64,000 nt of DNA. Origin: Halococcus salsus (lineage in GTDB: Archaea; Halobacteriota; Halobacteria; Halobacteriales; Halococcaceae). Below are positions 1 to 64,000 of the stretch, piece by piece. The position numbers and the translations under genes were made by a program. The notes beneath the pieces were generated by a model. It ran no database searches. It had not been told where the DNA came from and worked only from the letters and a program-made list of their open reading frames with translations. The stretch is from positions 919,216 through 983,215 of the forward strand of contig NZ_JAAAJC010000001.1 of assembly GCF_009900715.1 (NCBI RefSeq), written 5' to 3'. How positions within the stretch are numbered: position 1 is the first letter of the stretch; each line of letters starts with the position of its first letter.

Positions 1-404
1 CCCGCAGCACCACCGCTCTGGCCGATCCCCACGGCGACGAACCCGCCGACCCCGCCGACGATGGCGAGGACGACGAAGTAGACGACCATCGCTACCACCA
101 ACAGTAGATACGCACCGAACATCGAGACGTAGTTGGCCCGTCCCACACGGAGGAACGTCCGGAGACTCGTCTTCCCGTTGAGCGCTTCGGCGGCCATCCC
201 GATGATCCCCCCGAAGTAAAACGGCAGGACGAACACGAACACGAGCGAGAAGAGCCCCGATACGACCAGCCCGATGTCCGTGGCGAGATACGGCGAGACC
301 AACTGCGGTATCTGGAGGAGCGCGAACAGGAGCGTGACGACGATGATGACCGGGTTTCGCCTGACGGCGTTCACTGCCTCTCCGATCGCTGCTATTGCAC
401 CCAT
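1..404 (-). CDS. Polytopic membrane protein, 3' part cut off by window edge
   Basis: Only the first 134 residues are present; the gene runs off the left edge. They start MGAIAAIGEAVNAVRRNP and then form hydrophobic segments at roughly residues 18-36, 42-68 and 90-125, separated by short loops with few charges. This pattern fits the haloarchaeal integral membrane proteins of unknown function that carry a repeated four- or six-helix domain. A TATA-like box (GTTTATTGG on the minus strand, near 428-436) lies about 28 bases before the ATG, so a leaderless transcript is likely. No catalytic motif is visible. I cannot assign a function. Confidence 0.7.
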   Translation of the reverse strand, partial: MGAIAAIGEAVNAVRRNPVIIVVTLLFALLQIPQLVSPYLATDIGLVVSGLFSLVFVFVLPFYFGGIIGMAAEALNGKTSLRTFLRVGRANYVSMFGAYLLLVVAMVVYFVVLAIVGGVGGFVAVGIGQSGGAA

Positions 405-561
405 AACTCAACGGGAAGTACTCCTCCAATAAACGTTGTGTTCGTCCGTCAGGTAGTGTGGTTCTGGGGTCGATCCTCCGCCGAAGGTCTCCCCGTCTTC
501 TCGGCACTCCCCGCACTCGGATCTGGACGCGACCGACGGCCGGAGGAAGTGCTCGTTCGGT

Positions 562-702
562 TTAGAGCGTGAACGGGGGCAACAGAGCATCCCTCGTTAG
601 CGCATGGCCGCATCTATCGCACTCCCACGCTATCTGTTCGCCACCGTTGACCTCCGAGATGGAGTACATCTCGTGTCCGAAGAGGGCGCATTTGAATTGC
701 AC
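562..702 (-). CDS. DUF1660-like zinc-ribbon microprotein, 46 aa
   Basis: Hand translation of the minus strand gives a 46-residue protein beginning GTG-Gln-Phe-Lys-Cys and ending LLPPFTL. It has Cys5 in CALFGHE and a CDRCG knuckle (Cys28, Cys31), with His10 as a likely fourth ligand. The spacing Cys-x2-Phe-Gly-His ... Cys-x2-Cys-Gly is the pattern of the DUF1660 family of small zinc-binding proteins. The protein at 34643-34780 has the same pattern, including a closing PPF motif. The reading frame is closed by a TAG only a few codons before the GTG, so this start is the only good one. Function is unknown; small zinc proteins of this kind in haloarchaea are usually single-gene units. Confidence 0.65.
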   Translation of the reverse strand: MQFKCALFGHEMYSISEVNGGEQIAWECDRCGHALTRDALLPPFTL

Positions 703-888
703 TACTGTGCTCTACTCACAAACGAGGAAAACAAATGCGTGTCGGCTTTCGCTCGGTCGGATCCCGGGGACCGAAGTCACGATTCGACGGTGGTCGTGAG
801 TCGAGATTCCTCGGCCGACGACACGCGCCGTAGCGACCGGACCGAAGGTACGGTTCGGCGGCGGTTGGTGGGTACACGGCCCACAACG

Positions 889-896
889 ATTATACT
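889..896 (+). promoter_or_regulatory. TATA-like box for the 925 microprotein
   Basis: ATTATACT sits about 30 bases before the ATG at 925. This is the spacing expected for a nearly leaderless archaeal transcript and it supports the short gene that follows. Confidence 0.5.
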
Positions 897-924
897 CGAT
901 GAGCCGACTAACGCGAATACGGCG

Positions 925-1029
925 ATGAGTTCGAACGGGTCGCCAGTCGAAACGTGTGCTGAGTGCGGGGAAAACGTGCTGACGGCGTATCTCGACGACG
1001 ACGTTTGTCCAGCGTGCCGTGACGAGTGA
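925..1029 (+). CDS. Two-CxxC zinc-finger microprotein, 34 aa
   Basis: A 34-residue protein with two CxxC knuckles, CAEC (Cys11, Cys14) and CPAC (Cys28, Cys31), 13 residues apart, which is enough to bind one zinc ion in a minimal ribbon. The same frame stays open upstream to 604, but the upstream translation has no zinc motif and a TATA-like box at 889-896 points to the ATG at 925. Haloarchaeal genomes carry many such two-CxxC microproteins, some linked to stress, swarming or biofilm traits in Haloferax. Nothing here identifies the particular role. Confidence 0.7.
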   Translation: MSSNGSPVETCAECGENVLTAYLDDDVCPACRDE

Positions 1030-1175
1030 GGAGACGGTTTCACAGCGCCAGTAGCCGTTTCGCTTTTTGGAGCCGTCGTACTCAGTGGGCTGACACTCGC
1101 TCCGGAACACCGGGTTTCCGCTGTGAATCGGGAGAATCGCCGGGCGTGCCCGGAATTACTGTGGTCGCGTGTCGT

Positions 1176-2081
1176 TTACAGTGCCGACGTCGAGAGGGTG
1201 ACCTCGTGGTCCGTCGCATCGGGACGCGGATCGGTGGAGAACGTGAGCTGTTCGAGCTCGAAGCTCCACGTCTCACCGCTCGGGAGGTCAGAGACGTTCG
1301 TGTAGTCGCTATCGAGAGCGGTGCCATCGTCAGTGAGAAACACGACATTTGCTTCGAGATATGAGATCGGCGAACCGGACATGTTCTCCGCACGACCGGT
1401 GACGAGCGGTCCGCTGTACTCATCGGCTGGCTCGTTGAGACTGCTCTCAAGCAGCTCGACGCCTTCCGGCGAGGGTGGCGAGCCCGGTATCGCCGAGGCG
1501 ACCTCGACCTCTCCCTCAGCGGGTGGCTCGCTGGCGAGCGACGGTACGTAGAAGTTCCAGGTCTGACCCTCCTCAAGCCCCTCGAAGTATACCGAGTTGG
1601 TGTCTACGACGTCGCCGGCATCGTTGCGGAAGCGAGCCTGGAGTTCGATCGACGCGAGATACGATGGTGCGGTGAGTTCGCCCACCACGGCAGTGTCGGT
1701 AACTCCCGACGCACTCTCCTGTGAGAACTCGCTCGAATCGATACTCACGTCGGCGTTGCCACCGCCACTCCCACTCATCGACGTTCCCATGCCGTCGCCG
1801 CTCATCGTCGTCATCGGGCTCGGCGTCCGCATCGCCGTCGGCATCTCGGTGTCGCCACCCGCCGTCCGCATATCCCCGGCTTCGGTGTTCGAGTTCTCGC
1901 CTCCGGAGGTCGACATCCCGGTCGCCTCGCCTCCACCCGAAGCTTCCGTCGACTCGCCACCGCCGTCGGAGCCGTTCCCGCCGCCACTACTGCTGTTGTT
2001 GCCGCCCGTCTCACCGCTACATCCTGCGAGGCCAGCCCCTACTGCAATTCCAACGACCGATATGTACTTACGTCGGTGCAT
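1176..2081 (-). CDS. Secreted lipoprotein with two FxLYD-type domains
   Basis: The 301-residue protein starts MHRRKYISVVG and has a lipobox GLAGC with Cys21 as the lipidation site; the double arginine suggests Tat export. Residues about 22-115 form a very Gly/Ser/Thr/Met-rich linker typical of haloarchaeal lipoproteins. The rest holds two similar beta-sandwich units of about 80 residues, each with a segment like LEGLEEGQTWNF or SDLPSGETWSFEL. This is the signature of FxLYD domains, also seen in many bacterial lipoproteins. The likely place is the outer face of the membrane, with a structural or binding role. An upstream in-frame ATG at 2129 exists but would place 16 charged residues before the signal. 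Confidence 0.75.
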   Translation of the reverse strand: MHRRKYISVVGIAVGAGLAGCSGETGGNNSSSGGGNGSDGGGESTEASGGGEATGMSTSGGENSNTEAGDMRTAGGDTEMPTAMRTPSPMTTMSGDGMGTSMSGSGGGNADVSIDSSEFSQESASGVTDTAVVGELTAPSYLASIELQARFRNDAGDVVDTNSVYFEGLEEGQTWNFYVPSLASEPPAEGEVEVASAIPGSPPSPEGVELLESSLNEPADEYSGPLVTGRAENMSGSPISYLEANVVFLTDDGTALDSDYTNVSDLPSGETWSFELEQLTFSTDPRPDATDHEVTLSTSAL

Positions 2082-2215
2082 CACGAATAAATACAGGTTT
2101 GATCGGGATAGTTCTTTGTTTTCCGACAACAGTACACTCGCGAGGAACTGACGAACGGTTCGACTGTGGACCGCGGTATGATCCTGTTTGTGGGTTCTGT
2201 AAGTGGTGTTCCAAC

Positions 2216-2755
2216 TCAGAAGGAGGCCGGTGAGCCTACGCTACGGTTATCCGCTAGTCCGTGATTTCTGAAGTACTGGTAACAGCCAACGTTTGCACTG
2301 GCGTTGCCCGTGATGCTGACATCACACCCTGCAAGGTACCCGTTGTAGAGCGTCGCTACTCGTGATCCAACGGATCCCTCTGGAATAGTCGAAACAATGC
2401 GGTAGGCTACTTCACCCTGACAAGAGCGATTGCCACCTGATTCATTGTGTGTCTTGATGTTGATCGCGTAGGATTTGAAGCGCGTATTGTTTCGCGATAT
2501 CTGCGAGAGGTTGGCCGAAAGCGTCGCTGCTGGCGACGCGGTGTTGATAACGCCAGTATAGGTTTTGTTGTCTCCAGCCCCCTCATACGAACCATAGACT
2601 TGCGGGAGATCCCCGCGGCAACCACGGTCAGTAACCGTGATTGACGTCACACCGGGATCGTCGTCGAATGGCCCGATACCCGCTGTATATATTCCGTACC
2701 CAGAGAAGGCGACGACGATGAGGACCACGACGAAGATATCGTAGCGTCGGTTCAT
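2216..2755 (-). CDS. Single-pass membrane-anchored protein of unknown function
   Basis: The 179-residue product starts MNRRYDIFVVVLIVV and has one N-terminal membrane segment (about residues 7-27). The remaining 150 residues are predicted outside the cell. That part has several Asn-x-Ser/Thr sequons (for example NKT, NLS, NNT, NES, NRS, NAS) and four to five cysteines that could form disulfides, fitting an exposed, N-glycosylated domain. The gene has its own strong TATA box and is separated from its neighbours. I do not recognise the extracellular fold. Confidence 0.65.
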   Translation of the reverse strand: MNRRYDIFVVVLIVVAFSGYGIYTAGIGPFDDDPGVTSITVTDRGCRGDLPQVYGSYEGAGDNKTYTGVINTASPAATLSANLSQISRNNTRFKSYAINIKTHNESGGNRSCQGEVAYRIVSTIPEGSVGSRVATLYNGYLAGCDVSITGNASANVGCYQYFRNHGLADNRSVGSPASF

Positions 2756-2779
2756 CGAATCAACCGACAGCTTCCGAGA

Positions 2780-2788
2780 TATTTATAG
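2780..2788 (-). promoter_or_regulatory. TATA box, leaderless promoter of the 2216-2755 gene
   Basis: The minus-strand motif CTATAAATA is centred about 29 bases before the ATG at 2755, the standard archaeal spacing for transcription that begins at or near the start codon. It is one of the clearest TATA boxes in the window. Confidence 0.6.
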
Positions 2789-2934
2789 TACGCCGATCTC
2801 TTTGGCGCAGCTGCATTCAGTGGCTTTCGCGTGTACCGCCTGAACTTATAGGATCGAGCGGAACACGTGCCTACTTCGTCTCGTAAAGCCCTGTTCTCTA
2901 TATAAACGGCCGAGCTTGTGAAATCCCGATACGA

Positions 2935-3008
2935 AGCCAGGGGTGGGATTTGAACCCACGAATTCTCGATTACAAATCGAGTGCTTGCACCGCCCAAGCT
3001 CCCCTGGC
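2935..3008 (-). tRNA. tRNA-Thr (anticodon UGU)
   Basis: A 74-base cloverleaf can be folded: acceptor GCCAGGG/CCCTGGC with discriminator U, anticodon stem CTCGA/TCGAG closing loop TTTGTAA (anticodon TGT, reads ACA), and T-arm GTGGG-TTCAAAT-CCCAC. No intron is present and CCA is not encoded. Position 8 is G and position 14 is G, where U8 and A14 are normally found. It lies 11 bases after the stop codon of the GNAT gene and points the same way, with no obvious promoter between, so it may be processed from the pgk-GNAT transcript. Confidence 0.93.
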
Positions 3009-3009
3009 G

Positions 3010-3029
3010 CGGGCGGGAGTTACCGCCCG
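3010..3029. other. Perfect hairpin between GNAT stop codon and tRNA-Thr
   Basis: CGGGCGG and CCGCCCG form a perfect 7-bp stem around a 6-base loop that contains the GNAT stop codon. The stem ends one base before the tRNA 5' end. It could be a processing signal or a local transcription pause site. Confidence 0.45.
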
Positions 3030-3505
3030 TCGGATTTGTGGCTATCGCTTTCGAGCCGTTTCTCGAGATCCAGTCGCTGTGGCGTGTAGCCGTGTCGTTC
3101 GTAGAACCGCCGTGCGCCGTCGTTGTCGGCGAGCACCGAGAGCGAGACGACGTCGAACCCCTCGGCTCGAAGGGCGCTCTCCGCCGCGTCGAGGAGCGCA
3201 CCGCCGATCCCCTCGTCGCGGCGCTCGGGGCGGACCACGAGGTTTCGTACGATACCCCGCGAGACGTCCTGGGCGTACTGCTCGGATTCCGGCCCGAACA
3301 TCACGAAGCCAACGAGGTCGTCCGTCTCGTCGCGCGCGACCAACAGCCCGTCGGCGATGATGTCCCGGACGACCGCCTCGCGGATGGTCTGCCGGTTCGC
3401 CTCGGCGTGGAGGTGCGAACCGTGGGCGCGCTGGCCCCGCGCCAGCTCGACCCACATGTCGGCGATGGCGTCGGCGGCCTCGGTGCTCGGGGCCTCGATG
3501 GTCAC
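3020..3505 (-). CDS. GNAT-family N-acetyltransferase
   Basis: The 161-residue protein is the size of a single GNAT fold. The acetyl-CoA loop appears as VVRPERRDEGIGGALL (about residues 93-108, the R/Q-x2-G-x-G/A type), followed by ALRAEGFDVVSLSVLADN and the closing ARRFYERHGYTP motif typical of the family. The substrate, a small amine or a protein N-terminus, cannot be told from sequence. The start is a GTG at 3505 that overlaps the last bases of pgk, so the two genes are translationally coupled and form one operon. Confidence 0.88.
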   Translation of the reverse strand: MTIEAPSTEAADAIADMWVELARGQRAHGSHLHAEANRQTIREAVVRDIIADGLLVARDETDDLVGFVMFGPESEQYAQDVSRGIVRNLVVRPERRDEGIGGALLDAAESALRAEGFDVVSLSVLADNDGARRFYERHGYTPQRLDLEKRLESDSHKSDGR

Positions 3506-4698
3506 GCCCGCAGCGCCTCGACCGCCGGGAGCGAGTCGCCCGCGAGCAGCGTCAGCGACGCGCCACCGCCCGTGCTCACGTGTGAGAACCCCTCGATGTC
3601 CAGCTTTCGGATCGCCGCCGCGGTGTCGCCACCGCCGACGATGCTGTACTCGGCCCCCGCGGCCGCGGTGTAGAGGTCACGGGTGCCGTGGGCAAACGTC
3701 TCCTCCTCGAAGACGCCCGCCGGCCCGTTGAGGATCACCGTCCCCGCCGACTCGATCACGTCGGTGTAGGCCGACACGGTCCGGCTCCCGACGTCCATCG
3801 CCGGCGAGTCGGCCTCCGGCGGGAACTCGTCCACGGCGACCTCGTGGCGCTCGCCGTCGCGCTCGACCGCGACGTCCCGGGGTACCTCGATCTCGTCGTA
3901 GGCGTCGAGGAGGTCGCCCGCGCGGTCGATCTCGTCCCAGTAACCGTGGTCGTAGACGAACTCCGAGGTCGCGGGGCCGAGCTCCGCGCCGCCCGCGAGC
4001 AGACAGACGTTGCCGACGACGCCCGCGGTGAGGACCGTGTCGGCGAGCCCGCGTTCGAGCACGCTCCGGGCGACGCCGACCGAGTCGCCGACCTTCGCGC
4101 CGCCGAGGAGGTAGACCCGCGGCGTCGGGGTCTCCTCGATCGCCCCCAGCACGTCGAGCTCGCGCTCCATCACCCGGCCGGCGTATCCGGGCAGTCGTTC
4201 GGGAAAGCCGACCAGGGAGGGCTGGGAGCGGTGGGCGGCCGCGAACGCGTCGTTGACGTAGACGTCGAGTACGGGTGCCAGCCCCTCGACGAGATGGGTG
4301 TTCGCGGCGTCGGCCGCCTCGAACTCCATGTACTCCTCGGCGTAGAAGCGGGTGTTCTCGAGCACAACGATTGTCCCCGGGTCGAGTCCCGCGACCGCCT
4401 CGCGCGCCGCCGTCGAGAACGTGGCGTCGCAGTAGCCGACGGGGGCATCGAGCAGCTCGTCGAGGCGGTCGGCGTGGGCGGCGAGGGTGGAGAAGTCGTC
4501 GTCGCCGGGCCGGCCTTGGTGGGCGAGCACCGCGACACGCGCGCCGCGCTCCGTGAGCTCCGAGAGGGTCTCGACGTGGGCGCGCAGCCGGGCGTCGTCG
4601 GCCAGCCCGCCGTCGTCGCTGGCGAGCGGGCTGTTGATGTCGATGCGGACCCCGACGGCGACGCCCTCCAGGTCGAGGTCGTCGAGGGTTTGGAGCAT
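3502..4698 (-). CDS. pgk: Phosphoglycerate kinase
   Basis: This 398-residue enzyme moves the phosphate of 1,3-bisphosphoglycerate to ADP in lower glycolysis, and runs in reverse in gluconeogenesis. Motifs include the substrate-binding RIDINSPL near residue 18, LAHQGRPGD, LLGGAKVGDSVGV around the domain hinge, VILNGPAGVFEEE, and the nucleotide-binding GGGDTAAAI close to the C-terminus. The length matches archaeal PGK. The gene is followed immediately by a GNAT acetyltransferase gene whose GTG start overlaps the pgk stop. A TATA-like AAATAGGG element lies upstream of the ATG at 4698. Confidence 0.96.
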   Translation of the reverse strand: MLQTLDDLDLEGVAVGVRIDINSPLASDDGGLADDARLRAHVETLSELTERGARVAVLAHQGRPGDDDFSTLAAHADRLDELLDAPVGYCDATFSTAAREAVAGLDPGTIVVLENTRFYAEEYMEFEAADAANTHLVEGLAPVLDVYVNDAFAAAHRSQPSLVGFPERLPGYAGRVMERELDVLGAIEETPTPRVYLLGGAKVGDSVGVARSVLERGLADTVLTAGVVGNVCLLAGGAELGPATSEFVYDHGYWDEIDRAGDLLDAYDEIEVPRDVAVERDGERHEVAVDEFPPEADSPAMDVGSRTVSAYTDVIESAGTVILNGPAGVFEEETFAHGTRDLYTAAAGAEYSIVGGGDTAAAIRKLDIEGFSHVSTGGGASLTLLAGDSLPAVEALRA

Positions 4699-4824
4699 TG
4701 CTATCCCTATTTCGGGGGGCCGGCAAATCCCTTTCCCTCCGAACGCACCGCCCCGCCCTCGGTTCGAGACCGTGCGACCCCGGGCCGGTGAGGAAAGCTT
4801 ATTAGCACATCCCTACCGCGATTC

Positions 4825-5943
4825 ATGTGGAACACTATCATGGGTATTGCTGAGACCTACTCTCGCGGCCGAAACTACCTCGCCGAGCAGCCGCTCGGTT
4901 TGCTCGTCGCGGTCGTCTGCGTGATCTTGTCGCTCGATCTCGTTCGCAAGCTGCTCGACGGCTCGCTCTCGGCGCTCAGCCTCGGTATCTTCGTGAAGGA
5001 GGGGCTGATCCTCGGGCTCGAACTCGGCCTCGCCGGCGTGGGCCTCTCGATGACCTACTCGATCCTCGGCTTCGCGAACTTCGCACACGGTGATTACATC
5101 TCGACGGGCGCGTTCGCCGGCTGGGCGACGACCTACGTCGTCGCGGGCTTCGGCGTGCTCCCGCTCGGCGACCTCGTCCTCGTCGGCGTGAGCGGCGACG
5201 CCACCGCGGGCGACGTCGGCGTCAGCGTGGTCTCGACCCCGCTGGCCGTCGTCGCGGGGCTCGTCGTCGCGGTGGGCGTCGCGATCGTTCTCTCGCTGGT
5301 CCTCGACCGCGTGGTCTACAAACCCATGCGCAATCAGGAGGGGATCGCGCTCCTCATCGCGAGCATCGGGGTCGCGCTCGCGCTCCGCTACCTCCTCGCG
5401 TTCGTCTTCGGCACCAGTGCACCGGGCGTCACCGGCGGGGAGGTCCCGGGGTTCACCGTCCCCGGCGTCGGGATCCAGATAAACGCCCACGAGGCCACGC
5501 TCGCGGTCTGTACCGTCGTCCTGCTCGCCGGCGTCCACGTCCTGCTCCAGTACACCAAGCTCGGCACCGCGATGCGCGCGATGGCCGACAACCGCGACCT
5601 CGCACGCGTCACGGGTATCCCGACCGAGCGCGTCGTCCGCATGACCTGGATCATCGGTGGGGGGCTCACCGGGGCGGCGGGCTACCTCGTCACGCTCGAA
5701 ACCGGCACCATCAGCTTCGACTTCGGCTGGACGCTCCTCCTCTTGATCTTCGCCGCGGTGATCCTCGGCGGGATCGGGTCGGTCTACGGCGCGATGTTCG
5801 GCGGCCTCGTGATCGGGCTGGCCAGCCAGGTCTCGCTGGTCTGGATCCCCTCGGACTTCACGACCGCCGCGGCGTTCACCGTGATGATCGTGGTCCTCGT
5901 CGTGAAGCCCTCGGGGCTGTTCAGCGGGGTGACGACCACATGA
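4825..5943 (+). CDS. livH: Branched-chain amino acid type ABC transporter permease, LivH
   Basis: This 372-residue integral membrane protein belongs to the LivH half of the branched-chain amino acid/amide ABC importers. The conserved FANFAHGDYISTGAF segment (about residues 83-97) is typical, as is AMRAMADNRDLARVTGIP, the cytoplasmic loop that contacts the ATPase. About eight membrane segments are visible. A TATA-like box in the run AGCTTATTAG (about 4796-4805) is about 24 bases before the ATG at 4825, which supports this start over the ATG at 4840. It is the first gene of a livHMGF operon with 4-base overlaps. The substrate may be an amino acid, urea or an amide. Confidence 0.93.
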   Translation: MWNTIMGIAETYSRGRNYLAEQPLGLLVAVVCVILSLDLVRKLLDGSLSALSLGIFVKEGLILGLELGLAGVGLSMTYSILGFANFAHGDYISTGAFAGWATTYVVAGFGVLPLGDLVLVGVSGDATAGDVGVSVVSTPLAVVAGLVVAVGVAIVLSLVLDRVVYKPMRNQEGIALLIASIGVALALRYLLAFVFGTSAPGVTGGEVPGFTVPGVGIQINAHEATLAVCTVVLLAGVHVLLQYTKLGTAMRAMADNRDLARVTGIPTERVVRMTWIIGGGLTGAAGYLVTLETGTISFDFGWTLLLLIFAAVILGGIGSVYGAMFGGLVIGLASQVSLVWIPSDFTTAAAFTVMIVVLVVKPSGLFSGVTTT

Positions 5944-7280
5944 GCGCCGTCGAGGGACTGCGCCGACGGCTCTCCGGAACGGACACGACCCTCGTGCTCG
6001 GGGTGCTGTTCGGGCTCTACGCGCTCTACATCGTCTTCGGCTGGATGCTCGGGCTCGGCGTCGGCGGGATCGTGAGCACCCTCCAGCAGGTCACGTTCCT
6101 CGCGGCGGTCTACGCGCTCGTGGCGCTCGCGTTGAACCTCCAGTGGGGCTACGCCGGCCTGTTCAACATCGGTGTGGCCGGCTTCATGGCCGTCGGGGCC
6201 TACACCATGGCGATGCTGACCGCGCCCGTGAACCCCGAGGTCGGCGGGATCCCGGGACTCGGACTGCCGCTCTGGGTCGGTATCGTCGGTGGGATGCTCG
6301 CGGCGGCGCTGGTCGGCGCGCTGGCGGCCCTCCCCGCGCTCCGGCTCCGGGCCGACTACCTCGCCATCGTCACGCTCGCGCTCTCGGAGATCATCCGGTT
6401 GGTCTTCAACTCCACCCCCGTGCAGACCTTCTCGCTCGGCGGAGTCGACCTCGGCACCGGCGGCGCACGCGGTATCCAGGCCCCGACCAACCCGGTCGGC
6501 GCGCTCTACTACACCGACCCCGCGAGCCCGGCGGCGGGCACCACGGGTCTCGGAAACGCGGTCTTCGGGTTCTTCTCCGGGCTCGGGATCGGCGACACCA
6601 CGGTCGTGGACTCGACCTACACCCTCGTGCTCGTGCTGTTCGTCGTCGGCTTCTACCTCCTGCTCTCGCGGGTCGGGAACTCGCCGTTCGGCCGGGTGCT
6701 GAAGGCCATTCGTGAAGACGAACTCGTGGCGAACGCGCTGGGGAAGAACACCCGCCGGTTCAAGATCAAGACCTTCATGCTCGGCTGTGCGCTGATGGGG
6801 CTCGCCGGGATCCTCTGGCAGGGGAGCCAGGGCCGGATCACGCCCGCGCAGTTCCTCCCGATCGTCACCTTCTACGTCTTCATCGCGGTGATCATCGGCG
6901 GCTCGGGGTCGAACACCGGGAGCGTCATCGGCGGCGCGCTGTTCGCGGGCCTCCTGTTTCTGGGGCCGACCTACGTCGGGCGGATCGTCGGCAACTTCTT
7001 CGACCTCGGGGGCGGGCCGAACACGTTCACGGCCGCCGTCGGCGCGCTCGGAGCCTTGAACCCGGAACCGTTAGTGGCGTACGCGCTCAGCGACATCGCC
7101 AGCCTCCGGTTCGTCCTGCTCGGGGTCGTGTTGGTCTACCTGATGCAGAACCGTCCCGACGGACTGCTCGGCCATCGGACGGAACCCGCGGCGGCGGTCT
7201 CGCTCGCGCGACCCACTCCCGACGACGAGTCCACGGCCGCCCACACCGACGGCGGACCACGAACGGAGGAAGGCCGATGA
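5940..7280 (+). CDS. livM: Branched-chain amino acid type ABC transporter permease, LivM
   Basis: The second permease of the importer, 446 residues, starting with an ATGA overlap on livH. The LivM signatures are visible: WGYAGLFNIGVAGFMAVGAY (about residues 68-87), the helix with RADYLAIVTLALSEIIRL, and GRVLKAIREDELVANALGKN, the coupling loop for the ATPase. Compared with bacterial LivM it has longer loops between helices in the middle and the C-terminal third, and an acidic hydrophilic tail after residue 410. It pairs with LivH to form the channel, with LivG and LivF as motor subunits. Confidence 0.93.
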   Translation: MSAVEGLRRRLSGTDTTLVLGVLFGLYALYIVFGWMLGLGVGGIVSTLQQVTFLAAVYALVALALNLQWGYAGLFNIGVAGFMAVGAYTMAMLTAPVNPEVGGIPGLGLPLWVGIVGGMLAAALVGALAALPALRLRADYLAIVTLALSEIIRLVFNSTPVQTFSLGGVDLGTGGARGIQAPTNPVGALYYTDPASPAAGTTGLGNAVFGFFSGLGIGDTTVVDSTYTLVLVLFVVGFYLLLSRVGNSPFGRVLKAIREDELVANALGKNTRRFKIKTFMLGCALMGLAGILWQGSQGRITPAQFLPIVTFYVFIAVIIGGSGSNTGSVIGGALFAGLLFLGPTYVGRIVGNFFDLGGGPNTFTAAVGALGALNPEPLVAYALSDIASLRFVLLGVVLVYLMQNRPDGLLGHRTEPAAAVSLARPTPDDESTAAHTDGGPRTEEGR

Positions 7281-8173
7281 GCGACACCGGCGATACCGGG
7301 CAGACGGAGATCATCGAAGGGACGGAAGGCGGTCCGGAGAACCTCTCCGAGATCGACCCCGAGGCCGAATCCGACGTCGAACGCGCCGCCCGTCGAACCC
7401 CCCCGGGCAAACCCCTCCGAGTACGCGACCTCAGAAAGGAGTTCGGCGGGCTGACCGCGGTCGACGGCGTGAGCTTCGACATCGTGGAAGGGTCGCTGAC
7501 GGGGCTCATCGGGCCGAACGGCGCGGGGAAGTCGACGACCTTCGACTGCATCACGGGTGTCCACCGCCCCACCGGCGGCTCGGTCCACCTCCGCGACGAG
7601 GAGATCACGGGACTCAGACCCCACCAGATCGCGAACCGCGGGTTGGTTCGAACCTTCCAGATAACCCGCGAACTCACCGAGATGACGGTGCTCGAGAACA
7701 TGCTGCTCGCGCCGCGGGGACAGCGGGGCGAGTCGCTCTGGCGGTCGGTGTTGCCCGGTGCGCGCGGTGGTGTCCGCACCCAGGAGCGCGAACTCCGCGA
7801 CCGGGCGTGGGAGACGCTCGAACGCTTCGAGATCGACCACCTCGCCGAGGAGTACGCGGGGAACCTCTCGGGTGGTCAGCGCAAACTCCTCGAGATGGCG
7901 CGGGCGCTGCTCACCGACCCCGACGTCGTCCTGCTCGACGAGCCCCTCGCGGGGGTGAACCCCACACTCGAACGCAAACTCCTCGCGCAGGTCCACGAGC
8001 TTCGCGAGGAGGGCTACACCTTCCTCCTGGTCGAACACGACATGGACGTGATCATGGAACACTGCGAGCGCGTCATCGTGATGCACCAGGGTCGCGTGCT
8101 CGCCGACGACGACCCCGCAGCCGTCAGATCGAACGAGCGCGTCATCGACGCCTACCTGGGGGCGAACGTATGA
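7277..8173 (+). CDS. livG: ABC transporter ATP-binding protein LivG
   Basis: The 298-residue ATPase starts with an ATGA overlap on livM. After an acidic N-terminal extension of about 45 residues comes the nucleotide-binding domain with Walker A GPNGAGKST (residues 79-87), the Q-loop before ITRELTEM, signature NLSGGQRK, Walker B VVLLDEPLAG and the switch histidine in LLVEHDMDVI. The C-terminal DAYLGANV matches the conserved end of LivG proteins. It energises uptake with LivF. Confidence 0.94.
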   Translation: MSDTGDTGQTEIIEGTEGGPENLSEIDPEAESDVERAARRTPPGKPLRVRDLRKEFGGLTAVDGVSFDIVEGSLTGLIGPNGAGKSTTFDCITGVHRPTGGSVHLRDEEITGLRPHQIANRGLVRTFQITRELTEMTVLENMLLAPRGQRGESLWRSVLPGARGGVRTQERELRDRAWETLERFEIDHLAEEYAGNLSGGQRKLLEMARALLTDPDVVLLDEPLAGVNPTLERKLLAQVHELREEGYTFLLVEHDMDVIMEHCERVIVMHQGRVLADDDPAAVRSNERVIDAYLGANV

Positions 8174-9048
8174 GCGACGACGCGACGGACGAGTCCACCG
8201 ACGAAAACGGTCCAACAGACGGAGGCGACCCGACGGATGGGAACGAACCAACTGTAGAGGAGTCGGCGGACGGAAACGGATCGGGTACGGACGCGTCGAC
8301 GACGGACGAGTCAGTAACGGGCGGGACAGCCACGGGGTCCCCCGCCGACCTGCTCGCGGTCTCGGGGCTCGACGCGGGCTACGGCGACCTCCAGATCCTC
8401 TCTGAGGTGGATCTCGACGTCCACGACGGCGAGTACGTCACCATCGTCGGGCCGAACGGTGCGGGGAAGTCGACGGTGATGAAGACCGTCTTCGGGCTCA
8501 CGACCTACATGGGCGGGGAGATACGGTTCGCCGACGACGACATCAGCGGTCTCGCACCCGAGTCGATCATCCACCGGGGACTGAGCTACGTCCCGCAGAA
8601 CGAGAACGTCTTCGCGGGGCTGTCGGTCCGCGAGAACCTCAATATGGGCGCGTACATCCTCGATTCGGTGCCTCAGGACCGACTCGACTGGGTGTTCGAG
8701 CGGTTCCCGATCCTCGAAGAACGCCAGACACAGCGTGCGGGCACGCTCTCGGGTGGCCAGCGCCAGATGCTCGCGATGGGACGGGCGTTGATGCTCGACC
8801 CCGACCTCCTGATGCTCGACGAACCCTCGGCGGGGCTCGCACCGGACCTGGTCGACGAGATGTTCGACCGGATCGACGCCATCAACGCGTCGGGCACGGC
8901 TATCTTGATGGTCGAACAGAACGCGGTCGAAGCGCTCTCGCGGTGTGACCGGGGTTACGTGCTGGTCCAGGGTCAGAATCGGTTCGAGGACACCGGCGAG
9001 GCGTTGCTCGACAACGACGAGGTGCGCCAGGAGTTCCTCGGCGGGTAG
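8170..9048 (+). CDS. livF: ABC transporter ATP-binding protein LivF
   Basis: The second ATPase of the importer, 292 residues from the ATG at 8170, which overlaps the livG stop. The first 55 residues are a low-complexity Asp/Thr/Glu/Gly extension with no counterpart in bacterial LivF; the conserved domain begins near LLAVSGLDAGYGD. Walker A GPNGAGKST, signature TLSGGQRQ, Walker B LLMLDEPSAG and the switch-region VEQNAVEAL are all intact. The gene ends 4 bases before the stop of the convergent binding-protein gene, so the two transcripts must meet tail to tail. Confidence 0.93.
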   Translation: MSDDATDESTDENGPTDGGDPTDGNEPTVEESADGNGSGTDASTTDESVTGGTATGSPADLLAVSGLDAGYGDLQILSEVDLDVHDGEYVTIVGPNGAGKSTVMKTVFGLTTYMGGEIRFADDDISGLAPESIIHRGLSYVPQNENVFAGLSVRENLNMGAYILDSVPQDRLDWVFERFPILEERQTQRAGTLSGGQRQMLAMGRALMLDPDLLMLDEPSAGLAPDLVDEMFDRIDAINASGTAILMVEQNAVEALSRCDRGYVLVQGQNRFEDTGEALLDNDEVRQEFLGG

Positions 9049-9052
9049 CCGA

Positions 9053-10489
9053 CTACCCGCTGGTGGCGTTCGTACTCGAATTGCCGCCGCCACCGCTCCC
9101 ACCGCCGCCACCCGCGCTGAACTCGACGGTGTCCTCCTGTTCGACGCTGCCGTCCTCGGCGTAGGCGAAGATCTCGTAGGTCACGGACTCGACGTCACCG
9201 TTCTCGTCGAAGTTGACGCTGCTTGATGCGCCCTGGTAGTTTATCTCCTCGCCGTTGGCGGCCATCCGAACCCCCTCCGCGAGGTTCTCGGGGCCGACGG
9301 CCGTTCCGCCGGGGTTGGCGACGGCCGCGACGTTCTCCTGGACCGCCGGACCGCTGTTCTCGCCCGCGGCGGCGTTGGCGAGGATCTGGACCGCGGTGGC
9401 GTCGTAGGCCTGCGAGGTGAACACGCCGGGTTCGTTGCCGTACTGTTCCTGGAAGGCGTTCGTGAAGAACTCCTGGGCGGGCCCCGCGGCGAGCGGTGCG
9501 GTGCCGATCACGTTCGTCATCGACTGGCCGACGTTGCCCGGGAGCTCGGGGTCGCGCAGCCCGTCGGTCACCATGATGGTCGTGTCGCGGCTGTAGTTCG
9601 AGTAGTAATCCCGGAAGAGCTGGTTGCCGCTCTCGGGGTAGCCGATCACGAGGAGGCCGTCGGGGCTCGACGACATCGCCTGCTGGAGCTTCGAGGTGTA
9701 AGAGGACTGGGCCTTCTCGAAGGAGACCTGCGCCGGTACGTTCCCCTCCCCGAAGGCTTGGACGAAGCTGTCGGCGAGCGCCTGGCCGTAGGAGTTGTTG
9801 ACGTACATCACCGACACCGTCGAGGCGTCGACGCGTTCGTTCGCCACCTGTGCCAGCACCTGCCCCTGGAGTGCGTCCGAGGGCGGTGTTCGATAGACGT
9901 AGCCGTTGTCCTGGAGGTCGGTGATGTCGGGCGAGGTGCTCGACGGCGAGACCAGCACGACCTGGTTGGGGATCGCGACCTCCTGGGCCACCTGGATCGT
10001 GGTCTCGGAGGAAGCCGCACCGGTTATCGAGGGGTAGCCACCGTCGACCAGCGACTGCGCCGCGGTGATGCCGGCCTGCGGGTCGGTCTGGGTGTCCTCG
10101 GTCTGGGTATCGATCGTGAAGCCGAGGTTCGAGCTACTCAGCTGGCGGGCCGGCAACAACGCCCCCTGCTGGATCGGCTGACCGACCGAGGCGAGGTCGC
10201 CCGTCGTCGGCAGCAGGACGCCGACCTTGATCGACCGATCCCCGCCTCCACCCCCACCGCCACCGCTTCCGCTGCTCGTGCCGCCCCCGCCGCCACTGGT
10301 TCCGGACCCACCACCGCTGGTTTCGCCACCGCCGCCACCACCGGTCCCCTCGCCGCCGCTCCCGCCACCTCCACCGCTGGTGCCGTTGCCTCCACTCCCG
10401 CCGTCGTCGCTCGCACACCCGGCGACGCCAGCGATACCGGCCACGCCGAGAGCCGCGAGAAATTCACGCCGTTTGCGATCACGTGACAT
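9053..10489 (-). CDS. livJ: Branched-chain amino acid type substrate-binding lipoprotein, LivJ-like
   Basis: This 478-residue secreted binding protein begins with a Tat signal (SRDRKRREFLAALG) and a lipobox VAGC (Cys25), so it is exported folded and anchored by lipid. An unusually long Gly/Ser/Thr linker of about 60 residues follows. The binding domain of the Peripla_BP_6 type starts near IKVGVLLPTTGDLASVGQP and includes LVDGGYPSITGAASSETT. A second Gly/Ser-rich tail ends the protein. It almost certainly delivers substrate to the LivHMGF complex encoded just to the left, but it is on the opposite strand and facing it. A TATA-like CTTATCACC lies about 33 bases before the ATG. Confidence 0.92.
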   Translation of the reverse strand: MSRDRKRREFLAALGVAGIAGVAGCASDDGGSGGNGTSGGGGGSGGEGTGGGGGGETSGGGSGTSGGGGGTSSGSGGGGGGGGDRSIKVGVLLPTTGDLASVGQPIQQGALLPARQLSSSNLGFTIDTQTEDTQTDPQAGITAAQSLVDGGYPSITGAASSETTIQVAQEVAIPNQVVLVSPSSTSPDITDLQDNGYVYRTPPSDALQGQVLAQVANERVDASTVSVMYVNNSYGQALADSFVQAFGEGNVPAQVSFEKAQSSYTSKLQQAMSSSPDGLLVIGYPESGNQLFRDYYSNYSRDTTIMVTDGLRDPELPGNVGQSMTNVIGTAPLAAGPAQEFFTNAFQEQYGNEPGVFTSQAYDATAVQILANAAAGENSGPAVQENVAAVANPGGTAVGPENLAEGVRMAANGEEINYQGASSSVNFDENGDVESVTYEIFAYAEDGSVEQEDTVEFSAGGGGGSGGGGNSSTNATSG

Positions 10490-10582
10490 GATACCGAAAC
10501 ACTTCGTTGATGAGGTGATAAGTCTTCCCCATCGTTTCGGCCGCCCACTGCCGGTTTCAACGGGGATCGTGGTCGGTGGGTT

Positions 10583-11347
10583 CTACGGCTCGTCGAAGAC
10601 CACGTCGAGACCGTCGTGCCGACAGACTTCGAGGGCGTGTTTCGCGGCCATCCCGGCCGGCTGGGCGGTCCGCGCCCGTCCGACCCCGACCTTGAGGTCG
10701 ACGTCGACCACCTCGCGGACGTGGGCGATCGCGTCGCGGTAGGCCGTCTCGTCGAGGCTCGAACAGACCGCGATGATGTTGTCGCCGCCGACGAAGAAGG
10801 CGAGCGAGTCGTGGGCCTCGCGGAGGTAGCGCATGAGTTCGGCGTAGCCCTGCTCGATGTGGATGAAGGTGTCGAAGGCCCCGATCCGGTCGGTGTACTT
10901 CTCGGTCGCGTCGTTGACGTCGAAGTGGGCGACCTGGAGGTCCTCGGTCGTCCGACGGTCCTCGGCCAGCGGTTCACCACGGAGGATCTCCCGTCGGTCC
11001 TTCGCCTGGGCGCTGCCCGCGTCCTGTAACTGGGTGCTCGCCGTGTCGAGCGCCGCGGCGGGGGTGTCGCCGGTCGCGACGCTCAGGCTCAACGTCACGG
11101 GATACCGGTTCGCCACCGACTCCTGGACCAGCGCGTGGGCGTCCATCCCGATACCGTTGGTGACCGCGATCATGTTGTCGAACCGCGAGAAGAAGACGTA
11201 GCCGTCGCGGTTGCCGAACAGCTGCGAGAGGTCGGCGTAGAGGCGCGACTGGAGCGTCTGGAGGTCGACTTCGCGACGCGGTTCGGGGGTGACGGTCCAG
11301 GGCCCGTAGTTGTCGATCTGGATGAGCGTTACCTGCGTGTTCGTCAC
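10583..11347 (-). CDS. gch3: GTP cyclohydrolase III (GTP cyclohydrolase IIa)
   Basis: The 254-residue protein matches the archaeal enzyme that converts GTP to the formylamino-pyrimidine intermediate (FAPy) that begins archaeal riboflavin and F420 synthesis. Conserved segments are IQIDNYGPWTVTPEPRRE near the N-terminus, LFGNRDGYVFFSRFDN and a second similar half with FFVGGDNIIAVC. These two halves are the tandem nucleotidyl-cyclase-like domains of the family. The start is a GTG. It is transcribed in the same direction as the epimerase and membrane protein genes to its right but is unlikely to share their function. Confidence 0.92.
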   Translation of the reverse strand: MTNTQVTLIQIDNYGPWTVTPEPRREVDLQTLQSRLYADLSQLFGNRDGYVFFSRFDNMIAVTNGIGMDAHALVQESVANRYPVTLSLSVATGDTPAAALDTASTQLQDAGSAQAKDRREILRGEPLAEDRRTTEDLQVAHFDVNDATEKYTDRIGAFDTFIHIEQGYAELMRYLREAHDSLAFFVGGDNIIAVCSSLDETAYRDAIAHVREVVDVDLKVGVGRARTAQPAGMAAKHALEVCRHDGLDVVFDEP

Positions 11348-11401
11348 GGTGGTCGAGGTACGAAAGCCGCCAGTATGCGTCTTTGGATATCGAGACCCGG
11401 C

Positions 11402-12658
11402 TCAGTCGCTTTCCGAACGGGACTCGGTTCCCGATGGCGGGACGGACGGCTTTCCGACTCCAGCATCGTCCGATCCACCGGCGAACACCACCGCGAGGAT
11501 CACGACGAGTTCGTTCGCCGCGCCGACGAGCGCGAGGTACTGGATGGCGGGGAGCGACACCGACTCGACGCTGCCGGCGAGCGAGGGAAGCACCACGAGC
11601 GCGCCCCCGACGCCTGCGAGCCCCGCCAGCGCCGCGAAGCCACAGAACGCGAGCCGCAGCCGGCGCGAGAGGTGGTCGATGGCGAGCAGCGCGGTCGGGA
11701 TCACGACCGGGAAGGCGATGAACAGCACCCGGGTGATGTTGCGCGCGATGAGGGGCTGAAGGAACGCGAGCGGCACGACGGCGATGCCGGCGGCGAGGAA
11801 CGCGGTTCGGCGGTCCACGGACCGCTCGCGAACGACTTTCGGCAGCGTGAGGAGCCCCCACAGCGCCGCGAGCACCCAGAGCGTGCCGAAGGCGCTGTAG
11901 ACCTCGTAGGGGATGTAGAAGACGCTCATCGCGAACTTGTCGAGCTGCGCGCCGACCCCGCGAGCGACGATCGCGCTCAGGGTGTCGCCCGAGAAGCCGT
12001 AGAACACCCGCAAGCCGAGGTACATCACGCCGGCGGGTATCGCCGCGGCGACGGGGCGGACCACACCACGAATCCCCCGTCGTTGGAGGCAGTAGAGCCC
12101 GTAGATCGGGAGGGCGAACAGCACGCTCTCCTTGGTGGCGACGCCGAGCGCGAGGAGGAGGGCGAAGACCACCAGTCGATCCCGATAGGCCGCCCAGAAC
12201 ACGCAGGCCAGCATGAACATCGTCACGCCGTCGACCAGCACGAGGTTGGTCGAGAGGTAGGCGACCGCGGGCGAGACCACGAACAGCGCGAGGCCGAAGC
12301 CCGCCCGTCGAACCCCGAACCCGAGGTCGCGGAGGTAGGAGTAGACGACGACCCCGCTCGCGGCCAGCGCGGAGACGTTGACGACCGCGAACCCGACGAG
12401 TCGGGAGGTCGGGAGCAGCCACGCGAGGACCGGCGTCACCACGCGATAGCGGAACGGTGCGGAGGGCACGTCCGCCGCGTCGAACGGAGCGCGTGCGATC
12501 TGGAAGTACTTCGGCGCGTCGCCGGCTCGCACGACGAGAAGCGGATCGACGAACAACGACGCGCCGGCCACCACGAGCCCGACGAGCAGCGTGCTCGTGA
12601 GGATGGCGGCGGGGAGTTCGTGATCGCGCCACGCGTCGGCGATCGGGTTGGAGCTCAT
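11402..12658 (-). CDS. Polytopic GT-C-like membrane protein
   Basis: A 418-residue protein with about eleven hydrophobic segments and a short acidic, Ser-rich tail. The first extracellular loop after helix 1 contains AGDAPKYFQIARAPFDAADV and PFRYRVVTPVLAWLL; an acidic residue in this loop is what GT-C glycosyltransferases use as catalytic base. Clear family motifs are otherwise absent, so glycosyl transfer is an inference. The neighbours (sugar epimerase 22 bases upstream in the same direction, polyprenyl pentose transferase, flippase-like protein) support a role in building or moving a surface glycan. Confidence 0.7.
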   Translation of the reverse strand: MSSNPIADAWRDHELPAAILTSTLLVGLVVAGASLFVDPLLVVRAGDAPKYFQIARAPFDAADVPSAPFRYRVVTPVLAWLLPTSRLVGFAVVNVSALAASGVVVYSYLRDLGFGVRRAGFGLALFVVSPAVAYLSTNLVLVDGVTMFMLACVFWAAYRDRLVVFALLLALGVATKESVLFALPIYGLYCLQRRGIRGVVRPVAAAIPAGVMYLGLRVFYGFSGDTLSAIVARGVGAQLDKFAMSVFYIPYEVYSAFGTLWVLAALWGLLTLPKVVRERSVDRRTAFLAAGIAVVPLAFLQPLIARNITRVLFIAFPVVIPTALLAIDHLSRRLRLAFCGFAALAGLAGVGGALVVLPSLAGSVESVSLPAIQYLALVGAANELVVILAVVFAGGSDDAGVGKPSVPPSGTESRSESD

Positions 12659-12680
12659 CGGTGACGCGCCACGAGCGGCG

Positions 12681-13775
12681 TTAGATGCGTTTGAAGACGC
12701 CCTTCACCAGCGTGAGCGCGCCCTGGTCCCAGGCGACCCGGTGGTCCAACCCCGTGCCGTCGGTCTCGGGATCGTCGTAGTTGTCGAGGTACCACTCGTA
12801 GGTCTCGACGAGCGCCTCCTTGTTGGAGTAGCGGGGTTCCCAACCGAGCGATTTCAGCTTCTCGACGGAGACGTAGGAGTCCTCGTGGGCGGTCTCGTAG
12901 ACCCAGGGGTAGAGCGGCGAGAGGTTGAGCTTGTCGAGCGTACGGAGCGCGAACACCGTGAGCGGGGTCGGGGTGCCCACGGTGCGCTTGCCGGTGCCCG
13001 CGTAGTCGATCGGGGCCTGGAAGTCCTCCTTCATCGTGCCGAACTCCTCGGCACCCACGTTGAACGTGGTGTTGACCTCGTCCTCGTCCTTCGCGAACAT
13101 GAACTCCATCGCGCGCACGAGGTCGTAGACGTGCATCAGCTGGTACTTGTTGTTGCCCCAGCCGACCATCGGGACGTTCGCGCCGGACTCGATCCAGTCG
13201 AACAGCACTTGAAAGACGCCGAGGCGCTTCGGGCCGATGAACGTCTTCGGTCGGAGGATCGGAACGCACATGCCCTGTCGACGGAAGTCGCGACAGATCT
13301 GCTCGGCCTCGATCTTGGCCTCGCCGTAGGGACCAACGCCGTCGAGCGGGGATTCTTCGGTTATCGGGTGGTGGTCGTGGGTGCCGTAGACCGCGGTCGA
13401 GGAGATGTAGACCACACGGTTGACGCCCGCGTCCTTGGCGGCCCAGAGGACGTTACGAGTACCGTTGATAGTGGTGTCGCGGATGCGCTCGTCGTCCCAG
13501 AGCGGGAGCGCCGCGGCGGTGTGGACGACCGAGTCCGCGCCCGACTCCTCGAGCGCGGCGGCGATGGACTCCTCGTCGCGGACGTCGCCCTCGATGAAGT
13601 CGACGCCATCGATCTCGTCCTCGGGTTTGAAGGGTTTGAGGTCGAGCGCCACGACGTCCCAGCCGCGTTCCTTGAAGTATTCGCAGGTGTGAAGCCCGAG
13701 GAATCCGGTGCCGCCGGTGACGAGCAGCGTTCCGGGCTCGGTGAGCCGTTCGTCCGCTTGCTGTTGTGCCTGCAT
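12681..13775 (-). CDS. NAD-dependent sugar epimerase/dehydratase (extended SDR)
   Basis: This 364-residue extended short-chain dehydrogenase has the Rossmann motif TGGTGFLG (residues 20-27), a conserved VVHTAAALPLW segment, and the catalytic triad in SSTAVYG and the YGEAKIEAE helix (Tyr-x3-Lys). Such enzymes act on nucleotide sugars or on prenyl-linked sugars. The start at 13775 follows a minus-strand GATAGTTCAAA promoter element about 28 bases upstream. It diverges from the decaprenyl-phosphate phosphoribosyltransferase-like gene, so a keto-sugar epimerase in the same pentose pathway is a reasonable inference; a plain NDP-sugar epimerase is the alternative. Confidence 0.85.
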   Translation of the reverse strand: MQAQQQADERLTEPGTLLVTGGTGFLGLHTCEYFKERGWDVVALDLKPFKPEDEIDGVDFIEGDVRDEESIAAALEESGADSVVHTAAALPLWDDERIRDTTINGTRNVLWAAKDAGVNRVVYISSTAVYGTHDHHPITEESPLDGVGPYGEAKIEAEQICRDFRRQGMCVPILRPKTFIGPKRLGVFQVLFDWIESGANVPMVGWGNNKYQLMHVYDLVRAMEFMFAKDEDEVNTTFNVGAEEFGTMKEDFQAPIDYAGTGKRTVGTPTPLTVFALRTLDKLNLSPLYPWVYETAHEDSYVSVEKLKSLGWEPRYSNKEALVETYEWYLDNYDDPETDGTGLDHRVAWDQGALTLVKGVFKRI

Positions 13776-13910
13776 TGCCCCGTGATTCACGATGGGGTTT
13801 GAACTATCTACCGATACGGTCGCGTTTCGACGCCGGAGCTTGGCGATAAAACGTGCTGAAACGTGTCCCGGACGCCGGGAACGAAGCGGAACGGTCCGCA
13901 CCGATCGGCC

Positions 13911-13918
13911 GTTTTATG
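13911..13918 (+). promoter_or_regulatory. TATA-like box of the UbiA/DPPR synthase operon
   Basis: GTTTTATG lies about 30 bases before the ATG at 13944 and fits a leaderless start for the three-gene operon that follows. Confidence 0.5.
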
Positions 13919-13943
13919 GGACCCCATCCCGCAGAAGGGTGCA

Positions 13944-14864
13944 ATGGGCGAGGCGCAGACACAGCGGAGCAGCATCGTCGACACGGCCGTCGGTCTCGCC
14001 TACGAGATCCGCCCGTGGCAGTGGTACAAACAGTCGGTCCTCCTCATCGGGATCGTCTTCTCGCGGGAGCTGTTCAACCCCGCGGCGTGGAGCCAGGTCA
14101 TCCTCGGCGTGCTGGCCTTCTGTGCGATCGCCGGTGCGACCTACATCTTCAACGACATCAGCGACGTCGAGGCCGACCGCAAACACCCCACGAAGCGCAA
14201 CCGGCCGATCGCCTCCGGCCAGGTGAGCGTCGCGACCGCGGGCGCGTTCGCGGTCGCGCTGCTTGTCGGCGGGTTCGTGTTGTCGTACGCCCTCGGACGG
14301 CTGTTCCTTATCGTCGTCCTGACGTACATTGCACAGAACGTGCTCTACTCGCTCTACCTCAAGGACGTCGTGCTGGTCGACGTGATGCTGATCGCGATCG
14401 GGTTCGTGCTCCGGGCGGTGGCGGGCGTGGTCGCCATCGGCGTGGCGCTCAGCCCCTGGCTCGTGGTCTGTACGTTCCTCGCCGCGCTCCTCCTCGCGAT
14501 CGGCAAGCGCCGCAACGAGTTCGAGGCCAGCGACCTGCCCGGCGAGACCCGGGCGACCCTCGAGGAGTACACCCCCGAGACCCTCGACCAGCTCCTCGGG
14601 ATCGTGACCTCCACCCTCCTGATATCCTACTCCATCTACACCTTCACCGGCGCGAAGCTCGCGATGATGCTCACGCTCCCGTTCGCCTTCTTCGGGGTCT
14701 TCCGGTATCACCACCTGGTTCACACCACCGACTCCGGCGTCTCGCCGGAGGTACTCCTGATCGACCGTCAGTTCATCCTCAACCTCGCGCTCTGGGGGCT
14801 GATCGCGGTGATAGTGCTCTACGGCCGCCCCCGGGCCTGGCTGATCGGGGCCGGGGTGGTCTGA
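13944..14864 (+). CDS. Decaprenyl-phosphate phosphoribosyltransferase-like UbiA protein
   Basis: The 306-residue membrane enzyme is a UbiA-superfamily prenyltransferase with about nine helices. The first aspartate motif reads NDISDVEADRKHPTKR (Asn70, Asp71, Asp74, Asp78), and the second region YSLYLKDVVLVDVMLIA is followed by LLAIGKRRNEFE. These stretches are those of the mycobacterial Rv3806c group, which joins phosphoribosyl pyrophosphate to a polyprenyl phosphate to start the arabinose donor pathway. Quinone- and archaeol-synthesising UbiA proteins have different motifs. It begins an operon with a PHP protein (1-base overlap) and a flippase-like protein. Reaction specificity in this organism is inferred from the family. 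Confidence 0.85.
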   Translation: MGEAQTQRSSIVDTAVGLAYEIRPWQWYKQSVLLIGIVFSRELFNPAAWSQVILGVLAFCAIAGATYIFNDISDVEADRKHPTKRNRPIASGQVSVATAGAFAVALLVGGFVLSYALGRLFLIVVLTYIAQNVLYSLYLKDVVLVDVMLIAIGFVLRAVAGVVAIGVALSPWLVVCTFLAALLLAIGKRRNEFEASDLPGETRATLEEYTPETLDQLLGIVTSTLLISYSIYTFTGAKLAMMLTLPFAFFGVFRYHHLVHTTDSGVSPEVLLIDRQFILNLALWGLIAVIVLYGRPRAWLIGAGVV

Positions 14865-15511
14865 TGAAGCGCTACGACCTCCAGGTTCACACCGACGCCT
14901 CGCCGTGTTCGGCGACCCCGCCCGAGGAAGTGGCTGCGGCCGCGGCGGACGCGGGTCTCGACGGGATCGTGGTGACCGACCACGACACCCTCGCGAACGT
15001 CGACCGGGTTCGTGCGGCGGCTCCCGAGGGGTTGGACGTGATTCCGGGCGTCGAGGTCACCACGACACAGGGGCACCTCTTGGGGATCGACGTCGCCGAA
15101 GCGCCACCGCAGACGGAGCCGCTGACAGTCGTGGACCGGATCCACGACCAGGGCGGGCTCGCGGTGCTCTCGCACCCGTTCGATTCGCTCCGGCAGTACT
15201 ACGACCGCGACCTCGACGACCTCGCGGCGGCCGTCGACGGGGTCGAGGTCGAGAACTCGCGGTGTGTTCGGGAATCGTTCAACCGGCAGGCGCGCGCGTA
15301 CGCGACCCACCACGGACTGGCGATGACGGGCGGGAGCGACGGCCACTTCCCACGGGAGGTCGGGCGGGCGTACACGGCGGTCGAGGGGTCGCTCGTGGAC
15401 GCGATCCGCGAGGGCTCGACCACGCCGCGTGGGCGCGGTCGGTACGCATCGGGCCACGTTCTCACGAAGGTCCAGCAGGCGCGACGGCTGATCGGGGGCG
15501 CGACGCCGTGA
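14864..15511 (+). CDS. PHP-domain metal-dependent phosphoesterase
   Basis: A 215-residue polymerase-and-histidinol-phosphatase (PHP) domain protein. Metal ligands are visible in LQVHTDASPCS (residues 6-16), VVTDHDT, IPGVEVTT, VLSHPFD and GGSDGHF, so the trinuclear site appears complete. The reaction is likely removal of a phosphate group. Its ATG overlaps the stop of the phosphoribosyltransferase gene by one base. The family contains no known enzyme for this step, but the position suggests it could remove the 5-phosphate from a polyprenyl-phosphoribose intermediate. A related PHP protein occurs at 33776-34483. Confidence 0.87.
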   Translation: MKRYDLQVHTDASPCSATPPEEVAAAAADAGLDGIVVTDHDTLANVDRVRAAAPEGLDVIPGVEVTTTQGHLLGIDVAEAPPQTEPLTVVDRIHDQGGLAVLSHPFDSLRQYYDRDLDDLAAAVDGVEVENSRCVRESFNRQARAYATHHGLAMTGGSDGHFPREVGRAYTAVEGSLVDAIREGSTTPRGRGRYASGHVLTKVQQARRLIGGATP

Positions 15512-16533
15512 GCGGCCTCCCCGACGAGGGTCGGCCGGGCGGAGACCCGACGGGCGAGCCGGACGGGCTCACCGGCCGTGTTCGGCGGGTGGTGAGCGAG
15601 CACGGGATCTGGGTGACGGCGGTGCTCACGGTCGTGGTGTTCGCGGCGCTGTTCGCCTTCGGCGACGCCAACCAAGTCGCGAACGCGCTCGCACAGTTCG
15701 ATATGCGGGCGTTCGCGGTCGTGATCGCGCTCACGACGGTCGGCTATCTCGTCCGGTTCGTGAAGTGGGAGCTCTACCTCGACGAACTCGACATCGACGT
15801 ACCCCGGACGACGAGCCTCACGGTGTTCTTCAGCGGGTTGATGATGGTCGTCACGCCGGGGAAGGCGGGCGAGGTCTGGAAGGCGTGGCTCCTGCGCGAC
15901 ATGGAGGACGTCCCGGCGAGCAAGACTACCCCCGTCGTCGGGGCCGAGCGGATCACCGACGTGGTCTCGCTCGCGGTGCTCGCGTCGGTCGGCGTGGTGG
16001 CCTACGGCCGTTCGCCCGCGATCCTCGCGGCGGTCGTGCTGGCCTTCCTCGCCGGACTGGGGTTGCTCCAGTGGCGTGCGGGCTGTCTGCGGCTCCTCTC
16101 GTGGGCCGAAGGCCTGCCGGTCGTCGGCGAGTACGCCGACGAGTTCGAGACGTTCTACGAGAGCACCTACGTCCTCTTCCGATTCCGGCCGCTGGCGCTG
16201 GCGACGCTCCTCAGTGTCGTCGCGTGGGCGCTCGAAGGGATCGCGCTCTGGATCACCCTCGACGGGTTCGGGGTCGAGGTCTCGGTTCTCGCCGCGGTGT
16301 TCGTCTTCGCGCTCGGGTCGGTGATCGGCGCGGTGAGCCTCCTCCCGGGCGGTCTCGGTGCGGCCGAAGCCAGCATGACCGGGCTCCTGCTCACGTTCTC
16401 GGTCGCGGAGCCGATCGCCGTCGCCGCGACCCTGGTGGTCCGGGTCGGGACGCTCTGGTACGCCGCCGTCCTCGGGTTCGCCGTCTTCACCGTTCACAAG
16501 CTCCTGGGTGGGGAACCGAACCCCGAGGCGTGA
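15508..16533 (+). CDS. Flippase-like membrane protein (UPF0104 / LPG synthase TM domain)
   Basis: The 341-residue protein starts at a GTG overlapping the PHP gene by 4 bases. After an acidic N-terminal stretch come about eight membrane helices. The family motifs LMMVVTPGKAGEVWKAWLL, GAERITDVVSL and GAVSLLPGGLGAAEASMTGLL are those of the lysylphosphatidylglycerol synthase transmembrane region/UPF0104 group, which in haloarchaea includes the N-terminal part of AglD. Such proteins are thought to move or present lipid-linked sugars. With the two upstream genes it makes a three-gene operon for a lipid-linked sugar. Confidence 0.85.
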   Translation: MSGLPDEGRPGGDPTGEPDGLTGRVRRVVSEHGIWVTAVLTVVVFAALFAFGDANQVANALAQFDMRAFAVVIALTTVGYLVRFVKWELYLDELDIDVPRTTSLTVFFSGLMMVVTPGKAGEVWKAWLLRDMEDVPASKTTPVVGAERITDVVSLAVLASVGVVAYGRSPAILAAVVLAFLAGLGLLQWRAGCLRLLSWAEGLPVVGEYADEFETFYESTYVLFRFRPLALATLLSVVAWALEGIALWITLDGFGVEVSVLAAVFVFALGSVIGAVSLLPGGLGAAEASMTGLLLTFSVAEPIAVAATLVVRVGTLWYAAVLGFAVFTVHKLLGGEPNPEA

Positions 16534-16656
16534 CCGGATAGCGCGGAGCGGACACCCGATCTGTTTCGCACGGCCGAGGCATTTCGTACGGTCGGAGCGG
16601 TTGGCGCGCGCTCGCGACCGGTCCGAACGATAGTGAGGGCCGGTCGTGGACACTGT

Positions 16657-16889
16657 GCGAGGGATGAGCACCGGAGTGAGCGACTAACGGGAGCGAACGA
16701 GGAGCGCAGTCGGCTGGGGAGGCGTGTGGCTGTCGCGGGACGGTGGGGTGCGGAGATGCAAGTTGTTGCACCGCGAGCGAGTGAAACGAGCGAGCGGGCC
16801 AAGGAACCTCCGAAGGAGGTGACGCAGGCTTTTGATCCACATTTTGCCAGGGAGCGAACGAAGTGAGCGACCGCAGCAAAAGGTGGGGG
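16657..16889 (+). repeat. Dispersed structured repeat, copy A (full length)
   Basis: About 233 bases beginning GTGCGAGGGATGAGCACC-like and ending GCAAAAGGTGGGGG, lying between two convergent genes. The 31 bases at 16827-16857 are identical to 56990-57020 on the other strand, and flanking blocks also match copy B. The first 80 bases match copy C at 25331-25411. Internal stem-loops are visible, for example ACCTCC-GAA-GGAGGT and TGCAA-GTTG-TTGCA. Any protein read through it is probably spurious. Bases 16534-16656 hold nothing else that I recognise. Confidence 0.8.
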
Positions 16890-16893
16890 CGTT

Positions 16894-18330
16894 TTACCAC
16901 CAATAGTCGCCGATCAGCTGCATGAAGAGCGCCTGGCCGAACACGGCGGCCGCGAGGATCGCCCGCCGGCGGGTCGTGGGGTCGGCGGCCCGGACCGCGG
17001 CGGCGACGGGAACGAGCAGGAACGGGTAGACGAACAGCGCGCCGCGGGCGGTCTCGCCGGTGTGGTAGACGCTCCCGAGGAAGAGGCCACCGAGCGAGAG
17101 CACCGCGCCGCCGAACAGGAGCAGGGGCTCGCGGTCCACCCGACCGCCGGCGCGGGCGCTCCGCCGGAGGACGCGTACGCCGCGGATCGCGAGCACGCAG
17201 AGGAAGGGGGTGAAGAAGAGCGCGATCTCGGCGACGTTCTCGATTCGGCTGTAGAGGTAGCGGAGCGGCGAGACGAACAGCAGGAACCCCTCGGTGTTCT
17301 GCTGGTCGGACGCCAGCGAGAACGAGTGGAGGTAATCGAAGCCGAAGCCAACCGCGAGGAGGGCGTAGGCGGCCACGAGACCGACGAGGACCACGGCGAA
17401 CGGGAGCCACTTCTCGCGGCGGGCGAGCGCGAGCACGCCGAGCACCGGGAGGATGAACACGAACGTGAAGGTCTGGGTGGAGGCGACGAACACGCAGACG
17501 AGCGTGCCGAGGGCGGCGACGACGGGTGAGTCCCTGGTGAAGCAGTAGACCGCCGCGAGCATCACGACCGTGATCATCGCATCGAGGCTGGTGAGGGTGT
17601 AGATCTGGACCGCGGGAAGCAGGACGAACAGGAAGGTGGTGTAATTCGCGACCGACGCGGGGTAGTAGGTCCGGAGGAGCCGTGAGAGCAGGAGGGCGGC
17701 GAGCGCGAGCGAACCGAGACCGACGACGAGCGAGACCCAGAGCGCCGAGGGGAGTATCGTATCGAGGACGTAGAAGGTGAGCACCGCACCCGGAGGGTGT
17801 GTCTGTGCGTGGAGGGGTAGCGAGAGCTGCTGGGCTTCGAAGGTTTCGAGGAACCGGACCGGGTCCGCGACGTCGATCGCGGCGAGGTAGTAGCCCCCAG
17901 GATCGAGGATGTCGATCGCCGCGCGCTCGTAGTTGCCGGGGGCCGAGAGCGGTCTGAGGATCCCCGGGCCGACGCCGTGGGTCAGGGTGGTGAGCACGAG
18001 CAGCGCCCCGCCGGCGACGACTATCGGGAGGAGGGTGCGGTGGTCGGTCCGGAGGAGCACGACCACGGCGACGGCGAAGACGACGAGCGCGAGCGCGGCG
18101 AAGACCGCCGCGTCGGGCAGCGGGAGGCGCGTCACCCGAAGCGCGAACTTGCTGATCGGCCAGTATCGCGGGATCGGCACGTTCTGTGCGTCGAGAAGTT
18201 GGCGGTCGAACAGCTTGATGACCAGGTTACAGAAGACGACCGAGGTCAGCGTCACCCAGCCGAGCCCGAGCACCGCACGCACCGAGAGCAGTCCGTCCGA
18301 TCGGCGTGCGGCGTCGGTCCCGGCGGCCAT
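16894..18330 (-). CDS. Polytopic GT-C-like membrane protein with HPPG motif
   Basis: A 478-residue protein with about twelve hydrophobic segments. A large loop near residues 125-180 contains LSLPLHAQTHPPGAVL; a His-Pro-Pro motif after a loop of this kind is common in bacterial GT-C sugar transferases that use polyprenyl-linked donors. Conserved aspartates for catalysis cannot be fixed by eye. The gene converges on the phosphoribosyltransferase operon across repeat copy A. A role as the transferase that uses the lipid-linked pentose is an inference from family look and neighbourhood. The protein ends GDYWW. Confidence 0.72.
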   Translation of the reverse strand: MAAGTDAARRSDGLLSVRAVLGLGWVTLTSVVFCNLVIKLFDRQLLDAQNVPIPRYWPISKFALRVTRLPLPDAAVFAALALVVFAVAVVVLLRTDHRTLLPIVVAGGALLVLTTLTHGVGPGILRPLSAPGNYERAAIDILDPGGYYLAAIDVADPVRFLETFEAQQLSLPLHAQTHPPGAVLTFYVLDTILPSALWVSLVVGLGSLALAALLLSRLLRTYYPASVANYTTFLFVLLPAVQIYTLTSLDAMITVVMLAAVYCFTRDSPVVAALGTLVCVFVASTQTFTFVFILPVLGVLALARREKWLPFAVVLVGLVAAYALLAVGFGFDYLHSFSLASDQQNTEGFLLFVSPLRYLYSRIENVAEIALFFTPFLCVLAIRGVRVLRRSARAGGRVDREPLLLFGGAVLSLGGLFLGSVYHTGETARGALFVYPFLLVPVAAAVRAADPTTRRRAILAAAVFGQALFMQLIGDYWW

Positions 18331-18378
18331 ACTCGTCCGTTCAGTCCACGACGCTTAGGTGCTTCCGTCCGCGCCGGC

Positions 18379-18702
18379 TCAGGCCGACCCCGATTCGGGG
18401 CCCTCCGTCTCGGGGTCGTACTCCCAGAGCCCGTTCGCCCGCATGGACTCGCCGACGCGCTGGTGCATCGTCTGGATGTCCCCGATCTCGTCGTCCTCGA
18501 CACCGTCGAAGACTTCTTCGAGGCTCACGACCCGCTCGTAGTTGAGCCGGATCGGTTCGTCGCCGTGTTCGTCGACGAACGCGCCCACGTCGAGCGGGAA
18601 GTCCTCCCCCTCGTCGACCTTCTTCGCGACGATCGCCTGCCCGTACTTGCGCATTCCCTCGCTGCCCTCCTCGCCGTCGGGGTCGTGCGGCCAGTCTGCC
18701 AT
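18379..18702 (-). CDS. Haloarchaeal conserved protein, DUF5785-like
   Basis: A 107-residue acidic soluble protein starting MADWPHDPDGEEGSEGMRKY. It has a conserved-looking central part (AIVAKKVDEGEDFPLDVGAF) and no membrane segment, cysteine cluster or known catalytic motif. The sequence looks like the haloarchaea-restricted DUF5785 family; the family has no assigned function. The start at 18702 fits the family and begins just after the promoter-like bases near 18720. It stands alone between the GT-C-like gene and a decayed transporter fragment. Confidence 0.75.
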   Translation of the reverse strand: MADWPHDPDGEEGSEGMRKYGQAIVAKKVDEGEDFPLDVGAFVDEHGDEPIRLNYERVVSLEEVFDGVEDDEIGDIQTMHQRVGESMRANGLWEYDPETEGPESGSA

Positions 18703-18741
18703 ACTTGCTCCTACCGCGCTCGCCGCAAAAGGATTGCCGTC

Positions 18742-18942
18742 CGTCGGCGCATCGTCGGGATAGTGCGCCAGGGGACGGTCGGCCCGCTGGTCGCGCTGCC
18801 GCTCGCGACGCGCTTCGGCTACACCGTCGAGTACCTCCTGTGTGCCGTGCTCGTCGTCGTCACCGCCGCGCTCGTTCTGGTCGCCCTGGTCGTCGAGGGC
18901 ACCTCCACGGTCGACAAGCGGCTCGTCTCGGCCGACGATTGA
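18742..18942 (+). pseudogene. C-terminal remnant of a major-facilitator transporter
   Basis: Only about 65 codons remain, reading IVGIVRQGTVGPLVALPL, then ATRFGYTVEYLLCAVLVVV and a final hydrophobic stretch before a charged end. A Gly-rich helix followed by Arg-x-Gly and a last helix is the pattern of the last two helices of MFS carriers. There is no start codon in a sensible place and no upstream transporter sequence, so this looks like the tail of a deleted gene. Confidence 0.45.
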
Positions 18943-19433
18943 ACATGGAGTTCGACCGGTGGAGCTTTCCTGCGCGAGCCACGAGTCCGAACCGAAGTGA
19001 ACAAGGGCTCCAGGTCGAACGTTATCCTTCGGTAACGCAGCCGTCTCGCTGACGGGTTCGACCGGCTCGCCGACGGTGGAAGTCCCGGCACCGACCGTGT
19101 TCGGTCGCGCTTGCCGGTGCGACACGCTGTTCGGCACTCGGTTCGCGCGCCGCGCCAGTCGTGCGTGAACCACTTTTCGGGTTCCTCTCGATGGGCGCAG
19201 CGCGTGGGCTGTCCCGTCCTCCGACCACCATGACCCCCAGCATCCACGCCAATGCCGAACACGCCGCGAGCCCGATCCTACCGCCCCCGACAGCATCGCC
19301 TCGGCCATCGTCAACGATACCACCACCGCCACTGCCACCGCTTCCGCGACTCGGTATCTGATCCGGTTTCGAGTGAGTGGCCGGTCGATCCACCCGGTGC
19401 CGGGTTCGTGCTCGGGTCGCGGGGGTGGCGGGG
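18943..19433. other. Intergenic stretch without a convincing gene
   Basis: No intact gene is evident. On the minus strand, two overlapping frames around 19210-19340 each contain one hydrophobic run (VAVAVVVSLTMAEAML and GLAACSALAWMLGVMVV); a one-base shift near 19275 would join them into a small two-helix protein. This may be a decayed gene, or chance in GC-rich DNA. Confidence 0.3.
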
Positions 19434-20558
19434 ATGAGCGACGATACTCGCGTTCTCGAACTCGAATCACGGGTTTCGGCCGCACGACCCGTCTATCGGT
19501 TCCGTACCGCGGACGGCGTTCACTCGAAGCGCTCGTTTCGCACAGCCGAACTCCTGCTTCTCGACGCGCTCTGGGATTCGACCCTCGGGGACTGTTGCTG
19601 TCTCGAAGCCACCTACGGGGTCGTCGGTTGCGTGCTCGCCGGCCGAGCGGATTCAGTCCACATGACCGAATCGAGCGCCCGTGCCGCGCGTCTCTGTGGG
19701 CGAAACGCGAGCGCGAACAGTGTCGACGCGACGACCGCGCTCACTGCCGACCCGCGAACCCTCGACGAGCGATTCGACACGGTGGCGTACGCGCCGAAGC
19801 CCTACACACCGCTCTCGATGGGCCGCCAGCGCATCGCGAACGGTCTCGCCGTTCTCCGTCCCGGTGGTTCGCTCTCCCTCGTGGCGGCGAAACACACCGG
19901 GCTCACGCGCTATCGAGCCTGCCTTCGCGACCTCGTGGCCGGCGTCGAACGGGTCACCGAGCGCGACGGCTTCGTGGTGCTCCGTGCCAGCCGTCCGCCG
20001 GTGTTCGACCCGCCACAGCTCGTTTCGCCGCGAACGATCCACACGGCGGTTGACGGCACCGAACTGTCGCTCGTCACCCTTCCCGGGGTGTTCTCGGCCA
20101 CCGGGCTCGACGACGGAACCCGGTTACTCCTCGAAGCTGCGACCGTGGAGAACGGCGAGCGGGTTCTCGACCTCTGTTGTGGCTCCGGCGCTATCGGAAC
20201 TTACACCGCCCGTGTCGCCGACTGCGAGGTTTGGCTCACCGACGACGACTGCGTCGCGACGTGCTGTGCCGAGCGCACACTCGACGCGTCCGGCGTGACG
20301 GGGTCCATCGTGACCGCCGACTGTACCGACGGCGTCGATGGCCCGTTCGACCGCGTCCTCTGCAACCCACCGACTCACGCCGGTCGTGGGGTGCTCGCGG
20401 ACCTCTTCGCGGGTGCTCGTGAGGTGCTCGCGCCCGGTGGTGAGTTCGTTCTGGTCCACCATCGCGACCTCGACCTTCGAGCGCATCTCTCGGGGTTCGA
20501 GACGGTGGAGGCGCTGCGGACGGGTGACGAACACGTCGTCCTACGAGCCACCGGATGA
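19434..20558 (+). CDS. RsmC-like class I methyltransferase (two tandem domains)
   Basis: The 374-residue protein has the layout of 16S rRNA guanine-N2 methyltransferases of the RsmC type: an N-terminal degenerate Rossmann domain (about 1-185) and a C-terminal active one. The active half shows the SAM-binding motif VLDLCCGSGAIGTY (about residue 244 onward) and the NPP catalytic motif in RVLCNPPTHAG, followed by AREVLAPGGEFVLVHH. The first domain keeps a similar AVLRPGGSLSLVAAKH strand but lacks NPP. The start ATG at 19434 is the first one in frame after an upstream low-complexity stretch. The RNA target is inferred from the family. Confidence 0.82.
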   Translation: MSDDTRVLELESRVSAARPVYRFRTADGVHSKRSFRTAELLLLDALWDSTLGDCCCLEATYGVVGCVLAGRADSVHMTESSARAARLCGRNASANSVDATTALTADPRTLDERFDTVAYAPKPYTPLSMGRQRIANGLAVLRPGGSLSLVAAKHTGLTRYRACLRDLVAGVERVTERDGFVVLRASRPPVFDPPQLVSPRTIHTAVDGTELSLVTLPGVFSATGLDDGTRLLLEAATVENGERVLDLCCGSGAIGTYTARVADCEVWLTDDDCVATCCAERTLDASGVTGSIVTADCTDGVDGPFDRVLCNPPTHAGRGVLADLFAGAREVLAPGGEFVLVHHRDLDLRAHLSGFETVEALRTGDEHVVLRATG

Positions 20559-20579
20559 GGACGGACTACCCCGCTCTCG

Positions 20580-21686
20580 TTAGCCGTGCCTGGCGATGGT
20601 GCGTCCCGCGAAGAACGCGACGACACCGACCACGAGGGCGATGACACCACCGATGTTGAAGAAGAGGTCGGTGAATCCACCGCCGAACACGGGTCCCGCC
20701 GTCCTGAAGAACGCCATCGCGAACACCCCGAGGAACGGGGCGGCGGTGAGTGCGACGACGAACCCCCACGCTCGGCGGTCCCGCCGAGCGTGATATCCAA
20801 GCCCGAAGAACAGCGCGGTCGGTACGAACAGTGATAGAGCCATCCGGGACCCGTCGGTGAGGGTTCGACCGGCGAACACGACCGCGAGAAATGCGACCAC
20901 CGCACCCAGCGCCACGACGAGGGAGACTCGCTCGTTGTGTTGCGCTGCCCCGTCCAGTCGACGTGTCAGGAATCCAGCGGCCCCACCGAGTACGAGCATC
21001 GTGAAGAACACTATCGACAGGGATTCCGTAGCGAGCTCCGGACCGACAGCGAGCGCGGTGGCGAACAGCCCTACGAGACTCGGAACGAGCGTGTCCGTCG
21101 GTACGAACGCCAGATAGGTGGGTTCGAAACCGACCTCATCGGGTCCGCCGCTCCAGACCACCGCCGAATCGTTCGTCGTGGCGATGCCAGTCGGTCGGTT
21201 CGCGGGACGGTAGCCCGGCGGAGCGTGGACCACGATGGTATCGACCCGGGCAGTGAGATACGGACTGGTGAGCGAACCGACGACGACAGCCCCCGCCGAG
21301 CGACGGGCGAAGTCGGAGTCGCGATAGGTCACGACGAGCGTGTCGTTGTCAACGGTGCTTCGAACGTCCGGTCCGTCCATGGCCGAGCGATCCACCGAGT
21401 CCCGAACGATGCTCCGTCTGCGCTGGTCGTTCTCCCGAAGGGCGTCCGCACCCGAGCGGAGTTCGACACGGGTGTGCCAGCGCGCGGAACCGTTCTCGGC
21501 GACCTGTATCGAGAGCTGACTCGCCCCGGTCGAGAGACCGACGCCGTGATCGGCCGCCGACTCGGTGAGTGAGTCGCCACAGACGCCACACAACGGTTCC
21601 GGCGGTGGGCTCGCCGCGGTCGCGCCCACGACGGTGAGGGAGAGAACGAGAGCAACTACGAGGAGGGACCGGGAACGAGCGGGCAT
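20580..21686 (-). CDS. Secreted-domain plus multi-helix membrane protein, unknown function
   Basis: The 368-residue product has an N-terminal signal peptide (about residues 1-25), a CGVCG pair shortly after it, an extracellular beta-rich region of about 160 residues, and five to six membrane helices in the C-terminal 170 residues. The topology (external domain followed by a helical bundle) suggests an envelope sensor or a protein that organises surface components. Homologues are likely restricted to haloarchaea. A TATA-like AATAGTTAAG is found about 35 bases before the ATG. It converges with the methyltransferase gene. Confidence 0.65.
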   Translation of the reverse strand: MPARSRSLLVVALVLSLTVVGATAASPPPEPLCGVCGDSLTESAADHGVGLSTGASQLSIQVAENGSARWHTRVELRSGADALRENDQRRRSIVRDSVDRSAMDGPDVRSTVDNDTLVVTYRDSDFARRSAGAVVVGSLTSPYLTARVDTIVVHAPPGYRPANRPTGIATTNDSAVVWSGGPDEVGFEPTYLAFVPTDTLVPSLVGLFATALAVGPELATESLSIVFFTMLVLGGAAGFLTRRLDGAAQHNERVSLVVALGAVVAFLAVVFAGRTLTDGSRMALSLFVPTALFFGLGYHARRDRRAWGFVVALTAAPFLGVFAMAFFRTAGPVFGGGFTDLFFNIGGVIALVVGVVAFFAGRTIARHG

Positions 21687-21779
21687 CGACTTCTCAAATT
21701 GCGGATCGGTTCGGCTTAACTATTTTGGAGACCGTCGCTCGTCGGTTACCGACACTCGTCGTCCGTGTTCACGAGAATG

Positions 21780-21862
21780 CGGTGGGGATGGGATTCGAAC
21801 CCATGAGGCCATAGGCCACCTGTTTTCAAGACAGGCGCAATTGTCCACTCTGCCACCCCACC
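21780..21862 (-). tRNA. tRNA-Ser (anticodon UGA)
   Basis: An 83-base tRNA with the long variable arm of serine tRNAs (GGCCTATGGCC). The acceptor stem is GGTGGGG/CCCCACC with discriminator G, the anticodon stem CCTGT/ACAGG closes loop CTTGAAA (anticodon TGA, reads UCA), and the T-arm is ATGGG-TTCGAAT-CCCAT. CCA is not encoded. A weak TATA-like CCTTAGACAC about 28 bases upstream overlaps the stop codon of the preceding gene. Confidence 0.95.
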
Positions 21863-21888
21863 GCGACCCCGACTACCGCCGCGCGTGT

Positions 21889-22626
21889 CTAAGGCCTGTC
21901 GGTGTCCGCTTTCGAGACCGTGAGTTCGTTCCCGTCCTCCTCAATCCCGATACCGAGACCCGAGAGACACGCCGCGGTGTGCTCGGGAACCCGCCGTCCA
22001 GCGCGTTCGCGGGCTTCGATGAGCCCCAGCGCGCCCGCGAGGTCGGCGGGCGTCTCCAGTACTGGCAGCATCGGTGCGTAATCGACGTCGAGCCCCGCAT
22101 CGAGCGCACGGTTGGTCAACGTCGTGATGGCGGGGGCGGTGTAGGCGTCCGCGAAGTCGATAGTGGCCCCGAACGCCGCGGCGTAGACCCGACCGTTGGG
22201 TGCGGGTCCGAGAACTACGTCGTTCCGGCGGAGCTTCATCGCCAGCCCGTCGACATCGCCGCGGGCGAGGAACGGCGCGGTCGGTTCGATGGCGATCACG
22301 GAGGTCTCCTCCTCGGTTTCGAGCAGGTGTGTGAGGGTGTTCCCGACGCGTCCCGAGAACGTCGACCCGACCTGTGGCTCGAATCGCGCCGCGTCCGGGT
22401 CGTCGAGCGCATCCGTCACGACCGTTTGGAGGTCCTCCGGAGGGTCCTCGCCCTCGGCCCGGTAGTTGACGATGAGGTCGGCTGCGCTCTCCTCGACCGC
22501 ACGAACGGTGTCGGCGCACATCGCCCCGTAGAGCGCTACATGGTCCTCGGCCGAGAGCGGCGACGGGTCGAGACCGGGGAGCACGCCCGTCCGCGGCGGG
22601 TCACAGAGCACGGCGACGGTGGTCAT
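21889..22626 (-). CDS. DUF2064-like nucleotide-diphospho-sugar transferase fold protein
   Basis: A 245-residue protein starting MTTVAVLCDPPRTGVLPGL. The arrangement VAVLCDPP ... LIVNYRAEGE ... VIAIEPTAPFLARGDVDGL ... DVVLGPAPNGRVYAAAFG is that of the DUF2064 group, which has a GT-A-like nucleotidyl/glycosyl transferase fold with an Asp-rich centre. The C-terminal half continues with an alpha-helical region and a short acidic tail. The substrate is unknown; relatives are often next to sugar or cofactor genes, but here the neighbours are a tRNA and a divergent DUF7344 gene. Confidence 0.7.
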   Translation of the reverse strand: MTTVAVLCDPPRTGVLPGLDPSPLSAEDHVALYGAMCADTVRAVEESAADLIVNYRAEGEDPPEDLQTVVTDALDDPDAARFEPQVGSTFSGRVGNTLTHLLETEEETSVIAIEPTAPFLARGDVDGLAMKLRRNDVVLGPAPNGRVYAAAFGATIDFADAYTAPAITTLTNRALDAGLDVDYAPMLPVLETPADLAGALGLIEARERAGRRVPEHTAACLSGLGIGIEEDGNELTVSKADTDRP

Positions 22627-22752
22627 GGGAGGGGTCGGTGCGCGGCCGTCTTGAACGACGTGGGTCGGGCGCGGGAGCCGCCTGGGGGCCGGCGGTGCGT
22701 TCGTCGGACCGCGAGTCTTATTTGCAGCGACGGAGTGATCCAAGCAACGACA

Positions 22753-23190
22753 ATGGTCTCCGACAACGCGGCCGGGTCGTCCTCGGGAGCGCCCGGGTGG
22801 GTCGTCGGTGGGACGGCCGACGACGTCGAGCACTCCGGAGGGTCGATACCGCTCTCGACCGGGACCGTCTGTGAACTCATCAGCAACGCCCGCCGCCGGG
22901 CGGTCATCGAACACGTCGCAGCGCTCGACACCGAGGAGGGCGTCGGGATGGGCGACCTCGCACGAACGATCGCGGGCGAGGAACACGACATCCCGCCCGC
23001 GACGGTCTCGGCCGAACAGCGAAAGACGGTCTACGTCTCGCTCCTCCAGAACCACCTCCCGAAGCTCGACGCCGCGAACGTGGTCGCCTGGAACGACCGC
23101 TCGGGGATGGTGGCCCACGGCGAGTGTGTCGACGAACTCGCGGCCCTCGTCGAGAGCATCGACCGCGCCTGCGACCCCGATGGCGTCTGA
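22753..23190 (+). CDS. DUF7344-like winged-helix domain protein
   Basis: The 145-residue protein has a disordered N-terminal 40 residues followed by a helix-turn-helix unit with TVCELISNARRRAVIEHV, LARTIAGEE, RKTVYVSLLQNHLPKLDAANVV and a closing helix. The segment VYVSLLQNHLPKLD is the hallmark of the haloarchaeal DUF7344 family, probable DNA-binding regulators. A TATA-like CTTATTTGC lies about 38 bases upstream of the ATG. A small membrane protein gene follows 1-2 bases later and is probably co-transcribed; pairs of this kind suggest the regulator controls or senses via the membrane partner. The target is unknown. Confidence 0.75.
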   Translation: MVSDNAAGSSSGAPGWVVGGTADDVEHSGGSIPLSTGTVCELISNARRRAVIEHVAALDTEEGVGMGDLARTIAGEEHDIPPATVSAEQRKTVYVSLLQNHLPKLDAANVVAWNDRSGMVAHGECVDELAALVESIDRACDPDGV

Positions 23191-23191
23191 G

Positions 23192-23389
23192 ATGCATCCC
23201 TCACAACCGCTCGCCGTCGTCGTCCTCTTTCTCACCGCCGTCGTGCTCCTCGCTACGCTCGTCAGCCTCGTGCTCACCGGGCTCGGCCTCGCGACGGTCG
23301 TGACCCTCGCGATGGCGCTCCTCGCGCTCGCCGGGACGTGCGCCGTCGGTGCGGGCTCAGCGCGGCGGCGCTCGAACCCCTACTGGTAG
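23192..23389 (+). CDS. Small two-helix membrane protein, 65 aa
   Basis: The 65-residue product starts MHPSQPLAVVVLFLTAVVLL and consists almost wholly of two hydrophobic helices (about residues 6-30 and 32-53) with a basic SARRRSNPYW tail inside the cell. An alternative ATG at 23180 would overlap the previous gene by 11 bases. It directly follows the DUF7344-like regulator gene and is likely co-translated with it. No function is assigned. Confidence 0.6.
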   Translation: MHPSQPLAVVVLFLTAVVLLATLVSLVLTGLGLATVVTLAMALLALAGTCAVGAGSARRRSNPYW

Positions 23390-23431
23390 CCCGACGGGTA
23401 CGTTTTCGTTGCTCCGGAGTGAAGCGACGAT

Positions 23432-23974
23432 ATGACGTTTCTCCCGGGTGACGCGGTCGACCTGGTTCCACTCGATCCTGCCGACGACGCCCACGTCGCG
23501 GCCTACCGTCGGTCACGCAACGAACCCACGATGCGCGCCACCGGGTCGTACGGCCGTGGACTCACCGACGGCCACGCGAGCGATCGGGTTCAGGAACTCC
23601 AGACCGGCGACGAGGACCACGCGCTCTGCGCGATCCGGGCCGAGAACGAGACGGTGGGCTGGGGAACCATCCACACGGTGGACGGACGTTCACGGACCAC
23701 GGCTGTAGGCTACTACGTCCTCCCCGAGTACCAAGGCAACGGGTACGCCAGCGAGGCCGCTCGGCTGCTCGTCGCGTACGCTTTCGACGAGCTCAACGCC
23801 CGCCGTGTCGAGGCCACGGTGCAGGCCGACAACCCCGCGAGCAAGCGCGTGCTCGAAAAATTGGGCTTCGTCCACGAGGGCACGAAGCGCGACGCCTACT
23901 ACAAAGAAGGCGAGTACAAGGACATCACGCTCTGGGGTCTGCTCGCCAACGAGTTCGTCCGAGCGTCTTCGTAG
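23432..23974 (+). CDS. GNAT N-acetyltransferase, RimJ/RimL type
   Basis: A 180-residue acetyltransferase. It has the order typical of the RimJ/RimL branch: an N-terminal DLVPLDPADDAHVAAYRRSRNEP, acetyl-CoA loop VLPEYQGNGYASEAARLLV (about residues 96-115), NARRVEATVQADNPASKRVLEKLGF and a closing GTKRDAYYKEGEYKD. Targets of this branch include ribosomal protein N-termini and antibiotics, so the natural substrate cannot be fixed. It lies 3 bases from the convergent aroC stop codon. Confidence 0.9.
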   Translation: MTFLPGDAVDLVPLDPADDAHVAAYRRSRNEPTMRATGSYGRGLTDGHASDRVQELQTGDEDHALCAIRAENETVGWGTIHTVDGRSRTTAVGYYVLPEYQGNGYASEAARLLVAYAFDELNARRVEATVQADNPASKRVLEKLGFVHEGTKRDAYYKEGEYKDITLWGLLANEFVRASS

Positions 23975-23977
23975 CGA

Positions 23978-25168
23978 TCAGTCGTCCGTCGGTTCGGTGC
24001 TCGTCGCCGCGTCTTCCGGGTCGTTCTCCGGGCTCGACGGGTGGTAGTCGGTGTCGTACTCGCCGAGGTCGCCGTCGAGCCGGTCCGGATTGACCCGCCC
24101 ACCGAGGAGCATGAAGTCGACCATCGTGAGCGCCGCCATCGCCTCCACCACCGGGACGCCGCGCGGTGGGAGCACGGGGTCGTGGCGACCGATGACCTGG
24201 GCCTCCTTCTCCTCGCCCGTCTCCCAGTCGACGGTGGTCTGCTTTTTCGGGATCGAGGTCGGCGCGTGGAGCGTGACCTCCCCACGGATCGGCTGGCCGG
24301 TCGTGATCCCGCCCTGGATGCCGCCGTGGTCGTTGCCGGTCGGGATTGGATCCCCGTTCTCGTCGAACTCCCAGTCCTCGTTGCGTTCGCTGCCCCGGTA
24401 ACGCCGCGCCTCCCGCCCCAGCCCGAACTCGAAGCCAGTCGTCGCGGGGACGCTCAGCATGGCCTGACCGAGACGTGCGGGGATCGAGTCGAATCGGGGG
24501 GCACCGAGGCCGCGCGGCGCGCCCCGGATCTCGAAGTAGATCGACCCGCCGATCGAGTCGCCCTCGCGCTGGTAGTCGTCGATCGCCTCGCGCATCCGTT
24601 CGGCCGTCTCGGGGTGGGCACACCGGACGGGGTTCTCCTCGGCGTGCTCGCGGATATCCTCGAAGCTCACCTCGGGAGCCTCGATGTCGCCGATCTGGTT
24701 GACGTGCGCGCGGATCTCGATCCCCTCGCTCGCGAGGATCTTTCGGGCGACCGCGCCCGCGGCGACCCAGTTCGCGGTCTCGCGGGCCGACGAGCGCCCC
24801 CCGCCGCCCCAGTTCCGCGTGCCGAACTTCGCGGAGTAGGTGAAGTCGCCGTGGGAGGGCCGCGGAGCCGTGATGAACGGCTCGTACTTGCCCGAGCGGG
24901 CGTCCTTGTTCTGGATCACCATCCCGATCGGCGTGCCGGTCGTGTAGCCGTCTTGCAGCCCGCTCTTGATCGACACCGCGTCGGGTTCGCCGCGGCTGGT
25001 CGTGATCTGTGACTGGCCGGGTTTGCGCCGGTCGAGTTCGATTTGGATGTCGTCCTCGTCGAGTTCCAGTCCCGCCGGACAGCCCGATACCGTGACCCCC
25101 ATCGCCTGACCGTGGCTCTCGCCGAACGTCGTGACCCGAAAGAGCCGTCCGAACTCGTTGCCGTTCAT
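23978..25168 (-). CDS. aroC: Chorismate synthase
   Basis: This 396-residue enzyme makes chorismate from EPSP, the last step of the shikimate pathway, with reduced flavin as cofactor. Signatures include GESHGQAMGVTVSGCPAGL at residues 16-34, RRKPGQSQITTSRGEPD, KFGTRNWGGGGRSSARETA and RPSHGDFTYSAKFG. The invariant flavin-contact histidines in GESHG and SHGDF are present. The ATG at 25168 directly precedes the conserved NEFGRLFRVTTF. The C-terminal 20-30 residues form an acidic tail of the kind common in halophile enzymes. It is downstream of an iron-containing dehydrogenase gene and aroA on the same strand. Confidence 0.96.
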   Translation of the reverse strand: MNGNEFGRLFRVTTFGESHGQAMGVTVSGCPAGLELDEDDIQIELDRRKPGQSQITTSRGEPDAVSIKSGLQDGYTTGTPIGMVIQNKDARSGKYEPFITAPRPSHGDFTYSAKFGTRNWGGGGRSSARETANWVAAGAVARKILASEGIEIRAHVNQIGDIEAPEVSFEDIREHAEENPVRCAHPETAERMREAIDDYQREGDSIGGSIYFEIRGAPRGLGAPRFDSIPARLGQAMLSVPATTGFEFGLGREARRYRGSERNEDWEFDENGDPIPTGNDHGGIQGGITTGQPIRGEVTLHAPTSIPKKQTTVDWETGEEKEAQVIGRHDPVLPPRGVPVVEAMAALTMVDFMLLGGRVNPDRLDGDLGEYDTDYHPSSPENDPEDAATSTEPTDD

Positions 25169-25330
25169 GGTCGAGCGTCGGTGGCGAGGGATTTGAACCT
25201 TCCAGTCCGTGCAGCGGTTGCGCTCGGAACGAACAAGCGGCTCACGACGATGTGGAGTGCCAGCACGGTGTCTCGTCTGATTTCCGTTCTCGAACTCGCT
25301 GTTACCACAAATCCCGATACAAACGAGAAA

Positions 25331-25411
25331 CCGCCCCGCGACCGCTCCGCCCACACGCCTCCCCAGCCGATTCACTCCGCTCGCTTCACTCGCTCCGTTC
25401 ATCCCTCGCAC
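25331..25411 (-). repeat. Dispersed structured repeat, copy C (5' part only)
   Basis: On the minus strand this stretch starts GTGCGAGGGATGAACGG and includes TCGGCTGGGGAGGCGTGTGG, both shared with copy A; the later part of the element (the block with TTTTGATCCACATTTTGCC) is absent. The variable stretch between the two conserved blocks is an array of GAGCGA-like units. It lies in a 345-base gap between aroC and the dehydrogenase gene. The remaining bases of this gap hold no gene that I can support. Confidence 0.65.
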
Positions 25412-25513
25412 GGCGTCCGCGGTCGGCGTTCGTGGTTACTCACGCCGACCGCTGCCGCGCGCCGACCGCACTGTGGCCCGTGTCGATGCCGATTCGACCG
25501 ACCCGATCCCTGC

Positions 25514-26695
25514 TCACCATGCGTCTTCGAGGGTCCCCTCGATCTCCTCGACGGTCGGCTCGAACCCCTCGGGCCCGTTGTCGAGCGTCGCGTCGTCGTA
25601 GATGTACTCGGCGACACCCGGGAGCGCGTCGCGCTCGACCGCGTCGAGGTCGCGGAGCTTCGTCGGGAGGTCCATCGAGTCCCGCACCTCGGCGACGCGC
25701 TCGACGACCGCCGCGGCCGTGGCGTCCGAGCCCTCGGCGCTCACATCGAGCGCGTCCGCGAGGGCGTCGCGGCGACCGTCGACTTCGGAGAAGAGGAGTT
25801 CGAGCACCGGCGGGGCCAGCACGGCGTGGGCGATCCCCTGCTGGACGCCCTCCTCGCGCAGCCCGTGACCGAAGGCGTGGATCGCGGACAGCAAGCCCGG
25901 CCCGCGATTCCCCTGACCGTACTGGACGAGCACGACCCCCGCGACGGCGGCGTCCATCGCCTCGGGCGCGGGAAGTTCGGGCAACGCGTCGGCCATGAGT
26001 TCCAATCCACGTAGCGCGGTCGCGTCGGTCAGCGGGCTGGCGTGCCGGGCGTAGGGCAGTTCGAGCCCCTTGTCGAACCCGTTCATCGCCGAGCCGAACA
26101 GCACTCCCTCGGGCGTCGTCTCGAACAGCTCCGGGTCGTAGACCAACGCGTCGGGCATCAACGCGGGGTCGCTGAACCCGGCGACGATGTCGCCGTCCTC
26201 GCCGTCGAACGTCACCGAGCCGCCGGCCGAGAGGTCGGCCCCCGCGAGCGTCGTCGGAACCGCGACGAGCCTCGTGAGGTCGCCATCGGGAATCGGCAGT
26301 CCACCCGTCTCGGCGGCGTGCTCACGAAGGTCGTCCCTATCCCGGTCGCCGGCCTCGATCGCCCGCATCGCCCGCGCGAGGTCGATCGAACTCCCGCCAC
26401 CGACCGCGACGAGCGCGTCCGCGTCGAGCTCGTCCATCGCGGCGACCCCACCGAACGCGCCCGCGGCCGATTTGTCGGGCGTCGTCCCGTCGAAGGTCCC
26501 CGCGTACCGCTCGCCGAGCCCATCTTCCACTGGGTCCATCAGCTCGCGATTCGCGCCGACGTGTTCGCCACAGACCACGAGTGCGCGCTCGCCGCCCGCG
26601 TCGCGCACGAGGTCCCCGAGGTCGGCCGCCGTCCCACGACCGAACGCGATCCGGCCGGCGGCGTTGTCGTACTCGAAGGGATCGATGGGATTCAT
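25514..26695 (-). CDS. Iron-containing alcohol dehydrogenase family protein
   Basis: The 393-residue protein has the two-domain fold of the family. The NAD-binding motif GGGSSIDLARAM (about 100-111) and the metal-site stretch LSAIHAFGHGLREEGVQQGIAHAVLAP (with three histidines) are present, as is an Asp in the FDKGLELPYARHASPLTDA region that usually completes the site. The product could reduce or oxidise a small alcohol or aldehyde, but substrate is not given by sequence. The gene lies between aroA and aroC on the same strand, which is unusual, and copy C of the dispersed repeat separates it from aroC. It may be a pathway-unrelated insertion in the operon. Confidence 0.87.
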   Translation of the reverse strand: MNPIDPFEYDNAAGRIAFGRGTAADLGDLVRDAGGERALVVCGEHVGANRELMDPVEDGLGERYAGTFDGTTPDKSAAGAFGGVAAMDELDADALVAVGGGSSIDLARAMRAIEAGDRDRDDLREHAAETGGLPIPDGDLTRLVAVPTTLAGADLSAGGSVTFDGEDGDIVAGFSDPALMPDALVYDPELFETTPEGVLFGSAMNGFDKGLELPYARHASPLTDATALRGLELMADALPELPAPEAMDAAVAGVVLVQYGQGNRGPGLLSAIHAFGHGLREEGVQQGIAHAVLAPPVLELLFSEVDGRRDALADALDVSAEGSDATAAAVVERVAEVRDSMDLPTKLRDLDAVERDALPGVAEYIYDDATLDNGPEGFEPTVEEIEGTLEDAW

Positions 26696-26764
26696 GTCAC
26701 CCACCACGGCCGGCCGTCGGATAACGATTCTTCTGGGTGTGCTGAACGCTCTGGGTGAACGAAC

Positions 26765-28048
26765 TCAGTCGAGGTCCACATCGGCACCGGCCCCGCGAAG
26801 CAAGTCGAAGAAATCGGGGAACGAGACGTCGACGTGTTCGGCCCCCGTGACGGTCGTCGTGCCCTCGGAGACCAGGCCCGCGACCGCGAGCGCCATCACG
26901 ATACGGTGGTCGCCACGACCGTCGACCCGCGCGCCGTGCAGGGTCGAGTCGCCGCCGTGGATCGTGAGCGAATCCTGCCGTTCGGTGACCGCCGCGCCCA
27001 TCTTCTCGAGTTCCTCCGCCATCGCGCTCACACGGTCGGTCTCCTTGTATCGGACGTGCTCGGCGTTCACGATCCGCGTCTCACCCTCGGCGGCGGCCCC
27101 GAGGGTCGCGAGCGTCGGCAGGAGGTCGGGGGTGTCGCCGACGTCGACCTCGATGCCCTGGAGGTCGCTTCGCTCGACCGAAATGGTTCCAGAATCGCGG
27201 TCCCACGAGAGCGCCGCGCCCATTCGTTCGAGGTGGTCGACGATGGCGGTGTCGCCCTGAGCGCTCGGGTACGCGCCCGCCACGTCGAGCCCCTCGTCGG
27301 CGGCGAGCGCGCCCGCCGCGAGGAGATAGGAGGTCGACGAGAAGTCACCCGGGACGCGGTAGCTCCCACCCGAATCGTAGGACTGTGCACCCGAGACGGC
27401 GAATCCCGCGTCCGTTCGCTCGGTCTCCACGTCGAAATCAGCGAGCAGCTCGCGGGTTATCTCGACGTAGGGCGCGGACTTGAGCTCGGTTTCGAGGTCG
27501 ATAGCGAGTCCCGACTCGGTGCGCGCGCCCGCCATCAGGAGCGCGGTGACGAACTGCGAGGAGACGTCGCCGGGGATCGAGACCCGCTCGCCCGCGACGG
27601 GACCGCCGACCACGAGCGGCGCTCGTCCGTTGGCCCGGGTGCTCTCGGCGCGCCCGTCGAGGTCCTCGATGGCGTCGAGCAGCGGGCCGTGGGGGCGCGA
27701 TCGGAGCGATCCGTCGCCGGTGAGGACGGTGAGGCCCTCGGCGAGCGCCGCCGTCCCGGTCACGAGCCGCATCGTGGTGCCGGAGTTGCCGCAGTCGATG
27801 ACGTCCTCGGGGACTGCGGGGTAGCCGAACCCCCGGACGACGAACGCGTCGTCGGCGAGGTCGACCTCCCCGCCGAAGGCGCGCACCGCGCGTGCGGTCG
27901 CCCGCGTGTCGGCGCTCACGAGCGGCGCTTCGACTCTGGTCTCGCCCTCGCCGTAACCCGCGGCGAGGATGGCCCGATGGGTGTAGCTCTTCGACGGCGG
28001 GGCGGTGACCCGGCCGGCGACCGACGACGGCGCGATCTCTGCGTCCAT
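26765..28048 (-). CDS. aroA: 3-phosphoshikimate 1-carboxyvinyltransferase (EPSP synthase)
   Basis: A 427-residue enzyme that joins shikimate 3-phosphate and PEP to make EPSP. Key motifs are [15 protein letters not shown] (about residues 16-30), the PEP-binding [28 protein letters not shown], the substrate loop [12 protein letters not shown] and the [14 protein letters not shown] helix. The ATG at 28048 directly precedes the conserved [10 protein letters not shown]. All catalytic residues of the class appear intact. Transcription is from right to left, followed by the dehydrogenase and aroC. Confidence 0.95.
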
Positions 28049-28100
28049 GCCCGCTCGACGACTGGGGGTAGTATCAGCGTGGCGACCGTCGGCCACAACA

Positions 28101-28110
28101 TTAATGATAG
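28101..28110 (+). promoter_or_regulatory. TATA-like box of the 28135 microprotein
   Basis: TTAATGATAG lies 25-34 bases before the ATG at 28135 but only 7-16 before the ATG at 28117. This favours the downstream ATG as the leaderless start. Confidence 0.45.
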
Positions 28111-28134
28111 TCCGTGATGGAACATGGATCGAGG

Positions 28135-28281
28135 ATGTACAAGATCACCTGCGAAACGTGTGGCGACGTCGGGTTTCACCCGTCGCGGATCGGCGCGGAA
28201 TCGCGCGCCGAGGCCCACGACAACGAGACCGGCCACGACTCGCGCATCGAACCCATGACCGAACCCAACCTCTCGACCTGA
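28135..28281 (+). CDS. Small one-CxxC protein with His-rich tail, 48 aa
   Basis: A 48-residue protein starting [15 protein letters not shown]. It has one CETC knuckle (Cys6, Cys9) and three histidines at 15, 28 and 34, so it may bind one metal as a CCHH finger. It resembles short haloarchaeal proteins in which this motif is followed by a helix ([14 protein letters not shown]). An in-frame ATG at 28117 would add six residues. It lies between aroA and the M24 peptidase gene with its own TATA-like element. Function unknown. Confidence 0.65.
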
Positions 28282-28344
28282 CGGCGAGGGGGCCGCCGGT
28301 GGCCGAAACAGCATCGTTTTGGTCGGAGCCCCGGAACCGGTCGC

Positions 28345-29502
28345 ATGGATCTCGACCTTTCGGCGCTCGATACGGCGCTCGACGATGCCGACGCCGACGG
28401 CTACCTTCTCAACGCCGACTCCGACGACCCCGACCAGCGCTACCTCTCGGGGTTCACCGCCCCCGACCCGTTCGTGACGCTCTACGACGGCGAGACCCAC
28501 CTCCTCGTCTCGGCGCTCGAATACGGTCGTGCGAAGGGCGAGAGCCGGGCGGGGACGGTCTCGCGCCACGCCGACTACACCGACGGCGCGGGGAGCCGCG
28601 AGGCGGGCCACGTCGTTCTCGCGGCGTTCCTCGACGACCACGACGTCGCCTCGGTGCTCGTCCCGCCCCGGTTCCCGGTCGGGACCGCCGACGGCCTCCG
28701 CGAAGAAGGGATCGCGGTGACGGCCGAAGAGGGAAGCGTCCTCACCGACATCCGGGCCGTGAAGACCGACGAGGAGGTCGACCACATCAGGGAGGCCCAG
28801 CGCGTCAACGAACGGGGGATGGCCGCCGCCGAGGAACTCCTTCGCGAGGCCGACGTGGAGGACGGCATCCTCGTGCTCGACGGCGAACCACTCACCTCGG
28901 AGCGGGTCAAGACCGCTATCGAGACGACGTTCCTCGAGAACGGGTTCTCCTCCGGGGAGTCGATCGTGGCCTGCGGCAGCGGTGCCGCCGACCCCCACAA
29001 CCGCGGGAGCGGCCCGCTCGCCGCCGACGAGTCGATCATCATCGACATCTTCCCGGGGAGCGGCGAAACTGGCTACCACGCCGACATGACCCGGACGTTC
29101 GTGAAGGGCGAGCCCAGCGAGACGATCGAGGCGTGGTACGACCTCACCGAGGACGCGTTCGACGCCGCGATGGACGCGATCGAACCCGGCGCGACGGGCG
29201 CAGCGGTCCACGACGCGGTCTGTGACGTCTACGAGGACGCCGGCGAGCCGACCCTCCGCGCGGACCCCGAAACCGAGACGGGCTACATCCACGGGACCGG
29301 TCACGGCATCGGGCTCGCGGTCCACGAGCTACCGAGCCTGAGCTTCAACGGCGGGGAACTCGAACCCGGCAACGTCGTCACCGTCGAACCGGGGCTCTAC
29401 GACCCCGACGTCGGCGGGGTCCGGATCGAGGACTTCGTGGTCGTCACCGAGGACGGCTGTGAGAACGTCGCCGAGTACCCGAAATCACTTCGAGTCGAGT
29501 AG
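28345..29502 (+). CDS. M24-family Xaa-Pro dipeptidase/aminopeptidase
   Basis: The 385-residue protein has a creatinase-like N-terminal domain (about 1-160) and a pita-bread catalytic domain. The dinuclear metal site is visible in IDIFPGSGETGYHADMTRTF (two aspartates), GTGHGIGLAVHELP (His), VTVEPGLY (Glu) and GGVRIEDFV (Glu). This order is typical of M24B enzymes that remove N-terminal residues before proline. It is separate from its neighbours. Substrate could be dipeptides or a longer peptide. Confidence 0.9.
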   Translation: MDLDLSALDTALDDADADGYLLNADSDDPDQRYLSGFTAPDPFVTLYDGETHLLVSALEYGRAKGESRAGTVSRHADYTDGAGSREAGHVVLAAFLDDHDVASVLVPPRFPVGTADGLREEGIAVTAEEGSVLTDIRAVKTDEEVDHIREAQRVNERGMAAAEELLREADVEDGILVLDGEPLTSERVKTAIETTFLENGFSSGESIVACGSGAADPHNRGSGPLAADESIIIDIFPGSGETGYHADMTRTFVKGEPSETIEAWYDLTEDAFDAAMDAIEPGATGAAVHDAVCDVYEDAGEPTLRADPETETGYIHGTGHGIGLAVHELPSLSFNGGELEPGNVVTVEPGLYDPDVGGVRIEDFVVVTEDGCENVAEYPKSLRVE

Positions 29503-29632
29503 TTCGCCCTGGGACCAGTCACCGGGAGAGACCGTGGTCGGTCCGTCGTTCGTTCTCGGTCCCTCGTCCGTTCTCGATCCGGCGGATCCGTCGTCTCGGA
29601 ACGTTTTTCAGGTCCGGTCACACACCGTTTAT

Positions 29633-31120
29633 ATGGTAACCAACGGTTCGGAACCCTTCTCGGAGAAGCTTCGTGTCCCGGAAGCGCTCACGTTCGACGA
29701 CGTGTTGCTCCGGCCGAAGGAGAGCCGGGTCGAGCCCGACGAGGCCGACACCGCGACCCGCGTCTCGCGCTCGGTCGAACTCACCGTCCCGGTCCTCTCG
29801 GCGGCGATGGACACCGTCACCGAGAGCGACCTGGCGATCGCGATGGCGCGTCAGGGTGGGCTCGGGGTGCTCCACCGGAACATGGACATCGAGGAGGTCG
29901 CCGCGGAGGTCGAGCGCGTCAAGCGCGCCGACGAGCTCGTGATCCGCGAGGTCGTGACCGCGAGCCCCGACCAGACCGTGCGCGAGGTCGACGAGATGAT
30001 GGAAGCCGAAGGGGTGAGCGGCGCGCCCGTCGTGAACGAGGCGGGCGAGGTGCTGGGGATCATCTCCGCGACCGACATCCGACCCTACCTCGAAGTCCGC
30101 GATCGCGACGAGGTCCGCGAGGCGATGACCGACGAGGTGATCACGGCCCCCGCGAACGTCGACGCACGCGAGGCGCTCGAACTCATGTACGAGCACAAAA
30201 TCGAGCGCGTGCCGGTGGTCGACGAGGAGAACCGACTGAGCGGGCTGGTGACGATGCAGGGGATCCTCCAGCGCCGGGAGTACGACTCGGCCGCCCGCGA
30301 CGAGCGGGGCCGACTCCGGGTCGGGGTCGCCGTCGGACCGTTCGAGACCGACCGCGCGGCGGCGGTCGACGAGGCGGGTGCCGACGTCCTCTTCATCGAC
30401 TGCGCGCACGCCCACAACCGCAACGTCATCGACTCGGCGCGCGAGCTCGCGTCGGGCGTTGAGGCCGACGTGGTGGTCGGCAACGTCGGGACCCGCGAGG
30501 CCGCCGCGGAACTCGTGGACTTCGCCGACGGGATCAAGGTCGGCATCGGCCCGGGGTCGATCTGTACGACGCGGGTCGTCACCGGGTCGGGAATGCCCCA
30601 GATCACCGCCGTCGCGCAGGTCGCGGACGTCGCTAGCGAGCACGATATTCCCGTCATCGCCGACGGCGGGATCCGCTACTCGGGCGACGCCATCAAGGCC
30701 ATCGCGGCGGGCGCGGACGCGGTGATGCTCGGGTCGTACTTCGCCGGAACCGACGAGGCACCGGGCCGCGTGGTGACGATGAACGGCAAGCGCTACAAGC
30801 AGTACCGTGGGATGGGGTCGGTCGGCGCGATGCAGTCGGGCGACGACGGCAACCGCTATATGAAGGACGTCCAGGAGGACGAGGACTTCATCCCCGAGGG
30901 TGTCGAGGCCGCGACGCCCTACAAGGGCAGCGTCGAGAGCGAACTCTTCCAATTGGTGGGAGGAATGCAGAGCGGGATGGGCTACGTGGGAGCGGACACC
31001 ATCCCCACGTTCAAAGAGCGCGCGGAGTTCGTTCGGGTTTCGTCTGCGGGCCAGACTGAGGGCCACGCCCACGACGTGGTGATCACCGACGAAGCGCCGA
31101 ACTACAGCCCGGATAGCTAG
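29633..31120 (+). CDS. guaB: Inosine-5'-monophosphate dehydrogenase
   Basis: This 495-residue enzyme oxidises IMP to XMP, the step that commits purines to GTP. The TIM barrel is interrupted by two CBS domains (about residues 105-225). The catalytic loop [15 protein letters not shown], with its Cys, the flap [20 protein letters not shown], and FDDVLLRP near the N-terminus are typical. A TTTATATG box overlaps the ATG at 29633 and so cannot drive a leaderless start there; the conserved start LTFDDVLL needs this ATG, as there is no later in-frame start. The acidic tail ends NYSPDS. It is followed by an unrelated pair of small genes. Confidence 0.96.
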
Positions 31121-31236
31121 AACTCCGGGCCGAGGTATTCGCTCCGTTTCGGTCGTCGTGAACATCGTCCACCGAACCGGGCGAGATAGTTTAAACGATG
31201 AGGGGCACACGCCCCCGTGTGTTCGGGGGTAATCCG

Positions 31237-31884
31237 ATGACCGGTCTCGCTCGTCTGTCTCGTCGGCTTGTCGATTTCTTGCGGTCGAACATCGGTCTCA
31301 CCCTCACGTTGAGAGACCCGACGAACGGGGATCGATTCGTAGTTCGCAGGGAAATCGAGGGGCGGACGACCGATCCGACCGTTCTCGATGACGCTTGTAC
31401 CGAAGCTCGAACGGTACTCGACCACCAGATCGATCTGAACGACGACATCGATGACAAGTCGATGCGGACCGCGAGAATAATCACGGTCTCCCTCTCGATC
31501 GTCGCCGGGATCGTTAGCTCACAGTCCGCCGCTGCCCTCCCGAACCTGTTGAACGGACTCATGTCCGCTGGTGTTCTCTTGGCCGTGCTTTCACTGGTCG
31601 TCTTGGTCATCTCCTACTTCGCATCCGAGCCGAAACTGGGCCCCGGCTCGGAGTATCTCGAAACGAACATCCTGAACGACGAACCATCGAGGCAGCACTA
31701 TCGAAAAGAACTGCTGGAAGCGTATTCCGTCTGGATAGACCAGACTGGCGACGCCATCGCACTCAACGGGGCAGTTCTCAGCGTGGGTGAGTCGCTGTTC
31801 GCCCTCGGGATCCTCTGTTTCGTGCTCGGTCTCTTGGAGCGGGTATGGGAAGTAAGCTTATTACAGTGGTTACCGTTCCTGTAG
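31237..31884 (+). CDS. Three-helix membrane protein of unknown function
   Basis: A 215-residue protein with a cytoplasmic head of about 75 residues (including TEARTVLDHQIDLND), two adjacent helices around residues 80-130, a soluble stretch with SRQHYRKELLEAYSVWIDQ, and a last helix at 175-200. This order resembles two-TM effector proteins that defence systems use, but no recognised domain is seen. The ATG at 31198 is also possible; the ATG at 31237 follows a GGGGGT element by 7 bases and lies about 50 bases after a TAGTTTAAA-like box. It is followed 2 bases later by a tiny basic gene. Confidence 0.6.
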   Translation: MTGLARLSRRLVDFLRSNIGLTLTLRDPTNGDRFVVRREIEGRTTDPTVLDDACTEARTVLDHQIDLNDDIDDKSMRTARIITVSLSIVAGIVSSQSAAALPNLLNGLMSAGVLLAVLSLVVLVISYFASEPKLGPGSEYLETNILNDEPSRQHYRKELLEAYSVWIDQTGDAIALNGAVLSVGESLFALGILCFVLGLLERVWEVSLLQWLPFL

Positions 31885-31886
31885 AT

Positions 31887-32030
31887 ATGAGTGGAAACGA
31901 GCGACAGGAAGACGAGCACCGAAAGCGGCGGCGCGCAGAACTCTCGGAGCAGGGGCAGGGCGGAGCGAAAGGCCCGAGAGCCTTCTCGACGATGGCCGAA
32001 CTCATAACGCTGCGCGGTTTGTGGAAGTAA
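31887..32030 (+). CDS. Small charged protein, 47 aa, paired with the preceding membrane gene
   Basis: The 47-residue product starts MSGNERQEDEHRKRRRAEL, is rich in Arg, Glu, Gln and Gly, and ends with the hydrophobic MAELITLRGLWK. It starts 2 bases after the stop of the preceding membrane protein and is presumably translated from the same transcript. I do not recognise the family. In a two-gene module with a membrane protein, a small charged partner could be a regulator or an antitoxin-like inhibitor, but nothing proves this. Confidence 0.45.
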   Translation: MSGNERQEDEHRKRRRAELSEQGQGGAKGPRAFSTMAELITLRGLWK

Positions 32031-32124
32031 CAGCCACACACCCCGACTCAGTGCGTGGTTGGTTTTCGGTTGCCCACTGGTTCAATGACGACAGAGTCCC
32101 TCGCTTAGCGGCTGTCACACAGCT

Positions 32125-32715
32125 CTAAAAGTCGCGTCGCATCGCAATCTCGAACCACGGACACAGATCCAACTGCCGGTACCAGCGTGGGTTCTCGTGG
32201 AGGTGTTCGTAGGGAACCCAAAGCAGGCCCCCGACCTCCTCCTCGTCCGGCGCGAGCGAGGTGTCCGTGAGGGTGGCTTTCAGCACAGTACAGACCTCCC
32301 ACTCGATGCCCTCGTCGAAGTAGTAGCGTTTGTACTCGAAGCGGTCCGTCGTCCGAAGGTCGTCGTACTGGTCGGGTGTGACGCCGAGTTCCTCTTCGAG
32401 GCGTTTGCGGGTCGCCTCGACCTGGGTTTCACCCTCGCGGGGATGGGAGGCCACGGTGCCGTCCCAGCAGGTGTCCCAGAGGCGTTTCTCGGGGCTGCGC
32501 TGGGCGAGCAGGAGGTTGCCCGATCCATCGAACAGCAGGGCGGTGAAGGCTCGGTGGCGAACCCCGTCGCCGGTGTGGGCGTCGAGGCGGTTGACGAGTT
32601 CGCTCGGCTCGTCGTTCTCGTCCACCGCGATCACGTCCTGGGCGGCGTTCGGGTGGGTCTCCCCGTCGGTCGCGGCGGGTGGGTCGGCGTCGTCGCCTGC
32701 GGCGGGCGTGCTCAT
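32125..32715 (-). CDS. idi: Isopentenyl-diphosphate delta-isomerase, type I (Nudix)
   Basis: The 196-residue Nudix-fold enzyme interconverts IPP and DMAPP, the two building blocks of archaeal isoprenoid lipids. Conserved parts are GVRHRAFTALLFDGSGNLLLAQR, then WDGTVASHPREGET and the altered Nudix helix ATRKRLEEELGV. The catalytic Cys and Glu of type I isomerases correspond to the CWDGTVASHP and EWEVC regions. The N-terminus has an acidic extension. It is followed by a lipid kinase gene on the same strand; both belong to lipid metabolism. Confidence 0.88.
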   Translation of the reverse strand: MSTPAAGDDADPPAATDGETHPNAAQDVIAVDENDEPSELVNRLDAHTGDGVRHRAFTALLFDGSGNLLLAQRSPEKRLWDTCWDGTVASHPREGETQVEATRKRLEEELGVTPDQYDDLRTTDRFEYKRYYFDEGIEWEVCTVLKATLTDTSLAPDEEEVGGLLWVPYEHLHENPRWYRQLDLCPWFEIAMRRDF

Positions 32716-32785
32716 GCTCCACCCTCGGCGAGCGCCCTCAAAGCGGCTTCGACTGCCGTCCGTCGGTCGTTCGAGGTGGCACCGG

Positions 32786-33724
32786 TTAGTCCACGGCGGG
32801 CGGGGTGGGGTCGTACGCCTCGCCGACGCACAGCGTGACCGCGTTGGCGTGGGTTTCGAGGTCGAGCTCGCGCGCCGAGAGCATCTCGCCGTCGAGGCTG
32901 AAGGTGCCGGGTTCGCCTCCGTTCACGGACACCGCGAGTTCCGGGGCTTCGAGCCGCGTGATGTTCCCCGTGTCACTCCCGAGCAGCCGCCGGAGGGTGG
33001 CCTCCCCGACGAGCTTGCCCGTCGGACGATCCTCGATGACCGTGACCTCGAACCGACCGTCCTCCATGTTCGCCTGCGTCCGCCCCTCGACCGGGAACCG
33101 CCGGCCGTTGCCGACGAGCACGAACGCCGCCTTCCCGGTCCAGGCGGCCTCGTCGTCGGGCGTCTCGATCGAGAGGTCGAGTCCCTCGAAGTCCGCGGCG
33201 GTTCGGATGGTGTTGACGACGTAGGCCAGCACGCCCAGCGAGTCCTTTTGGTCGGCGGAGGTCTCGGAGCTCGCATCGGCGGTCAGCCCCGCGATCGCGG
33301 AGTTGACGAACGGGTGGCCGTTCGCCACCCCGAGGTCGATCGCGCGTCGTTCGCCCCCGTCGAGGGTCTCGAAGCCGTCCGCGATGGTCTCGATCCCGAC
33401 GTTCCCCGCGAAGTTGTTTCCCGTGCCGGTGGGGATCACGGCGACGGTCGTCGTGTCCAGGGTGTCCGCCTCGTAGAGCCCTCGAACCACCTCGTGGAGG
33501 GTGCCGTCGCCCCCGCCGGCCGCCACGAGGTCGGCGTCGGTCTCGCGAGCGAGATCGACGGCGTCGCCGCCCTCGTTCGTCTCCCGAACCGTCACGTCGT
33601 ACTCCTCGGCGAGGTCGTAGACCTCGTCTGTGTGGCTCCCGTTCCCGCTGACCGGGTTGTAGACGAGCACCCGGGAGCCGCCGCCGTCGGTCCGGACCGC
33701 GTTCGGGCGGACGTGAGGGGTCAT
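32786..33724 (-). CDS. Diacylglycerol/lipid kinase family protein (DagK/YegS-like)
   Basis: A 312-residue protein with the DAGK catalytic fold. The nucleotide motif GGGDGTLHEVV (about residues 74-84), then PTGTGNNFAGNVG and a C-terminal beta-sandwich with GTFSLDGE are as in YegS/DgkB-like lipid kinases. It probably phosphorylates a lipid alcohol such as a dialkylglycerol. The start at 33724 sits next to the divergent PHP gene. It shares direction with idi, 70 bases away. Confidence 0.88.
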   Translation of the reverse strand: MTPHVRPNAVRTDGGGSRVLVYNPVSGNGSHTDEVYDLAEEYDVTVRETNEGGDAVDLARETDADLVAAGGGDGTLHEVVRGLYEADTLDTTTVAVIPTGTGNNFAGNVGIETIADGFETLDGGERRAIDLGVANGHPFVNSAIAGLTADASSETSADQKDSLGVLAYVVNTIRTAADFEGLDLSIETPDDEAAWTGKAAFVLVGNGRRFPVEGRTQANMEDGRFEVTVIEDRPTGKLVGEATLRRLLGSDTGNITRLEAPELAVSVNGGEPGTFSLDGEMLSARELDLETHANAVTLCVGEAYDPTPPAVD

Positions 33725-33775
33725 GACCCGGGTTCTCAGCGGAACAGCAAAGGCCTGCCGGGACGCTTCACCGAC

Positions 33776-34483
33776 GTGTACCGGATCGACCTCCACGCCC
33801 ACACCCGCTTCTTCCACGGCCGTCGCCGCGTCGGCGACGCCTACGACCCGATCGGGGTTCGTCTGCTGGCGGGGACCGCGCGCGCTCGTGGGCTCGACGG
33901 CGTCGCGACGACCAACCACGACTACTGCCGACGGTTCGAGAACGAGGTCGCCGGCGTGGCGGTGATCCCCGGTATCGAGGTCTCGACCAGTCGCGGCCAC
34001 GTGCTCGTGGTGGGGCCCGACCCGCCCGCCGAGAGCAAACCGGGCGAACTCACCCCGAGCGAGACCGTTGAGTTGGCCCACGACCGGGGCTGTGCTGCGA
34101 TCATCGCCCACCCCTACCGGAACTCGACCGTCCGCGAGGTCGACGCCGACTTCGACGCCATCGAGGTCAACGGCAAGCATCCCCGCACCCGCGAGTGGGT
34201 CGAACGCCTCGCCGCCGACCACGACCTCCCGATGACCGGGGGCAGTGACGCCCACTACCCCGTCGAGGTCGGTCGGGCTTACACCGCGGTCGACGTCGAG
34301 GAGCCGACCCCCGAGAACGTCGTGCGCGCGATCCGCGATGGCCGGGTCGAACCCCGCGTCGACGACTGGCTCCCCTATCGGCTCATCGGCCGACTCTACC
34401 GCTCGATCCACAGGGGCAAGGGCCAGCTCGACGCCCCCGACTGGGCCACTCCCGGCGTCGGCGCGCCGCCGAAGAACGAGTGA
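33776..34483 (+). CDS. PHP-domain metal-dependent phosphoesterase
   Basis: A 235-residue PHP protein starting at a GTG that precedes YRIDLHAHTRFFHGR. Metal ligands are visible in DLHAHT, TTNHDYC, IPGIEVSTSRGH, IIAHPYRN and GGSDAHYPVEVG. It is similar in design to the PHP gene at 14864-15511 but is slightly longer, with a Pro-rich C-terminal tail. It diverges from the lipid kinase with only about 50 bases between. The substrate is unknown; phosphate esters of nucleotides or sugars are usual for the family. Confidence 0.87.
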   Translation: MYRIDLHAHTRFFHGRRRVGDAYDPIGVRLLAGTARARGLDGVATTNHDYCRRFENEVAGVAVIPGIEVSTSRGHVLVVGPDPPAESKPGELTPSETVELAHDRGCAAIIAHPYRNSTVREVDADFDAIEVNGKHPRTREWVERLAADHDLPMTGGSDAHYPVEVGRAYTAVDVEEPTPENVVRAIRDGRVEPRVDDWLPYRLIGRLYRSIHRGKGQLDAPDWATPGVGAPPKNE

Positions 34484-34642
34484 AGGCGAATCCACACTCG
34501 AATCTACTGAAGACCTTCCGGGTGTGGCGCTACTCCACCGTTGGCTTCGAGGTCGGGGTGGCTACCGATACCCATCGAAATATCTTCATATCGACGGGAA
34601 AACTTATACCGGACGGTCGGGAGGGTCTCTGTAGAACCGAGA

Positions 34643-34780
34643 GTGGACGTCCGTTGTCGATGGTTTGGTCACGATAGGTACACGACCTCGACGGTCGACG
34701 GCAACTACGTCGTCTATCGGTGCGAACGGTGCGGCCAGGAGATCCTCAGAGGGGACGACGAGCCGCCGTTCGACGTGTGA
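34643..34780 (+). CDS. DUF1660-like zinc-ribbon microprotein, 45 aa
   Basis: A 45-residue protein starting at a GTG: Val/Met-Asp-Val-Arg-Cys-Arg-Trp-Phe-Gly-His. Cys5 and His10 form the first half of the zinc site, CERCG (Cys30, Cys33) the second. The protein ends EPPFDV. The match to 562-702 (Cys-x2-Phe-Gly-His, x18-20, Cys-x2-Cys-Gly, acidic end with PPF) marks both as members of one small family. A TATA-like CTTATAC at 34603-34609 lies about 37 bases upstream. The same frame stays open upstream but without conserved sequence. Confidence 0.65.
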   Translation: MDVRCRWFGHDRYTTSTVDGNYVVYRCERCGQEILRGDDEPPFDV

Positions 34781-34924
34781 ACGCACCGACGTCGCTCGGT
34801 CGACGGTGGATCGTTCGAGCGGTCGAGAACCACCGTCGAAGGGCGTGACGGCTCCAACGTCGGACGGTACGGGGATCGAACACCGAGCGGAAACCGTTTT
34901 GCCCCGGCGGGGTTGGAGGGGCGT

Positions 34925-35656
34925 ATGGTTCGCGCCGCCATCCAGTTGTACACCCTTCGCGACGTCGAGCAGCCGCTCCCGGAACTCCTCGAACAGGTCC
35001 GAGAGGCCGGTTTCGCGGGCGTGGAGTTCGCCGGTCGGGTCACGGACGCCGACGGCGACCAGGTCCGGGAGACGCTCGACGAAACGGGGCTCGAATCCGT
35101 CGCCGCGCACGTCGACATCGAACGGCTCGAAGCCGACCCCGACGAGACCATCGAGTTCTACCGCTCGCTCGGGTGTGAGCACCTCGTCGTTCCGTGGCTC
35201 GGCCCGGACGCGTTCGAGACGGTCGAGGCCATCGAGACGACCGCCGACCGGCTCCAGTCGGTCGCCGAGACGGTCGCGGACCACGGGATGGCGTTCTCCT
35301 ATCACAACCACGACCACGAGTTCGTGGAAGTCGACGGTGAGACGGCCTTCGACCGGCTCGCGGCCGCCACCACCGACCCCGTCGGGTTCGAGCTCGACTG
35401 TGGCTGGGTCACCGTTGGCGGTGTCGACCCCGTCTCGCTGCTCGATCGCCTCGACGACCGCGTGTCGCTCGTCCACATCTCGGACGCCGACGAGACGGGG
35501 TCGCCGACCGAGGTGGGCGAGGGCGTCCTCGACGTTACCGGCTCTCTGGAGGCCGCCACCGACCACGGGATAGAGTGGGCGATCTACGAGCACGACGACC
35601 CCGACGACGCCATGGCGTCGGCCAGCCACGGTGCCGAGGTCCTGGGTCGGTTCTGA
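34925..35656 (+). CDS. Sugar phosphate isomerase/epimerase (xylose isomerase-like TIM barrel)
   Basis: The 243-residue protein is an AP endonuclease 2/xylose isomerase-like TIM barrel. Motifs include IQLYTLRDVEQPLPELLEQV at the N-terminus, LAVH-type strand VAAHVDIE, SYHNHDHEFVEVDG and LDCGWVTVGG, then LVHISDAD. These place it with inosose/hydroxypyruvate isomerase-like enzymes. The substrate is unknown; the next gene, an SMP-30-like lactonase, suggests sugar acid metabolism. Confidence 0.85.
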   Translation: MVRAAIQLYTLRDVEQPLPELLEQVREAGFAGVEFAGRVTDADGDQVRETLDETGLESVAAHVDIERLEADPDETIEFYRSLGCEHLVVPWLGPDAFETVEAIETTADRLQSVAETVADHGMAFSYHNHDHEFVEVDGETAFDRLAAATTDPVGFELDCGWVTVGGVDPVSLLDRLDDRVSLVHISDADETGSPTEVGEGVLDVTGSLEAATDHGIEWAIYEHDDPDDAMASASHGAEVLGRF

Positions 35657-35737
35657 GTCGTCGGCGACCGACGTACCGCCGTCCAAGCCACCGTCTCGAA
35701 CCCGAACGTTCTTCGGCCGACCCGCTGACTGCCAGCC

Positions 35738-36640
35738 ATGGCGGAGCACGACCCGGAACCCGAGGCGAACGACGAGGACTCGAACATCGAGGTCATCGCG
35801 GCGTACGGTTCGGTCACGGGCGAGGGCCCGCTCTGGCACCCCGACGAACAGCGCCTCTACTGGGTCGACATCCCGGAAGGGAAGCTCTACCGCTACGACC
35901 CCGCCACCGACACCCACGAGCAGTGTTACGAGGGGCGTCCCATCGGCGGGTTCACGTTCGAGGCCGACGGCGCGTTGCTCCTGTTTCGGGATCAGGGGAC
36001 GGTGACGCGCTGGGCGGACGGCGAGACGCGAACGGTCGTCGAGGAGATCCCCGACGAACGCGACACCCGGTTCAACGACGTCGTGGCCGACCCGGAGGGC
36101 CGTGTCTTCGCGGGCACGATGCCGACCGAAGACCGGCTGGGTCGGCTCTACCGCTTCGACCCCGACGGGAGCTACACGCTGGTCGAGGACGACCTCGATA
36201 TCCCGAACGGGATGGACTTCACCCCCGACCGGACCGGGATGTACTTCTCGGTCTCCGAGGAGTACCGCGTCTATCGCTACGACTACGACGCGTCGAGCGG
36301 GCTGCTGGCGAACCGAACGACGTTCCTCGACCTCGACGGCCCCGCGATATCCGACGGGCTGACGGTGGACAGCGAGGGGTTCGTTTGGGTGGCCCGGTGG
36401 AACGGGGCCCGGGTCGAACGCTACGCCCCGGACGGCGAGCTCGTACGAACGATCGAGGTGCCCGCCGAGCGCCCGTCGAGCGTGGCGTTCGGCGGCCCGG
36501 AGTACGAGGACCTCTACATCACCTCGGCCCGCGGTGAGGGCATCGAGGAGTACGGCGACCTCGCGGGCGCGCTGTTCCGTACCCACCCCGAGGTCGGTGG
36601 TCGACCGGAGTTCCGCTCGCGGATCGCGACGGAGGAGTGA
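35738..36640 (+). CDS. SMP-30/gluconolactonase family protein
   Basis: A 300-residue six-bladed beta-propeller. The typical GEGPLWHPDEQRLYWVDIPEG (residues 28-48) holds the metal-binding Glu, followed by RFNDVVADPEGRVFAGTMP, IPNGMDFTPDRTGMYFS (Asn ligand) and ISDGLTVDSEGFVWVA (Asp). The reaction is hydrolysis of a sugar lactone to the acid, as in oxidative pentose or hexose breakdown in haloarchaea. It lies about 80 bases downstream of the TIM-barrel isomerase, likely the same unit. Confidence 0.9.
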   Translation: MAEHDPEPEANDEDSNIEVIAAYGSVTGEGPLWHPDEQRLYWVDIPEGKLYRYDPATDTHEQCYEGRPIGGFTFEADGALLLFRDQGTVTRWADGETRTVVEEIPDERDTRFNDVVADPEGRVFAGTMPTEDRLGRLYRFDPDGSYTLVEDDLDIPNGMDFTPDRTGMYFSVSEEYRVYRYDYDASSGLLANRTTFLDLDGPAISDGLTVDSEGFVWVARWNGARVERYAPDGELVRTIEVPAERPSSVAFGGPEYEDLYITSARGEGIEEYGDLAGALFRTHPEVGGRPEFRSRIATEE

Positions 36641-36687
36641 GGGTGGTTTCGGGGGATGATTTAATCCTCCCACGCCGAAGGAAGCTC

Positions 36688-37047
36688 ATGAAACGATACG
36701 CGACCGACGTCCGCGACGGGGTGTTGTACGTCGAGACCGACGACGACTGGCTCGAAGTCGGTCCAATGGACGAAATTTGTTCCATAATGGGTGGCGAGAC
36801 GTACACCATCGAGTACGACGAGCGCCAGCGGACGATGGACTGGCTCGACACCGATTCGGAGGGGCGGCTCACCTTCGACGTGCGAGAGACGATCGAGGGG
36901 ATGGACTACAACGAGGCGTTCGTCGCGGAGCTCGCGGCGGTCGATGCGGACGCGACCGACACCGACGGACATCCGCTCCGGGCATCGGTGTTCGCCGACC
37001 TCATGACCTCTATCTGGGATTCGAAGGGCGCGCTCGAGAACGCGTAG
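36688..37047 (+). CDS. Haloarchaeal conserved protein of unknown function, 119 aa
   Basis: A 119-residue acidic soluble protein starting MKRYATDVRDGVLYVETDDD. A beta-rich N-terminal half and a helical C-terminal half with AFVAELAAVDADATD are visible, and no known motif. A TATA-like GATTTAATCC around 36658-36667 is about 27 bases before the ATG, supporting the start. It is not clearly linked to the lactonase gene. Confidence 0.65.
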   Translation: MKRYATDVRDGVLYVETDDDWLEVGPMDEICSIMGGETYTIEYDERQRTMDWLDTDSEGRLTFDVRETIEGMDYNEAFVAELAAVDADATDTDGHPLRASVFADLMTSIWDSKGALENA

Positions 37048-37139
37048 AAACTGACCGCCGCTACGTCCCCCGTTCGACGACCGGACCGACGGAACAGAAA
37101 CGAAACAGTATTTTGTACGTTATGGCTGTAGTGTGAGAA

Positions 37140-37622
37140 GTGGTCGCGATTCGCTCGCCGAAAACGTTCACCTACCTCCTTGCTGGAAGTGTCGCACTCA
37201 TCGTCATCGGCGTCTACGCCGTGCGTGGTCAGATGACACAGATGGCGTGTATGTATCCGGCCCCCAGTCGGCAGGTCATGAGTTTGTTGGGGTTCGATTA
37301 TCGAATCACGTCGGTCGGGATAGACAGTATCGGCTACTACGATGGCTGCAACTACGCGCGGGTCTCGACGATTAGTCTCCTACCGGAAGCGCTCGGTATC
37401 GTTTCGTTTCTGACCCTCGTGAGCTACCCAGCCACGAAGTCTCTCGAAGGGATCTATACTCGTCTGAACGGCGTTTTGATCGTGCTGGGGGCGCTCGGAC
37501 TGCTGTTCACTTGGTCCGTCGGACTCGTTCCCGGATTTCTGTTGGTCGTTTTCCTCGGCTTCACGGCCGTCATGCGGTCGAAGTGGGGCGGACGAAACGA
37601 GACGGCTGGGGAATCGGCGTAA
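37140..37622 (+). CDS. Membrane protein with four predicted helices
   Basis: A 160-residue product from a GTG start. It has an N-terminal helix (FTYLLAGSVALIVIGVYAV), a loop with three cysteines and a conserved-looking DSIGYYDGCNYARVST, then helices around 83-98, 112-128 and 130-147, and a basic, acid-ended tail. It looks like a small haloarchaeal membrane protein with an external disulfide loop. Function is unknown. An AT-rich GTATTTTGTAC element near 37109-37120 may be the promoter. It borders the decayed island to the right. Confidence 0.6.
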   Translation: MVAIRSPKTFTYLLAGSVALIVIGVYAVRGQMTQMACMYPAPSRQVMSLLGFDYRITSVGIDSIGYYDGCNYARVSTISLLPEALGIVSFLTLVSYPATKSLEGIYTRLNGVLIVLGALGLLFTWSVGLVPGFLLVVFLGFTAVMRSKWGGRNETAGESA

Positions 37623-37823
37623 GTCAGTTCGAGAACTGCTGCCGGAAGTTGAGGAGAAACGAGCAGAGGTCAGATACGAGCGTCCCAGTACGTCGCCCAC
37701 CAGATCGGAGGCTATCCCACTGTTCTGAGAGCGCTCGAACGGGGGTCGCCTGATGGCGGTCGTCGGACGCGTACCCTAACCGTTCGCGCCGGGATGAGAT
37801 TCAGCGTCTTCCAGACCGGCTAA

Positions 37824-38075
37824 CCTCGGAGCGGTGACACCTCGGACTGGCAGGCCATTCACGACGCGCAGGGCGACCTCGCTGCTGATCCGGAGTACCC
37901 GATGGTGTCGATGATCTCGGAGAGATAGAAAGACTTCCCGAGCCAGGGGTTGATGAACCCCAATTCGAGTCTAAGCGAGCTGCACTACTCCCAGGCAGGC
38001 TACAACCGGATGGGTGTCGAGGGAGCCGAACGGCTGGAGATGGGGCCCGTGAAACCACTCGCGCAGACGGCATAG
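37824..38075 (+). pseudogene. Remnant of a sialate-O-acetylesterase-like (SASA/GDSL) esterase
   Basis: In one frame the DNA reads SGDTSDWQAIHDAQGDLA, then an in-frame TAG at 37926-37928, then LSELHYSQAGYNRMGVEG and a short tail. The block Trp-x-Ala-x3-Ala-Gln and the closing LHYSQAGYNRMG are those of the C-terminal part of carbohydrate acetylesterases of the SASA family, where the His is the catalytic base. No N-terminal part with the catalytic serine is found upstream to 37623, and a TAA precedes the fragment. This is a broken gene. A second copy of its last 29 bases lies at 39238. The rest of 37623-37823 shows nothing convincing. Confidence 0.6.
38043..38071 (+). repeat. 29-base direct repeat, left copy
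   Basis: Identical to 39238-39266; similarity extends about 25 bases further to the left at lower identity. It is the 3' end of the esterase remnant and flanks the sulfatase-like gene. Confidence 0.85.
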
Positions 38076-38119
38076 TCACGCGCCCGCAGACGGGACGGGT
38101 GCTGTAGTCTAGGCCAGGC

Positions 38120-39145
38120 TTATTCGTCGACGTACCCGAGCGCGGCGAGCTGTTCGGCCATGCCTTCTTCCGAAGTGGCTTCGTCGGCGGATGCGAATCG
38201 CGGCTCATAGTTCCTTGAGTCCGTAGCAGTAGTTTCGGCCCACGGCACGAATCGGACCTGTGGGTCCAGTGACCCAACGTGATGATCATAACGGAGATAC
38301 TCGCCGAACGCTTCACCGTGATCCGCCGTGATTGCCACTTTCTCGGCGTCGATATTATCGAGGAGAACTTCGATGCTGTCCAGAACGTATCGGAGCTCGT
38401 CAAGGTAGGCCCCGAACGCGACCTCGCGGGAGCCGCCCTGCATCAGATAGGCCGACGCATCGCTCTCGTAGAGGTATTGATCACGACCCTCCTCGAGCGT
38501 TTTTGCGACCCATCCAACGTGCGGCTGGATGTAGTGGAGAATCATACGGTCGCAGTCGGTGTTTCTGCCGACCGAGATGCCGCGGTCCGTAACATATCCT
38601 GGTGGTGTTGAGCCGTTCACGTGGCGTGGGAGGCCATCGCCCTCTTGCGGTTCGTACCGATGGGCGCGTTCGTAATATCCCAAGTCATGTTTGCGGAGTG
38701 TGTCGCTCCAATCGCCAGCAAAAAGGTGATCTTCGGGACCGTTCGTCGCCGTCCAGCGGCTCTTATCCATCCCATACTCGAAGATGAAATCTGCATAGGC
38801 GTTCGCGGTCACGTACGCGGTATCGCGTATCTTCTCGAGATAGGGTTCGCGGAAGGTGGAGGCAACCCACTCAGGAGTGGAACCTCCTACCGAGCACATT
38901 CGGTCTACATCGTTGACAAATGAGTATTCATCGGCGACCATCCGGAGTGCGTCTACACGGCACGCATCCATTACGATCAGAAGATCCCAGTCACGGGAGA
39001 AAACGTTCGTTCCGAGTAGACCTCTCGAAGAAAGGTTGACTGCGGTGGACCGCAAGAAAGGACGTTTGCCCGTTATGTGTCGAATTGCTTTCTTGGGATC
39101 GCGGGCACCCTTTACCGCGTATCCTACCTGAGATCTCAAGTCCAT
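38120..39145 (-). CDS. Sulfatase/alkaline phosphatase superfamily protein
   Basis: The 341-residue protein has the start of an alkaline-phosphatase-like fold in SRDWDLLIVMDACRVDALRM (metal-binding Asp and nucleophile-region residue at the position of the catalytic Cys/Ser), and the second metal site in ITADHGEAFGEYLRYDHH. The C-terminus with FASADEATSEEGMAEQLAALG is typical of haloarchaeal sulfatase-like proteins found in surface glycan clusters. It could act as a phosphatase, sulfatase or phosphoethanolamine-type transferase. The lower GC than neighbours and the bracket of direct repeats suggest it was acquired. Confidence 0.8.
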   Translation of the reverse strand: MDLRSQVGYAVKGARDPKKAIRHITGKRPFLRSTAVNLSSRGLLGTNVFSRDWDLLIVMDACRVDALRMVADEYSFVNDVDRMCSVGGSTPEWVASTFREPYLEKIRDTAYVTANAYADFIFEYGMDKSRWTATNGPEDHLFAGDWSDTLRKHDLGYYERAHRYEPQEGDGLPRHVNGSTPPGYVTDRGISVGRNTDCDRMILHYIQPHVGWVAKTLEEGRDQYLYESDASAYLMQGGSREVAFGAYLDELRYVLDSIEVLLDNIDAEKVAITADHGEAFGEYLRYDHHVGSLDPQVRFVPWAETTATDSRNYEPRFASADEATSEEGMAEQLAALGYVDE

Positions 39146-39237
39146 ATTCTGGTTTTAGTTTCCGCGCACCTCTCTCATAAGTGTATTTCTTGGATCCAAG
39201 TAGATAGCTCCTCAGAAGGAGCCGAGTGGTTGGTGAC

Positions 39238-39266
39238 GGGCCCGTGAAACCACTCGCGCAGACGGC
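39238..39266 (+). repeat. 29-base direct repeat, right copy
   Basis: Identical to 38043-38071. It lies to the right of the sulfatase-like gene and, like the left copy, continues an esterase-like tail (EGAEWLVTGPVKPLAQTA). Confidence 0.85.
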
Positions 39267-39345
39267 CTGATCGCTTTCAATTCTCTGGCGAGGGTCGCCC
39301 GTCAGTAGCGACGCTGTATCCTTAACTGCCAGCGGATAAGCCTGG

Positions 39346-39395
39346 TTCTCACACAAAGCTTATCACATGTCACCCACACAAGACTTATTACAAAA
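39346..39395 (+). promoter_or_regulatory. 50-base promoter/operator block, copy 1
   Basis: Exactly identical to 40603-40652. It contains a near-direct repeat, CACACAAAGCTTATCACA (39350-39367) and CACACAAGACTTATTACAA (39375-39393), offset by 25 bases. The right TATA-like CTTATTA is about 31 bases before the ATG at 39418, so it can serve as the core promoter; the left unit may be an operator or second TATA. Confidence 0.6.
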
Positions 39396-39417
39396 TCGGT
39401 AAGATTCGTTAGTGGAT

Positions 39418-40335
39418 ATGACATCCACTAACCCCTTCCGCGAGTCGGAAAATTCTCAGACCGTCGACGTCACGCGACGTCGGTTCCTAGCAGCTGGTGC
39501 GGCCGGGGTGGCGGGCGTCGGCGCGCTTGGCAGTCTCGGGAGTGCCGCGGCCGCTTCGGAGAAGCACCTGCTCACCATCCAAGGTACTGGCTCATCCACT
39601 ACCTACTCGTTCACTGTCGGCGGCGATCTCGAGCAGGTCACGGCGGAAGGCGCGACGATCCAGGACAACGATAACATCGTGAGGCAGAGCGCCCACGGTG
39701 AGGTCAGCAACGGGAAGGACGCCTACACGTTCACCGGGCCGCTCTACTCGTTCGACTTCGACCAGTCAGGTGAAATCGACGTGGACCTCGATGGCGAACC
39801 TGCCTATGTCGGGGACCGACCCGATCACACGCTCCTCATCGAAGGGACGGGTCCATCCACGACGTACTCGTTTGGAGCCGATCAAATCATCGGAAAGAGC
39901 GACGCGTACGGGGCGAGTAAGAACTCCAGGGACCGGTTTAACATCTATGGGGCAGAGGGAGAGGTCAGCATCGGCAAGGACGCCTATACGTTCAATGGAG
40001 AGCTACAGGCATTCGAGTTCGAAGGGGGTGCTATCGAGGTTACCATCGACGGAAAATCTGCTCACGTCGGCCAACTCCCGGACCAGGCGATGATTCTCTT
40101 CTCCGAACGAGAATACTGGGATGCGGAGTACGAGGTTACAGTCAGCGGCTCGATTCGAGAAGTGCTCTACGAAGGGCAAAGCGGCCAGAGACAGTCTATT
40201 AGTGAGAGGACGATCTCCGGTTGGGTCTGGGGAGGGGCAGCCGACAAGTTCACCTACGATGGGGAAATCGAGTCGTTCACTACTAACGACCCCGACGAGC
40301 TCGAGGCTTACTCCAACTACGAGAAGCTCTACTGA
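39418..40335 (+). CDS. Tat-exported beta-repeat protein (three repeats), tandem paralog 1
   Basis: The 305-residue protein has a Tat signal, VTRRRFLAAGAAGVAGVG, ending in GSAAAA, and three units of about 80 residues. Unit 1 opens LLTIQGTGSSTTYSF and contains GEVSNGKDAYTFTGPLYSFDF; unit 2 repeats LLIEGTGPSTTYSF and GEVSIGKDAYTFNGEL; unit 3 is divergent and ends near DKFTYDGEIESFT. The same repeat, with the form YTVSVSGELEKS ... VDSYEFSGEVESFAF, makes up the N-terminal part of the GH26 protein at 50772. No catalytic domain is present. It is likely a folded, exported beta protein that binds sugar or other surface partners. Confidence 0.75.
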   Translation: MTSTNPFRESENSQTVDVTRRRFLAAGAAGVAGVGALGSLGSAAAASEKHLLTIQGTGSSTTYSFTVGGDLEQVTAEGATIQDNDNIVRQSAHGEVSNGKDAYTFTGPLYSFDFDQSGEIDVDLDGEPAYVGDRPDHTLLIEGTGPSTTYSFGADQIIGKSDAYGASKNSRDRFNIYGAEGEVSIGKDAYTFNGELQAFEFEGGAIEVTIDGKSAHVGQLPDQAMILFSEREYWDAEYEVTVSGSIREVLYEGQSGQRQSISERTISGWVWGGAADKFTYDGEIESFTTNDPDELEAYSNYEKLY

Positions 40336-40381
40336 GCTAGTTTCGGGGCTCGCATCGCTTCGGTGACTCACACATTTTGGC

Positions 40382-40492
40382 CTACTCAACCTGTATCCGA
40401 TTGTAGCAGTGGGTACAGGGGATCTCGTTCGGGTGGTCTTCGGCGTCGAACTCCACCCACACCCCACAGACGTCGCAGGCGACGGCTGCCAT
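40382..40492 (-). CDS. Two-CxxC zinc microprotein, 36 aa
   Basis: Hand translation of the minus strand gives a 36-residue protein starting MAAVACDVCGVWVEFDAEDH and ending HCYNRIQVE. It has CDVC (Cys6, Cys9) and CTHC (Cys26, Cys29) knuckles with 16 residues between, a minimal zinc ribbon. It lies between the two tandem secreted paralogs and points the opposite way, so it may be independent of them. Small zinc proteins of this design occur widely in haloarchaea; function unknown. Confidence 0.55.
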   Translation of the reverse strand: MAAVACDVCGVWVEFDAEDHPNEIPCTHCYNRIQVE

Positions 40493-40602
40493 GCCACCCT
40501 CTGACGTGCTGTTCCTCATTTGAGCGTTCCGCGGCTTGCTCTCCGAGAACACCGTTCGTCAGTGGTAATACCGTTCCCTCGGCCGGCAGCTGGTAGGCCA
40601 GA

Positions 40603-40652
40603 TTCTCACACAAAGCTTATCACATGTCACCCACACAAGACTTATTACAAAA
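40603..40652 (+). promoter_or_regulatory. 50-base promoter/operator block, copy 2
   Basis: Exactly identical to copy 1 at 39346-39395, again about 22 bases upstream of the start codon. The sequence just after it diverges until the signal-peptide codons, which again match. The duplicate points to shared control of both paralogs. Confidence 0.6.
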
Positions 40653-40674
40653 CCACTAAGATTCCTTACTGAAT

Positions 40675-41583
40675 ATGAGATCCACTAACCCCTTCCGCAA
40701 GTCGGAAAATTCACAGACCGTCGATGTCACCCGACGTCGATTCTTAGCAACTGGTGCGGCCGGGGTGGCGGGCATCGGAGCGCTCGGAAGTCTTGGGAGT
40801 GCTGCAGCGGCTCCGGACCAGCATCTGCTCACTATCGAAGGCACTGGTTACTCAACCAACTACTCGTTCACTGTCGGTGGCGATCTCGAGCAGGTCACGG
40901 CGGAAGGCGCGACGATCCAGGATAACGACAACGTCGTCATGCAGAGCGCCCACGGCGAGGTCAGCAACGGGAAAGACGCCTACACGTTCACTGGCCCGCT
41001 CTACTCGTTCAACTTCGATGAATCGAACGACATCAGTGTGAAGCTCGACGGTGAATCAGCCTACGTTGGAAATCGGGCCGACCACACGCTCCTCATCGAA
41101 GGGACCGGTCCGTCCACGACGTATTCGTTCTCAGCCTATGGACTGATCCAGCAGAGCGAGGCCTACGGAGCGAGCAGAAACTCCAGAGACCGGACCAATT
41201 CCTACGGCGGGGAAGGGGAAGTTAGCATCGGCAAGGATGCCTATACGTACAGCGGAGATCTGGTAGCCTTCGAATTCGATCAAGCTGGAGCTATCCGAGC
41301 TACCATCGATGGGAAAGCCGCTCACGTCGGACAGCGTCCCGATTATGCCCTTACCATCGTCGCTAATGATGGGTACGTCGAATACGAGGTCGAAATCGAT
41401 GGCAATATTCGAGAGGTGACAAGTTCCGATGGGAGTCCAGATAGCGTCGACGGAAACACGTTCTCCGGTACTCTTCAAGGAGTTGGGCTCGACCGGTTCA
41501 CCTACGATGGCGAGATCGAATCATTCACGCACTCCGGAAGAGGTGACTTCAGCGCTTACAGGAACTACCAGCAAATCAAATAA
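40675..41583 (+). CDS. Tat-exported beta-repeat protein (three repeats), tandem paralog 2
   Basis: The 302-residue protein begins MRSTNPFRKSENSQTVDVTR and has the same Tat signal (VTRRRFLATGAAG) and three-unit layout as the preceding paralog. Unit 1 reads LLTIEGTGYSTNYSF and GKDAYTFTGPLYSFNF; unit 2 LLIEGTGPSTTYSF; unit 3 LTIVANDGYVEYEVEIDG and LDRFTYDGEIESFT. Paralog 1 and 2 are near-identical at the signal and first unit and drift toward the C-terminus. A gene duplication that included the promoter block is the simple explanation. Role as for paralog 1. Confidence 0.75.
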   Translation: MRSTNPFRKSENSQTVDVTRRRFLATGAAGVAGIGALGSLGSAAAAPDQHLLTIEGTGYSTNYSFTVGGDLEQVTAEGATIQDNDNVVMQSAHGEVSNGKDAYTFTGPLYSFNFDESNDISVKLDGESAYVGNRADHTLLIEGTGPSTTYSFSAYGLIQQSEAYGASRNSRDRTNSYGGEGEVSIGKDAYTYSGDLVAFEFDQAGAIRATIDGKAAHVGQRPDYALTIVANDGYVEYEVEIDGNIREVTSSDGSPDSVDGNTFSGTLQGVGLDRFTYDGEIESFTHSGRGDFSAYRNYQQIK

Positions 41584-41660
41584 CGGAGTGTGGCGGTCAT
41601 CTTCTCAGCAGTTTTCGTTCGAGATAGTGACCTTATTGGGAACTGATGTGAAAGCAGAAC

Positions 41661-41996
41661 TCAGGGACCCGCGTAGCTGCGATGATTCGCGCGTTCGCGG
41701 CCTTGGCGCGGTGACGACGAGGCCACGACCTCGGGCGCGACGATCGTGAGCTGGTGGTCCTGCTCGACGACGTCCGAGAGCATCCCGAGTCGGGCGTGAA
41801 TGACGTGTGTTTCCGTCCCGACCATCGGGTAACGAACGCGTTCCGGGCGGCACGGGCCGCCGTAGAGACGTCCGACCGTCCACTGGCCGTCGTCGGAGTG
41901 GCGGTAGACGACCGCGCCGATCGCGCTGCCTTCCTGGAGCTCGTCGTTGCAGTCGGCGTTCGTACAGCGGACCAGGCCGTCGTGGCCGACCGCCAT
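41661..41996 (-). CDS. Small cysteine-containing protein of accessory type
   Basis: A 111-residue frame starting MAVGHDGLVRCTNADCNDEL. Cys11 and Cys16 with later Cys residues (GGPCRPERV) may form a metal site; the C-terminus ends in a basic low-complexity stretch. The start is uncertain, as an upstream ATG at 42027 in another frame (reading MNPTL) would join here after a one-base shift. Similar short proteins occur in haloarchaeal plasmids and proviruses. It may be intact or already decaying, like its upstream neighbour. Confidence 0.45.
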   Translation of the reverse strand: MAVGHDGLVRCTNADCNDELQEGSAIGAVVYRHSDDGQWTVGRLYGGPCRPERVRYPMVGTETHVIHARLGMLSDVVEQDHQLTIVAPEVVASSSPRQGRERANHRSYAGP

Positions 41997-42027
41997 CCCG
42001 CGGACGGCCTGAAGTGCAGCGTTGGGT

Positions 42028-42315
42028 TCATTCGCTGGCCTCCAGAAGGTCCGCATAGGTGTCGAGGACGGTCTGGAAGGTCTCTTTCTCGGACTCGCCG
42101 ACGTGCGCGACCTCTTCGACGTGCCGGCACTCCTCGTGGTCGACCCGCAGCGAGTGCGGGATCTCCGACACCATGCCACTTGGGAAGGCGGATTCGAGTT
42201 CGCCGTCGTGGTGGACGAGCCGCGCGCCCCCACAACGTCGTGAGACAGGTAGGCGTCGCTGCTGTCAACGTCCTCCGCGACGCTCACACTTCTCGGCGTC
42301 GACGTACCCGCGCAT
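42028..42315 (-). pseudogene. Frameshifted small accessory gene
   Basis: The frame starting MRGYVDAEKCE meets a TGA at 42265-42267 after 16 codons. A second frame then reads VAEDVDSSDAYLSHDVVGAR, and the first resumes with LVHHDGELESAFPSGMVSEI, EECRHVEEVAHVGESEKE and QTVLDTYADLLEASE before its stop. The three pieces fit together end to end as one acidic haloarchaeal protein of about 95 residues. Two frameshifts have therefore broken the gene, unless the assembly has errors here. The function of the original protein is not known. Confidence 0.55.
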
Positions 42316-42428
42316 CGCGACGAGGTACACCGAATTTCGTCGCCGAAATCAGCACGTAGCATTAACTGGTCATTGGTGTCCGTGATCCGAGTCTCTAGTT
42401 TCAGACAACGGATCGTGGGATACGAAGG

Positions 42429-43133
42429 CTATATGCGGGCATCCCAGTACGAGACCGACGCGACGTGGTCGCCCACCGGCGACCCCATGACGGAGGTGTC
42501 GAGGTCGCGGAGGGCGGTCGCCACCCCGTCGGGAAGCTGCCGATACAGCCCATACGGGAAGACGAAGTCGTGTTCCTCGTGGGCCAGCCGGAGGCCCGCG
42601 CCGTTGAGCAGGCGTTCGACCTCCACGCGGGAGTAGAGCCGCGACCCCATCGGGAGCAGCCAGTTGTAGATACTCCGGGTGCTGAATCGGCGGAAGGTGT
42701 CGAAGACCACCTGGTCGCGCGCGACCCGACGCATCTCGGCGAGGAACGACGCGGGGGTGTCCGCGAGGTGGAAAAAGCGCATCGCCACCACCGTCTCGAA
42801 GTGGTCGTCGGGGAACGGGAGCCGGGCGGCGTCCCCGCGCATGAATTCGAGATGGTCGGCGACGCCCGCCGCGTGGGCTTTCTTCCGTCCCTCCTGGAGC
42901 ATCGCGGGCGAGATGTCGAGGCCCACGATGTCGGCACCGCGCCGGGCGAGCATCGTGGTGAACCGCCCCGTCCCGCACGCGATCTCGAGGATGTGTTTCC
43001 CTTCGACCGGGCCGACCGCCGAGAGCACGGCCTCCTTTTCGCGCTCGTCGATGAGCTGACCGCCGTCCGAGAACCGTTTGTCCTCGTAGGCTTCGGCGAC
43101 CTCGGCGGTCTGGTACCATTCCTGTCCCTTCAC
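42429..43133 (-). CDS. SAM-dependent methyltransferase (UbiE/Methyltransf_11 type)
   Basis: A 234-residue class I methyltransferase. SAM motif I is HILEIACGTGRFTTMLARRG (about residues 44-63), motif II DIVGLDIS, and the MRGDAARLPFPDDHFETVVAM block is the usual post-I acidic region. The GTG start at 43133 lies about 29 bases after a TATA-like box (minus-strand TTTTAT, about 43159-43164), so it is leaderless. The substrate could be a small molecule, lipid or quinone. Its neighbours do not point to one. Confidence 0.85.
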   Translation of the reverse strand: MKGQEWYQTAEVAEAYEDKRFSDGGQLIDEREKEAVLSAVGPVEGKHILEIACGTGRFTTMLARRGADIVGLDISPAMLQEGRKKAHAAGVADHLEFMRGDAARLPFPDDHFETVVAMRFFHLADTPASFLAEMRRVARDQVVFDTFRRFSTRSIYNWLLPMGSRLYSRVEVERLLNGAGLRLAHEEHDFVFPYGLYRQLPDGVATALRDLDTSVMGSPVGDHVASVSYWDARI

Positions 43134-43186
43134 TATCGACGTGTTCGCCCGCCGGGGGATAAAACCGTACTGGATGCGTGTGCCGA

Positions 43187-43594
43187 CTACCCGTCGCCCA
43201 CCGCGACGTCGTCCGGGCGGATCCGGAGTATCACCCGCGGCGACGCCTCCTCGTCGAGGTCGGGATACTCTTCGACACCCATGTAGCGCCGAGCGAGTTC
43301 GTTGATGTGCTCGACCGCCCCCTCCTCGGTGAGTTCGTCGACCTCGCCCTGGACCGAGACGAACCGATACGGGTTGTCCGGGTCGACCATCGAGACCCCG
43401 ACCTTCGGTTCGTTGCGGACGTTCCGCTCCTTGCGCCGCCCGCGTGCGGTGTTCACGAGCACTCGGTCGTCCTCGGGGTCGTAATCGACCCAGACGGGGG
43501 TCACTTGCGGGGTACCGTCGGGCATCACCGTCGCGAAGTGCGCGAAGGTCTCCCGGTCGAACAGGTCGTGAAACGCGTCGGGGATCGACGACAT
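43187..43594 (-). CDS. PPOX-fold F420/FMN-dependent oxidoreductase
   Basis: A 135-residue split-barrel protein of the pyridoxamine 5'-phosphate oxidase fold. The block FAHFATVMPDGTPQVTPVWVDYD and the following RVLVNTARGRRKERNVRNEPKVGVSM are typical of the class F420-dependent oxidoreductases (FDOR-B). The protein likely uses deazaflavin F420 or FMN to reduce a small organic molecule. GTP cyclohydrolase III in this window shows the F420 precursor pathway is present. It stands alone. Confidence 0.88.
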   Translation of the reverse strand: MSSIPDAFHDLFDRETFAHFATVMPDGTPQVTPVWVDYDPEDDRVLVNTARGRRKERNVRNEPKVGVSMVDPDNPYRFVSVQGEVDELTEEGAVEHINELARRYMGVEEYPDLDEEASPRVILRIRPDDVAVGDG

Positions 43595-43730
43595 ACGACC
43601 GGTCCGACCCCACCGAAAAAAGCGGTTCCGACGGTGATGTATTATGGATGCCCGTGAGACATTATGACTTCATACAGTACAGCCACATACATGGGCAAGT
43701 TTTACCAGCGGTCTTGGCAGAACTGCACGT

Positions 43731-44003
43731 ATGAGCACCACGTCCAACCGCTCGGGCCCCGACGACCCCCTCTCACAGACCGAGTTCCGCGACCGGCTCC
43801 GCGAACTCCCGCCGAGCGCGAAGCTGGTCGCGAAGGTCCTCGAAACCGAAACCCCGCTCTCGCAGGGCCAGCTCGCCGAGGAGTCGCTGCTCCCGGACCG
43901 AACCGTTCGGTATGCGCTCAACCGGCTCGAAGAGGACGACCTCGTCGGTTCACGTTACAGCTTCCGCGACGCCAGAAAGCAGGTCTACTTCCTCAACCAG
44001 TAG
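43731..44003 (+). CDS. MarR-like winged-helix regulator, 90 aa
   Basis: A 90-residue protein with a compact winged-helix fold: LRELPPSAKLVAKVLETETPL, then SQGQLAEESLLPDRTVRYALNRLEEDDLV (recognition helix) and the wing SRYSFRDARKQVYFL. It resembles MarR/TrmB-type transcription regulators. A TATA-like GTTTTACC about 29 bases upstream supports the start at 43731. Operator sites are not evident. It precedes the metallo-beta-lactamase gene by about 40 bases and may regulate it. Confidence 0.83.
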   Translation: MSTTSNRSGPDDPLSQTEFRDRLRELPPSAKLVAKVLETETPLSQGQLAEESLLPDRTVRYALNRLEEDDLVGSRYSFRDARKQVYFLNQ

Positions 44004-44041
44004 TCGAACGCGTTTTCGCTCGTCGTCGCCCCTTCCCCCTC

Positions 44042-44815
44042 ATGGCAGCGCCCACGCGTGTCCCGATTCCCGTCGAGACTGCCGCCCCCGGCGGCGAAAC
44101 CAACGCCTACGTTCTCGGGGAAACACGATCACTCCTCGTCGACCCCGCCGCCGCCACACCCGCGCTCGACGAGGCCCTCGCCGGTCGTTCTCCCCACCAC
44201 CTCCTCGTGACACACACTCACCCCGACCACGTGGGTGGCGTCGCCGCCTACGCCGACGAGGCGACGGTCTGGGCGCGCGCCGGCTACGTCGAGCGCTTCG
44301 AGCGCGCGACCGGGGTGATGCCCGACCGCGTCGTCCGACCCGGAACGACCATCGAAACCGACGCCGGCACGGTCGCGGTGGACTCGATGCCCGGCCACGC
44401 CCCCGACCACCTCGTGCTCGGGGTCGACGGCGACCGCCTCGTGGGCGACCTCGCGGTCGCGACGGGGAGCGTCGTGGTGGGTCGCGACGACGGGGACATG
44501 CGAGCCTATCTCACCGCACTTCGACGGCTCCACGCCCGGGACCCGGAGCGGCTCTATCCGGGTCACGGTCCGGTCATCGATGACCCACGGGCCACGCTCG
44601 AACGACTGATCCGGCATCGACTCCGGCGTGAACGACGGATCGTAGAAGCGGTTCGTGCGGGCGCGCGGATGCTCGACGAGGTCACGGATGCCGTCTACGA
44701 GAAGGACATCTCGGGGGTGCGTCGGTTGGCGACGGAGACGGTCGGGGCCCATCTCGAAAAACTCGCGGTCGAAGGGACCGTCGCGTGGGACGGCGAACGC
44801 GCGAACGCACGGTAG
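44042..44815 (+). CDS. Metallo-beta-lactamase fold hydrolase
   Basis: A 257-residue MBL-fold protein. Metal ligands are in LLVTHTHPDHVGGV (residues about 59-72), DSMPGHAPDHLVL and VGDLAVATGS, then LYPGHGPVID. The C-terminal helix bundle (LIRHRLRRERRIVEAVRAG) is seen in the lactamase-like LACTB2/glyoxalase-II-related group. The reaction is hydrolysis of a thioester, phosphodiester or RNA, with no direct hint. It follows the winged-helix gene in the same direction. Confidence 0.87.
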   Translation: MAAPTRVPIPVETAAPGGETNAYVLGETRSLLVDPAAATPALDEALAGRSPHHLLVTHTHPDHVGGVAAYADEATVWARAGYVERFERATGVMPDRVVRPGTTIETDAGTVAVDSMPGHAPDHLVLGVDGDRLVGDLAVATGSVVVGRDDGDMRAYLTALRRLHARDPERLYPGHGPVIDDPRATLERLIRHRLRRERRIVEAVRAGARMLDEVTDAVYEKDISGVRRLATETVGAHLEKLAVEGTVAWDGERANAR

Positions 44816-44847
44816 AACATCGGCACCGGTTTGAGACCGACTGGTCG

Positions 44848-45435
44848 CTACTTGATGAACTCGTTGTTGCGCCAGTCGACGCCCTTGCTCGCCGCCGGAC
44901 CCTCGGTCGGGTCCTCGACGACTTCGAGCGAGGCGGGCCGCTCCTCGCCATCGACGATCCGCGTCGCCTTGAGTTCGCCGTTGCGAGCGGCGATCGCCGT
45001 GAGAGTGCCCTTCTCGGCGATCCGCGCGATCTCACAGAGCACCTCGAACATCGGGTACTGGACCGCGGTGTTCTGGAGGACGGTCTCGCGGTCGCCCTTG
45101 AAACAGGCGTACTCGACGAGTTCGGAGGGCGGGAGCTCGTCCTCCTCGCCGGGCGCGCTCCCCCATCGAGGGCCGCCGGCGGGCGGTTTCTGCTCTTCGA
45201 GCGGCTCCTCGTAGACCCGATTCTCGGTCACGCTGGCCTTCAGCTGGGCCGTCGGGGTGTACTTGCTGATGGTGTCGTCGGCGGCGACGGCGCTGACGAT
45301 CAGCGTGTTGTTTCGGCGGGTGAAGTCGATGGAGTCGATCTCCTCGGGGAGATCGGGATTGTCGAGGAAGTCGTGGACGTCTTCGAGGGGCAGTTCGAGC
45401 GTCGAGTGGAGTTGGAATACACAGTCATCGGTCAT
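44848..45435 (-). CDS. Haloarchaeal conserved protein, possibly DUF7110
   Basis: A 195-residue acidic soluble protein starting MTDDCVFQLHSTLELPLEDV. The first 90 residues (EEIDSIDFTRRNNTLIVSAV and TAQLKASVTENRVYEE) look like an alpha/beta domain conserved only in haloarchaea; a Pro/Glu-rich hinge follows, then a helical part with EYACFKGDRETVLQN. I think it belongs to the DUF7110 family but cannot confirm this. No catalytic motif is seen. Confidence 0.7.
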   Translation of the reverse strand: MTDDCVFQLHSTLELPLEDVHDFLDNPDLPEEIDSIDFTRRNNTLIVSAVAADDTISKYTPTAQLKASVTENRVYEEPLEEQKPPAGGPRWGSAPGEEDELPPSELVEYACFKGDRETVLQNTAVQYPMFEVLCEIARIAEKGTLTAIAARNGELKATRIVDGEERPASLEVVEDPTEGPAASKGVDWRNNEFIK

Positions 45436-45538
45436 GCTATCACCGGCAGTCGGGCCTGCTGCCGACGGTGCCCGTCTACCCTTGCATACGCATCCCGCAC
45501 ATATATTCCCTGTCCTTCGCGCGCTCGGCGGACGCGGG

Positions 45539-45883
45539 TCACTCGCCGGCCAGCGTGGCTTCGAGCTCGCCACGCTGGTCGAGTTCGGCGAGCACGTCGC
45601 TGCCGCCGACGAACTCCCCGTCGACGTAGGCCTGCGGGGTCGTCGTCCAGCCGCTGTGGGCTTCGAGCGCCGTCCGATATTCGTCGATCGATTCGAGCAC
45701 GTCGACGGTCTCGAACTCGTCGCGGTACTGGCTCATGAGCGTGACCGCACGGTCGGAGTAGCCACACTGGGGCATGAGCTCGTTGCCTTTCATGAACAGC
45801 ACCACGTCGTTCTCCTCGATGGCGCTGTCGACCCGTTCGGTGACCTCGTCCTGGCTGAGACCGGTCGGGGGTTGGAACGTCAC
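45539..45883 (-). CDS. Monothiol glutaredoxin-like protein
   Basis: A 114-residue thioredoxin-fold protein. The motif KGNELMPQCGYSDRAVTLM has the CGYS active-site form close to the monothiol CGFS, and the segment SGWTTTPQAYVDGEFVGGSDVLAEL holds the cis-Pro and the glutathione-binding GG. Such proteins carry or deliver iron-sulphur clusters; the ferredoxin gene to its right is consistent with this. The GTG at 45883 is my start; the frame also opens at a TTG at 45910. Haloarchaea use gamma-glutamylcysteine rather than glutathione, so the thiol partner is likely that. Confidence 0.87.
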   Translation of the reverse strand: MTFQPPTGLSQDEVTERVDSAIEENDVVLFMKGNELMPQCGYSDRAVTLMSQYRDEFETVDVLESIDEYRTALEAHSGWTTTPQAYVDGEFVGGSDVLAELDQRGELEATLAGE

Positions 45884-45998
45884 ACGGAGGTATAGGACCC
45901 GGTTGGACAAAGATGTTGTGACGGTTACAGAGTTCGGAGCGTGAAAACTAGCAGGAGAGTGAGAGGGGGTTCCGCGGCTCGCGACGCCGACCCGTGGC

Positions 45999-46319
45999 TC
46001 AGTCGTCCGCCGTGGCGGCGGTCGTAGCGTCGTCCTCGATGCTCGGCGGGTACTGCCCGCGGTCGATCGTGAGGTCCGAGAGCGGTCGCGCCATGCATGT
46101 CAGGGCGTACTCCTCGGCCTCCTCCCCGGTAAGCCCGCGGGCGGCGGGCTGGGTCACCTCGCCCTCGACGATCCGCGCCGAGCACGCGAGGCACATCCCG
46201 ACCCGACACGAGTACTCCTGGGCCAGCCCCTCCTCGATGCAGCGGCTCAGGATCGTCTGTTTGTCGGAGACGGTGATGGTCTCGTCGGTGGTCACGAACT
46301 CGACGGTGTACTCGGCCAT
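45999..46319 (-). CDS. Plant-type [2Fe-2S] ferredoxin
   Basis: A 106-residue ferredoxin. The cluster ligands are in YSCRVGMCLACSARI (Cys-x4-Cys-x2-Cys) with a fourth Cys in YALTCMARP. An insertion of about 10 acidic residues between the third and fourth ligands is usual in haloarchaea. The start at 46319 precedes the conserved AEYTVEF. It is divergent from the geranylgeranyl reductase gene by only about 90 bases. Since archaeal lipid saturases take electrons from dedicated ferredoxins, this may be its partner, by inference. Confidence 0.92.
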   Translation of the reverse strand: MAEYTVEFVTTDETITVSDKQTILSRCIEEGLAQEYSCRVGMCLACSARIVEGEVTQPAARGLTGEEAEEYALTCMARPLSDLTIDRGQYPPSIEDDATTAATADD

Positions 46320-46412
46320 GCCCCCCAAACGCGGACCCGGGTGAAATCAGTTGCTGTCGGTCGGCGGTCGCTTTGGAGAAGAGTTTTCCACCCTCCCCGC
46401 CACCACCCGGGC

Positions 46413-47783
46413 ATGACCACCTACGAACCCGATGTCGCCGTCGTCGGCGCGGGGACCAGCGGGTGTTACGCCGCGGCGACCATCGCGCGGGCGGGCTACG
46501 ACGTCGTCATCGTCGAGCGCAAATCGCCGGAGGAAGCCGGCCACATCGCCTGTGGCGACGCGCTCAAGGGCGCGGACGCCTTCCCCGAGGCGATCCCCAA
46601 GTCCCAGATCGAACCCGCCATCACGAACACCGTGGTCGACCACGGCCGGTTCGAGATCCCACAGGAGGACGCCGTCCTCGATATCCCCGTCCCCGGCGAA
46701 CTCGGTGTCATCGACCGCCTGAAGTTCGGCAAGCTCCTCATCGAGGGGGCGGAGAAGGCCGGCGTCGAGTTCCACTACGACACGGTCGTGAACGACGTCC
46801 ACCAGGACGCGGACGGTCGCGTGACCGGCCTCGCGGGTAGACGGCAGGGCGAGGCGGCCGAGTACGACCCCGAGATCGTGATCGACGCTGCGGGCGCGCT
46901 CTCGTTGCTTCAGGACAAAGCCGACCTCTCGAACGCGACCTTCGACACCGACGTCAACTACTCGCAGTTCTCCTCGGCCTACCGCGAGGTCGTCGAGGTT
47001 CCCGAACCCGTCGAGTGGAACGACGCACTGGTGTTCAAGCCCACCGAACGCGCTGCGGGCTACCTCTGGTACTTCCCGCGAACCAGCACCGAGATCAACG
47101 TCGGGCTCGGGTTCCAGATGACCGAGGAACCGATGAAACTGGTCGAGTCGCTGAAACGCGACCTCCGCGAGCGCCCCGAGTTCAAGGGCGCGAAAGTCAA
47201 GGACAAACTCGGCGCGGCGCTCCCGACCCGCCGACCCTACGACTCGGCGGTCGCCCCCGGTTTCATCGCGGTCGGCGACGCTGCGGGCCACGTCAACCCC
47301 ACGACCGGCGGCGGGATCGCGGGCGCGGCCTACGGCGGGGAGTACGCCGCCGAGGCGGCGATCGAAGCGATCGAGGACGGCGACACGAGCGAGGCCGCCC
47401 TCTGGGAGTACAACGAGCGCGTCATGGACCACTTCGGCGGCCGGTACGCGGGGCTCGACATCTACAACATCTTCGTCGGCGCGGTGGGGATGGGCAATCT
47501 CACTGGCCTGCTCGCGTCCCTCCCGGCCGAGAAGCTCTCCGACGCGCTCTACTCCGGGAGTGCCGACATCAGCCTGCCGCTCGCGCTCCGCACGGCGGTC
47601 AAGAGCTTCGGCCACTGGGGGACGGTGCTCGACCTCTACAAGACCAAGACGCAGGCCGACCGTCTGCTCGATCACTACGAGGAGTATCCCGACGATCCAG
47701 AGGCGTTCGAGGCCTGGCAGGCCCAGCGCGACGGGTTGATGGACGTCATCTACGCGACGGCGGGTGCCGAGGCGAAGTACTGA
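46413..47783 (+). CDS. Geranylgeranyl reductase family FAD protein
   Basis: The 456-residue flavoprotein has the FAD-binding VAVVGAGTSGCYAAATIARAG at residues 8-28, GHIACGDALKGADAF, and the FAD phosphate region PGFIAVGDAAGHVNPTTGGGI. This is the arrangement of digeranylgeranylglycerophospholipid reductases, which saturate the chains of archaeal membrane lipids; chlorophyll-type reductases are relatives. The CGDAL motif near the lipid-binding end is a marker for archaeal members. It is next to the ferredoxin gene. Confidence 0.9.
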   Translation: MTTYEPDVAVVGAGTSGCYAAATIARAGYDVVIVERKSPEEAGHIACGDALKGADAFPEAIPKSQIEPAITNTVVDHGRFEIPQEDAVLDIPVPGELGVIDRLKFGKLLIEGAEKAGVEFHYDTVVNDVHQDADGRVTGLAGRRQGEAAEYDPEIVIDAAGALSLLQDKADLSNATFDTDVNYSQFSSAYREVVEVPEPVEWNDALVFKPTERAAGYLWYFPRTSTEINVGLGFQMTEEPMKLVESLKRDLRERPEFKGAKVKDKLGAALPTRRPYDSAVAPGFIAVGDAAGHVNPTTGGGIAGAAYGGEYAAEAAIEAIEDGDTSEAALWEYNERVMDHFGGRYAGLDIYNIFVGAVGMGNLTGLLASLPAEKLSDALYSGSADISLPLALRTAVKSFGHWGTVLDLYKTKTQADRLLDHYEEYPDDPEAFEAWQAQRDGLMDVIYATAGAEAKY

Positions 47784-47818
47784 TCCGTTCTAGGTCGTCC
47801 AGCTAACGGACCGCCGGC

Positions 47819-48445
47819 CTACCACTCCACCTCGAACGCCATCGTCTCCTCGCCGTCAGTTGCGGCTTCGTACTCCTCGCGAAGGATCGTGAACCGATGC
47901 TGATCGGTCACGGTACCGTCGGGCCGGGACGAGTGTTGGCGCAGCAGCCCCTCGTGTTGCCCGCCGTACTTCGAGACGTACTTCTCGATCATCCGCCGGG
48001 ACGGACGGTTGTCGGCGGCACACGTCGTGTAGTAGGCATCGAGGTCGTAGCGCTCGAAGCTGAGTTCGACGAACACCGATGCGCGTTCAAGGCCGTACTC
48101 GCGTCCCCAATAGTGCTCCGCGAGCACGATTCCCGACCCGGCGCGACGCTCCTCCCACTCGGGACCGTACGCGGTGGTCCCGACGATCTCGTGGTCGGCC
48201 TTCCGCCGGAGGAGATACCGCGCCTCGTCGTGTTCCTCCCATCGCCGTTCGGCACGGTCGAGGAACGCCATCACCTGGTCGAGGCGTCGAAAACGAAACC
48301 ACGGCATGTGCTCGGTCGCCGCGCCCTGCCAGTCGTCGCGGGTGACGAACGTGTAGAACTCGAAGGGGTCGACGGTGTCGTGATCGAACCGCTCGAAGAC
48401 CAGTCGCTCCGTCTCGATTCGCGTCGGAAAGAGTGTCGGTGTCAT
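47819..48445 (-). CDS. GNAT N-acetyltransferase, RimJ/RimL-like
   Basis: A 208-residue member of the RimJ/RimL branch: N-terminal LFPTRIETERLVFERFD, central VGTTAYGPEWEERRAGSGIV and the acetyl-CoA segment HYWGREYGLERASVFVELSF. The closing block TTCAADNRPSRRMIEKYVSK is typical. The C-terminal tail is acidic. It follows the GINS gene on the same strand but with an AT-poor gap of 37 bases. Substrate unknown. Confidence 0.85.
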   Translation of the reverse strand: MTPTLFPTRIETERLVFERFDHDTVDPFEFYTFVTRDDWQGAATEHMPWFRFRRLDQVMAFLDRAERRWEEHDEARYLLRRKADHEIVGTTAYGPEWEERRAGSGIVLAEHYWGREYGLERASVFVELSFERYDLDAYYTTCAADNRPSRRMIEKYVSKYGGQHEGLLRQHSSRPDGTVTDQHRFTILREEYEAATDGEETMAFEVEW

Positions 48446-48482
48446 GGCTACTCGACCGCGCGATACCGGAACCCCGCCGACG

Positions 48483-49400
48483 TCAATCGAGCTGTTCGGC
48501 CGCGTCGCGCTCGACGAGCGGCGTCGCGTTGACTTCTGGGAGGGTGACCACGTCCTCGGCGGAGAGGTGGTAGGTCTGTTCGTCGACGCCGAAGACCTCG
48601 CCGACGTCCTGGGTGATCCGGACGGTCGTGCGGTCGGTGTCGGGGTTCGGCGTCTCGCCACCCGCGTCGTCCGCGCCGGCCGGCGCGCGGTCCGCGGCGG
48701 CGGACGTCTCGCCCGACTCGCTAGTGGGCTTCGGTGACTGCCCGCCCATCGCGTCCGCCACGCTGACACCCTCGTCGGCCGTCGCAGCCCCTCCACCGAC
48801 CTCGCTCCCGGCGGGCTCGTTTCCGACGGCTTCGTTCTCGGCAGGCTCGGCTCCCACGTCCACTGGGTCGATGGTTTCTGCGGGGTCCGCTTGTTCCCCG
48901 GGTTCCACCGATTCGGTCGCCTCCGCTGTGTCGGGTGTGTCGCTGGCGGCTGGTTCGCTATCTGGTTCGGTGGCCGAGTCGGTGACGTCGACCGACCCGC
49001 CGGTCGCGCGGTCGCCGGCGAGCACGTCGTCGAGGACGTGTTCACGGTTCGATTCGATTGCGTTCACGAGGGTCTCGAAGAGGTCGCGCTCCTCGTCGGT
49101 GAGGCCGTCGGTCTCGGCGGGCATCCCGGCGGCCGCGAGGCTCGCGAGCTTGACGAGTTTGCCGACCCGGCGCTCGTAGACCGCCTCGACGGTGTTCTCG
49201 GCGGCCTTGATGTCGTCGGTCAGCCGGCGGACCTCGGGGGCGTCGAACGGGTCGTCCGACGCCGCGGCGGCGCGTTCGCGCTCGGTTCTGAGCTCGGCGA
49301 CGAACGAGCCGACGTCGGCGTAGAAGTCGTCGTGGAGATGCTGGAGGCTATCGCGCTGGCGTTCCTTGCTCCGTGCCGACTGGAGGTCTCCGAGATCCAT
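48483..49400 (-). CDS. DNA replication factor GINS, Gins51-like
   Basis: A 305-residue replication protein that forms part of the CMG-like helicase with MCM and GAN/RecJ. The N-terminal helical domain (about 1-130) has SKERQRDSLQHLHDDFYADV, and the small C-terminal beta domain begins near TTVRITQDVGEVFGVDEQ. Between these lies a highly acidic, Pro/Ala/Gly-rich linker of about 120 residues that is far longer than in other archaea and typical of halophiles. Its ATG is one base from the primase stop, a coupled pair conserved in archaea. Confidence 0.88.
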   Translation of the reverse strand: MDLGDLQSARSKERQRDSLQHLHDDFYADVGSFVAELRTERERAAAASDDPFDAPEVRRLTDDIKAAENTVEAVYERRVGKLVKLASLAAAGMPAETDGLTDEERDLFETLVNAIESNREHVLDDVLAGDRATGGSVDVTDSATEPDSEPAASDTPDTAEATESVEPGEQADPAETIDPVDVGAEPAENEAVGNEPAGSEVGGGAATADEGVSVADAMGGQSPKPTSESGETSAAADRAPAGADDAGGETPNPDTDRTTVRITQDVGEVFGVDEQTYHLSAEDVVTLPEVNATPLVERDAAEQLD

Positions 49401-49401
49401 A

Positions 49402-50613
49402 CTATGCTTCCTCGCCCTTCTCGGCGCGGCCGCGTGCCATCAGGAACACGCCCGCGTATTCACGAACTCGATGTGTGCCCGCCGGGAGTGTAAAGCTATC
49501 GCCCCCGAGTTCGACCTGTGATTCCTCCTCGACTTCGACCGATATCTCCTGGTTCCGAAAGGTGTCCGGGACCGCGTCGGTCAGGGGGTCGAACGCCTCG
49601 ATCGCGTCGCGGTCGAGCCGTGTGACACACAGCCCGCTCCCGCCGTGGAGACTTCCTGGGAGTCGAATCAGGCGGTTGGTGTCCGTCGTGACGGGTTCGT
49701 CGATCGGCGCGTTGTCCGCCGCGACCACCTCGGGGATCAGCTGGCGCGAGAGCGAGTAAAAGGCCGGATGGACGTCGATGTTGCCGGTCGCGATCTGGTC
49801 GTCGTTCGTGCGGGCGGCCCGGAGCGCGGCCGTCGCTTTCCCCTCGCCGATCCCGTCGAACTCGCGGAGGCGCTCGACCGCATCCTCGTCGTCCATCGCA
49901 ACGAGCTCGTCGACGAACGACATGAGGTGGCGATGAGCGCGCGCGCTCCAGCCCCCCGTCGTGCGGAGGGTGCGCTTCCTCGCCGGGCTCGCCCGTCCCG
50001 CCGTCCCGCCGACGGCCTCCTCGTGGATCACCCCTTCGAGGTCGAGCCCGATGCCACGAACGTAGTCGACGATCTCCCGGCGGGCGTCGCTTTCGAGCGG
50101 CTGCACCGCCGGGTCGCGAACGTGGACGTGGTAACCCCGCCCGCCGGAGAACACGACCGTGAGGTCCTGAAACCCGAAGTCGTCTTCCAGAAAGTCGAGC
50201 AATCGAAGCAGCGCGGCTTTGCACTTCTCGAGCATTTCCCCGTAACTGTCGACGCCGAGTTCGACGGCCGGGAGGTGGTCGGCGTCGAGGTCGAAGACCA
50301 GGTCGGAGCCGACCCAGCCCTTCTCGCTCATCGACCCCGCCGCGGGGTCGTCGTACCGGCCCGCGGAGAAGTAGACGTGGCGCGGGCGTTCGCGCGCGAG
50401 GAACTCCCCGAGGTCGCCGAGGTCGAGGGTCGACTTGTGCCGGACCATCGTGGTCCCGGGCCCCGACGTCCACGGGATATATCCCCACTCGCGCGCGTCG
50501 GCGTCGGGCGGGAGCACTGGCTCCGTCCGGCGGTAGTGGTCCCGAAATCGCCCCCGGAGATAGGCGCGCGTGCGCTCTTCCATCAGGTCCCTCGCTTCGG
50601 GAAACACCGGCAT
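49402..50613 (-). CDS. priS: DNA primase small (catalytic) subunit PriS
   Basis: The 403-residue archaeo-eukaryotic primase makes RNA primers with PriL. Catalytic residues are in DLVFDLDADH (the two Asp of the active site, about residues 107-116) and VVFSGGRGYHVHV (SGxRGxHxW-type motif with Gly-rich loop). A further conserved stretch is LIRLPGSLHGGSGL. The C-terminal YAGVFLMARGRAEKGEE is usual in haloarchaea. The ATG at 50613 precedes the divergent GH26 gene. It is coupled to gins51 in one unit. Confidence 0.94.
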   Translation of the reverse strand: MPVFPEARDLMEERTRAYLRGRFRDHYRRTEPVLPPDADAREWGYIPWTSGPGTTMVRHKSTLDLGDLGEFLARERPRHVYFSAGRYDDPAAGSMSEKGWVGSDLVFDLDADHLPAVELGVDSYGEMLEKCKAALLRLLDFLEDDFGFQDLTVVFSGGRGYHVHVRDPAVQPLESDARREIVDYVRGIGLDLEGVIHEEAVGGTAGRASPARKRTLRTTGGWSARAHRHLMSFVDELVAMDDEDAVERLREFDGIGEGKATAALRAARTNDDQIATGNIDVHPAFYSLSRQLIPEVVAADNAPIDEPVTTDTNRLIRLPGSLHGGSGLCVTRLDRDAIEAFDPLTDAVPDTFRNQEISVEVEEESQVELGGDSFTLPAGTHRVREYAGVFLMARGRAEKGEEA

Positions 50614-50734
50614 AATCCTACCGTCTCGCCACCGTCACGGGTTCCGATGTCGATCCTTCCGCTTCCGTTGCGCACATCGAGTACATCGGTTGTCATATCT
50701 CACCGGTGGAACGCAGATTTTATCCGGAACGACA

Positions 50735-50743
50735 AAATTTAAC
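50735..50743 (+). promoter_or_regulatory. TATA-like box of the GH26 protein gene
   Basis: AAATTTAAC is centred about 33 bases before the ATG at 50772 and supports that start. An additional TTTTATCC lies about 15 bases further up, and would suit the earlier GTG at 50706 less well. Confidence 0.45.
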
Positions 50744-50771
50744 ACCGATTGGCAGCACCATCTTCGCAGGA

Positions 50772-53558
50772 ATGGGTGGACCACACGAGGGGCGCGAGCG
50801 GGACGTCGAGCCACGAGCGGGAACCGAACCGGACCTTTCGGAGCGAGCGGCGCTCTCACGGCGACGGGTGTTGCAACTGAGTTCGCTCGGTATCGCCGGC
50901 GGGGTTCTGGTGACCCCGGCGGCGGCACAGTCGCTTTCGCGAACGCTCACCATCGCGAGCAACGGCGGTCGGTTCTCGTACACGGTTTCTGTGAGCGGCG
51001 AGTTGGAGAAATCGAGCGCTAACGGCGCGAGCATCGACCCCAACGATACGATCTCGGGAAGTACGGCGACTGGGCAGGGTGGCGGTGGGGGTGTCGATAG
51101 CTACGAGTTCTCGGGCGAGGTCGAGTCGTTCGCGTTCGAGGGCGATGCGACAGTGACGGTCGACGGTGGAGAGATAGATCCGGACGACTATCCAAGCAAC
51201 GTCGTTTCGATAGCCGGAAACGGCGACTTCGAGTATACGCTTGCGACGAGCGGCGGTATCGAGAAGAGCACAGCGAACGGTGGGAGCATCAACGATGACG
51301 ACACCATTTCCGGGACCACTGCCACTGGAGATGGTATTGAAAGTGGTGTCGATAGTTATGTCTTCTCTGGCGAGATCACGTTTCTCGATTTGACAGGTAG
51401 TGCAACAGTGGTGGTCAATGGTCAGCGTATCAACCCAGACAACTACTCAGATAATGTACTTTCGATCGAAGGGGAGGGCGACTTCGAGTATACGCTTGCA
51501 ACGAGTCGAGAGTTGGCGAAGAGTACCGCTAACGGTGGCAGCATCAACGACGAAGACACCATCTCCGGCACTACTGCCACCGGGAACGGCATCAAAAACG
51601 GCGTTGATAGTTATGTCTTTAGCGAAGGAATCGAGGCGCTTGACGTGGATGGAAGTGCGACCATCTCTCTGAACGGGAGTCGTATAGATCCCGCGAATTA
51701 TCCGGAAAACGTGCTTTCAATAGCTGGAAGGGGCGATTTCAACTACGAACTCTCCGTCAGCGGAGGATTGGCAAAAAGCACGGCTAACGGGGGGAGCATT
51801 AACGCGGACGATACTATCTCCGGAAATACGGTAACTGGTGACGGGATCGAAAACGGCGTCGATAGTTACGTGTTCGCCGGCGATCTTGAAGCGCTCTCGC
51901 TTGATGGTGATGCTATCGTCACGATGAACGGTCATCGTATCGACTCCAGTGAGGATCCAGATGGTGGTTCTGACAACATTCTTACGATTGACGGCAGCAA
52001 TTCGGAAGGAAATTACACAGTTGGGGTTTCAGAGGGACTCGAAAAAAGTGAGGCGAACGGTGCATCGATCGATACTAATGACGTCATATCGGGTTCGATT
52101 GCAACCGGCCGTGTCAACGGTGGTATTGACTCCTACGAAGTTTCGGGCAATGTTCTGTTCTTCGACCTAGATGGTGATGCCACCGTCACGCTGAACGGCA
52201 CCGAAATCGACCCCGATGCATACAACCTCATCACGATCACCGCCGACTCACGTGTCGACTACACGTTCTCCGTGACGAGCGGGCTCGAGAAGAGCACCGC
52301 CGACAACGGGACGATCGACTCTGGCGACGAGGTCTCGGGGTCGACGGCGACCGGTCACGTTCACGGTGGTACCGACTCCTATACCTTCGCCGGCGAACTC
52401 ATCAACCTCGACGTCGACGGCGACGCGACGGTTAAAGTGAACGGTGAAACCATCGCCGACTCGGGACCATCCCCGGTACTCGGTATCCACAGTGGCATCA
52501 GCGACACGGACTTCGCGACCATCGACCGGATCGAGGAGTGGCAGGACGCACAGTACCCGGTCCAGACGATCTTCATCCCGTGGAACTCGGACGAGGGGCA
52601 CCTGAACTGGCTGTTCGACTATCTCCTCCCGCGGATATGGGATGCGGGGCGGATCCCGCTCATCACGTGGGAGCCGTACACGCCGGGGGCGAGCGCCGCG
52701 TCGGTCGACACACAGGCTATCGTCGAGAACCAGGAGTACAGCGCCTACCTCGAGAGCCTCGACACCACCACACCGGACGACATCGAGGTTCGAATCGCGA
52801 ACGGGGAGTACGACGACTACCTCAAGACGTGGGTCTGGCGGCTCCGGCAGTGGCTCGCGGGTCCCGACGGCGAGCAGGGCACCGACGACGACCGCCGGGC
52901 GTACATCCGCCTCGCACACGAGATGAACGGCGACTGGTACCCGTGGTCGCCGACGGTCGGGAACTCCTCGGCGTCGAGCTACGTCGAGATGTGGCGGCAC
53001 GTCCACGACCAGTTCCGGTACTCGGGGATCGACACCGCGAACATCGAGTGGATGTGGTGTGTCAACGCCGAGGACCAGGGTTCGTACACCGCCGAGGAGC
53101 TCTATCCCGGCGACGACTACGTCGATTGGCTCTCGGTCGATGGGTATCAGTGGGGCACGAGCCAGGACTGGTCGAGCTGGCGCTCGCCCGATGCCGTCTT
53201 CGGGAACATGCTCGGCCGGGTCCGAAACCTCGCGGACAAACCCGTCTGTATCGCCGAGACCGCGAGTAGTTCGGCAACGAACTCCGGATCCGACCCCGCC
53301 CGGAAAGACGACTGGATCCGCAGCGCGTTCGAGTACTTCGACGACGAAGGCGTCGACATGTGGTGCTGGTTCAACGAGGACAAGGAGACCGACTGGGCGA
53401 TGTTCAACGGCAGGCACGGCACCGAGCGGGTGAGCTACGACGGCGAGCGGGTCAACGCCTACACGGCCTATCGGGAGGGTGTCGACGCCTACTCGGGAGC
53501 TGGCGCGGCGGCCTCGGGTACGACACCACTCACGTCCGCATCGTTCAACGGCGAGTAG
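50772..53558 (+). CDS. Tat-exported six-repeat protein with C-terminal GH26-like glycoside hydrolase
   Basis: The 928-residue protein has a Tat signal (SRRRVLQLSSLGIAGG, ending at AAAQ near residue 53). Residues 57 to about 563 are six repeats of about 84 residues, each with an opening SIAGNGDFEYTLATSGG-like strand, KSTANGGSIN, DTISG, GVDSYVFSGE and a closing NGQRINPDNY. Residues 565-910 match GH26: acid/base Glu717 in RLAHEMNGDWYPW and nucleophile Glu829 in VCIAETASSS. A mannanase or related beta-glycanase on the cell surface or outside is inferred. Repeats 2-5 are visibly AT-richer than the rest. An upstream GTG at 50706 is an alternative start. It diverges from priS. Confidence 0.82.
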   Translation: MGGPHEGRERDVEPRAGTEPDLSERAALSRRRVLQLSSLGIAGGVLVTPAAAQSLSRTLTIASNGGRFSYTVSVSGELEKSSANGASIDPNDTISGSTATGQGGGGGVDSYEFSGEVESFAFEGDATVTVDGGEIDPDDYPSNVVSIAGNGDFEYTLATSGGIEKSTANGGSINDDDTISGTTATGDGIESGVDSYVFSGEITFLDLTGSATVVVNGQRINPDNYSDNVLSIEGEGDFEYTLATSRELAKSTANGGSINDEDTISGTTATGNGIKNGVDSYVFSEGIEALDVDGSATISLNGSRIDPANYPENVLSIAGRGDFNYELSVSGGLAKSTANGGSINADDTISGNTVTGDGIENGVDSYVFAGDLEALSLDGDAIVTMNGHRIDSSEDPDGGSDNILTIDGSNSEGNYTVGVSEGLEKSEANGASIDTNDVISGSIATGRVNGGIDSYEVSGNVLFFDLDGDATVTLNGTEIDPDAYNLITITADSRVDYTFSVTSGLEKSTADNGTIDSGDEVSGSTATGHVHGGTDSYTFAGELINLDVDGDATVKVNGETIADSGPSPVLGIHSGISDTDFATIDRIEEWQDAQYPVQTIFIPWNSDEGHLNWLFDYLLPRIWDAGRIPLITWEPYTPGASAASVDTQAIVENQEYSAYLESLDTTTPDDIEVRIANGEYDDYLKTWVWRLRQWLAGPDGEQGTDDDRRAYIRLAHEMNGDWYPWSPTVGNSSASSYVEMWRHVHDQFRYSGIDTANIEWMWCVNAEDQGSYTAEELYPGDDYVDWLSVDGYQWGTSQDWSSWRSPDAVFGNMLGRVRNLADKPVCIAETASSSATNSGSDPARKDDWIRSAFEYFDDEGVDMWCWFNEDKETDWAMFNGRHGTERVSYDGERVNAYTAYREGVDAYSGAGAAASGTTPLTSASFNGE

Positions 53559-53652
53559 CCTCAGTACCGGGAGAAGACGGGGCGGCTCGGGAAACGGGTC
53601 TCATCACACGGGGCTCGGTGGGGGTAACCCTCGTCACGGCCGCCCGGTCGGG

Positions 53653-54930
53653 TTATTCGGGATCCGGACTTGTGTCTTTTGTCCGGTCGGCGAGCCCCGC
53701 GAGCTCGTCGGCTCGGTCGGCGATATCGCTCGGGGCGAGTGGTCCGTCCTCGGTCACGACGGTCACGGCGTCGGCTGGGGTGCGGTCGAAGGTCGGGTTC
53801 GCGATATCGATCGTCTCCCCGCCGTCGTAGACCGCGCCACGAGCCCCATCCTCGAAGTCGGGATCGCCGTCGTAACTGATCTTGTCGCTCGACGTGACGG
53901 CGTAGGTAGGAATACCCTCGTGCGCGGCGGCGAGAGCGAGGCCGCGCGTCCCGACCTTGTTCACGACGCTTCCGTCCGACAGGACCGTGTCCGCACCGAC
54001 GAGCACGCACTCGACGGGACGGGTCGCGAGGAGATGCGGGAGGGCCGCGTCCACCGCGAGCGTCACCGAGCGGTCGTCGGCGAGCGCTTCGGCGACACCG
54101 ACACCCTCACGCGCGGGCCGTGACTCGCCGACGATCACCGATGTCCCGTCGGCCGTTCGGAGCGCGTCGAGCACCGTTCCCGACCGGGAGAGCGTGACCA
54201 CGGTCCCCGAGAGCAGGCCGGCCGCCTCGCGTGCCGCCGCGGCATCCGCTTCGAACGCGCGTTCGATGCCGTCGATGGTCGCTCGCTCGACCGCTTCGGC
54301 CGTCCCGCTCTCGTTCGCCGTAGCCATCGCGCGGTTGACCCGGTTTTCGACGACCGCCATGCTCGGGCGCGCCGCGCGGAGATCCGCAGCGAGGTCGAGG
54401 AGGTCGTCCCACTCGTGTTCGCCGCTTGGGTCGTCAGCCGTCGCGAGCCCGCCGGCCCGATCCCGGAGGACGGCGAGGGCACTTACCGAGAGCCAGGCCG
54501 ACCCGTGGTCGGTGTCCGCCGCGACCGTTTCGACCGTGGGCGCGACGCGTTCGTAGGCGCGCCCGAGACCGGGGACCGTCTCGCGCCGCCGGATCTCGGT
54601 CGGAGGGACCCACTCGAATTCGACGACTTCGTCACTGGGTTCGACGGCGCGCGAGTCGCACTCGAACAGAAACGGGAACCGCTCGCGGGACCCCTCTCGT
54701 CCGTCCTCGATCGGGAACGGCTCGCCGGCCCGAACGGGCGAACAGTCGTTCTCCGGCCCGACCACCGACCGGACCGCGTTTCGTGCACCCCGTCCGGGAT
54801 CGTCCGAAACGGTGTCCGAGACCCCATCCCACCGTCCGGGTTCCCCGTCCGATCCGCGTGGCCGAACCAGCAGAACCTCGCCACGATTTCGGAGGAAGCA
54901 GACGACGGAACGGGCGGCACGGGTTGACAT
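53653..54930 (-). CDS. Nudix domain fused to eIF2B-like (IF-2B family) domain
   Basis: The 425-residue protein has a Nudix-like N-terminal domain (about residues 1-135) with VVCFLRNRGEVLLVRPRGSDG and a weakened Nudix box (ARNAVRSVVG rather than the usual REVxEEx), and a C-terminal domain of the eIF2B alpha/beta/delta-like group, including AVVENRVNRAMATANE, the sugar-binding LVGADTVLSDGSVVNKVGTRG and TYAVTSSDKISYD. The latter is close to ribose-1,5-bisphosphate isomerases of the AMP pathway. The missing Nudix glutamates suggest that the first domain binds rather than hydrolyses. Haloarchaeal eIF2B-like proteins are known to carry such fusions. Confidence 0.83.
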   Translation of the reverse strand: MSTRAARSVVCFLRNRGEVLLVRPRGSDGEPGRWDGVSDTVSDDPGRGARNAVRSVVGPENDCSPVRAGEPFPIEDGREGSRERFPFLFECDSRAVEPSDEVVEFEWVPPTEIRRRETVPGLGRAYERVAPTVETVAADTDHGSAWLSVSALAVLRDRAGGLATADDPSGEHEWDDLLDLAADLRAARPSMAVVENRVNRAMATANESGTAEAVERATIDGIERAFEADAAAAREAAGLLSGTVVTLSRSGTVLDALRTADGTSVIVGESRPAREGVGVAEALADDRSVTLAVDAALPHLLATRPVECVLVGADTVLSDGSVVNKVGTRGLALAAAHEGIPTYAVTSSDKISYDGDPDFEDGARGAVYDGGETIDIANPTFDRTPADAVTVVTEDGPLAPSDIADRADELAGLADRTKDTSPDPE

Positions 54931-55097
54931 GGATTTCCCGCACTTCGTCCGGGGCGGTCGTAAACGGTCGGATCGTGTTGTGGGACGGATCGGGGCTCGA
55001 ATGGACGAGCGATCGTCTGGAGGGTCCCCTCGGAGTACCGGAACCCATGTCGTGCATGGACAGCCTCAAGTCACGGTAGGCCCGAGTACGAACAAGG

Positions 55098-56948
55098 ATG
55101 TACGAACACGACGTCATCGTGGTCGGCGCGGGCGGGGCCGGCCTCCGGGCGGCGGTCGCGGCGGACGAGGAGGGTGCGGACGTCGCCCTCGTCTCGAAGC
55201 TCCATCCGGTGCGCTCGCACACCGGGGCGGCGGAGGGCGGGATCAACGCCGCGCTCCGCGAGGGCGACTCGTGGGAATCGCACGCCAAGGACACGATGAA
55301 GGGGTCTGACTACCTCGGCGATGCACCCGCCATCGAGACCCTGGTCCACCAGAGTCCCGACGAGGTGATCCAGCTCGAACACTGGGGGATGGCCTTCTCG
55401 CGTGAGGACGACGGTCGGATGAGCCAGCGCCCGTTCGGCGGGCTCTCCTTCCCGCGGACGACCTACGCCGGTGCCGAAACCGGCCACCACCTGCTCCACA
55501 CGATGTACGAACAGGTCGTGAAGCGAGGGATCACGGTCTACGACGAGTGGTACGTCTCGAACCTCGCTGTGACCGACCACGACGATCCGGAGGAGCGCGA
55601 GTGTCACGGCGTCGTCGCCTACGACATTCAAACCGGCGAGATCGACGCGTTCAAGGCCCGAAACGGAGTCATCCTCGCGACGGGTGGTCCGGGGCAGGTC
55701 TACGACCACACCACGAATGCCATCGCCAACACCGGCGACGGCCAGGCGATGGCCTACCGCGCGGGCGTCCCGCTCGAGGACATGGAGTTCGTCCAGTTCC
55801 ACCCCACGACGCTTCCCTCGACCGGGGTCCTGATCACCGAAGGGGTCCGTGGCGAGGGTGGCATCCTCTACAACTCGGAGGGCGAGCGCTTCATGTTCGA
55901 GGGTGGCTACGCCAACAACGTCGGCGAGCTCGCGAGTCGCGACGTGGTCGCACGCGCCGAACTCGACGAGATCAACGCGGGCCGTGGCTTCGAGGACGAC
56001 TACGTCCACCTCGACATGCGCCACCTCGGCGAGGAGCGGATCACGGACAGACTGGAGAACATCATCCACCTCTCGGAGGACTTCGAGGGCGTCAACCCCC
56101 TGGAGGCCCCGATGCGAGTCAAACCGGGCCAGCACTACGAGATGGGTGGCATCGAGGTCGACGAGAACGGCGAGACCTGCATCGGCGGGCTCTACGCCGC
56201 GGGCGAGTGTGCTTGTGTCTCGGTTCACGGCTCGAACCGGCTGGGCGGGAACGCCTTGCCCGAGCTCATCATCTTCGGCGCGCGCGCGGGTCGCCACGCC
56301 GCCGGCAAGGAGATGAAGCCCGCGGAGATCGAGACCGGACCCTCGGCGAGCATCGGTTCCGGCGAGGTCGACACCCCCGTCTCCCCGGGTGCGGTCGACA
56401 CCACCGACGACGACGTGGTGGCGGACGGCGGCACCGCCACCGACGGCGGCGCGGTCGTGGGGATGGACGAGACGGTCGAGCACGCGCTCGAAACCGAGCG
56501 CGCACGCATCGAACGGCTGCTCGAAAAGGACGACGGCGTCCAGCACGCCGAGGTTCGGACCGAACTCCAGAAGTCGATGACGGCGAACGTCAACGTCTTC
56601 CGGAACGAGGAGGGCCTGAAGCAGGCGCTCCGCGACATCCGACAGGCCCGTGAGGACTACGAGGACGTCTACGTCAACGACCCCTCGCGGACCTTCAACA
56701 CCGACCTCCAGCACACCATCGAGACCCGGAACCTCATCGACCTCGCCGAGGCCATCACGCTCGGCGCACTCGCCCGCACCGAGTTCCGCGGCGCGCACTG
56801 GCGCGAGGGCTACCAGGAGCGCGACGACGAGAACTGGATCAAACACACCATGCTCTCCTGGAACGAGGGCTCGCCGAACCTCTACTACGCCCCGGTGATC
56901 CTCGAGGGCGAAGAGGGCGAGTACGAGCCGGTCGAACGGCACTACTAG
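55098..56948 (+). CDS. sdhA: Succinate dehydrogenase/fumarate reductase flavoprotein subunit
   Basis: The 616-residue flavoprotein oxidises succinate to fumarate as the catalytic subunit of complex II. The FAD-binding VIVVGAGGAGLRAAVAADEEG is at residues 6-26, the flavin-linkage region SHTGAAEGGIN follows, and the active-site HPTTLPSTGVLITEGVRGEGG and SVHGSNRLGGNALPEL stand out. Between residues about 405 and 460 there is an acidic, Gly/Thr-rich insertion. It is alone: no sdhB, sdhC or sdhD lies near it, whereas haloarchaeal operons usually place sdhA last in sdhCDBA. It could be the principal SdhA after rearrangement, or a paralog. Confidence 0.9.
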   Translation: MYEHDVIVVGAGGAGLRAAVAADEEGADVALVSKLHPVRSHTGAAEGGINAALREGDSWESHAKDTMKGSDYLGDAPAIETLVHQSPDEVIQLEHWGMAFSREDDGRMSQRPFGGLSFPRTTYAGAETGHHLLHTMYEQVVKRGITVYDEWYVSNLAVTDHDDPEERECHGVVAYDIQTGEIDAFKARNGVILATGGPGQVYDHTTNAIANTGDGQAMAYRAGVPLEDMEFVQFHPTTLPSTGVLITEGVRGEGGILYNSEGERFMFEGGYANNVGELASRDVVARAELDEINAGRGFEDDYVHLDMRHLGEERITDRLENIIHLSEDFEGVNPLEAPMRVKPGQHYEMGGIEVDENGETCIGGLYAAGECACVSVHGSNRLGGNALPELIIFGARAGRHAAGKEMKPAEIETGPSASIGSGEVDTPVSPGAVDTTDDDVVADGGTATDGGAVVGMDETVEHALETERARIERLLEKDDGVQHAEVRTELQKSMTANVNVFRNEEGLKQALRDIRQAREDYEDVYVNDPSRTFNTDLQHTIETRNLIDLAEAITLGALARTEFRGAHWREGYQERDDENWIKHTMLSWNEGSPNLYYAPVILEGEEGEYEPVERHY

Positions 56949-56960
56949 AACCTCCAACCT

Positions 56961-57167
56961 CCACCTTTTGCTGCGGTCGCTCGCGTTGCTCGCTCCCTGG
57001 CAAAATGTGGATCAAAAGCCGTCGTCACCCCACTCGCTCCGCTCGGGGGTTCCTTGGCCCGCTCACTCGCGCCGCTCGTTCGCGGTACAGTTGCTAACGA
57101 CTCCGCAACCGCCCCGCACAACACCGCCGAAGCCCTCGCGCCCTCCGGGCGCTCGCCCTTCATCCGC
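56961..57167 (-). repeat. Dispersed structured repeat, copy B
   Basis: On the minus strand it runs from GGCGGATGAAGGGCGAGC to GCAAAAGGTGG and matches copy A in several blocks, including 31 identical bases at 56990-57020. Stems in A and B differ yet both pair (ACCTCC/GGAGGT in A, ACCCC/GGGGT with a longer loop in B). It fills most of the 351-base gap between sdhA and gltX. The rest of that gap (57168-57299) is a GC-rich, CCGCCGG-rich stretch with no gene. Confidence 0.8.
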
Positions 57168-57299
57168 CAGGCACCGCTCCGCAACTGCTAACCACCACCG
57201 CGGCGGCCGCCGCACCGCACCCGCCGGCCGCGCCGCGACCGCACCCGCCGGCCGCCATCAACCAGACGAGTTTTCGTCGCGGGCGAAAAATCCGGGGTA

Positions 57300-59012
57300 A
57301 TGAACGACGAACTCCGCGAGCAGGTCGAGCACGAGGCCGAAAAACACGCCCTGCTCAACGCGGTCAAACACGACAGCGACGCCGACGTCGGTGCGGTCAT
57401 CGGCCCCCTGATGGGCGAGAATCCCGACTTCCGCGAACACGGCGACGAAGTCCCCGGTGTCGTCGCACCGGTGGTCTCACGGGTCAACGAACTCGACACC
57501 GAGGGCCGACAGAAACGCCTCGAAGTCGTCGCGCCCGACCTCCTCGCCGAACTCCAGACCGACGACGAGGGCGACGATCACCCGCTTCCGGACCTCCCGA
57601 ACGCCGAGGATGCACCTGTACGGATGCGCCTCGCACCCAACCCCAACGGCCCCTGGCACCTCGGTCACGGCCGGATGCCCGCCGTCATCGGGACCTACAA
57701 GGAGCGCTACGACGGCTGGATGCTCTGTCGATTCGACGACACCGACCCCGAGACCAAACGACCCGACCTCTCGGCCTACGACGCCATCGTGGGCGCTATC
57801 GAGTACCTCGGTTTCGAACCCGACGAGGTAGTCAAAGCCTCCGACCGGATGGAGACCTACTACGACCACGCCCGCGAACTCATCGACCTCGGCGGGGCCT
57901 ACACCTGCCCCTGTCCTGCCGGCGAGTTCTCGGACCTGAAGAACTCCGGCGAGGCGTGTCCTCACCGCGACAAGAGTCCCCAGAAGACCCGCGAGGAGTT
58001 CGAGGCGATGGTTGACGGCGAGTACGGCGCGGGCGAGATGGTCCTCCGCGTCCGCACCGACATCACCCACAAGAACCCCGCGCTCCGCGACTGGGTCGCC
58101 TTCCGGATGGTCGATACACCGCACCCGCGCGAGGAAGCAAGCGAGTACCGCTGCTGGCCGCTGCTCGACTTCCAGTCCGGCGTCGACGACCATCTCTTCG
58201 GTATCACCCACATCATCCGGGGCATCGACCTCCAGGACTCGGCGAAACGCCAGCGCTTCCTCTACGACTACTTCGACTGGGCGTACCCCGAGGTCGTCCA
58301 CTGGGGCCACGTCCAGGTCGAGGCCTACGACGTGCAGATGAGCACCTCGACGATCAAGGAGCGCATCGACGAGGGGTCACTCGACGGCTGGGACGACCCG
58401 CGCGCACCCACGCTCGCGAGCCTTCGGCGGCGCGGCATCGAGGGCGGGGCGATCACCGACGCGATGGTCGAACTCGGCACTTCGACCTCGAACGTCGACC
58501 TCGCCATGAGTTCGATCTACGCCGCGAACCGCGAACGGGTCGACGACGACGCCGACCGTGCGTTCTTCGTTCGTGACGGCGTCGAGAGGGCCCTCGACGG
58601 CGGACCGGAGACCGGCGAACCGCCCGTCCACCCGGACCACACCGACCGCGGCGTTCGCGAGATCCCCGTCGGAGAAGCGGTCCTCGTCGAACCCGACGAC
58701 CTCCCGGACGAGGGCGAGCGCGTCTGGCTGAAGGGCTACGGCTGTGTCCGAAACAGCGAGAACGAATTCGAGTTCGTCGGCACCGACATCGACGTGGTCC
58801 GCGAGGAGGACGTGCCGGTGGTTCACTGGGTTCCGGCGAACGAGAACCGCCCACTCACGCTCCGGACGATGGAGGGAGACGTCGCGGGCCACGCCGAACC
58901 CGGTATCGGCTCCGCCGACCCCGACGACGTGGTCCAGTTCGAGCGGATCGGCTTCGCCCGAATAGACCGGCAGGGCTCGGACGAGACGGTGGCGTACTTC
59001 GCGCATCCGTAG
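57300..59012 (+). CDS. gltX: Glutamyl-tRNA synthetase (archaeal GluRS)
   Basis: The 570-residue class I synthetase charges tRNA-Glu, and in archaea also tRNA-Gln, with glutamate. The HIGH-like motif is PNPNGPWHLGHGR (about residues 112-124) and the KMSKS-like motif is QMSTSTIKERI. A zinc cluster, CPCPAGEFSDLKNSGEAC, is present in the mid domain. The N-terminal helical extension of about 100 residues and the C-terminal anticodon-binding beta barrels match archaeal GluRS. No clear TATA box was seen; the gap upstream is filled by repeat copy B. Confidence 0.95.
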   Translation: MNDELREQVEHEAEKHALLNAVKHDSDADVGAVIGPLMGENPDFREHGDEVPGVVAPVVSRVNELDTEGRQKRLEVVAPDLLAELQTDDEGDDHPLPDLPNAEDAPVRMRLAPNPNGPWHLGHGRMPAVIGTYKERYDGWMLCRFDDTDPETKRPDLSAYDAIVGAIEYLGFEPDEVVKASDRMETYYDHARELIDLGGAYTCPCPAGEFSDLKNSGEACPHRDKSPQKTREEFEAMVDGEYGAGEMVLRVRTDITHKNPALRDWVAFRMVDTPHPREEASEYRCWPLLDFQSGVDDHLFGITHIIRGIDLQDSAKRQRFLYDYFDWAYPEVVHWGHVQVEAYDVQMSTSTIKERIDEGSLDGWDDPRAPTLASLRRRGIEGGAITDAMVELGTSTSNVDLAMSSIYAANRERVDDDADRAFFVRDGVERALDGGPETGEPPVHPDHTDRGVREIPVGEAVLVEPDDLPDEGERVWLKGYGCVRNSENEFEFVGTDIDVVREEDVPVVHWVPANENRPLTLRTMEGDVAGHAEPGIGSADPDDVVQFERIGFARIDRQGSDETVAYFAHP

Positions 59013-59140
59013 CGAACGCCACCCGGAATCGTGGACGAAGCCAAACTCGGTCCGAGAACGGGACGTGCTGGGCACGCGAACCGGATCCGGCCTTCGGAAC
59101 GCCCTCGTCCGTGAATACGCTGTTTCCCGTTTTCAGCAGG

Positions 59141-59149
59141 TATAAACTC
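59141..59149 (+). promoter_or_regulatory. TATA box of the ebo-like operon
   Basis: TATAAACTC is centred about 27 bases before the ATG at 59171, a textbook leaderless arrangement. It likely drives the three overlapping genes that follow. Confidence 0.65.
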
Positions 59150-59170
59150 CGTCCGAACGGATCGCCGAAC

Positions 59171-59974
59171 ATGGAGATCATCGACCCGCACATGCACATG
59201 GTCTCGCGCTCGGCCGACGACTACCAGCGCGCGCGGATGGCCGGCGTCGAGTGCTGCATCGAACCCGCCTTCTGGAGCGGCACCGACAAGGAGTACGCGG
59301 GTTCGTTCTTCGATTACTTCGAGCAGATCATCGACTTCGAAACCCAGCGCGCGGAGCGCGCGGGTGGGATGAGTCACTATGTGACGATCGGTCTCGAACC
59401 CAAGGAGGCCAACTACCGCGAGATGGCCGAGGAAGTTTTGGAGGGGATCCCCGAGTACCTCGACCGCGAGAACGTCGTCGGGGTCGGCGAGATCGGCTTC
59501 GACCAGCAGACGGAGGATGAAGAATGGGCGCTCCGCGAGCAGTTGCGGATGGCCGACGAACGCGAACTCCCGGTCATCATCCACACCCCACACACCGACA
59601 AACCCTCCGGCACCGAGCGGATCGTGGAGGTCATCGAGGACGAGGGCGTGACCCAGGAGCGGATCGTGATCGACCACAACACGGCCGAGACCATCGAGAC
59701 CTCCCTGACGACCGACTGCTACGTCGGCTTCACGCTCTATCCCGGGAAGATCGAGGCCGAGGCCGCGATCGACCTCCTCGAGGAGTACGGCACCGACAAG
59801 ATGCTCTTCAACAGCGCCGCCGACTGGGACCCATCGGACCCCCTCGCGGTCCCCAAAGCGCGGGACAAGATGCTGGACCGTGGCTGGGATCGCGAGGACG
59901 TCAAGAAGGTCGTCTTCGACAACCCCTACGAGTTCTTCGACCAGTCGCCGAACTTCGACTACGAGCGCCCATGA
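59171..59974 (+). CDS. TatD-family metal-dependent hydrolase, EboB-like
   Basis: The 267-residue amidohydrolase-fold protein has metal-binding motifs IDPHMHMVSR (residues 4-13), VGVGEIGFDQQ, IIHTPH, IDHN and FNSAADWDP. The particular sequence DPHMHMVSRSADDYQ ... CIEPAFWSGTDK ... LEPKEANYREM is that of the EboB group of TatD-like proteins encoded in bacterial ebo clusters, not of ordinary TatD DNases. Its substrate has never been fixed for the group as far as I know. It starts an operon with 4-base overlap to the next gene. Confidence 0.85.
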   Translation: MEIIDPHMHMVSRSADDYQRARMAGVECCIEPAFWSGTDKEYAGSFFDYFEQIIDFETQRAERAGGMSHYVTIGLEPKEANYREMAEEVLEGIPEYLDRENVVGVGEIGFDQQTEDEEWALREQLRMADERELPVIIHTPHTDKPSGTERIVEVIEDEGVTQERIVIDHNTAETIETSLTTDCYVGFTLYPGKIEAEAAIDLLEEYGTDKMLFNSAADWDPSDPLAVPKARDKMLDRGWDREDVKKVVFDNPYEFFDQSPNFDYERP

Positions 59975-60801
59975 AGTTCGGCTTCTCGGCCAACGCGTTC
60001 CGCGAGTATACACCTGTGGAGACCATCGAAATCGTCGCCGACGCGGGCTACGACGGGATCGAACTCCTGTTCGACCGGCCCCACCTCTACCCGCCCGACA
60101 CGGACGAGGAAACCGTCGAGCGGGTCCAGCGGACCCTCGCCGACAACGACCTCGCGATCAGCAACTGCAACGCGTTCATGCTGACCGCGATCGAGGGCTT
60201 TCACCACCCCTCCTACATCGAGCCGGACACCGACTACCGGCAGCGGCGGATCGACTACACGAAGGGCGCGCTCCGGACCGCGGCGGCGCTCGACCACGAC
60301 TACATCTCGATCGAGCCCGGCGGTCCGGTCCCCGAGGAGAAGTCCCGCGAGTGGGCCCTAGAGACGTTCGTCGAGAGCCTCGAAGACGTCCTCCCCGTCG
60401 CGGAGGAGGTCGGTGTGGACCTCCACGTCGAACCCGAACCCGACCTCCTGATCGAGACGGCCGACGAGTACCTCGAGTTCGTCGACCGGATCGATCATTC
60501 ACAGGTCCGCTGTAACTTCGACGCCGGCCACCTCTTCAGCGTGGGCGAGGACCCCGTCGCGGCGTACGAGGCGCTCGCCGACTACGTCGACCACGTCCAC
60601 CTCGACGACATTCCCGAGGACCGCCGGCACGAACACACCCAACTCGGCGAGGGCGCGATGGACATCGACGGCTTCCTCGCGGCGCTCGACGACGCGGGGT
60701 ACGAGGAGTTCGTGACGGTCGAACTCTACCCCTACGAGGAGACGGCAGCCGAGACGGTCGAGGACGCGATGGCCTACCTCGAAACCCACGGGTGGGCCTG
60801 A
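59971..60801 (+). CDS. Sugar phosphate isomerase/epimerase (TIM barrel) in ebo-like operon
   Basis: A 276-residue AP endonuclease 2/xylose isomerase-like barrel. Motifs: FGFSANAFREYTPVETIEIV, GYDGIELLFDRPHLYPP, the metal-site VDLHVEPEPDLLIET, CNFDAGHLFSVGEDP and VDHVHLDDIPEDRRHEH. These occur in proteins that isomerise or epimerise sugars or inositols. Its ATG overlaps the EboB-like stop by 4 bases. In bacterial ebo clusters a longer TIM-barrel protein (EboE) holds a comparable place; here two barrels flank the prenyltransferase. The next gene overlaps by 10 bases. Confidence 0.85.
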   Translation: MKFGFSANAFREYTPVETIEIVADAGYDGIELLFDRPHLYPPDTDEETVERVQRTLADNDLAISNCNAFMLTAIEGFHHPSYIEPDTDYRQRRIDYTKGALRTAAALDHDYISIEPGGPVPEEKSREWALETFVESLEDVLPVAEEVGVDLHVEPEPDLLIETADEYLEFVDRIDHSQVRCNFDAGHLFSVGEDPVAAYEALADYVDHVHLDDIPEDRRHEHTQLGEGAMDIDGFLAALDDAGYEEFVTVELYPYEETAAETVEDAMAYLETHGWA

Positions 60802-61715
60802 GACGGGTGCCGCGCGGCGACCTCCGGGACCGGTTCGAGGCCTACGCGAGCCTAGTCCGATTGCCGAACCTCTTCAGCGCACCGCCCGACGTGGTGCTCG
60901 GCGCGGCGCTGGTCGCCGCGAGCGGTGGTTCGGTGTCGATCCCCGCGCTCGCCGGCCTCACGCTCGCCTCCGTTCTCCTCTACGCGGGCGGCACGACGCT
61001 CAACGACTACTTCGATGCTCCAGTCGATGCACGGGAGCGCCCCGAGCGACCGATCCCAAGTGGTCGGGTCGCGCGCTCGCGGGCGGGCGCGCTCGGTGGC
61101 GGTCTGCTGACGGCCGGGGTCGTGGTCGGTTTCCTCGCCGCCGAGCTTCAGGGTGGCGTCGTCGCGGCGGCGCTCGCCGTCGTCGTGCTCGCCTACGACG
61201 GCTGGCTGAAGGGGACCGGTATCGGATTCCTCGCGATGGGGGCCGCACGCGGGTTCGACGTCGCGCTCGGATTCGCGGCGGGCGGCTTTGGGGTCCCTAT
61301 CTGGACTGTATTCGTCCCCCTCGTCGTCGTCGGCTACATCGCGCTCGTCACGCGGATGGCGGCGAACGAGGCCACCACCACCGAGCGAGGCGTCGTGGCG
61401 GGTGCGGCGGGCGGGGTCGTCCTCGGCGGCGTCGCGGTCGTCGCGCTGGTCGGGTTCGTTCGACCGTCGCTCGTCGAGATCCTCCTCGCGGTCGCGCTCG
61501 TCGTGGGGTTCTTCGGATGGACCGGGCAGGCGATCGGGCGGGCCTACGCGACACCCCGGCCGGACACCGTCGGGCCGGCGGTCGGGACCTGCGTGCTCGC
61601 GCTCGTCGTCCTCGACGCGGCGTTCGCGGCGGTTGCGGGGCTCCCGTGGGCGCTCGCCGCGGTCGCGTTTCTGATCCCCGCTCTCGGGTTCTCGCGGCTG
61701 TTCGACGTCTCGTGA
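60792..61715 (+). CDS. UbiA-family prenyltransferase, EboC-like
   Basis: The 307-residue membrane protein has about nine helices. Motifs LVRLPNLFSAPPDVVLGAAL, GGTTLNDYFDAPVDARERPE and RPIPSGRVARS are those of the EboC subgroup of UbiA proteins. The second aspartate motif of typical UbiA enzymes is weaker here (VVLAYDGWLKGTGIGFLAMG). It probably joins or transfers a prenyl group to a soluble precursor. The GTG at 60792 overlaps the previous gene; a second GTG at 60807 may be the real start. It differs clearly from the DPPR-type protein at 13944. Confidence 0.83.
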   Translation: MGLRRVPRGDLRDRFEAYASLVRLPNLFSAPPDVVLGAALVAASGGSVSIPALAGLTLASVLLYAGGTTLNDYFDAPVDARERPERPIPSGRVARSRAGALGGGLLTAGVVVGFLAAELQGGVVAAALAVVVLAYDGWLKGTGIGFLAMGAARGFDVALGFAAGGFGVPIWTVFVPLVVVGYIALVTRMAANEATTTERGVVAGAAGGVVLGGVAVVALVGFVRPSLVEILLAVALVVGFFGWTGQAIGRAYATPRPDTVGPAVGTCVLALVVLDAAFAAVAGLPWALAAVAFLIPALGFSRLFDVS

Positions 61716-61765
61716 CCCGGTGCTGATCTCGGAAAGCGTTTGGGCGCGGCGACCGTTTTTCGACC

Positions 61766-62614
61766 ATGGTCGACCTCGCGTTCTCGACGAACGCCTACAC
61801 CCGTCACCCGCTCCCCGAAGCGATCGACCGCATCGCCGGCCACGGCTACGACGGCGTCGAACTCCTCGCCGACACGCCGCACGCCTTCTTCCCCGAGTTC
61901 GCCAATTCGGACCGCGAGGCCACGCTCGCGGCGCTCGACGATACTGAACTACCCGTATCGAGCGTCAACGCCAACACCGCCGCGGGCTACTACGACGACG
62001 CGCCGCCGTCCTCGTTCTTCGACCCGAGCATCGTGACCGACGACGACGAGGACCGCGAGTGGCGGATCGAGTACACGAAACGCGCCATCGAGTTCGCCGA
62101 CGCCGTCGACGCGCCCGCCGTCAGCATCGGCACCGGCCGCCCGCTCGCCAACAACCCGCCCGAGCAGGCCCACGAGTACCTCCGCGACTCGCTCCACACG
62201 ATCCTCGACCACGCCGAGGAACACGACGTCCGGGTCGGGATCGAGTACGAACCCGAACTCCTCGTCGAGTGTACGGACGAGGTGCTCGCGCTGATCGGCG
62301 ACGTGGGTCGGGACTCGCTCGGCGTCAACCTCGACCTGGGCCACGCGGCGGTCTACGGCGAGGATCCGGCCGAGGCGATCCGCCAGTGTGCGGGTCACAT
62401 CACGGGGATCCACCTCGAAGACATCGCGGGCGGGCGACGCGGCAAGCACTACCATCTGGTTCCGGGCGACGGCGACCTCGACTTCCGGGCGATGTTCGAC
62501 GCGCTCGACGACGTCGACTACGACGGGTTCGCGACGCTCGAACTCTACACCTACACCGCGAACCCCGACGAGGCCGCCAGTCGGGCTGCCGACGCGCTCG
62601 CCGAGTTCCGATAG
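61766..62614 (+). CDS. Sugar phosphate isomerase/epimerase (TIM barrel), second in ebo-like region
   Basis: A 282-residue barrel paralogous to the one at 59971: LAFSTNAYTRHPLPEAIDRI, GYDGVELLADTPHAFFPE, RVGIEYEPELLVECTDE, VNLDLGHAAVYGEDP and THLED-like ITGIHLEDIAGGRRGKHYH. The metal-binding Glu, Asp and His positions look preserved. It lies 50 bases after the EboC-like gene and likely belongs to the same pathway. The two barrels share length and start but differ throughout, so they are likely to work on different substrates or in sequence. Confidence 0.83.
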   Translation: MVDLAFSTNAYTRHPLPEAIDRIAGHGYDGVELLADTPHAFFPEFANSDREATLAALDDTELPVSSVNANTAAGYYDDAPPSSFFDPSIVTDDDEDREWRIEYTKRAIEFADAVDAPAVSIGTGRPLANNPPEQAHEYLRDSLHTILDHAEEHDVRVGIEYEPELLVECTDEVLALIGDVGRDSLGVNLDLGHAAVYGEDPAEAIRQCAGHITGIHLEDIAGGRRGKHYHLVPGDGDLDFRAMFDALDDVDYDGFATLELYTYTANPDEAASRAADALAEFR

Positions 62615-62673
62615 CGACCGGCGGGGGTCCGAAACTCCGATAACCTCAAACCCGCGTCGAACGCGGTTCGGAC

Positions 62674-64000
62674 ATGGAGTTCCACGACGCGGCGAACTTC
62701 CTCTTCGGGCTTCGCCGTTACCCCCCGAGACCGGGGCTCGCGGCCACCGAGTCCCTGCTCGACCACCTCGGCGACCCCCACGAGGGACTGACGGTGGTCC
62801 AGGTCGCCGGTTCGAACGGCAAGGGGAGCACCGCCAGGATGACCGAGTCGGTCCTCCGCGAGGCGGGCCTCGACGTCGGTCTCTACACCTCGCCCCACCT
62901 CGATTCGGTTCGCGAGCGGATCCGGACGAACGGCCGCCAGCTGACCGAGGCCGCGCTCGTGGAGTACGTCGAGACCGTCCGGCCGTACGTCCTCGACCGC
63001 GCGGCCGCGGGGACATCGCCCACCTTCTTCGAGACGGTGACGGGGCTCGCGCTCTGGGCGTTCGCGCGAAACGAGGTCGACGTCGCGGTCCTCGAGGTCG
63101 GCATCGGCGGGCGCTACGACGCCACCAGCGTGACCGACCCCCTCGTGAGCGCGGTGACCAGCGTGACGCTCGAACACACCGACGTCCTCGGCGACACCGT
63201 CGAGGCGATCGGGCGCGACCTGGCCCACGTCGCACCCGCCGACGGCCGACTCGTGACCGCCGCCGACGGCGACGCGCTCGCGGGGATCGAGGCACAGGCC
63301 GACGAGGTGGTTCGGGTCGGCGACGATGGGGCCGTCGGGGTGTCCTACGGCGGCCGAACGGGGATCGAGGGACGCGTGCGGCTCTCCGGTTCGGACTGGC
63401 GCGTCGAAACCCCGATTCCACTGGTCGGCGCACACCAGGCCGACAACGCCGGCGTCGCGACGCTGCTCGCGAGACAGGTCTCGTCGGCGCTCGACGTCGA
63501 CCTTTCGACGGACACCATCGAACGCGGGCTCCGCACCGCCCACTGGCCCGGCCGGTTCGAGGTCATGGAACGCGAGCCCTTGGCGGTGCTCGACGGGGCC
63601 CACAACCCCGGTGCGTGCGAGCGGCTCGCGAGCACGTTGGCGGAGTTCGACTACGACGACCTCCACCTCGTCTTCGGCGCGCTCGCGGACAAGGACCACC
63701 GGGGGATGGTCGAGGGGCTCCCGACCCCCGACAGCGTCGTGGCCTGCCGCCCCGACGTCGACCGGGCCGAGGACAACGCGGTGCTCGCGGCGGTCTTCGA
63801 GGACGTCACCGGGATCGACGTCGAGACGACCAGCGACGTCACCGACGCGCTCGCGAACGCGCTCGGGCGGGCGGACCCCGACGACTGCGTACTGGTCTGT
63901 GGCTCGCTCTACACGGTCAGGGAGGCCAGAACCCGCTGGAGCCGGCTCGACGTTCCAAAGGCTGTCGACGACGTGGCCGACGCCCGACGGGCGCTTCGGG
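62674..64000 (+). CDS. folC: Folylpolyglutamate/dihydrofolate synthase FolC, cut off by window edge
   Basis: The first 442 residues are present and the gene runs off the right edge. The Mur-ligase-like P-loop GSNGKGST (about residues 47-54), VLEVGIGGRYDATSVTDPL, TLEHTDVLGDTVEAI and VLDGAHNPGACERL, LVFGALADKDH and VLVCGSLYTVREAR are all as in FolC. The enzyme adds glutate to dihydropteroate or folates. The N-terminal FolC part is complete by about residue 430; in haloarchaea FolC is often fused to dihydropteroate synthase, and no stop codon is met before the edge, so such a fusion is likely. Confidence 0.9.
   Translation, partial: MEFHDAANFLFGLRRYPPRPGLAATESLLDHLGDPHEGLTVVQVAGSNGKGSTARMTESVLREAGLDVGLYTSPHLDSVRERIRTNGRQLTEAALVEYVETVRPYVLDRAAAGTSPTFFETVTGLALWAFARNEVDVAVLEVGIGGRYDATSVTDPLVSAVTSVTLEHTDVLGDTVEAIGRDLAHVAPADGRLVTAADGDALAGIEAQADEVVRVGDDGAVGVSYGGRTGIEGRVRLSGSDWRVETPIPLVGAHQADNAGVATLLARQVSSALDVDLSTDTIERGLRTAHWPGRFEVMEREPLAVLDGAHNPGACERLASTLAEFDYDDLHLVFGALADKDHRGMVEGLPTPDSVVACRPDVDRAEDNAVLAAVFEDVTGIDVETTSDVTDALANALGRADPDDCVLVCGSLYTVREARTRWSRLDVPKAVDDVADARRALR

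What the first reader, a model, noticed from the sequence alone, without database searches (positions are those of the whole stretch)
11402..18330. Candidate polyprenyl-phosphate pentose pathway for surface glycans
The UbiA protein at 13944 carries the motifs of the Rv3806c type that makes decaprenylphosphoryl-phosphoribose. Around it are a PHP phosphoesterase and a flippase-like protein in the same operon, a divergent NAD-dependent epimerase, and two GT-C-like membrane proteins, one with an HPPG motif. Together these could make, dephosphorylate, epimerise, flip and transfer a lipid-linked pentose, an archaeal parallel to the mycobacterial arabinose route.
Basis: inference. Interest (0 to 1): 0.62.

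Follow-up and report, generated by a model that had tools for sequence, protein, structure and literature searches.

The report
Archaeal lipid-linked pentose sugar pathway
A salt-loving archaeon carries a compact, movable set of genes that most likely builds a five-carbon sugar on a membrane lipid, flips it outwards and attaches it to the cell surface, a scheme worked out in bacteria but apparently not yet described in archaea.

Summary
Four form a real module: SDR epimerase, divergent from a UbiA-PHP-flippase operon. UbiA-PHP adjacency held in 30 of 30 other haloarchaeal loci, the flippase in 29 of 30. Over the same 293 genomes of the order, all 27 with the epimerase also have the UbiA. The UbiA keeps 13 of 15 mapped substrate-site residues of M. 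tuberculosis Rv3806c. One relative replaces PHP plus flippase with a HAD phosphatase-GtrA fusion beside the same UbiA, epimerase and GT-C. GTC2 (the HPPG protein) models as GT-C; GTC1 stays unresolved. The closest known system is the bacterial three-component pentofuranose pathway (PMC11127046). The module is patchy, and sits on haloarchaeal plasmids and in a published prophage region. In methanogens and bacteria a DUF362 gene appears where the SDR is missing and never with it, suggesting a second, unrelated epimerase. No enzyme here has been assayed. Verdict: new variant of a known kind.

The parts
11402..12658 (-). GTC1, 418 aa multi-TM protein directly downstream of the epimerase; possible GT-C glycosyltransferase, unproven
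   Evidence: weak NCBIfam NF046093 43.8 bits against cut-off 150; found in 3 of 293 order genomes; model pLDDT 36. In 11 of 30 other loci the gene in the same place is a PMT_2 or Mannosyl_trans4 GT-C.
12681..13775 (-). Extended SDR epimerase (EPIM), proposed polyprenyl-phosphoryl-pentose epimerase
   Evidence: PF01370 162 bits; TGxxGxxG and YxxxK kept in at least 25 of 27 aligned rows; 27 of 27 genomes with it also have the UbiA.
13776..13943 (.). Divergent intergenic region between epimerase and UbiA operon (168 bp)
   Evidence: divergent arrangement in 24 of 30 other haloarchaeal loci.
13944..14864 (+). UbiA-family polyprenyl-phosphate phosphoribosyltransferase (PPPRS-like), proposed dolichyl-P + PRPP reaction
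   Evidence: NCBIfam NF008977 232.2 bits; PDB 8j8j Rv3806c E 1.2e-27; 13 of 15 mapped substrate-site residues identical.
14864..15511 (+). PHP phosphoesterase, proposed 5'-phosphatase of polyprenyl-phosphoribose
   Evidence: PF13263 55.7 and PF02811 39.5 bits; adjacent to UbiA in 30 of 30 loci; residues H9, H40, E64, H104, D159, H161 kept, first metal His is Gln.
15508..16533 (+). LPG_synthase_TM / TIGR00374 flippase-like membrane protein, proposed flippase of the lipid-linked pentose (GTG start uncertain)
   Evidence: PF03706 144.5 bits, TIGR00374 100.8 bits against 43.2; 29 of 30 loci.
16894..18330 (-). GTC2, GT-C fold glycosyltransferase with HPPG motif, proposed final pentosyltransferase
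   Evidence: AlphaFold2 pLDDT 73.3, pTM 0.82; all first 49 VIA rows are GT-C-fold proteins, Z 22.7 to 11.0, then 7.3; HPPG in 18 of 18 homologues; a homologue (33% identity) lies inside the UbiA-PHP-flippase operon of L125.

Best explanation
The locus encodes an archaeal polyprenyl-phosphate pentofuranose pathway. [quoted passage not shown] (2) PHP removes the 5'-phosphate; (3) the NAD-dependent SDR inverts one hydroxyl of the lipid-linked ribofuranose, most likely C3, giving xylofuranose, less likely C2, giving arabinofuranose; (4) the LPG_synthase_TM protein flips the lipid-sugar; (5) a GT-C enzyme, in this genus GTC2, adds the pentose to a surface glycan or glycoprotein. Shown here: gene order, conservation, co-occurrence, UbiA active-site residues, GT-C fold of a GTC2 model, replacement of parts by functional equivalents. 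Inferred: every chemical step, the direction of flipping, the epimer and the acceptor. The 0.75 is for steps 1, 2, 4 and 5 with some epimerisation; I give xylofuranose about 0.45 and arabinofuranose about 0.3.
For: UbiA: 13 of 15 mapped Rv3806c substrate-site residues identical, including R22, K28, Y70, N73, D77, K87, R90, K143, K191; the six UbiA paralogues of the genome lack the combination (roles from passages of PMC10994848; D74, D81 and H84 are motif positions I added). Linkage: UbiA-PHP 30 of 30 loci, flippase 29 of 30, epimerase 25 of 30. Co-occurrence in the same 293 genomes: 27 with both UbiA and epimerase, 2 with UbiA only, 0 with epimerase only, 264 with neither, Fisher p 3.8e-36; by genus 11/1/0/75, p 4e-13, neither corrected for ancestry. 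Three of four genomes lacking the epimerase at the locus carry it on another contig. UbiA-PHP-flippase also in 4 of the 7 phylum loci fetched outside the order (the others: one 3.6 kb contig with UbiA-flippase, L084, and one broken UbiA) and in a Dehalococcoidia bin with the epimerase (L129). Replacement: L084 has UbiA, HAD phosphatase fused to GtrA, an epimerase 54% identical, and a PMT_2 GT-C. Epimerase neighbours in 11 of 30 loci are GT-C families PF15971 or PF13231. GTC2 models as GT-C. Annotated plasmids show the same set. Precedent with biochemistry: PMC11127046.
Against: No substrate, product or localisation was tested. UbiA falls 1.8 bits short of the curated NCBIfam cut-off, and two of 15 site residues differ (Q135N, Y157F; Y157 is Phe in some mycobacteria). 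The haloarchaeal PHP has Gln for the first metal His in 29 of 31 rows and Pro where 2yb1 has Asp, so its metal site is altered and phosphatase activity is not assured. Foldseek E-values for GTC2 are weak (best 1.9e-3) and residues 1-92 are barely tested. GTC1 is unresolved. One UbiA-PHP locus (L066) has no flippase hit and only a distant SDR (31% identity over 213 residues; its HMM score is inflated because it was in the profile). One genome (G017, 77% complete) has UbiA without the epimerase. No pentose in a Halococcus envelope was found in the papers looked at; the target glycan is unknown.
Confidence: 0.75

Rival explanations
1. Same pathway, but the product is arabinofuranose (C2 inversion), a true archaeal parallel to the mycobacterial arabinose route, with the SDR doing alone what DprE1 and DprE2 do together.
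For: UbiA is closest among solved proteins to Rv3806c; the GTC2 model also matches AftA, AftB and Emb arabinosyltransferases (Z 12-16); an extended SDR that inverts C2 exists (CDP-tyvelose-2-epimerase 1orr among the PDB hits).
Against: No ALO-domain protein in the genome, while the control C. glutamicum rings; in published systems a single SDR gives xylofuranose and arabinose systems carry DprE1/E2 homologues (PMC11127046). ALG12, OST and ArnT fit the GTC2 model better than the arabinosyltransferases do.
Confidence: 0.3
2. The UbiA protein is an ordinary prenyltransferase (lipid, quinone or other acceptor) and the neighbours serve something else.
For: UbiA families act on many acceptors; the score is just under the curated cut-off; no assay exists.
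Against: PRPP-site residues absent from the six paralogous UbiA proteins are kept and invariant in 16 diverse homologues; phosphatase, epimerase, flippase and GT-C linkage is not expected for quinone or lipid synthesis.
Confidence: 0.08
3. The module serves dolichyl-phosphate mannose or another hexose: the GT-C beside the epimerase is annotated DolP-mannose mannosyltransferase in several genera.
For: PF15971 Mannosyl_trans4 next to the epimerase in L052, L053 and close relatives; plasmid annotations say DolP-mannose mannosyltransferase.
Against: In Haloferax the dolichyl-phosphate mannose is made by AglD (PMC5744192 passages), not by a PRPP-type UbiA; GT-C family names do not fix the donor; the UbiA-PHP pair is the constant part.
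Confidence: 0.07
4. No epimerisation of the lipid-linked ribose: the SDR makes a nucleotide sugar of the same glycan and the module delivers plain ribofuranose.
For: SDR substrates cannot be told from sequence (its best NCBIfam hits are all far below cut-off); some UbiA-PHP-flippase loci lack both SDR and DUF362 (4 of 26), and deletion of the SDR in Citrobacter leaves ribose addition intact.
Against: SDR presence tracks UbiA almost one to one over 293 genomes, unlike what a general nucleotide-sugar enzyme would do.
Confidence: 0.15

Closest known systems
Bacterial three-component pentofuranose system of Citrobacter youngae O1/O2 (ORF15 PPPRS, ORF14 MATE flippase, ORF12 GT136, ORF13 SDR epimerase; PMC11127046)
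   Same: UbiA-type PRPP-dependent synthase, a 5'-phosphatase, a single SDR epimerase with TGxxGxxG and YxxxK, a flippase candidate and a GT-C enzyme in one cluster; widespread and diverse (a phage-borne example is mentioned there).
   Different: Archaeal; PHP instead of a HAD domain; LPG_synthase_TM instead of MATE; GT-C families vary by genus and membership of GT136 was not tested; polyprenyl carrier presumably dolichyl phosphate.
Mycobacterial decaprenylphosphoryl-arabinose pathway (Rv3806c, Rv3807c, DprE1/DprE2, Rv3789, Emb/Aft)
   Same: Homologous synthase with the same PRPP-site residues; same order of logic; GT-C final step.
   Different: No ALO-domain DprE1 in the genome, single SDR; PHP rather than the Rv3807c phosphatase; different flippase family.
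Haloferax volcanii AglD/AglR/AglS dolichyl-phosphate mannose branch of N-glycosylation (PMC5744192, passages)
   Same: Archaeal lipid-monophosphate sugar, flipped and transferred outside by a membrane enzyme; PF15971 (DolP-mannose mannosyltransferase) proteins, the family that I recall AglS to belong to, sit in this module in other genera.
   Different: Sugar added to the lipid by AglD, a hexose, no UbiA or PHP.
[quoted passage not shown]
   Same: Published gene list holds PHP, decaprenyl-phosphate phosphoribosyltransferase and NAD-dependent epimerase close together, with hypothetical genes of 978 and 1299 bp in the flippase and GT-C positions.
   Different: Listed only as BLAST best hits of a prophage region; in the part read (section 16, part 1 of 2) no function or pathway is proposed.

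Membership tests
Polyprenyl/decaprenyl-phosphate phosphoribosyltransferase (Rv3806c type) | UbiA-family profile and homology | tested here: met
   PF01040 95.5 bits against cut-off 34.2; PDB 8j8j E 1.2e-27.
Polyprenyl/decaprenyl-phosphate phosphoribosyltransferase (Rv3806c type) | Score above the curated NCBIfam equivalog cut-off | tested here: not met
   NF008977 232.2 of 234; NF008978 205 of 207; NF008976 140.4 of 474. A naming threshold missed by about 2 bits, so the claim is 'works like', not 'is an NCBIfam member'.
Polyprenyl/decaprenyl-phosphate phosphoribosyltransferase (Rv3806c type) | PRPP and lipid-phosphate binding residues | tested here: met
   13 of 15 identical; Q135 is Asn, Y157 is Phe; residues from PMC10994848 passages, plus three motif positions I added.
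[quoted passage not shown]
   Needs an assay.
Three-component pentofuranose system (PMC11127046) | PPPRS with phosphatase function encoded together | tested here: inconclusive
   PHP adjacent in 30 of 30 loci, HAD-GtrA fusion in L084; PHP activity untested and metal ligands altered.
Three-component pentofuranose system (PMC11127046) | MATE-family flippase | tested here: not met
   The flippase candidate is PF03706/TIGR00374.
Three-component pentofuranose system (PMC11127046) | GT-C glycosyltransferase | tested here: met
   GTC2 model: first 49 VIA rows all GT-C-fold proteins, Z 22.7-11.0. Fold only.
Three-component pentofuranose system (PMC11127046) | GT136 family membership of the GT-C | not tested
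   No GT136 sequence was fetched.
Three-component pentofuranose system (PMC11127046) | SDR epimerase with TGxxGxxG and YxxxK | tested here: met
   Kept in 25-26 of 27 rows, one row a fragment.
Mycobacterial DPA pathway | DprE1 (FAD oxidase with ALO domain) | tested here: not met
   No PF04030 match in the genome at E 0.001 (95% complete); C. glutamicum control rings.
Mycobacterial DPA pathway | Arabinofuranose as product | not testable with these tools
   Needs glycan chemistry.
PHP phosphoesterase | PHP profile over curated cut-off | tested here: met
   PF02811 39.5 against 26.4; PF13263 55.7 against 21.3.
PHP phosphoesterase | Complete canonical metal ligand set | tested here: inconclusive
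   H9, H40, E64, H104, D159, H161 kept; first His is Gln in 29 of 31 haloarchaeal rows (His in 22 of 22 others); column 71 is His where others have Glu/Asp. Which residues are ligands is recalled from the family.
LPG_synthase_TM / TIGR00374 flippase-like | Profile over curated cut-off | tested here: met
   144.5 against 33.4 and 100.8 against 43.2 bits.

The most novel reading that the evidence does not exclude
Archaea of several classes, and some bacteria, make lipid-linked pentofuranoses by one PRPP route with two unrelated epimerases: an SDR in haloarchaea and DUF362 in methanogens and other lineages, DUF362 being a member of the lactate-racemase (LarA, DUF2088) clan acting on a lipid-linked sugar. 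The whole cassette travels on plasmids and proviruses and changes the cell surface, as phage-borne O-antigen modification does in bacteria.
Probability: 0.28. Interest if true: 0.78.

Novelty: new variant of a known kind. Interest (0 to 1): 0.6.

Why it matters
It would extend PRPP-derived lipid-linked pentofuranose chemistry to archaea, with a phosphatase and a flippase unlike those of the described systems, explain how archaea put pentoses on surface glycans, and give a marker (UbiA next to PHP) for finding such glycans in genomes. The exclusive pattern of SDR and DUF362 gives a concrete, testable function for a family of unknown function. The plasmid and provirus copies suggest the cassette is used to change the surface seen by viruses.

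Tried and rejected
GTC1 structure: model with 3 sequences failed (pLDDT 36); profile-profile comparison with the Mannosyl_trans4 group gave probability 4%, GTC2 with the same group 0.1%, PDB profile search with GTC1 nothing of note. So GTC1 is left open.

Nickel-pincer cofactor genes as a sign for DUF362 as a LarA-like enzyme: PF01969 (LarC) and TIGR00268 (taken as LarE from recall) hit 14 of 14 genomes chosen, 5 of the DUF362 or flippase-only kind and 9 with the SDR, so they do not discriminate. A DUF362 profile found no related solved structure.

Neighbourhood of the second GTC2 copy in the genome (G000:C1:36843-38210, L192): no glycan genes recognised by eye. Viral contigs: one weak UbiA relative only (28% identity); phage records: one unannotated 6.6 kb record. 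Literature on pentose in Halococcus walls: not found (listings; passages). Searches that did not turn up a description of an archaeal pathway of this kind: (listings). Most subscription papers are not held, so this is not proof of absence.

Tree of UbiA: 101 rows, made of 13 of 30 unnamed haloarchaeal loci, 5 of 7 phylum loci, the 80 named loci, Rv3806c and 2 of 6 paralogues. PHP-linked rows cluster (6 changes against 33.1 in shuffles) but are not one clade, the bootstrap had not settled, and Rv3806c is a long branch of unsure place. The mirror-tree correlations (Spearman 0.66-0.82) are not corrected for species relatedness.

Thresholds were mine: UbiA E 1e-20, epimerase E 1e-60, flanking epimerase 300 bits. 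At E 1e-30 PHP relatives occur in 175 of 293 genomes; the clean pattern (28 of 29 UbiA genomes, plus G167) appears only when the close group (57% identity or more) is taken by eye, dropping the rest; G268, with UbiA, falls outside that group at 43%.


Full report
WHAT IS THERE. The window lies at G000:C1:919216-983215. The six ORFs of the finding are at the stated places. UbiA, PHP and the flippase-like gene overlap at their ends and form an operon; the epimerase is divergent across 168 bp.

UbiA. Its best family models are decaprenyl-phosphate phosphoribosyltransferases, 232.2 bits for NF008977 against a cut-off of 234, and its best solved relative is Rv3806c, 8j8j (E 1.2e-27). PMC10994848 (passages) names the residues that bind PRPP and decaprenyl phosphate. 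Of the 15 positions I mapped, 13 are identical; Q135 is Asn and Y157 is Phe. Three of the 15 (D74, D81, H84) are motif positions that I added and that do not come from those passages. The six other UbiA proteins of the genome do not share the set (R22 and K28 could not be compared there because the fragments start later). In 16 diverse homologues most of these positions are invariant.

THE MODULE. In the order, 29 of 293 genomes have this UbiA. I fetched 30 loci from the 28 genomes other than the window's own. UbiA-PHP adjacency: 30 of 30; flippase next: 29 of 30; epimerase at the locus: 25 of 30, 24 divergent and one inside the operon. In genus g3 (4 loci) the epimerase is not at the locus, but three of the four genomes have it on another contig and the fourth is 77% complete. 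The epimerase is in 27 of the same 293 genomes, all of them with UbiA. Other neighbour families reach at most 8 of 30 loci (crude gene calling). One genome, G167, has PHP and flippase with only a 31-residue remnant of UbiA and no epimerase: a decayed copy. In G268 all four genes are divergent together, compared with a genome of the same genus.

THE FINAL ENZYME. GTC2 was modelled from 18 homologues (pLDDT 73.3, pTM 0.82). Foldseek's best hits are ArnT, AftA, OST and Emb proteins but with weak E-values (1.9e-3 at best); the structural aligner puts GT-C-fold proteins in all of the first 49 rows (Z 22.7 to 11.0, some of them non-catalytic subunits of the GPI transamidase, whose GT-C fold I recall) and 7.3 for row 50. 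Residues 1-92 are barely tested. GTC2 is confined to one genus, 9 of 293 genomes, two copies each. A homologue (33% identity) lies between UbiA and PHP in the archaeal contig L125. In other haloarchaeal genera the gene next to the epimerase is another GT-C: PF15971 in L052 and L053 and, by similarity of 60% or more, in L051, L054, L055, L057, L058, L059; PMT_2 in L034, L061 and, by similarity, L063. GTC1 has this position in the window but remains unidentified.

REPLACEMENTS THAT TELL FUNCTION. In L084, a genome of the same phylum, UbiA is followed by a HAD phosphatase fused to a GtrA-type membrane domain, then an epimerase 54% identical to the window's, then a PMT_2 GT-C. PHP and flippase are thus replaced by a different phosphatase and a different flippase family while UbiA, epimerase and GT-C stay. 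This is the strongest argument for the roles of PHP and the LPG_synthase_TM protein. PHP carries a warning: the first metal His is Gln in 29 of 31 haloarchaeal rows while column 71 has His where the others have Glu/Asp; the 22 non-haloarchaeal rows keep the first His.

KNOWN SYSTEMS. PMC11127046 (read: sections 7, 9, 11, 12 and passages) describes the same scheme in bacteria with biochemistry: UbiA-type PPPRS with a HAD phosphatase domain, SDR epimerase ORF13 (ribo- to xylofuranose), MATE flippase and GT-C of family GT136. [quoted passage not shown] a word search gave a single 'archaea' occurrence in its text, and the one I saw is in a reference title. So the scheme is known; the archaeal version with PHP and LPG_synthase_TM is a variant. 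Since the single-SDR precedent makes xylofuranose, since the arabinose systems there carry DprE1/E2, and since no ALO domain was found in this genome, xylofuranose is my first guess; neither was tested. Pentose on an archaeal glycan has precedent: the Pyrococcus furiosus N-glycan carries two xyloses (PMC4476749 passages); whether that species has the module was not tested.

MOBILITY. The module lies on plasmids of Haloterrigena sp. KLK7, Halostagnicola larsenii XH-48 and Natronococcus sp. CG52, with annotations naming UbiA, PHP, LPG synthase TM protein, epimerase/oxidoreductase and a DolP-mannose mannosyltransferase; a UbiA hit on a fourth, unannotated plasmid (Natronococcus sp. AD-5) was not looked at further. 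Sulfotransferase genes are near in two of the three. PMC4866403 lists PHP, phosphoribosyltransferase and epimerase close together in a prophage region of Halanaeroarchaeum (Table 10). This fits the patchy presence.

BEYOND HALOARCHAEA. Over 85 loci (5 of the phylum search and the 80 named ones, 9 of them haloarchaeal; many contigs are short), 26 have PHP and flippase near UbiA, 30 have a DUF362 gene within 6 kb on the same strand, 10 have the epimerase, and none has both DUF362 and epimerase. Of the 26, 15 have DUF362, 7 the epimerase, 4 neither (Fisher p 5e-4, not corrected for ancestry; 6 of the 7 are haloarchaea). The sister Chloroflexota rows L129 (epimerase) and L135 (DUF362) are a useful contrast. 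DUF362 shares a Pfam clan with the lactate racemase family DUF2088 (PMC11770544 passages). Hence the bold reading that DUF362 is a second, unrelated epimerase. Cofactor genes did not help to decide, and the window's genome has no DUF362.

VERDICT. Observation confirmed; interpretation right in outline, too specific on arabinose and on all six genes. New variant of a known kind; interest 0.6.

Noticed in passing
L080-L083, L093, L094, L097-L103, L106, L108, L125, L135, L138, L144, L146 and others: DUF362 (PF04015) gene on the same strand within 6 kb of UbiA in 30 of 85 loci, never together with the SDR epimerase (10 of 85); possible unrelated epimerase.
   Followed up: partly
L084:8911-9939: HAD phosphatase fused to a GtrA-type membrane domain beside UbiA, an EPIM homologue and a PMT_2 GT-C.
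   Followed up: yes
L203, L204, L205; Halanaeroarchaeum prophage 2 (PMC4866403): The module sits on haloarchaeal plasmids and in a published prophage region; sulfotransferase genes lie near in two of three plasmid loci.
   Followed up: partly
L193:6457-8182: Decayed module: PHP and flippase intact, UbiA reduced to a 31-residue remnant, GT4, GT2 and sulfatase-like genes nearby (named by eye).
   Followed up: partly
L062:6851-7907: Epimerase broken by stops in one of two module copies of genome G217; the other copy (L060) reads through.
   Followed up: no
window:14882-15076 (PHP residues 7 and 71): Haloarchaeal PHP proteins differ at two metal-site positions (Gln for His, His for Glu/Asp) from the 22 other PHP proteins of the module.
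   Followed up: partly
L192:6841-8241 (G000:C1:36843-38210): Second GTC2 copy in every one of the 9 genomes with GTC2, outside the module and without recognised glycan genes around it in the window's genome.
   Followed up: partly
L124, L129, L135: UbiA of a Bacteroidales bin and two Chloroflexota bins group within the archaeal PHP-linked UbiA proteins, suggesting transfer between domains or mis-binned contigs.
   Followed up: no
window:60903-61331: Another UbiA-family gene in the same window, without the PRPP-site residues.
   Followed up: no

Follow-up and report, generated by a model that had tools for sequence, protein, structure and literature searches.

An ebo-like gene set in Halococcus, probably an inositol-type pathway variant split between two loci

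Four genes form an operon on the forward strand of the window, the 64,000-nucleotide stretch of Halococcus salsus DNA that we analyzed. A TATA box (TATAAA, 59141..59146, +) lies 25 bp upstream of the first ATG, a spacing that implies an operon transcript with no leader or almost none; the identical promoter is present in the nearest relative (L034) and is not kept in other Halococcus. The first gene, eboB-like (59171..59974, 267 aa), encodes an EboB-type metal-dependent hydrolase of the TatD/amidohydrolase superfamily and is joined by an ATGA overlap to E1 (59971..60801, 276 aa), which encodes a xylose-isomerase-like TIM barrel with an epimerase/dehydratase fold. The third, eboC-like (60792..61715, 307 aa), encodes a UbiA-superfamily membrane prenyltransferase of the EboC/SCO3242 group; started from the GTG at 60792 it overlaps E1 by 10 bp, and from an alternative GTG at 60807 not at all. 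Fifty base pairs separate it from E2 (61766..62614, 282 aa), which encodes a second xylose-isomerase-like TIM barrel, an ancient paralogue of E1. The Pfam order along the operon is TatD_DNase, AP_endonuc_2, UbiA, AP_endonuc_2, and all four genes are under purifying selection (dN/dS 0.08-0.39 against other Halococcus). These coordinates bear out an earlier note on this DNA, which had described a four-gene cluster with overlapping starts of the first three genes behind one TATA box. That note had also found no adjacent eboF-like gene, which is correct for this locus; an EboF-type phosphodiesterase gene (G000:C1:13096-14433) is nevertheless present 966 kb (~0.97 Mb) away on the same contig, next to ino1, the gene for inositol-3-phosphate synthase.

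The ebo operon, eboA-F, is known from Bacteroidota, Cyanobacteria and eustigmatophyte plastids (PMC5133447, PMC6282210). Although the eboB-like protein scores 71 bits against Pfam TatD_DNase, TatD DNase models score it far under cut-off, and its closest solved relative, AF_1765, is not a TatD DNase. A profile of the haloarchaeal proteins scores bacterial EboB at 243-304 bits. In an alignment that took in proteins from Bacteroidota, Planctomycetota, Paenibacillus, Actinoplanes and Rokubacteria, the eboB-like protein carries the EboB signatures SRxxxDY, EPxFWxG, KEA, HTPHxxKxGT and an NSAADW-type end, which separate it from TatD DNases; the hydrolase is an EboB.

Among all models, the UbiA protein scored best against the NCBI EboC model NF035940, at 179.9 bits and so under its cut-off of 250; the SCO3242 model gave 160 bits (cut-off 260, likewise below threshold), the archaeol (GGGP) synthase model 63 bits and the UbiA model 33 bits. 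Prenyltransferases of the quinone, heme or archaeol type are thus more distant from it than EboC/SCO3242. The motif NDxxDxxxD is invariant, within a group motif NDxxDxxxDxxERPxRPxPSG. The 80 best genome relatives, recovered by querying genome contigs with an alignment where a single-sequence scan had given none, were haloarchaeal orthologues or bacterial relatives, most of them in ebo clusters. In a tree of these proteins the UbiA sequences serving as outgroup were of low quality (two probably in wrong frames, branch length 10), and we set its rooting aside. The best fold match of the structure model (pLDDT 90) was DGGGP synthase, an enzyme that prenylates the hydroxyl of a phosphorylated polyol. 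DGGGP synthase (PDB 7bpu, 6m31) shares Asp-rich motif 1 with the UbiA protein but is only 18% identical to it, and the second Asp motif of the UbiA protein is a single Glu (E193), as in bacterial EboC. The assignments to EboB and EboC in the earlier note therefore stand, and neither a best match of the prenyltransferase to quinone or archaeol synthases nor an ordinary TatD DNase was found.

E1 and E2 score 163 and 151 bits against AP_endonuc_2. E1, which has orthologues in Paenibacillus and Planctomycetota, keeps E154/E156, D184, H187, H210 and E251 invariant; its structure model (pLDDT 94) has a ketose 3-epimerase-like fold, and many ketose 3-epimerases matched it at similar scores, pointing to no one substrate. 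E2 clusters with a Paenibacillus E2 (support 100/97). The 379-residue TIM barrel EboE was not found in haloarchaea, where its model gave only weak matches of 19-28 bits (cut-off 250), mostly to E1 and E2, against 390-485 bits for controls. The model search and the barrel tree agree with the earlier suggestion that EboE is missing and two shorter barrels are present: two ancient short TIM barrels stand in for EboE. The idea that they are its two halves was not supported, because the EboE model matches both weakly over the same central region and because Streptomyces, Rokubacteria and Actinoplanes clusters have EboE and a short barrel together. EboA was not found in any of 13 operon-bearing haloarchaea, with positive controls detected, and the haloarchaeal loci gave no EboD/AroB-type match and have Ino1 instead. 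The set thus lacks EboA, EboE and a linked EboD, all three of which an ebo operon in the strict sense would have.

Of 292 Halobacteria genomes, an identical set of 37 carries the EboB-, the EboC- and the EboF-like gene, and Ino1 occurs in those 37 and one more (G208) that has no operon. In most operon-bearing haloarchaea a divergent pair of ino1 and the EboF-type gene precedes the operon; this layout, F-Ino1 / B-E1-C-E2, is kept in many genera and is also annotated on Halocatena and Halobaculum plasmids. At Halorubrum and Haloferax loci a small zinc protein, of the same kind as HVO_B0212 of Haloferax volcanii, is encoded between ino1 and eboB. Gene order and shared presence and absence show that the linkage is conserved across Halobacteria, the outcome that the earlier note had named as support for its claim. 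The EboF-type protein of this Halococcus and its relatives carries the type I phosphodiesterase signatures SEY, DHQ and IHxKPGxDPxE, and Ino1, with PF07994/PF01658, GxDxKTGET and DNKTA/DWKTA, is a predicted myo-inositol-phosphate synthase. It scores 303 bits against the solved A. fulgidus inositol-phosphate synthase, with the lysine-rich active-site stretches kept, and is the sole PF07994 protein and inositol synthase in each of the 14 operon-bearing genomes checked. The earlier note had read the arrangement as a reduced archaeal version of the pathway, a view that we rejected once ino1 and eboF turned up in this genome. Every operon-bearing genome has an EboF-type gene, and inositol-3-phosphate synthase supplies the cyclase; this is a set with a swapped cyclase, not a stripped one. 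Ino1 of this type also occurs away from the operon, for example on a Halomarina plasmid beside glycosyltransferases, and may therefore have other uses.

Of the 37 operon loci, 19 have exported beta-propellers of the glucose/sorbosone-dehydrogenase type (GSDH) alongside, where ~0.8 would be expected. Neither locus of this Halococcus genome has an adjoining beta-propeller gene, the nearest lying ~45 kb away.

We consider the genes to encode an archaeal inositol-type variant of the ebo pathway, its parts lying at two separate loci here, and put the probability of this reading at about 0.6. The ebo substrate has been in question since 2016, and the prenyl acceptor is likewise undecided; for EboD, sedoheptulose 7-phosphate has been guessed, and inositol is not mentioned in the 2016 ebo paper. 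Ino1 always accompanies the operon and therefore hints at the starting material. It would cyclize glucose 6-phosphate to inositol 3-phosphate, from which the EboF-type phosphodiesterase may remove or exchange the phosphate. E1 and E2, whose fold is that of metal-dependent epimerases and dehydratases, could then remodel the ring together with the EboB hydrolase, and EboC would join to it an isoprenoid chain from a prenyl diphosphate, giving a membrane-anchored cyclitol. The most likely product is a prenylated inositol-derived cyclitol, probably with an exported role and perhaps acting with the exported beta-propeller dehydrogenases often encoded alongside. Counting against this scheme, no inositol dehydrogenase is consistently linked to the operon, and an oxidation would be needed before dehydration of the IolE type. 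The sub-threshold EboC and SCO3242 scores, the occurrence of this kind of Ino1 without the operon and the missing beta-propeller neighbor at both loci of this genome also speak against it.

More speculatively, and with considerable doubt, ebo clusters of bacteria, plastids and archaea might all make one class of membrane-anchored cyclitol, the ring being formed either by an EboD-type enzyme or by inositol synthase. This lipid would assist, or carry electrons for, six-bladed beta-propeller oxidoreductases that are exported, among them ScyE and the glucose/sorbosone dehydrogenases. If the link to the beta-propellers is causal, there would be a common reason why ebo is needed for scytonemin and why it travels with exported dehydrogenases.

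Unlikely, though the most credible alternative, is that these genes serve to make or modify membrane lipids with an inositol headgroup, of the archaetidylinositol type: Ino1 would provide inositol phosphate for ordinary polar lipids, with the other genes linked by chance or in minor roles. Haloarchaeal annotators assign HVO_B0213, which matches the A. fulgidus inositol synthase at 43%, to such lipids (PMC8305020), and the lack of a second inositol synthase in the operon-bearing genomes tested fits this explanation. The near-perfect co-occurrence of Ino1 with the EboB-, EboC- and EboF-type genes speaks against it, as do the Ino1 genes in Streptomyces, Rokubacteria and Actinoplanes ebo clusters, which tie Ino1 to ebo; nor did we notice an archaetidyltransferase within the operon. 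Archaetidylinositol synthesis is not known to require any UbiA enzyme past archaeol synthesis, which further weakens this explanation.

Somewhat less probable is a catabolic island for sugars or cyclitols in which the barrels, phosphodiesterase and hydrolase degrade a sugar derivative oxidized extracellularly by the linked PQQ-type dehydrogenases. The frequency of those neighbors favors it, and Gfo/Idh/MocA, ThuA and mannonate dehydratase genes and ABC transporters lie near some loci. Such catabolic neighbors differ between loci, however, while the six genes remain together; Ino1 and the prenyltransferase are biosynthetic; and in Nostoc, deletion of any of five ebo genes tested stops scytonemin production, which is no catabolic trait (PMC6282210). 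We find it improbable, too, that the proteins help metabolite export in the way that Klicki et al. describe, as a complex or carrier moving a small molecule across the membrane. The linked beta-propellers are indeed exported, but EboA, which those authors proposed to organize the complex, is absent from the haloarchaea checked, all components appear enzyme-like with conserved candidate active-site residues, and export may be an indirect effect of the lipid product. That the cluster is no more than a TatD DNase with a UbiA protein of quinone or archaeol type beside two sugar isomerases, all without joint function, as the generic Pfam names would allow, is ruled out for practical purposes by the EboC-model score, the EboB signatures, the conserved gene order and the identical presence and absence in 37 of 292 genomes.

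The ebo cluster, which is presumed to make a membrane-attached ring compound and had been described from no organisms but bacteria and algae, is thus also found in salt-loving archaea; the literature we searched made no mention of EboC together with haloarchaea. A well-understood cyclase in an ebo variant leads to the direct prediction that inositol phosphate enters the pathway, which in an archaeal host is accessible to genetics, and the haloarchaeal inositol synthase now annotated for headgroup lipids may gain a new role.

The haloarchaeal set and the eboA-F operon have in common EboB-, EboC- and EboF-type proteins that share signatures; each also has a cyclase that forms a cyclitol and one or more xylose-isomerase-like TIM barrels. 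The haloarchaeal set differs in its archaeal host, its split or divergent layout, its two short barrels and its use of Ino1 as cyclase without EboA, EboD or EboE. The Streptomyces SCO3242-type cluster (ScyD/ScyE, Ino1, SCO3242 prenyltransferase, sugar phosphate isomerase, EboA, TatD, EboE, phosphodiesterase) resembles it in that Ino1 replaces EboD, and in having EboB-, EboC- and EboF-like genes, a single additional short barrel and, at some loci, an exported beta-propeller neighbor, a ScyD/ScyE protein adjoining two such clusters. Unlike the haloarchaeal set it carries EboA and a true EboE, and its type of short barrel, represented in our tree by Actinoplanes and Rokubacteria members, falls on another branch than E1 and E2. 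Closest in architecture is the Paenibacillus phytorum (L152) cluster, E2-B-E1-C-F-IolE-like-cyclase, with orthologues of E1 and E2, EboB, EboF and an EboC at 269 bits, above the EboC cut-off; EboA and EboE were not found in that genome either. Where haloarchaea have Ino1, it has an AroB/EboD-type sugar phosphate cyclase and an inosose-dehydratase-like gene. Cyclase type is therefore exchanged between ebo clusters: Bacteroidota have EboD and Paenibacillus an EboD-type enzyme, whereas Ino1 is found in the clusters of Actinoplanes, Rokubacteria, a planctomycete, Kofleriaceae and Streptomyces, as it is in those of haloarchaea.

Downstream of a TATA box (TATAAA, 59141-59146), the window carries four co-directional genes encoding a TatD-like, EboB-type hydrolase (59171-59974), the TIM barrel E1 (59971-60801), an EboC-like UbiA prenyltransferase (60792-61715; start codon uncertain) and a second TIM barrel, E2 (61766-62614). 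Reading the genes in the window sequence confirmed the coordinates of the earlier note, and comparison with other Halococcus showed purifying selection on all four. EboC was the best NCBI model for the UbiA protein (180 bits), followed by SCO3242 (160 bits), archaeol synthase (63) and UbiA (33). The proposed EboC-like identity holds as a best match, but the score lies below the curated cut-offs of both EboC and SCO3242. As proposed, the hydrolase is EboB-like: it aligns with the EboB residue pattern, and its closest solved structure is the uncharacterised AF_1765, ahead of TatD DNases. The EboE model matched E1 and E2 weakly (27 and 24 bits, respectively). Predicted models resembled DGGGP synthase as nearest fold for EboC (pLDDT 90) and ketose-3-epimerases for E1 (pLDDT 94). 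Elsewhere in the window, the region 12681-15511 holds another UbiA-superfamily gene (13944-14864), which overlaps a gene for a PHP-domain protein, and, on the opposite strand, an NAD-dependent epimerase gene. The UbiA-type product of this region is a distant relative, scoring 26.7 bits against the ebo-like UbiA profile. A further xylose-isomerase-like TIM barrel (34925-35656) lies outside the operon, as do two tandem genes for secreted paralogues whose Tat signals begin almost identically (39412-41583).

Gene order was compared over 37 haloarchaeal loci, using a codon-model gene picker on up to 20 kb around each orthologue. Nearly all retain the order B-E1-C-E2, bearing out the expected linkage in related genomes, and in most the operon is preceded by divergent genes for the inositol-3-phosphate synthase Ino1 (PF07994/PF01658) and an EboF-type type I phosphodiesterase. 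Plasmid annotations of Halocatena and Halobaculum have this divergent layout, and a Natronococcus plasmid has the same six genes in a different order. No eboF-like gene adjoins the window operon, as the earlier note had said, but the same genome (95% complete) has one, paired with ino1 outside the window and 966 kb from the operon (G000:C1:11873-14433; L091:7871-10437 in the fetched stretch). In a close relative, G255, the pair is likewise separate from the operon, there on another contig. The window-genome pair has a repeat-rich protein as its neighbour in one direction; in the other come an FAA-hydrolase gene and, farther out, genes similar to those of the bacterioruberin pathway (crtB, crtI, lbtA, cruF-like). 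At five loci (L056, L058, L061, L070 and L071) a 69-aa four-cysteine zinc-ribbon protein is encoded between ino1 and eboB; it probably belongs to the family of H. volcanii HVO_B0212, which binds one zinc (PMC11241148). Papers on HVO_B0212 and HVO_B0213, with Haloferax loci (L104), suggest that H. volcanii has the operon. One genome, G209, has two copies (L035, L041), the UbiA match of one containing an in-frame TAG.

Strong matches to EboC, EboB and EboF-type proteins occurred in the same 37 of 292 Halobacteria genomes, although two of them, G020 and G264, matched EboF only through a divergent copy (38%) located elsewhere. Ino1 was found in these 37 plus G208 (EboC versus Ino1, Fisher p = 3e-46 over 292 genomes, a statistic that ignores phylogeny). 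The set is distributed patchily over at least 16 genera and 5 families, and each of 14 operon-bearing genomes examined has exactly one PF07994 inositol synthase, the operon's own. On a Halomarina sp. BND7 plasmid record without the operon, a cluster-type Ino1 lies beside glycosyltransferase genes (L198:7989-10454) and may have been recruited to a different use of inositol.

A gene for a large glucose/sorbosone dehydrogenase (GSDH)-domain protein was present within the fetched stretch at 19 of the 37 loci (about 0.8 expected by chance, kinship ignored), as close as 5 bp to the operon or inside it. GSDH genes averaged 4.1 per genome with the operon versus 1.35 in 20 genomes without it. In the Halococcus members inspected, sequence predicts a Tat-exported, cupredoxin-fused protein; the window genome has no GSDH beta-propeller gene adjoining the operon or the ino1-eboF pair. 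A ScyD/ScyE protein gene is directly upstream of two Streptomyces clusters, and ScyE is an exported protein required along with ebo for scytonemin (PMC6282210).

Ino1 aligns with the A. fulgidus synthase over its length, including the lysine-bearing stretches. E1 and E2 retain Glu-Asp-His-Glu, which we take to be the set typical of their fold. EboC retains NDxxDxxxD, its second Asp motif being reduced to a single Glu as in bacterial EboC. Haloarchaeal and bacterial EboF-type proteins have an invariant Ser-Glu-Tyr (for example, L091:9091-10437) where nucleotide pyrophosphatases and the phosphodiesterase superfamily have Ser-Asp-His metal ligands, and their metal site may therefore differ. Beyond gene identity, linkage and co-occurrence, we infer a pathway in which Ino1 would form inositol 3-phosphate, to be dephosphorylated or trans-esterified; E1, E2 and EboB would remodel the ring; and EboC would prenylate it. 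The product would be a cyclitol anchored in the membrane and serving an exported role. This reading would extend the isoprenoid-cyclitol product proposed for ebo in 2016 (PMC5133447).

The literature describes ebo clusters, including eboA and eboG variants, from bacteria and plastids; in the non-subscription papers searched we found no description of archaeal or Ino1-type clusters. NCBI has already named the Streptomyces genes one by one (SCO3242, EboA, EboE). EboA was not found in any of 13 operon-bearing haloarchaea, whereas control genomes gave matches, and EboE was absent in the same kind of test. The earlier note had called the cluster a reduced ebo operon, with EboE seemingly replaced by two shorter barrels; ino1 and EboF-type genes are present in the window genome, and the haloarchaeal set is a swapped ebo, with a different cyclase, rather than a reduced one.

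Haloarchaeal profiles scored bacterial proteins in genuine ebo clusters at 243-304 bits for EboB, 141-212 for EboC and mostly 290-430 for EboF. Among about 80 related loci, Bacteroidota clusters read EboA-B-C-D-E-F. Ebo-type clusters that carry Ino1 occur in Actinoplanes, Rokubacteria, a planctomycete and Kofleriaceae. Streptomyces plasmid clusters run Ino1, SCO3242 prenyltransferase, sugar phosphate isomerase, EboA, TatD, EboE and phosphodiesterase. In Paenibacillus phytorum, where neither EboA nor EboE was found, the order E2-B-E1-C-F continues with a gene resembling inosose dehydratase and then one for an AroB/EboD-type cyclase. Haloarchaeal and Paenibacillus E2 grouped together (support 100/97), and E1 proteins from Paenibacillus and planctomycetes fell on the E1 side. 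Given this tree and the different Paenibacillus cyclase, the two-barrel architecture probably predates the haloarchaeal operon, the ring-forming enzyme being the exchangeable part.
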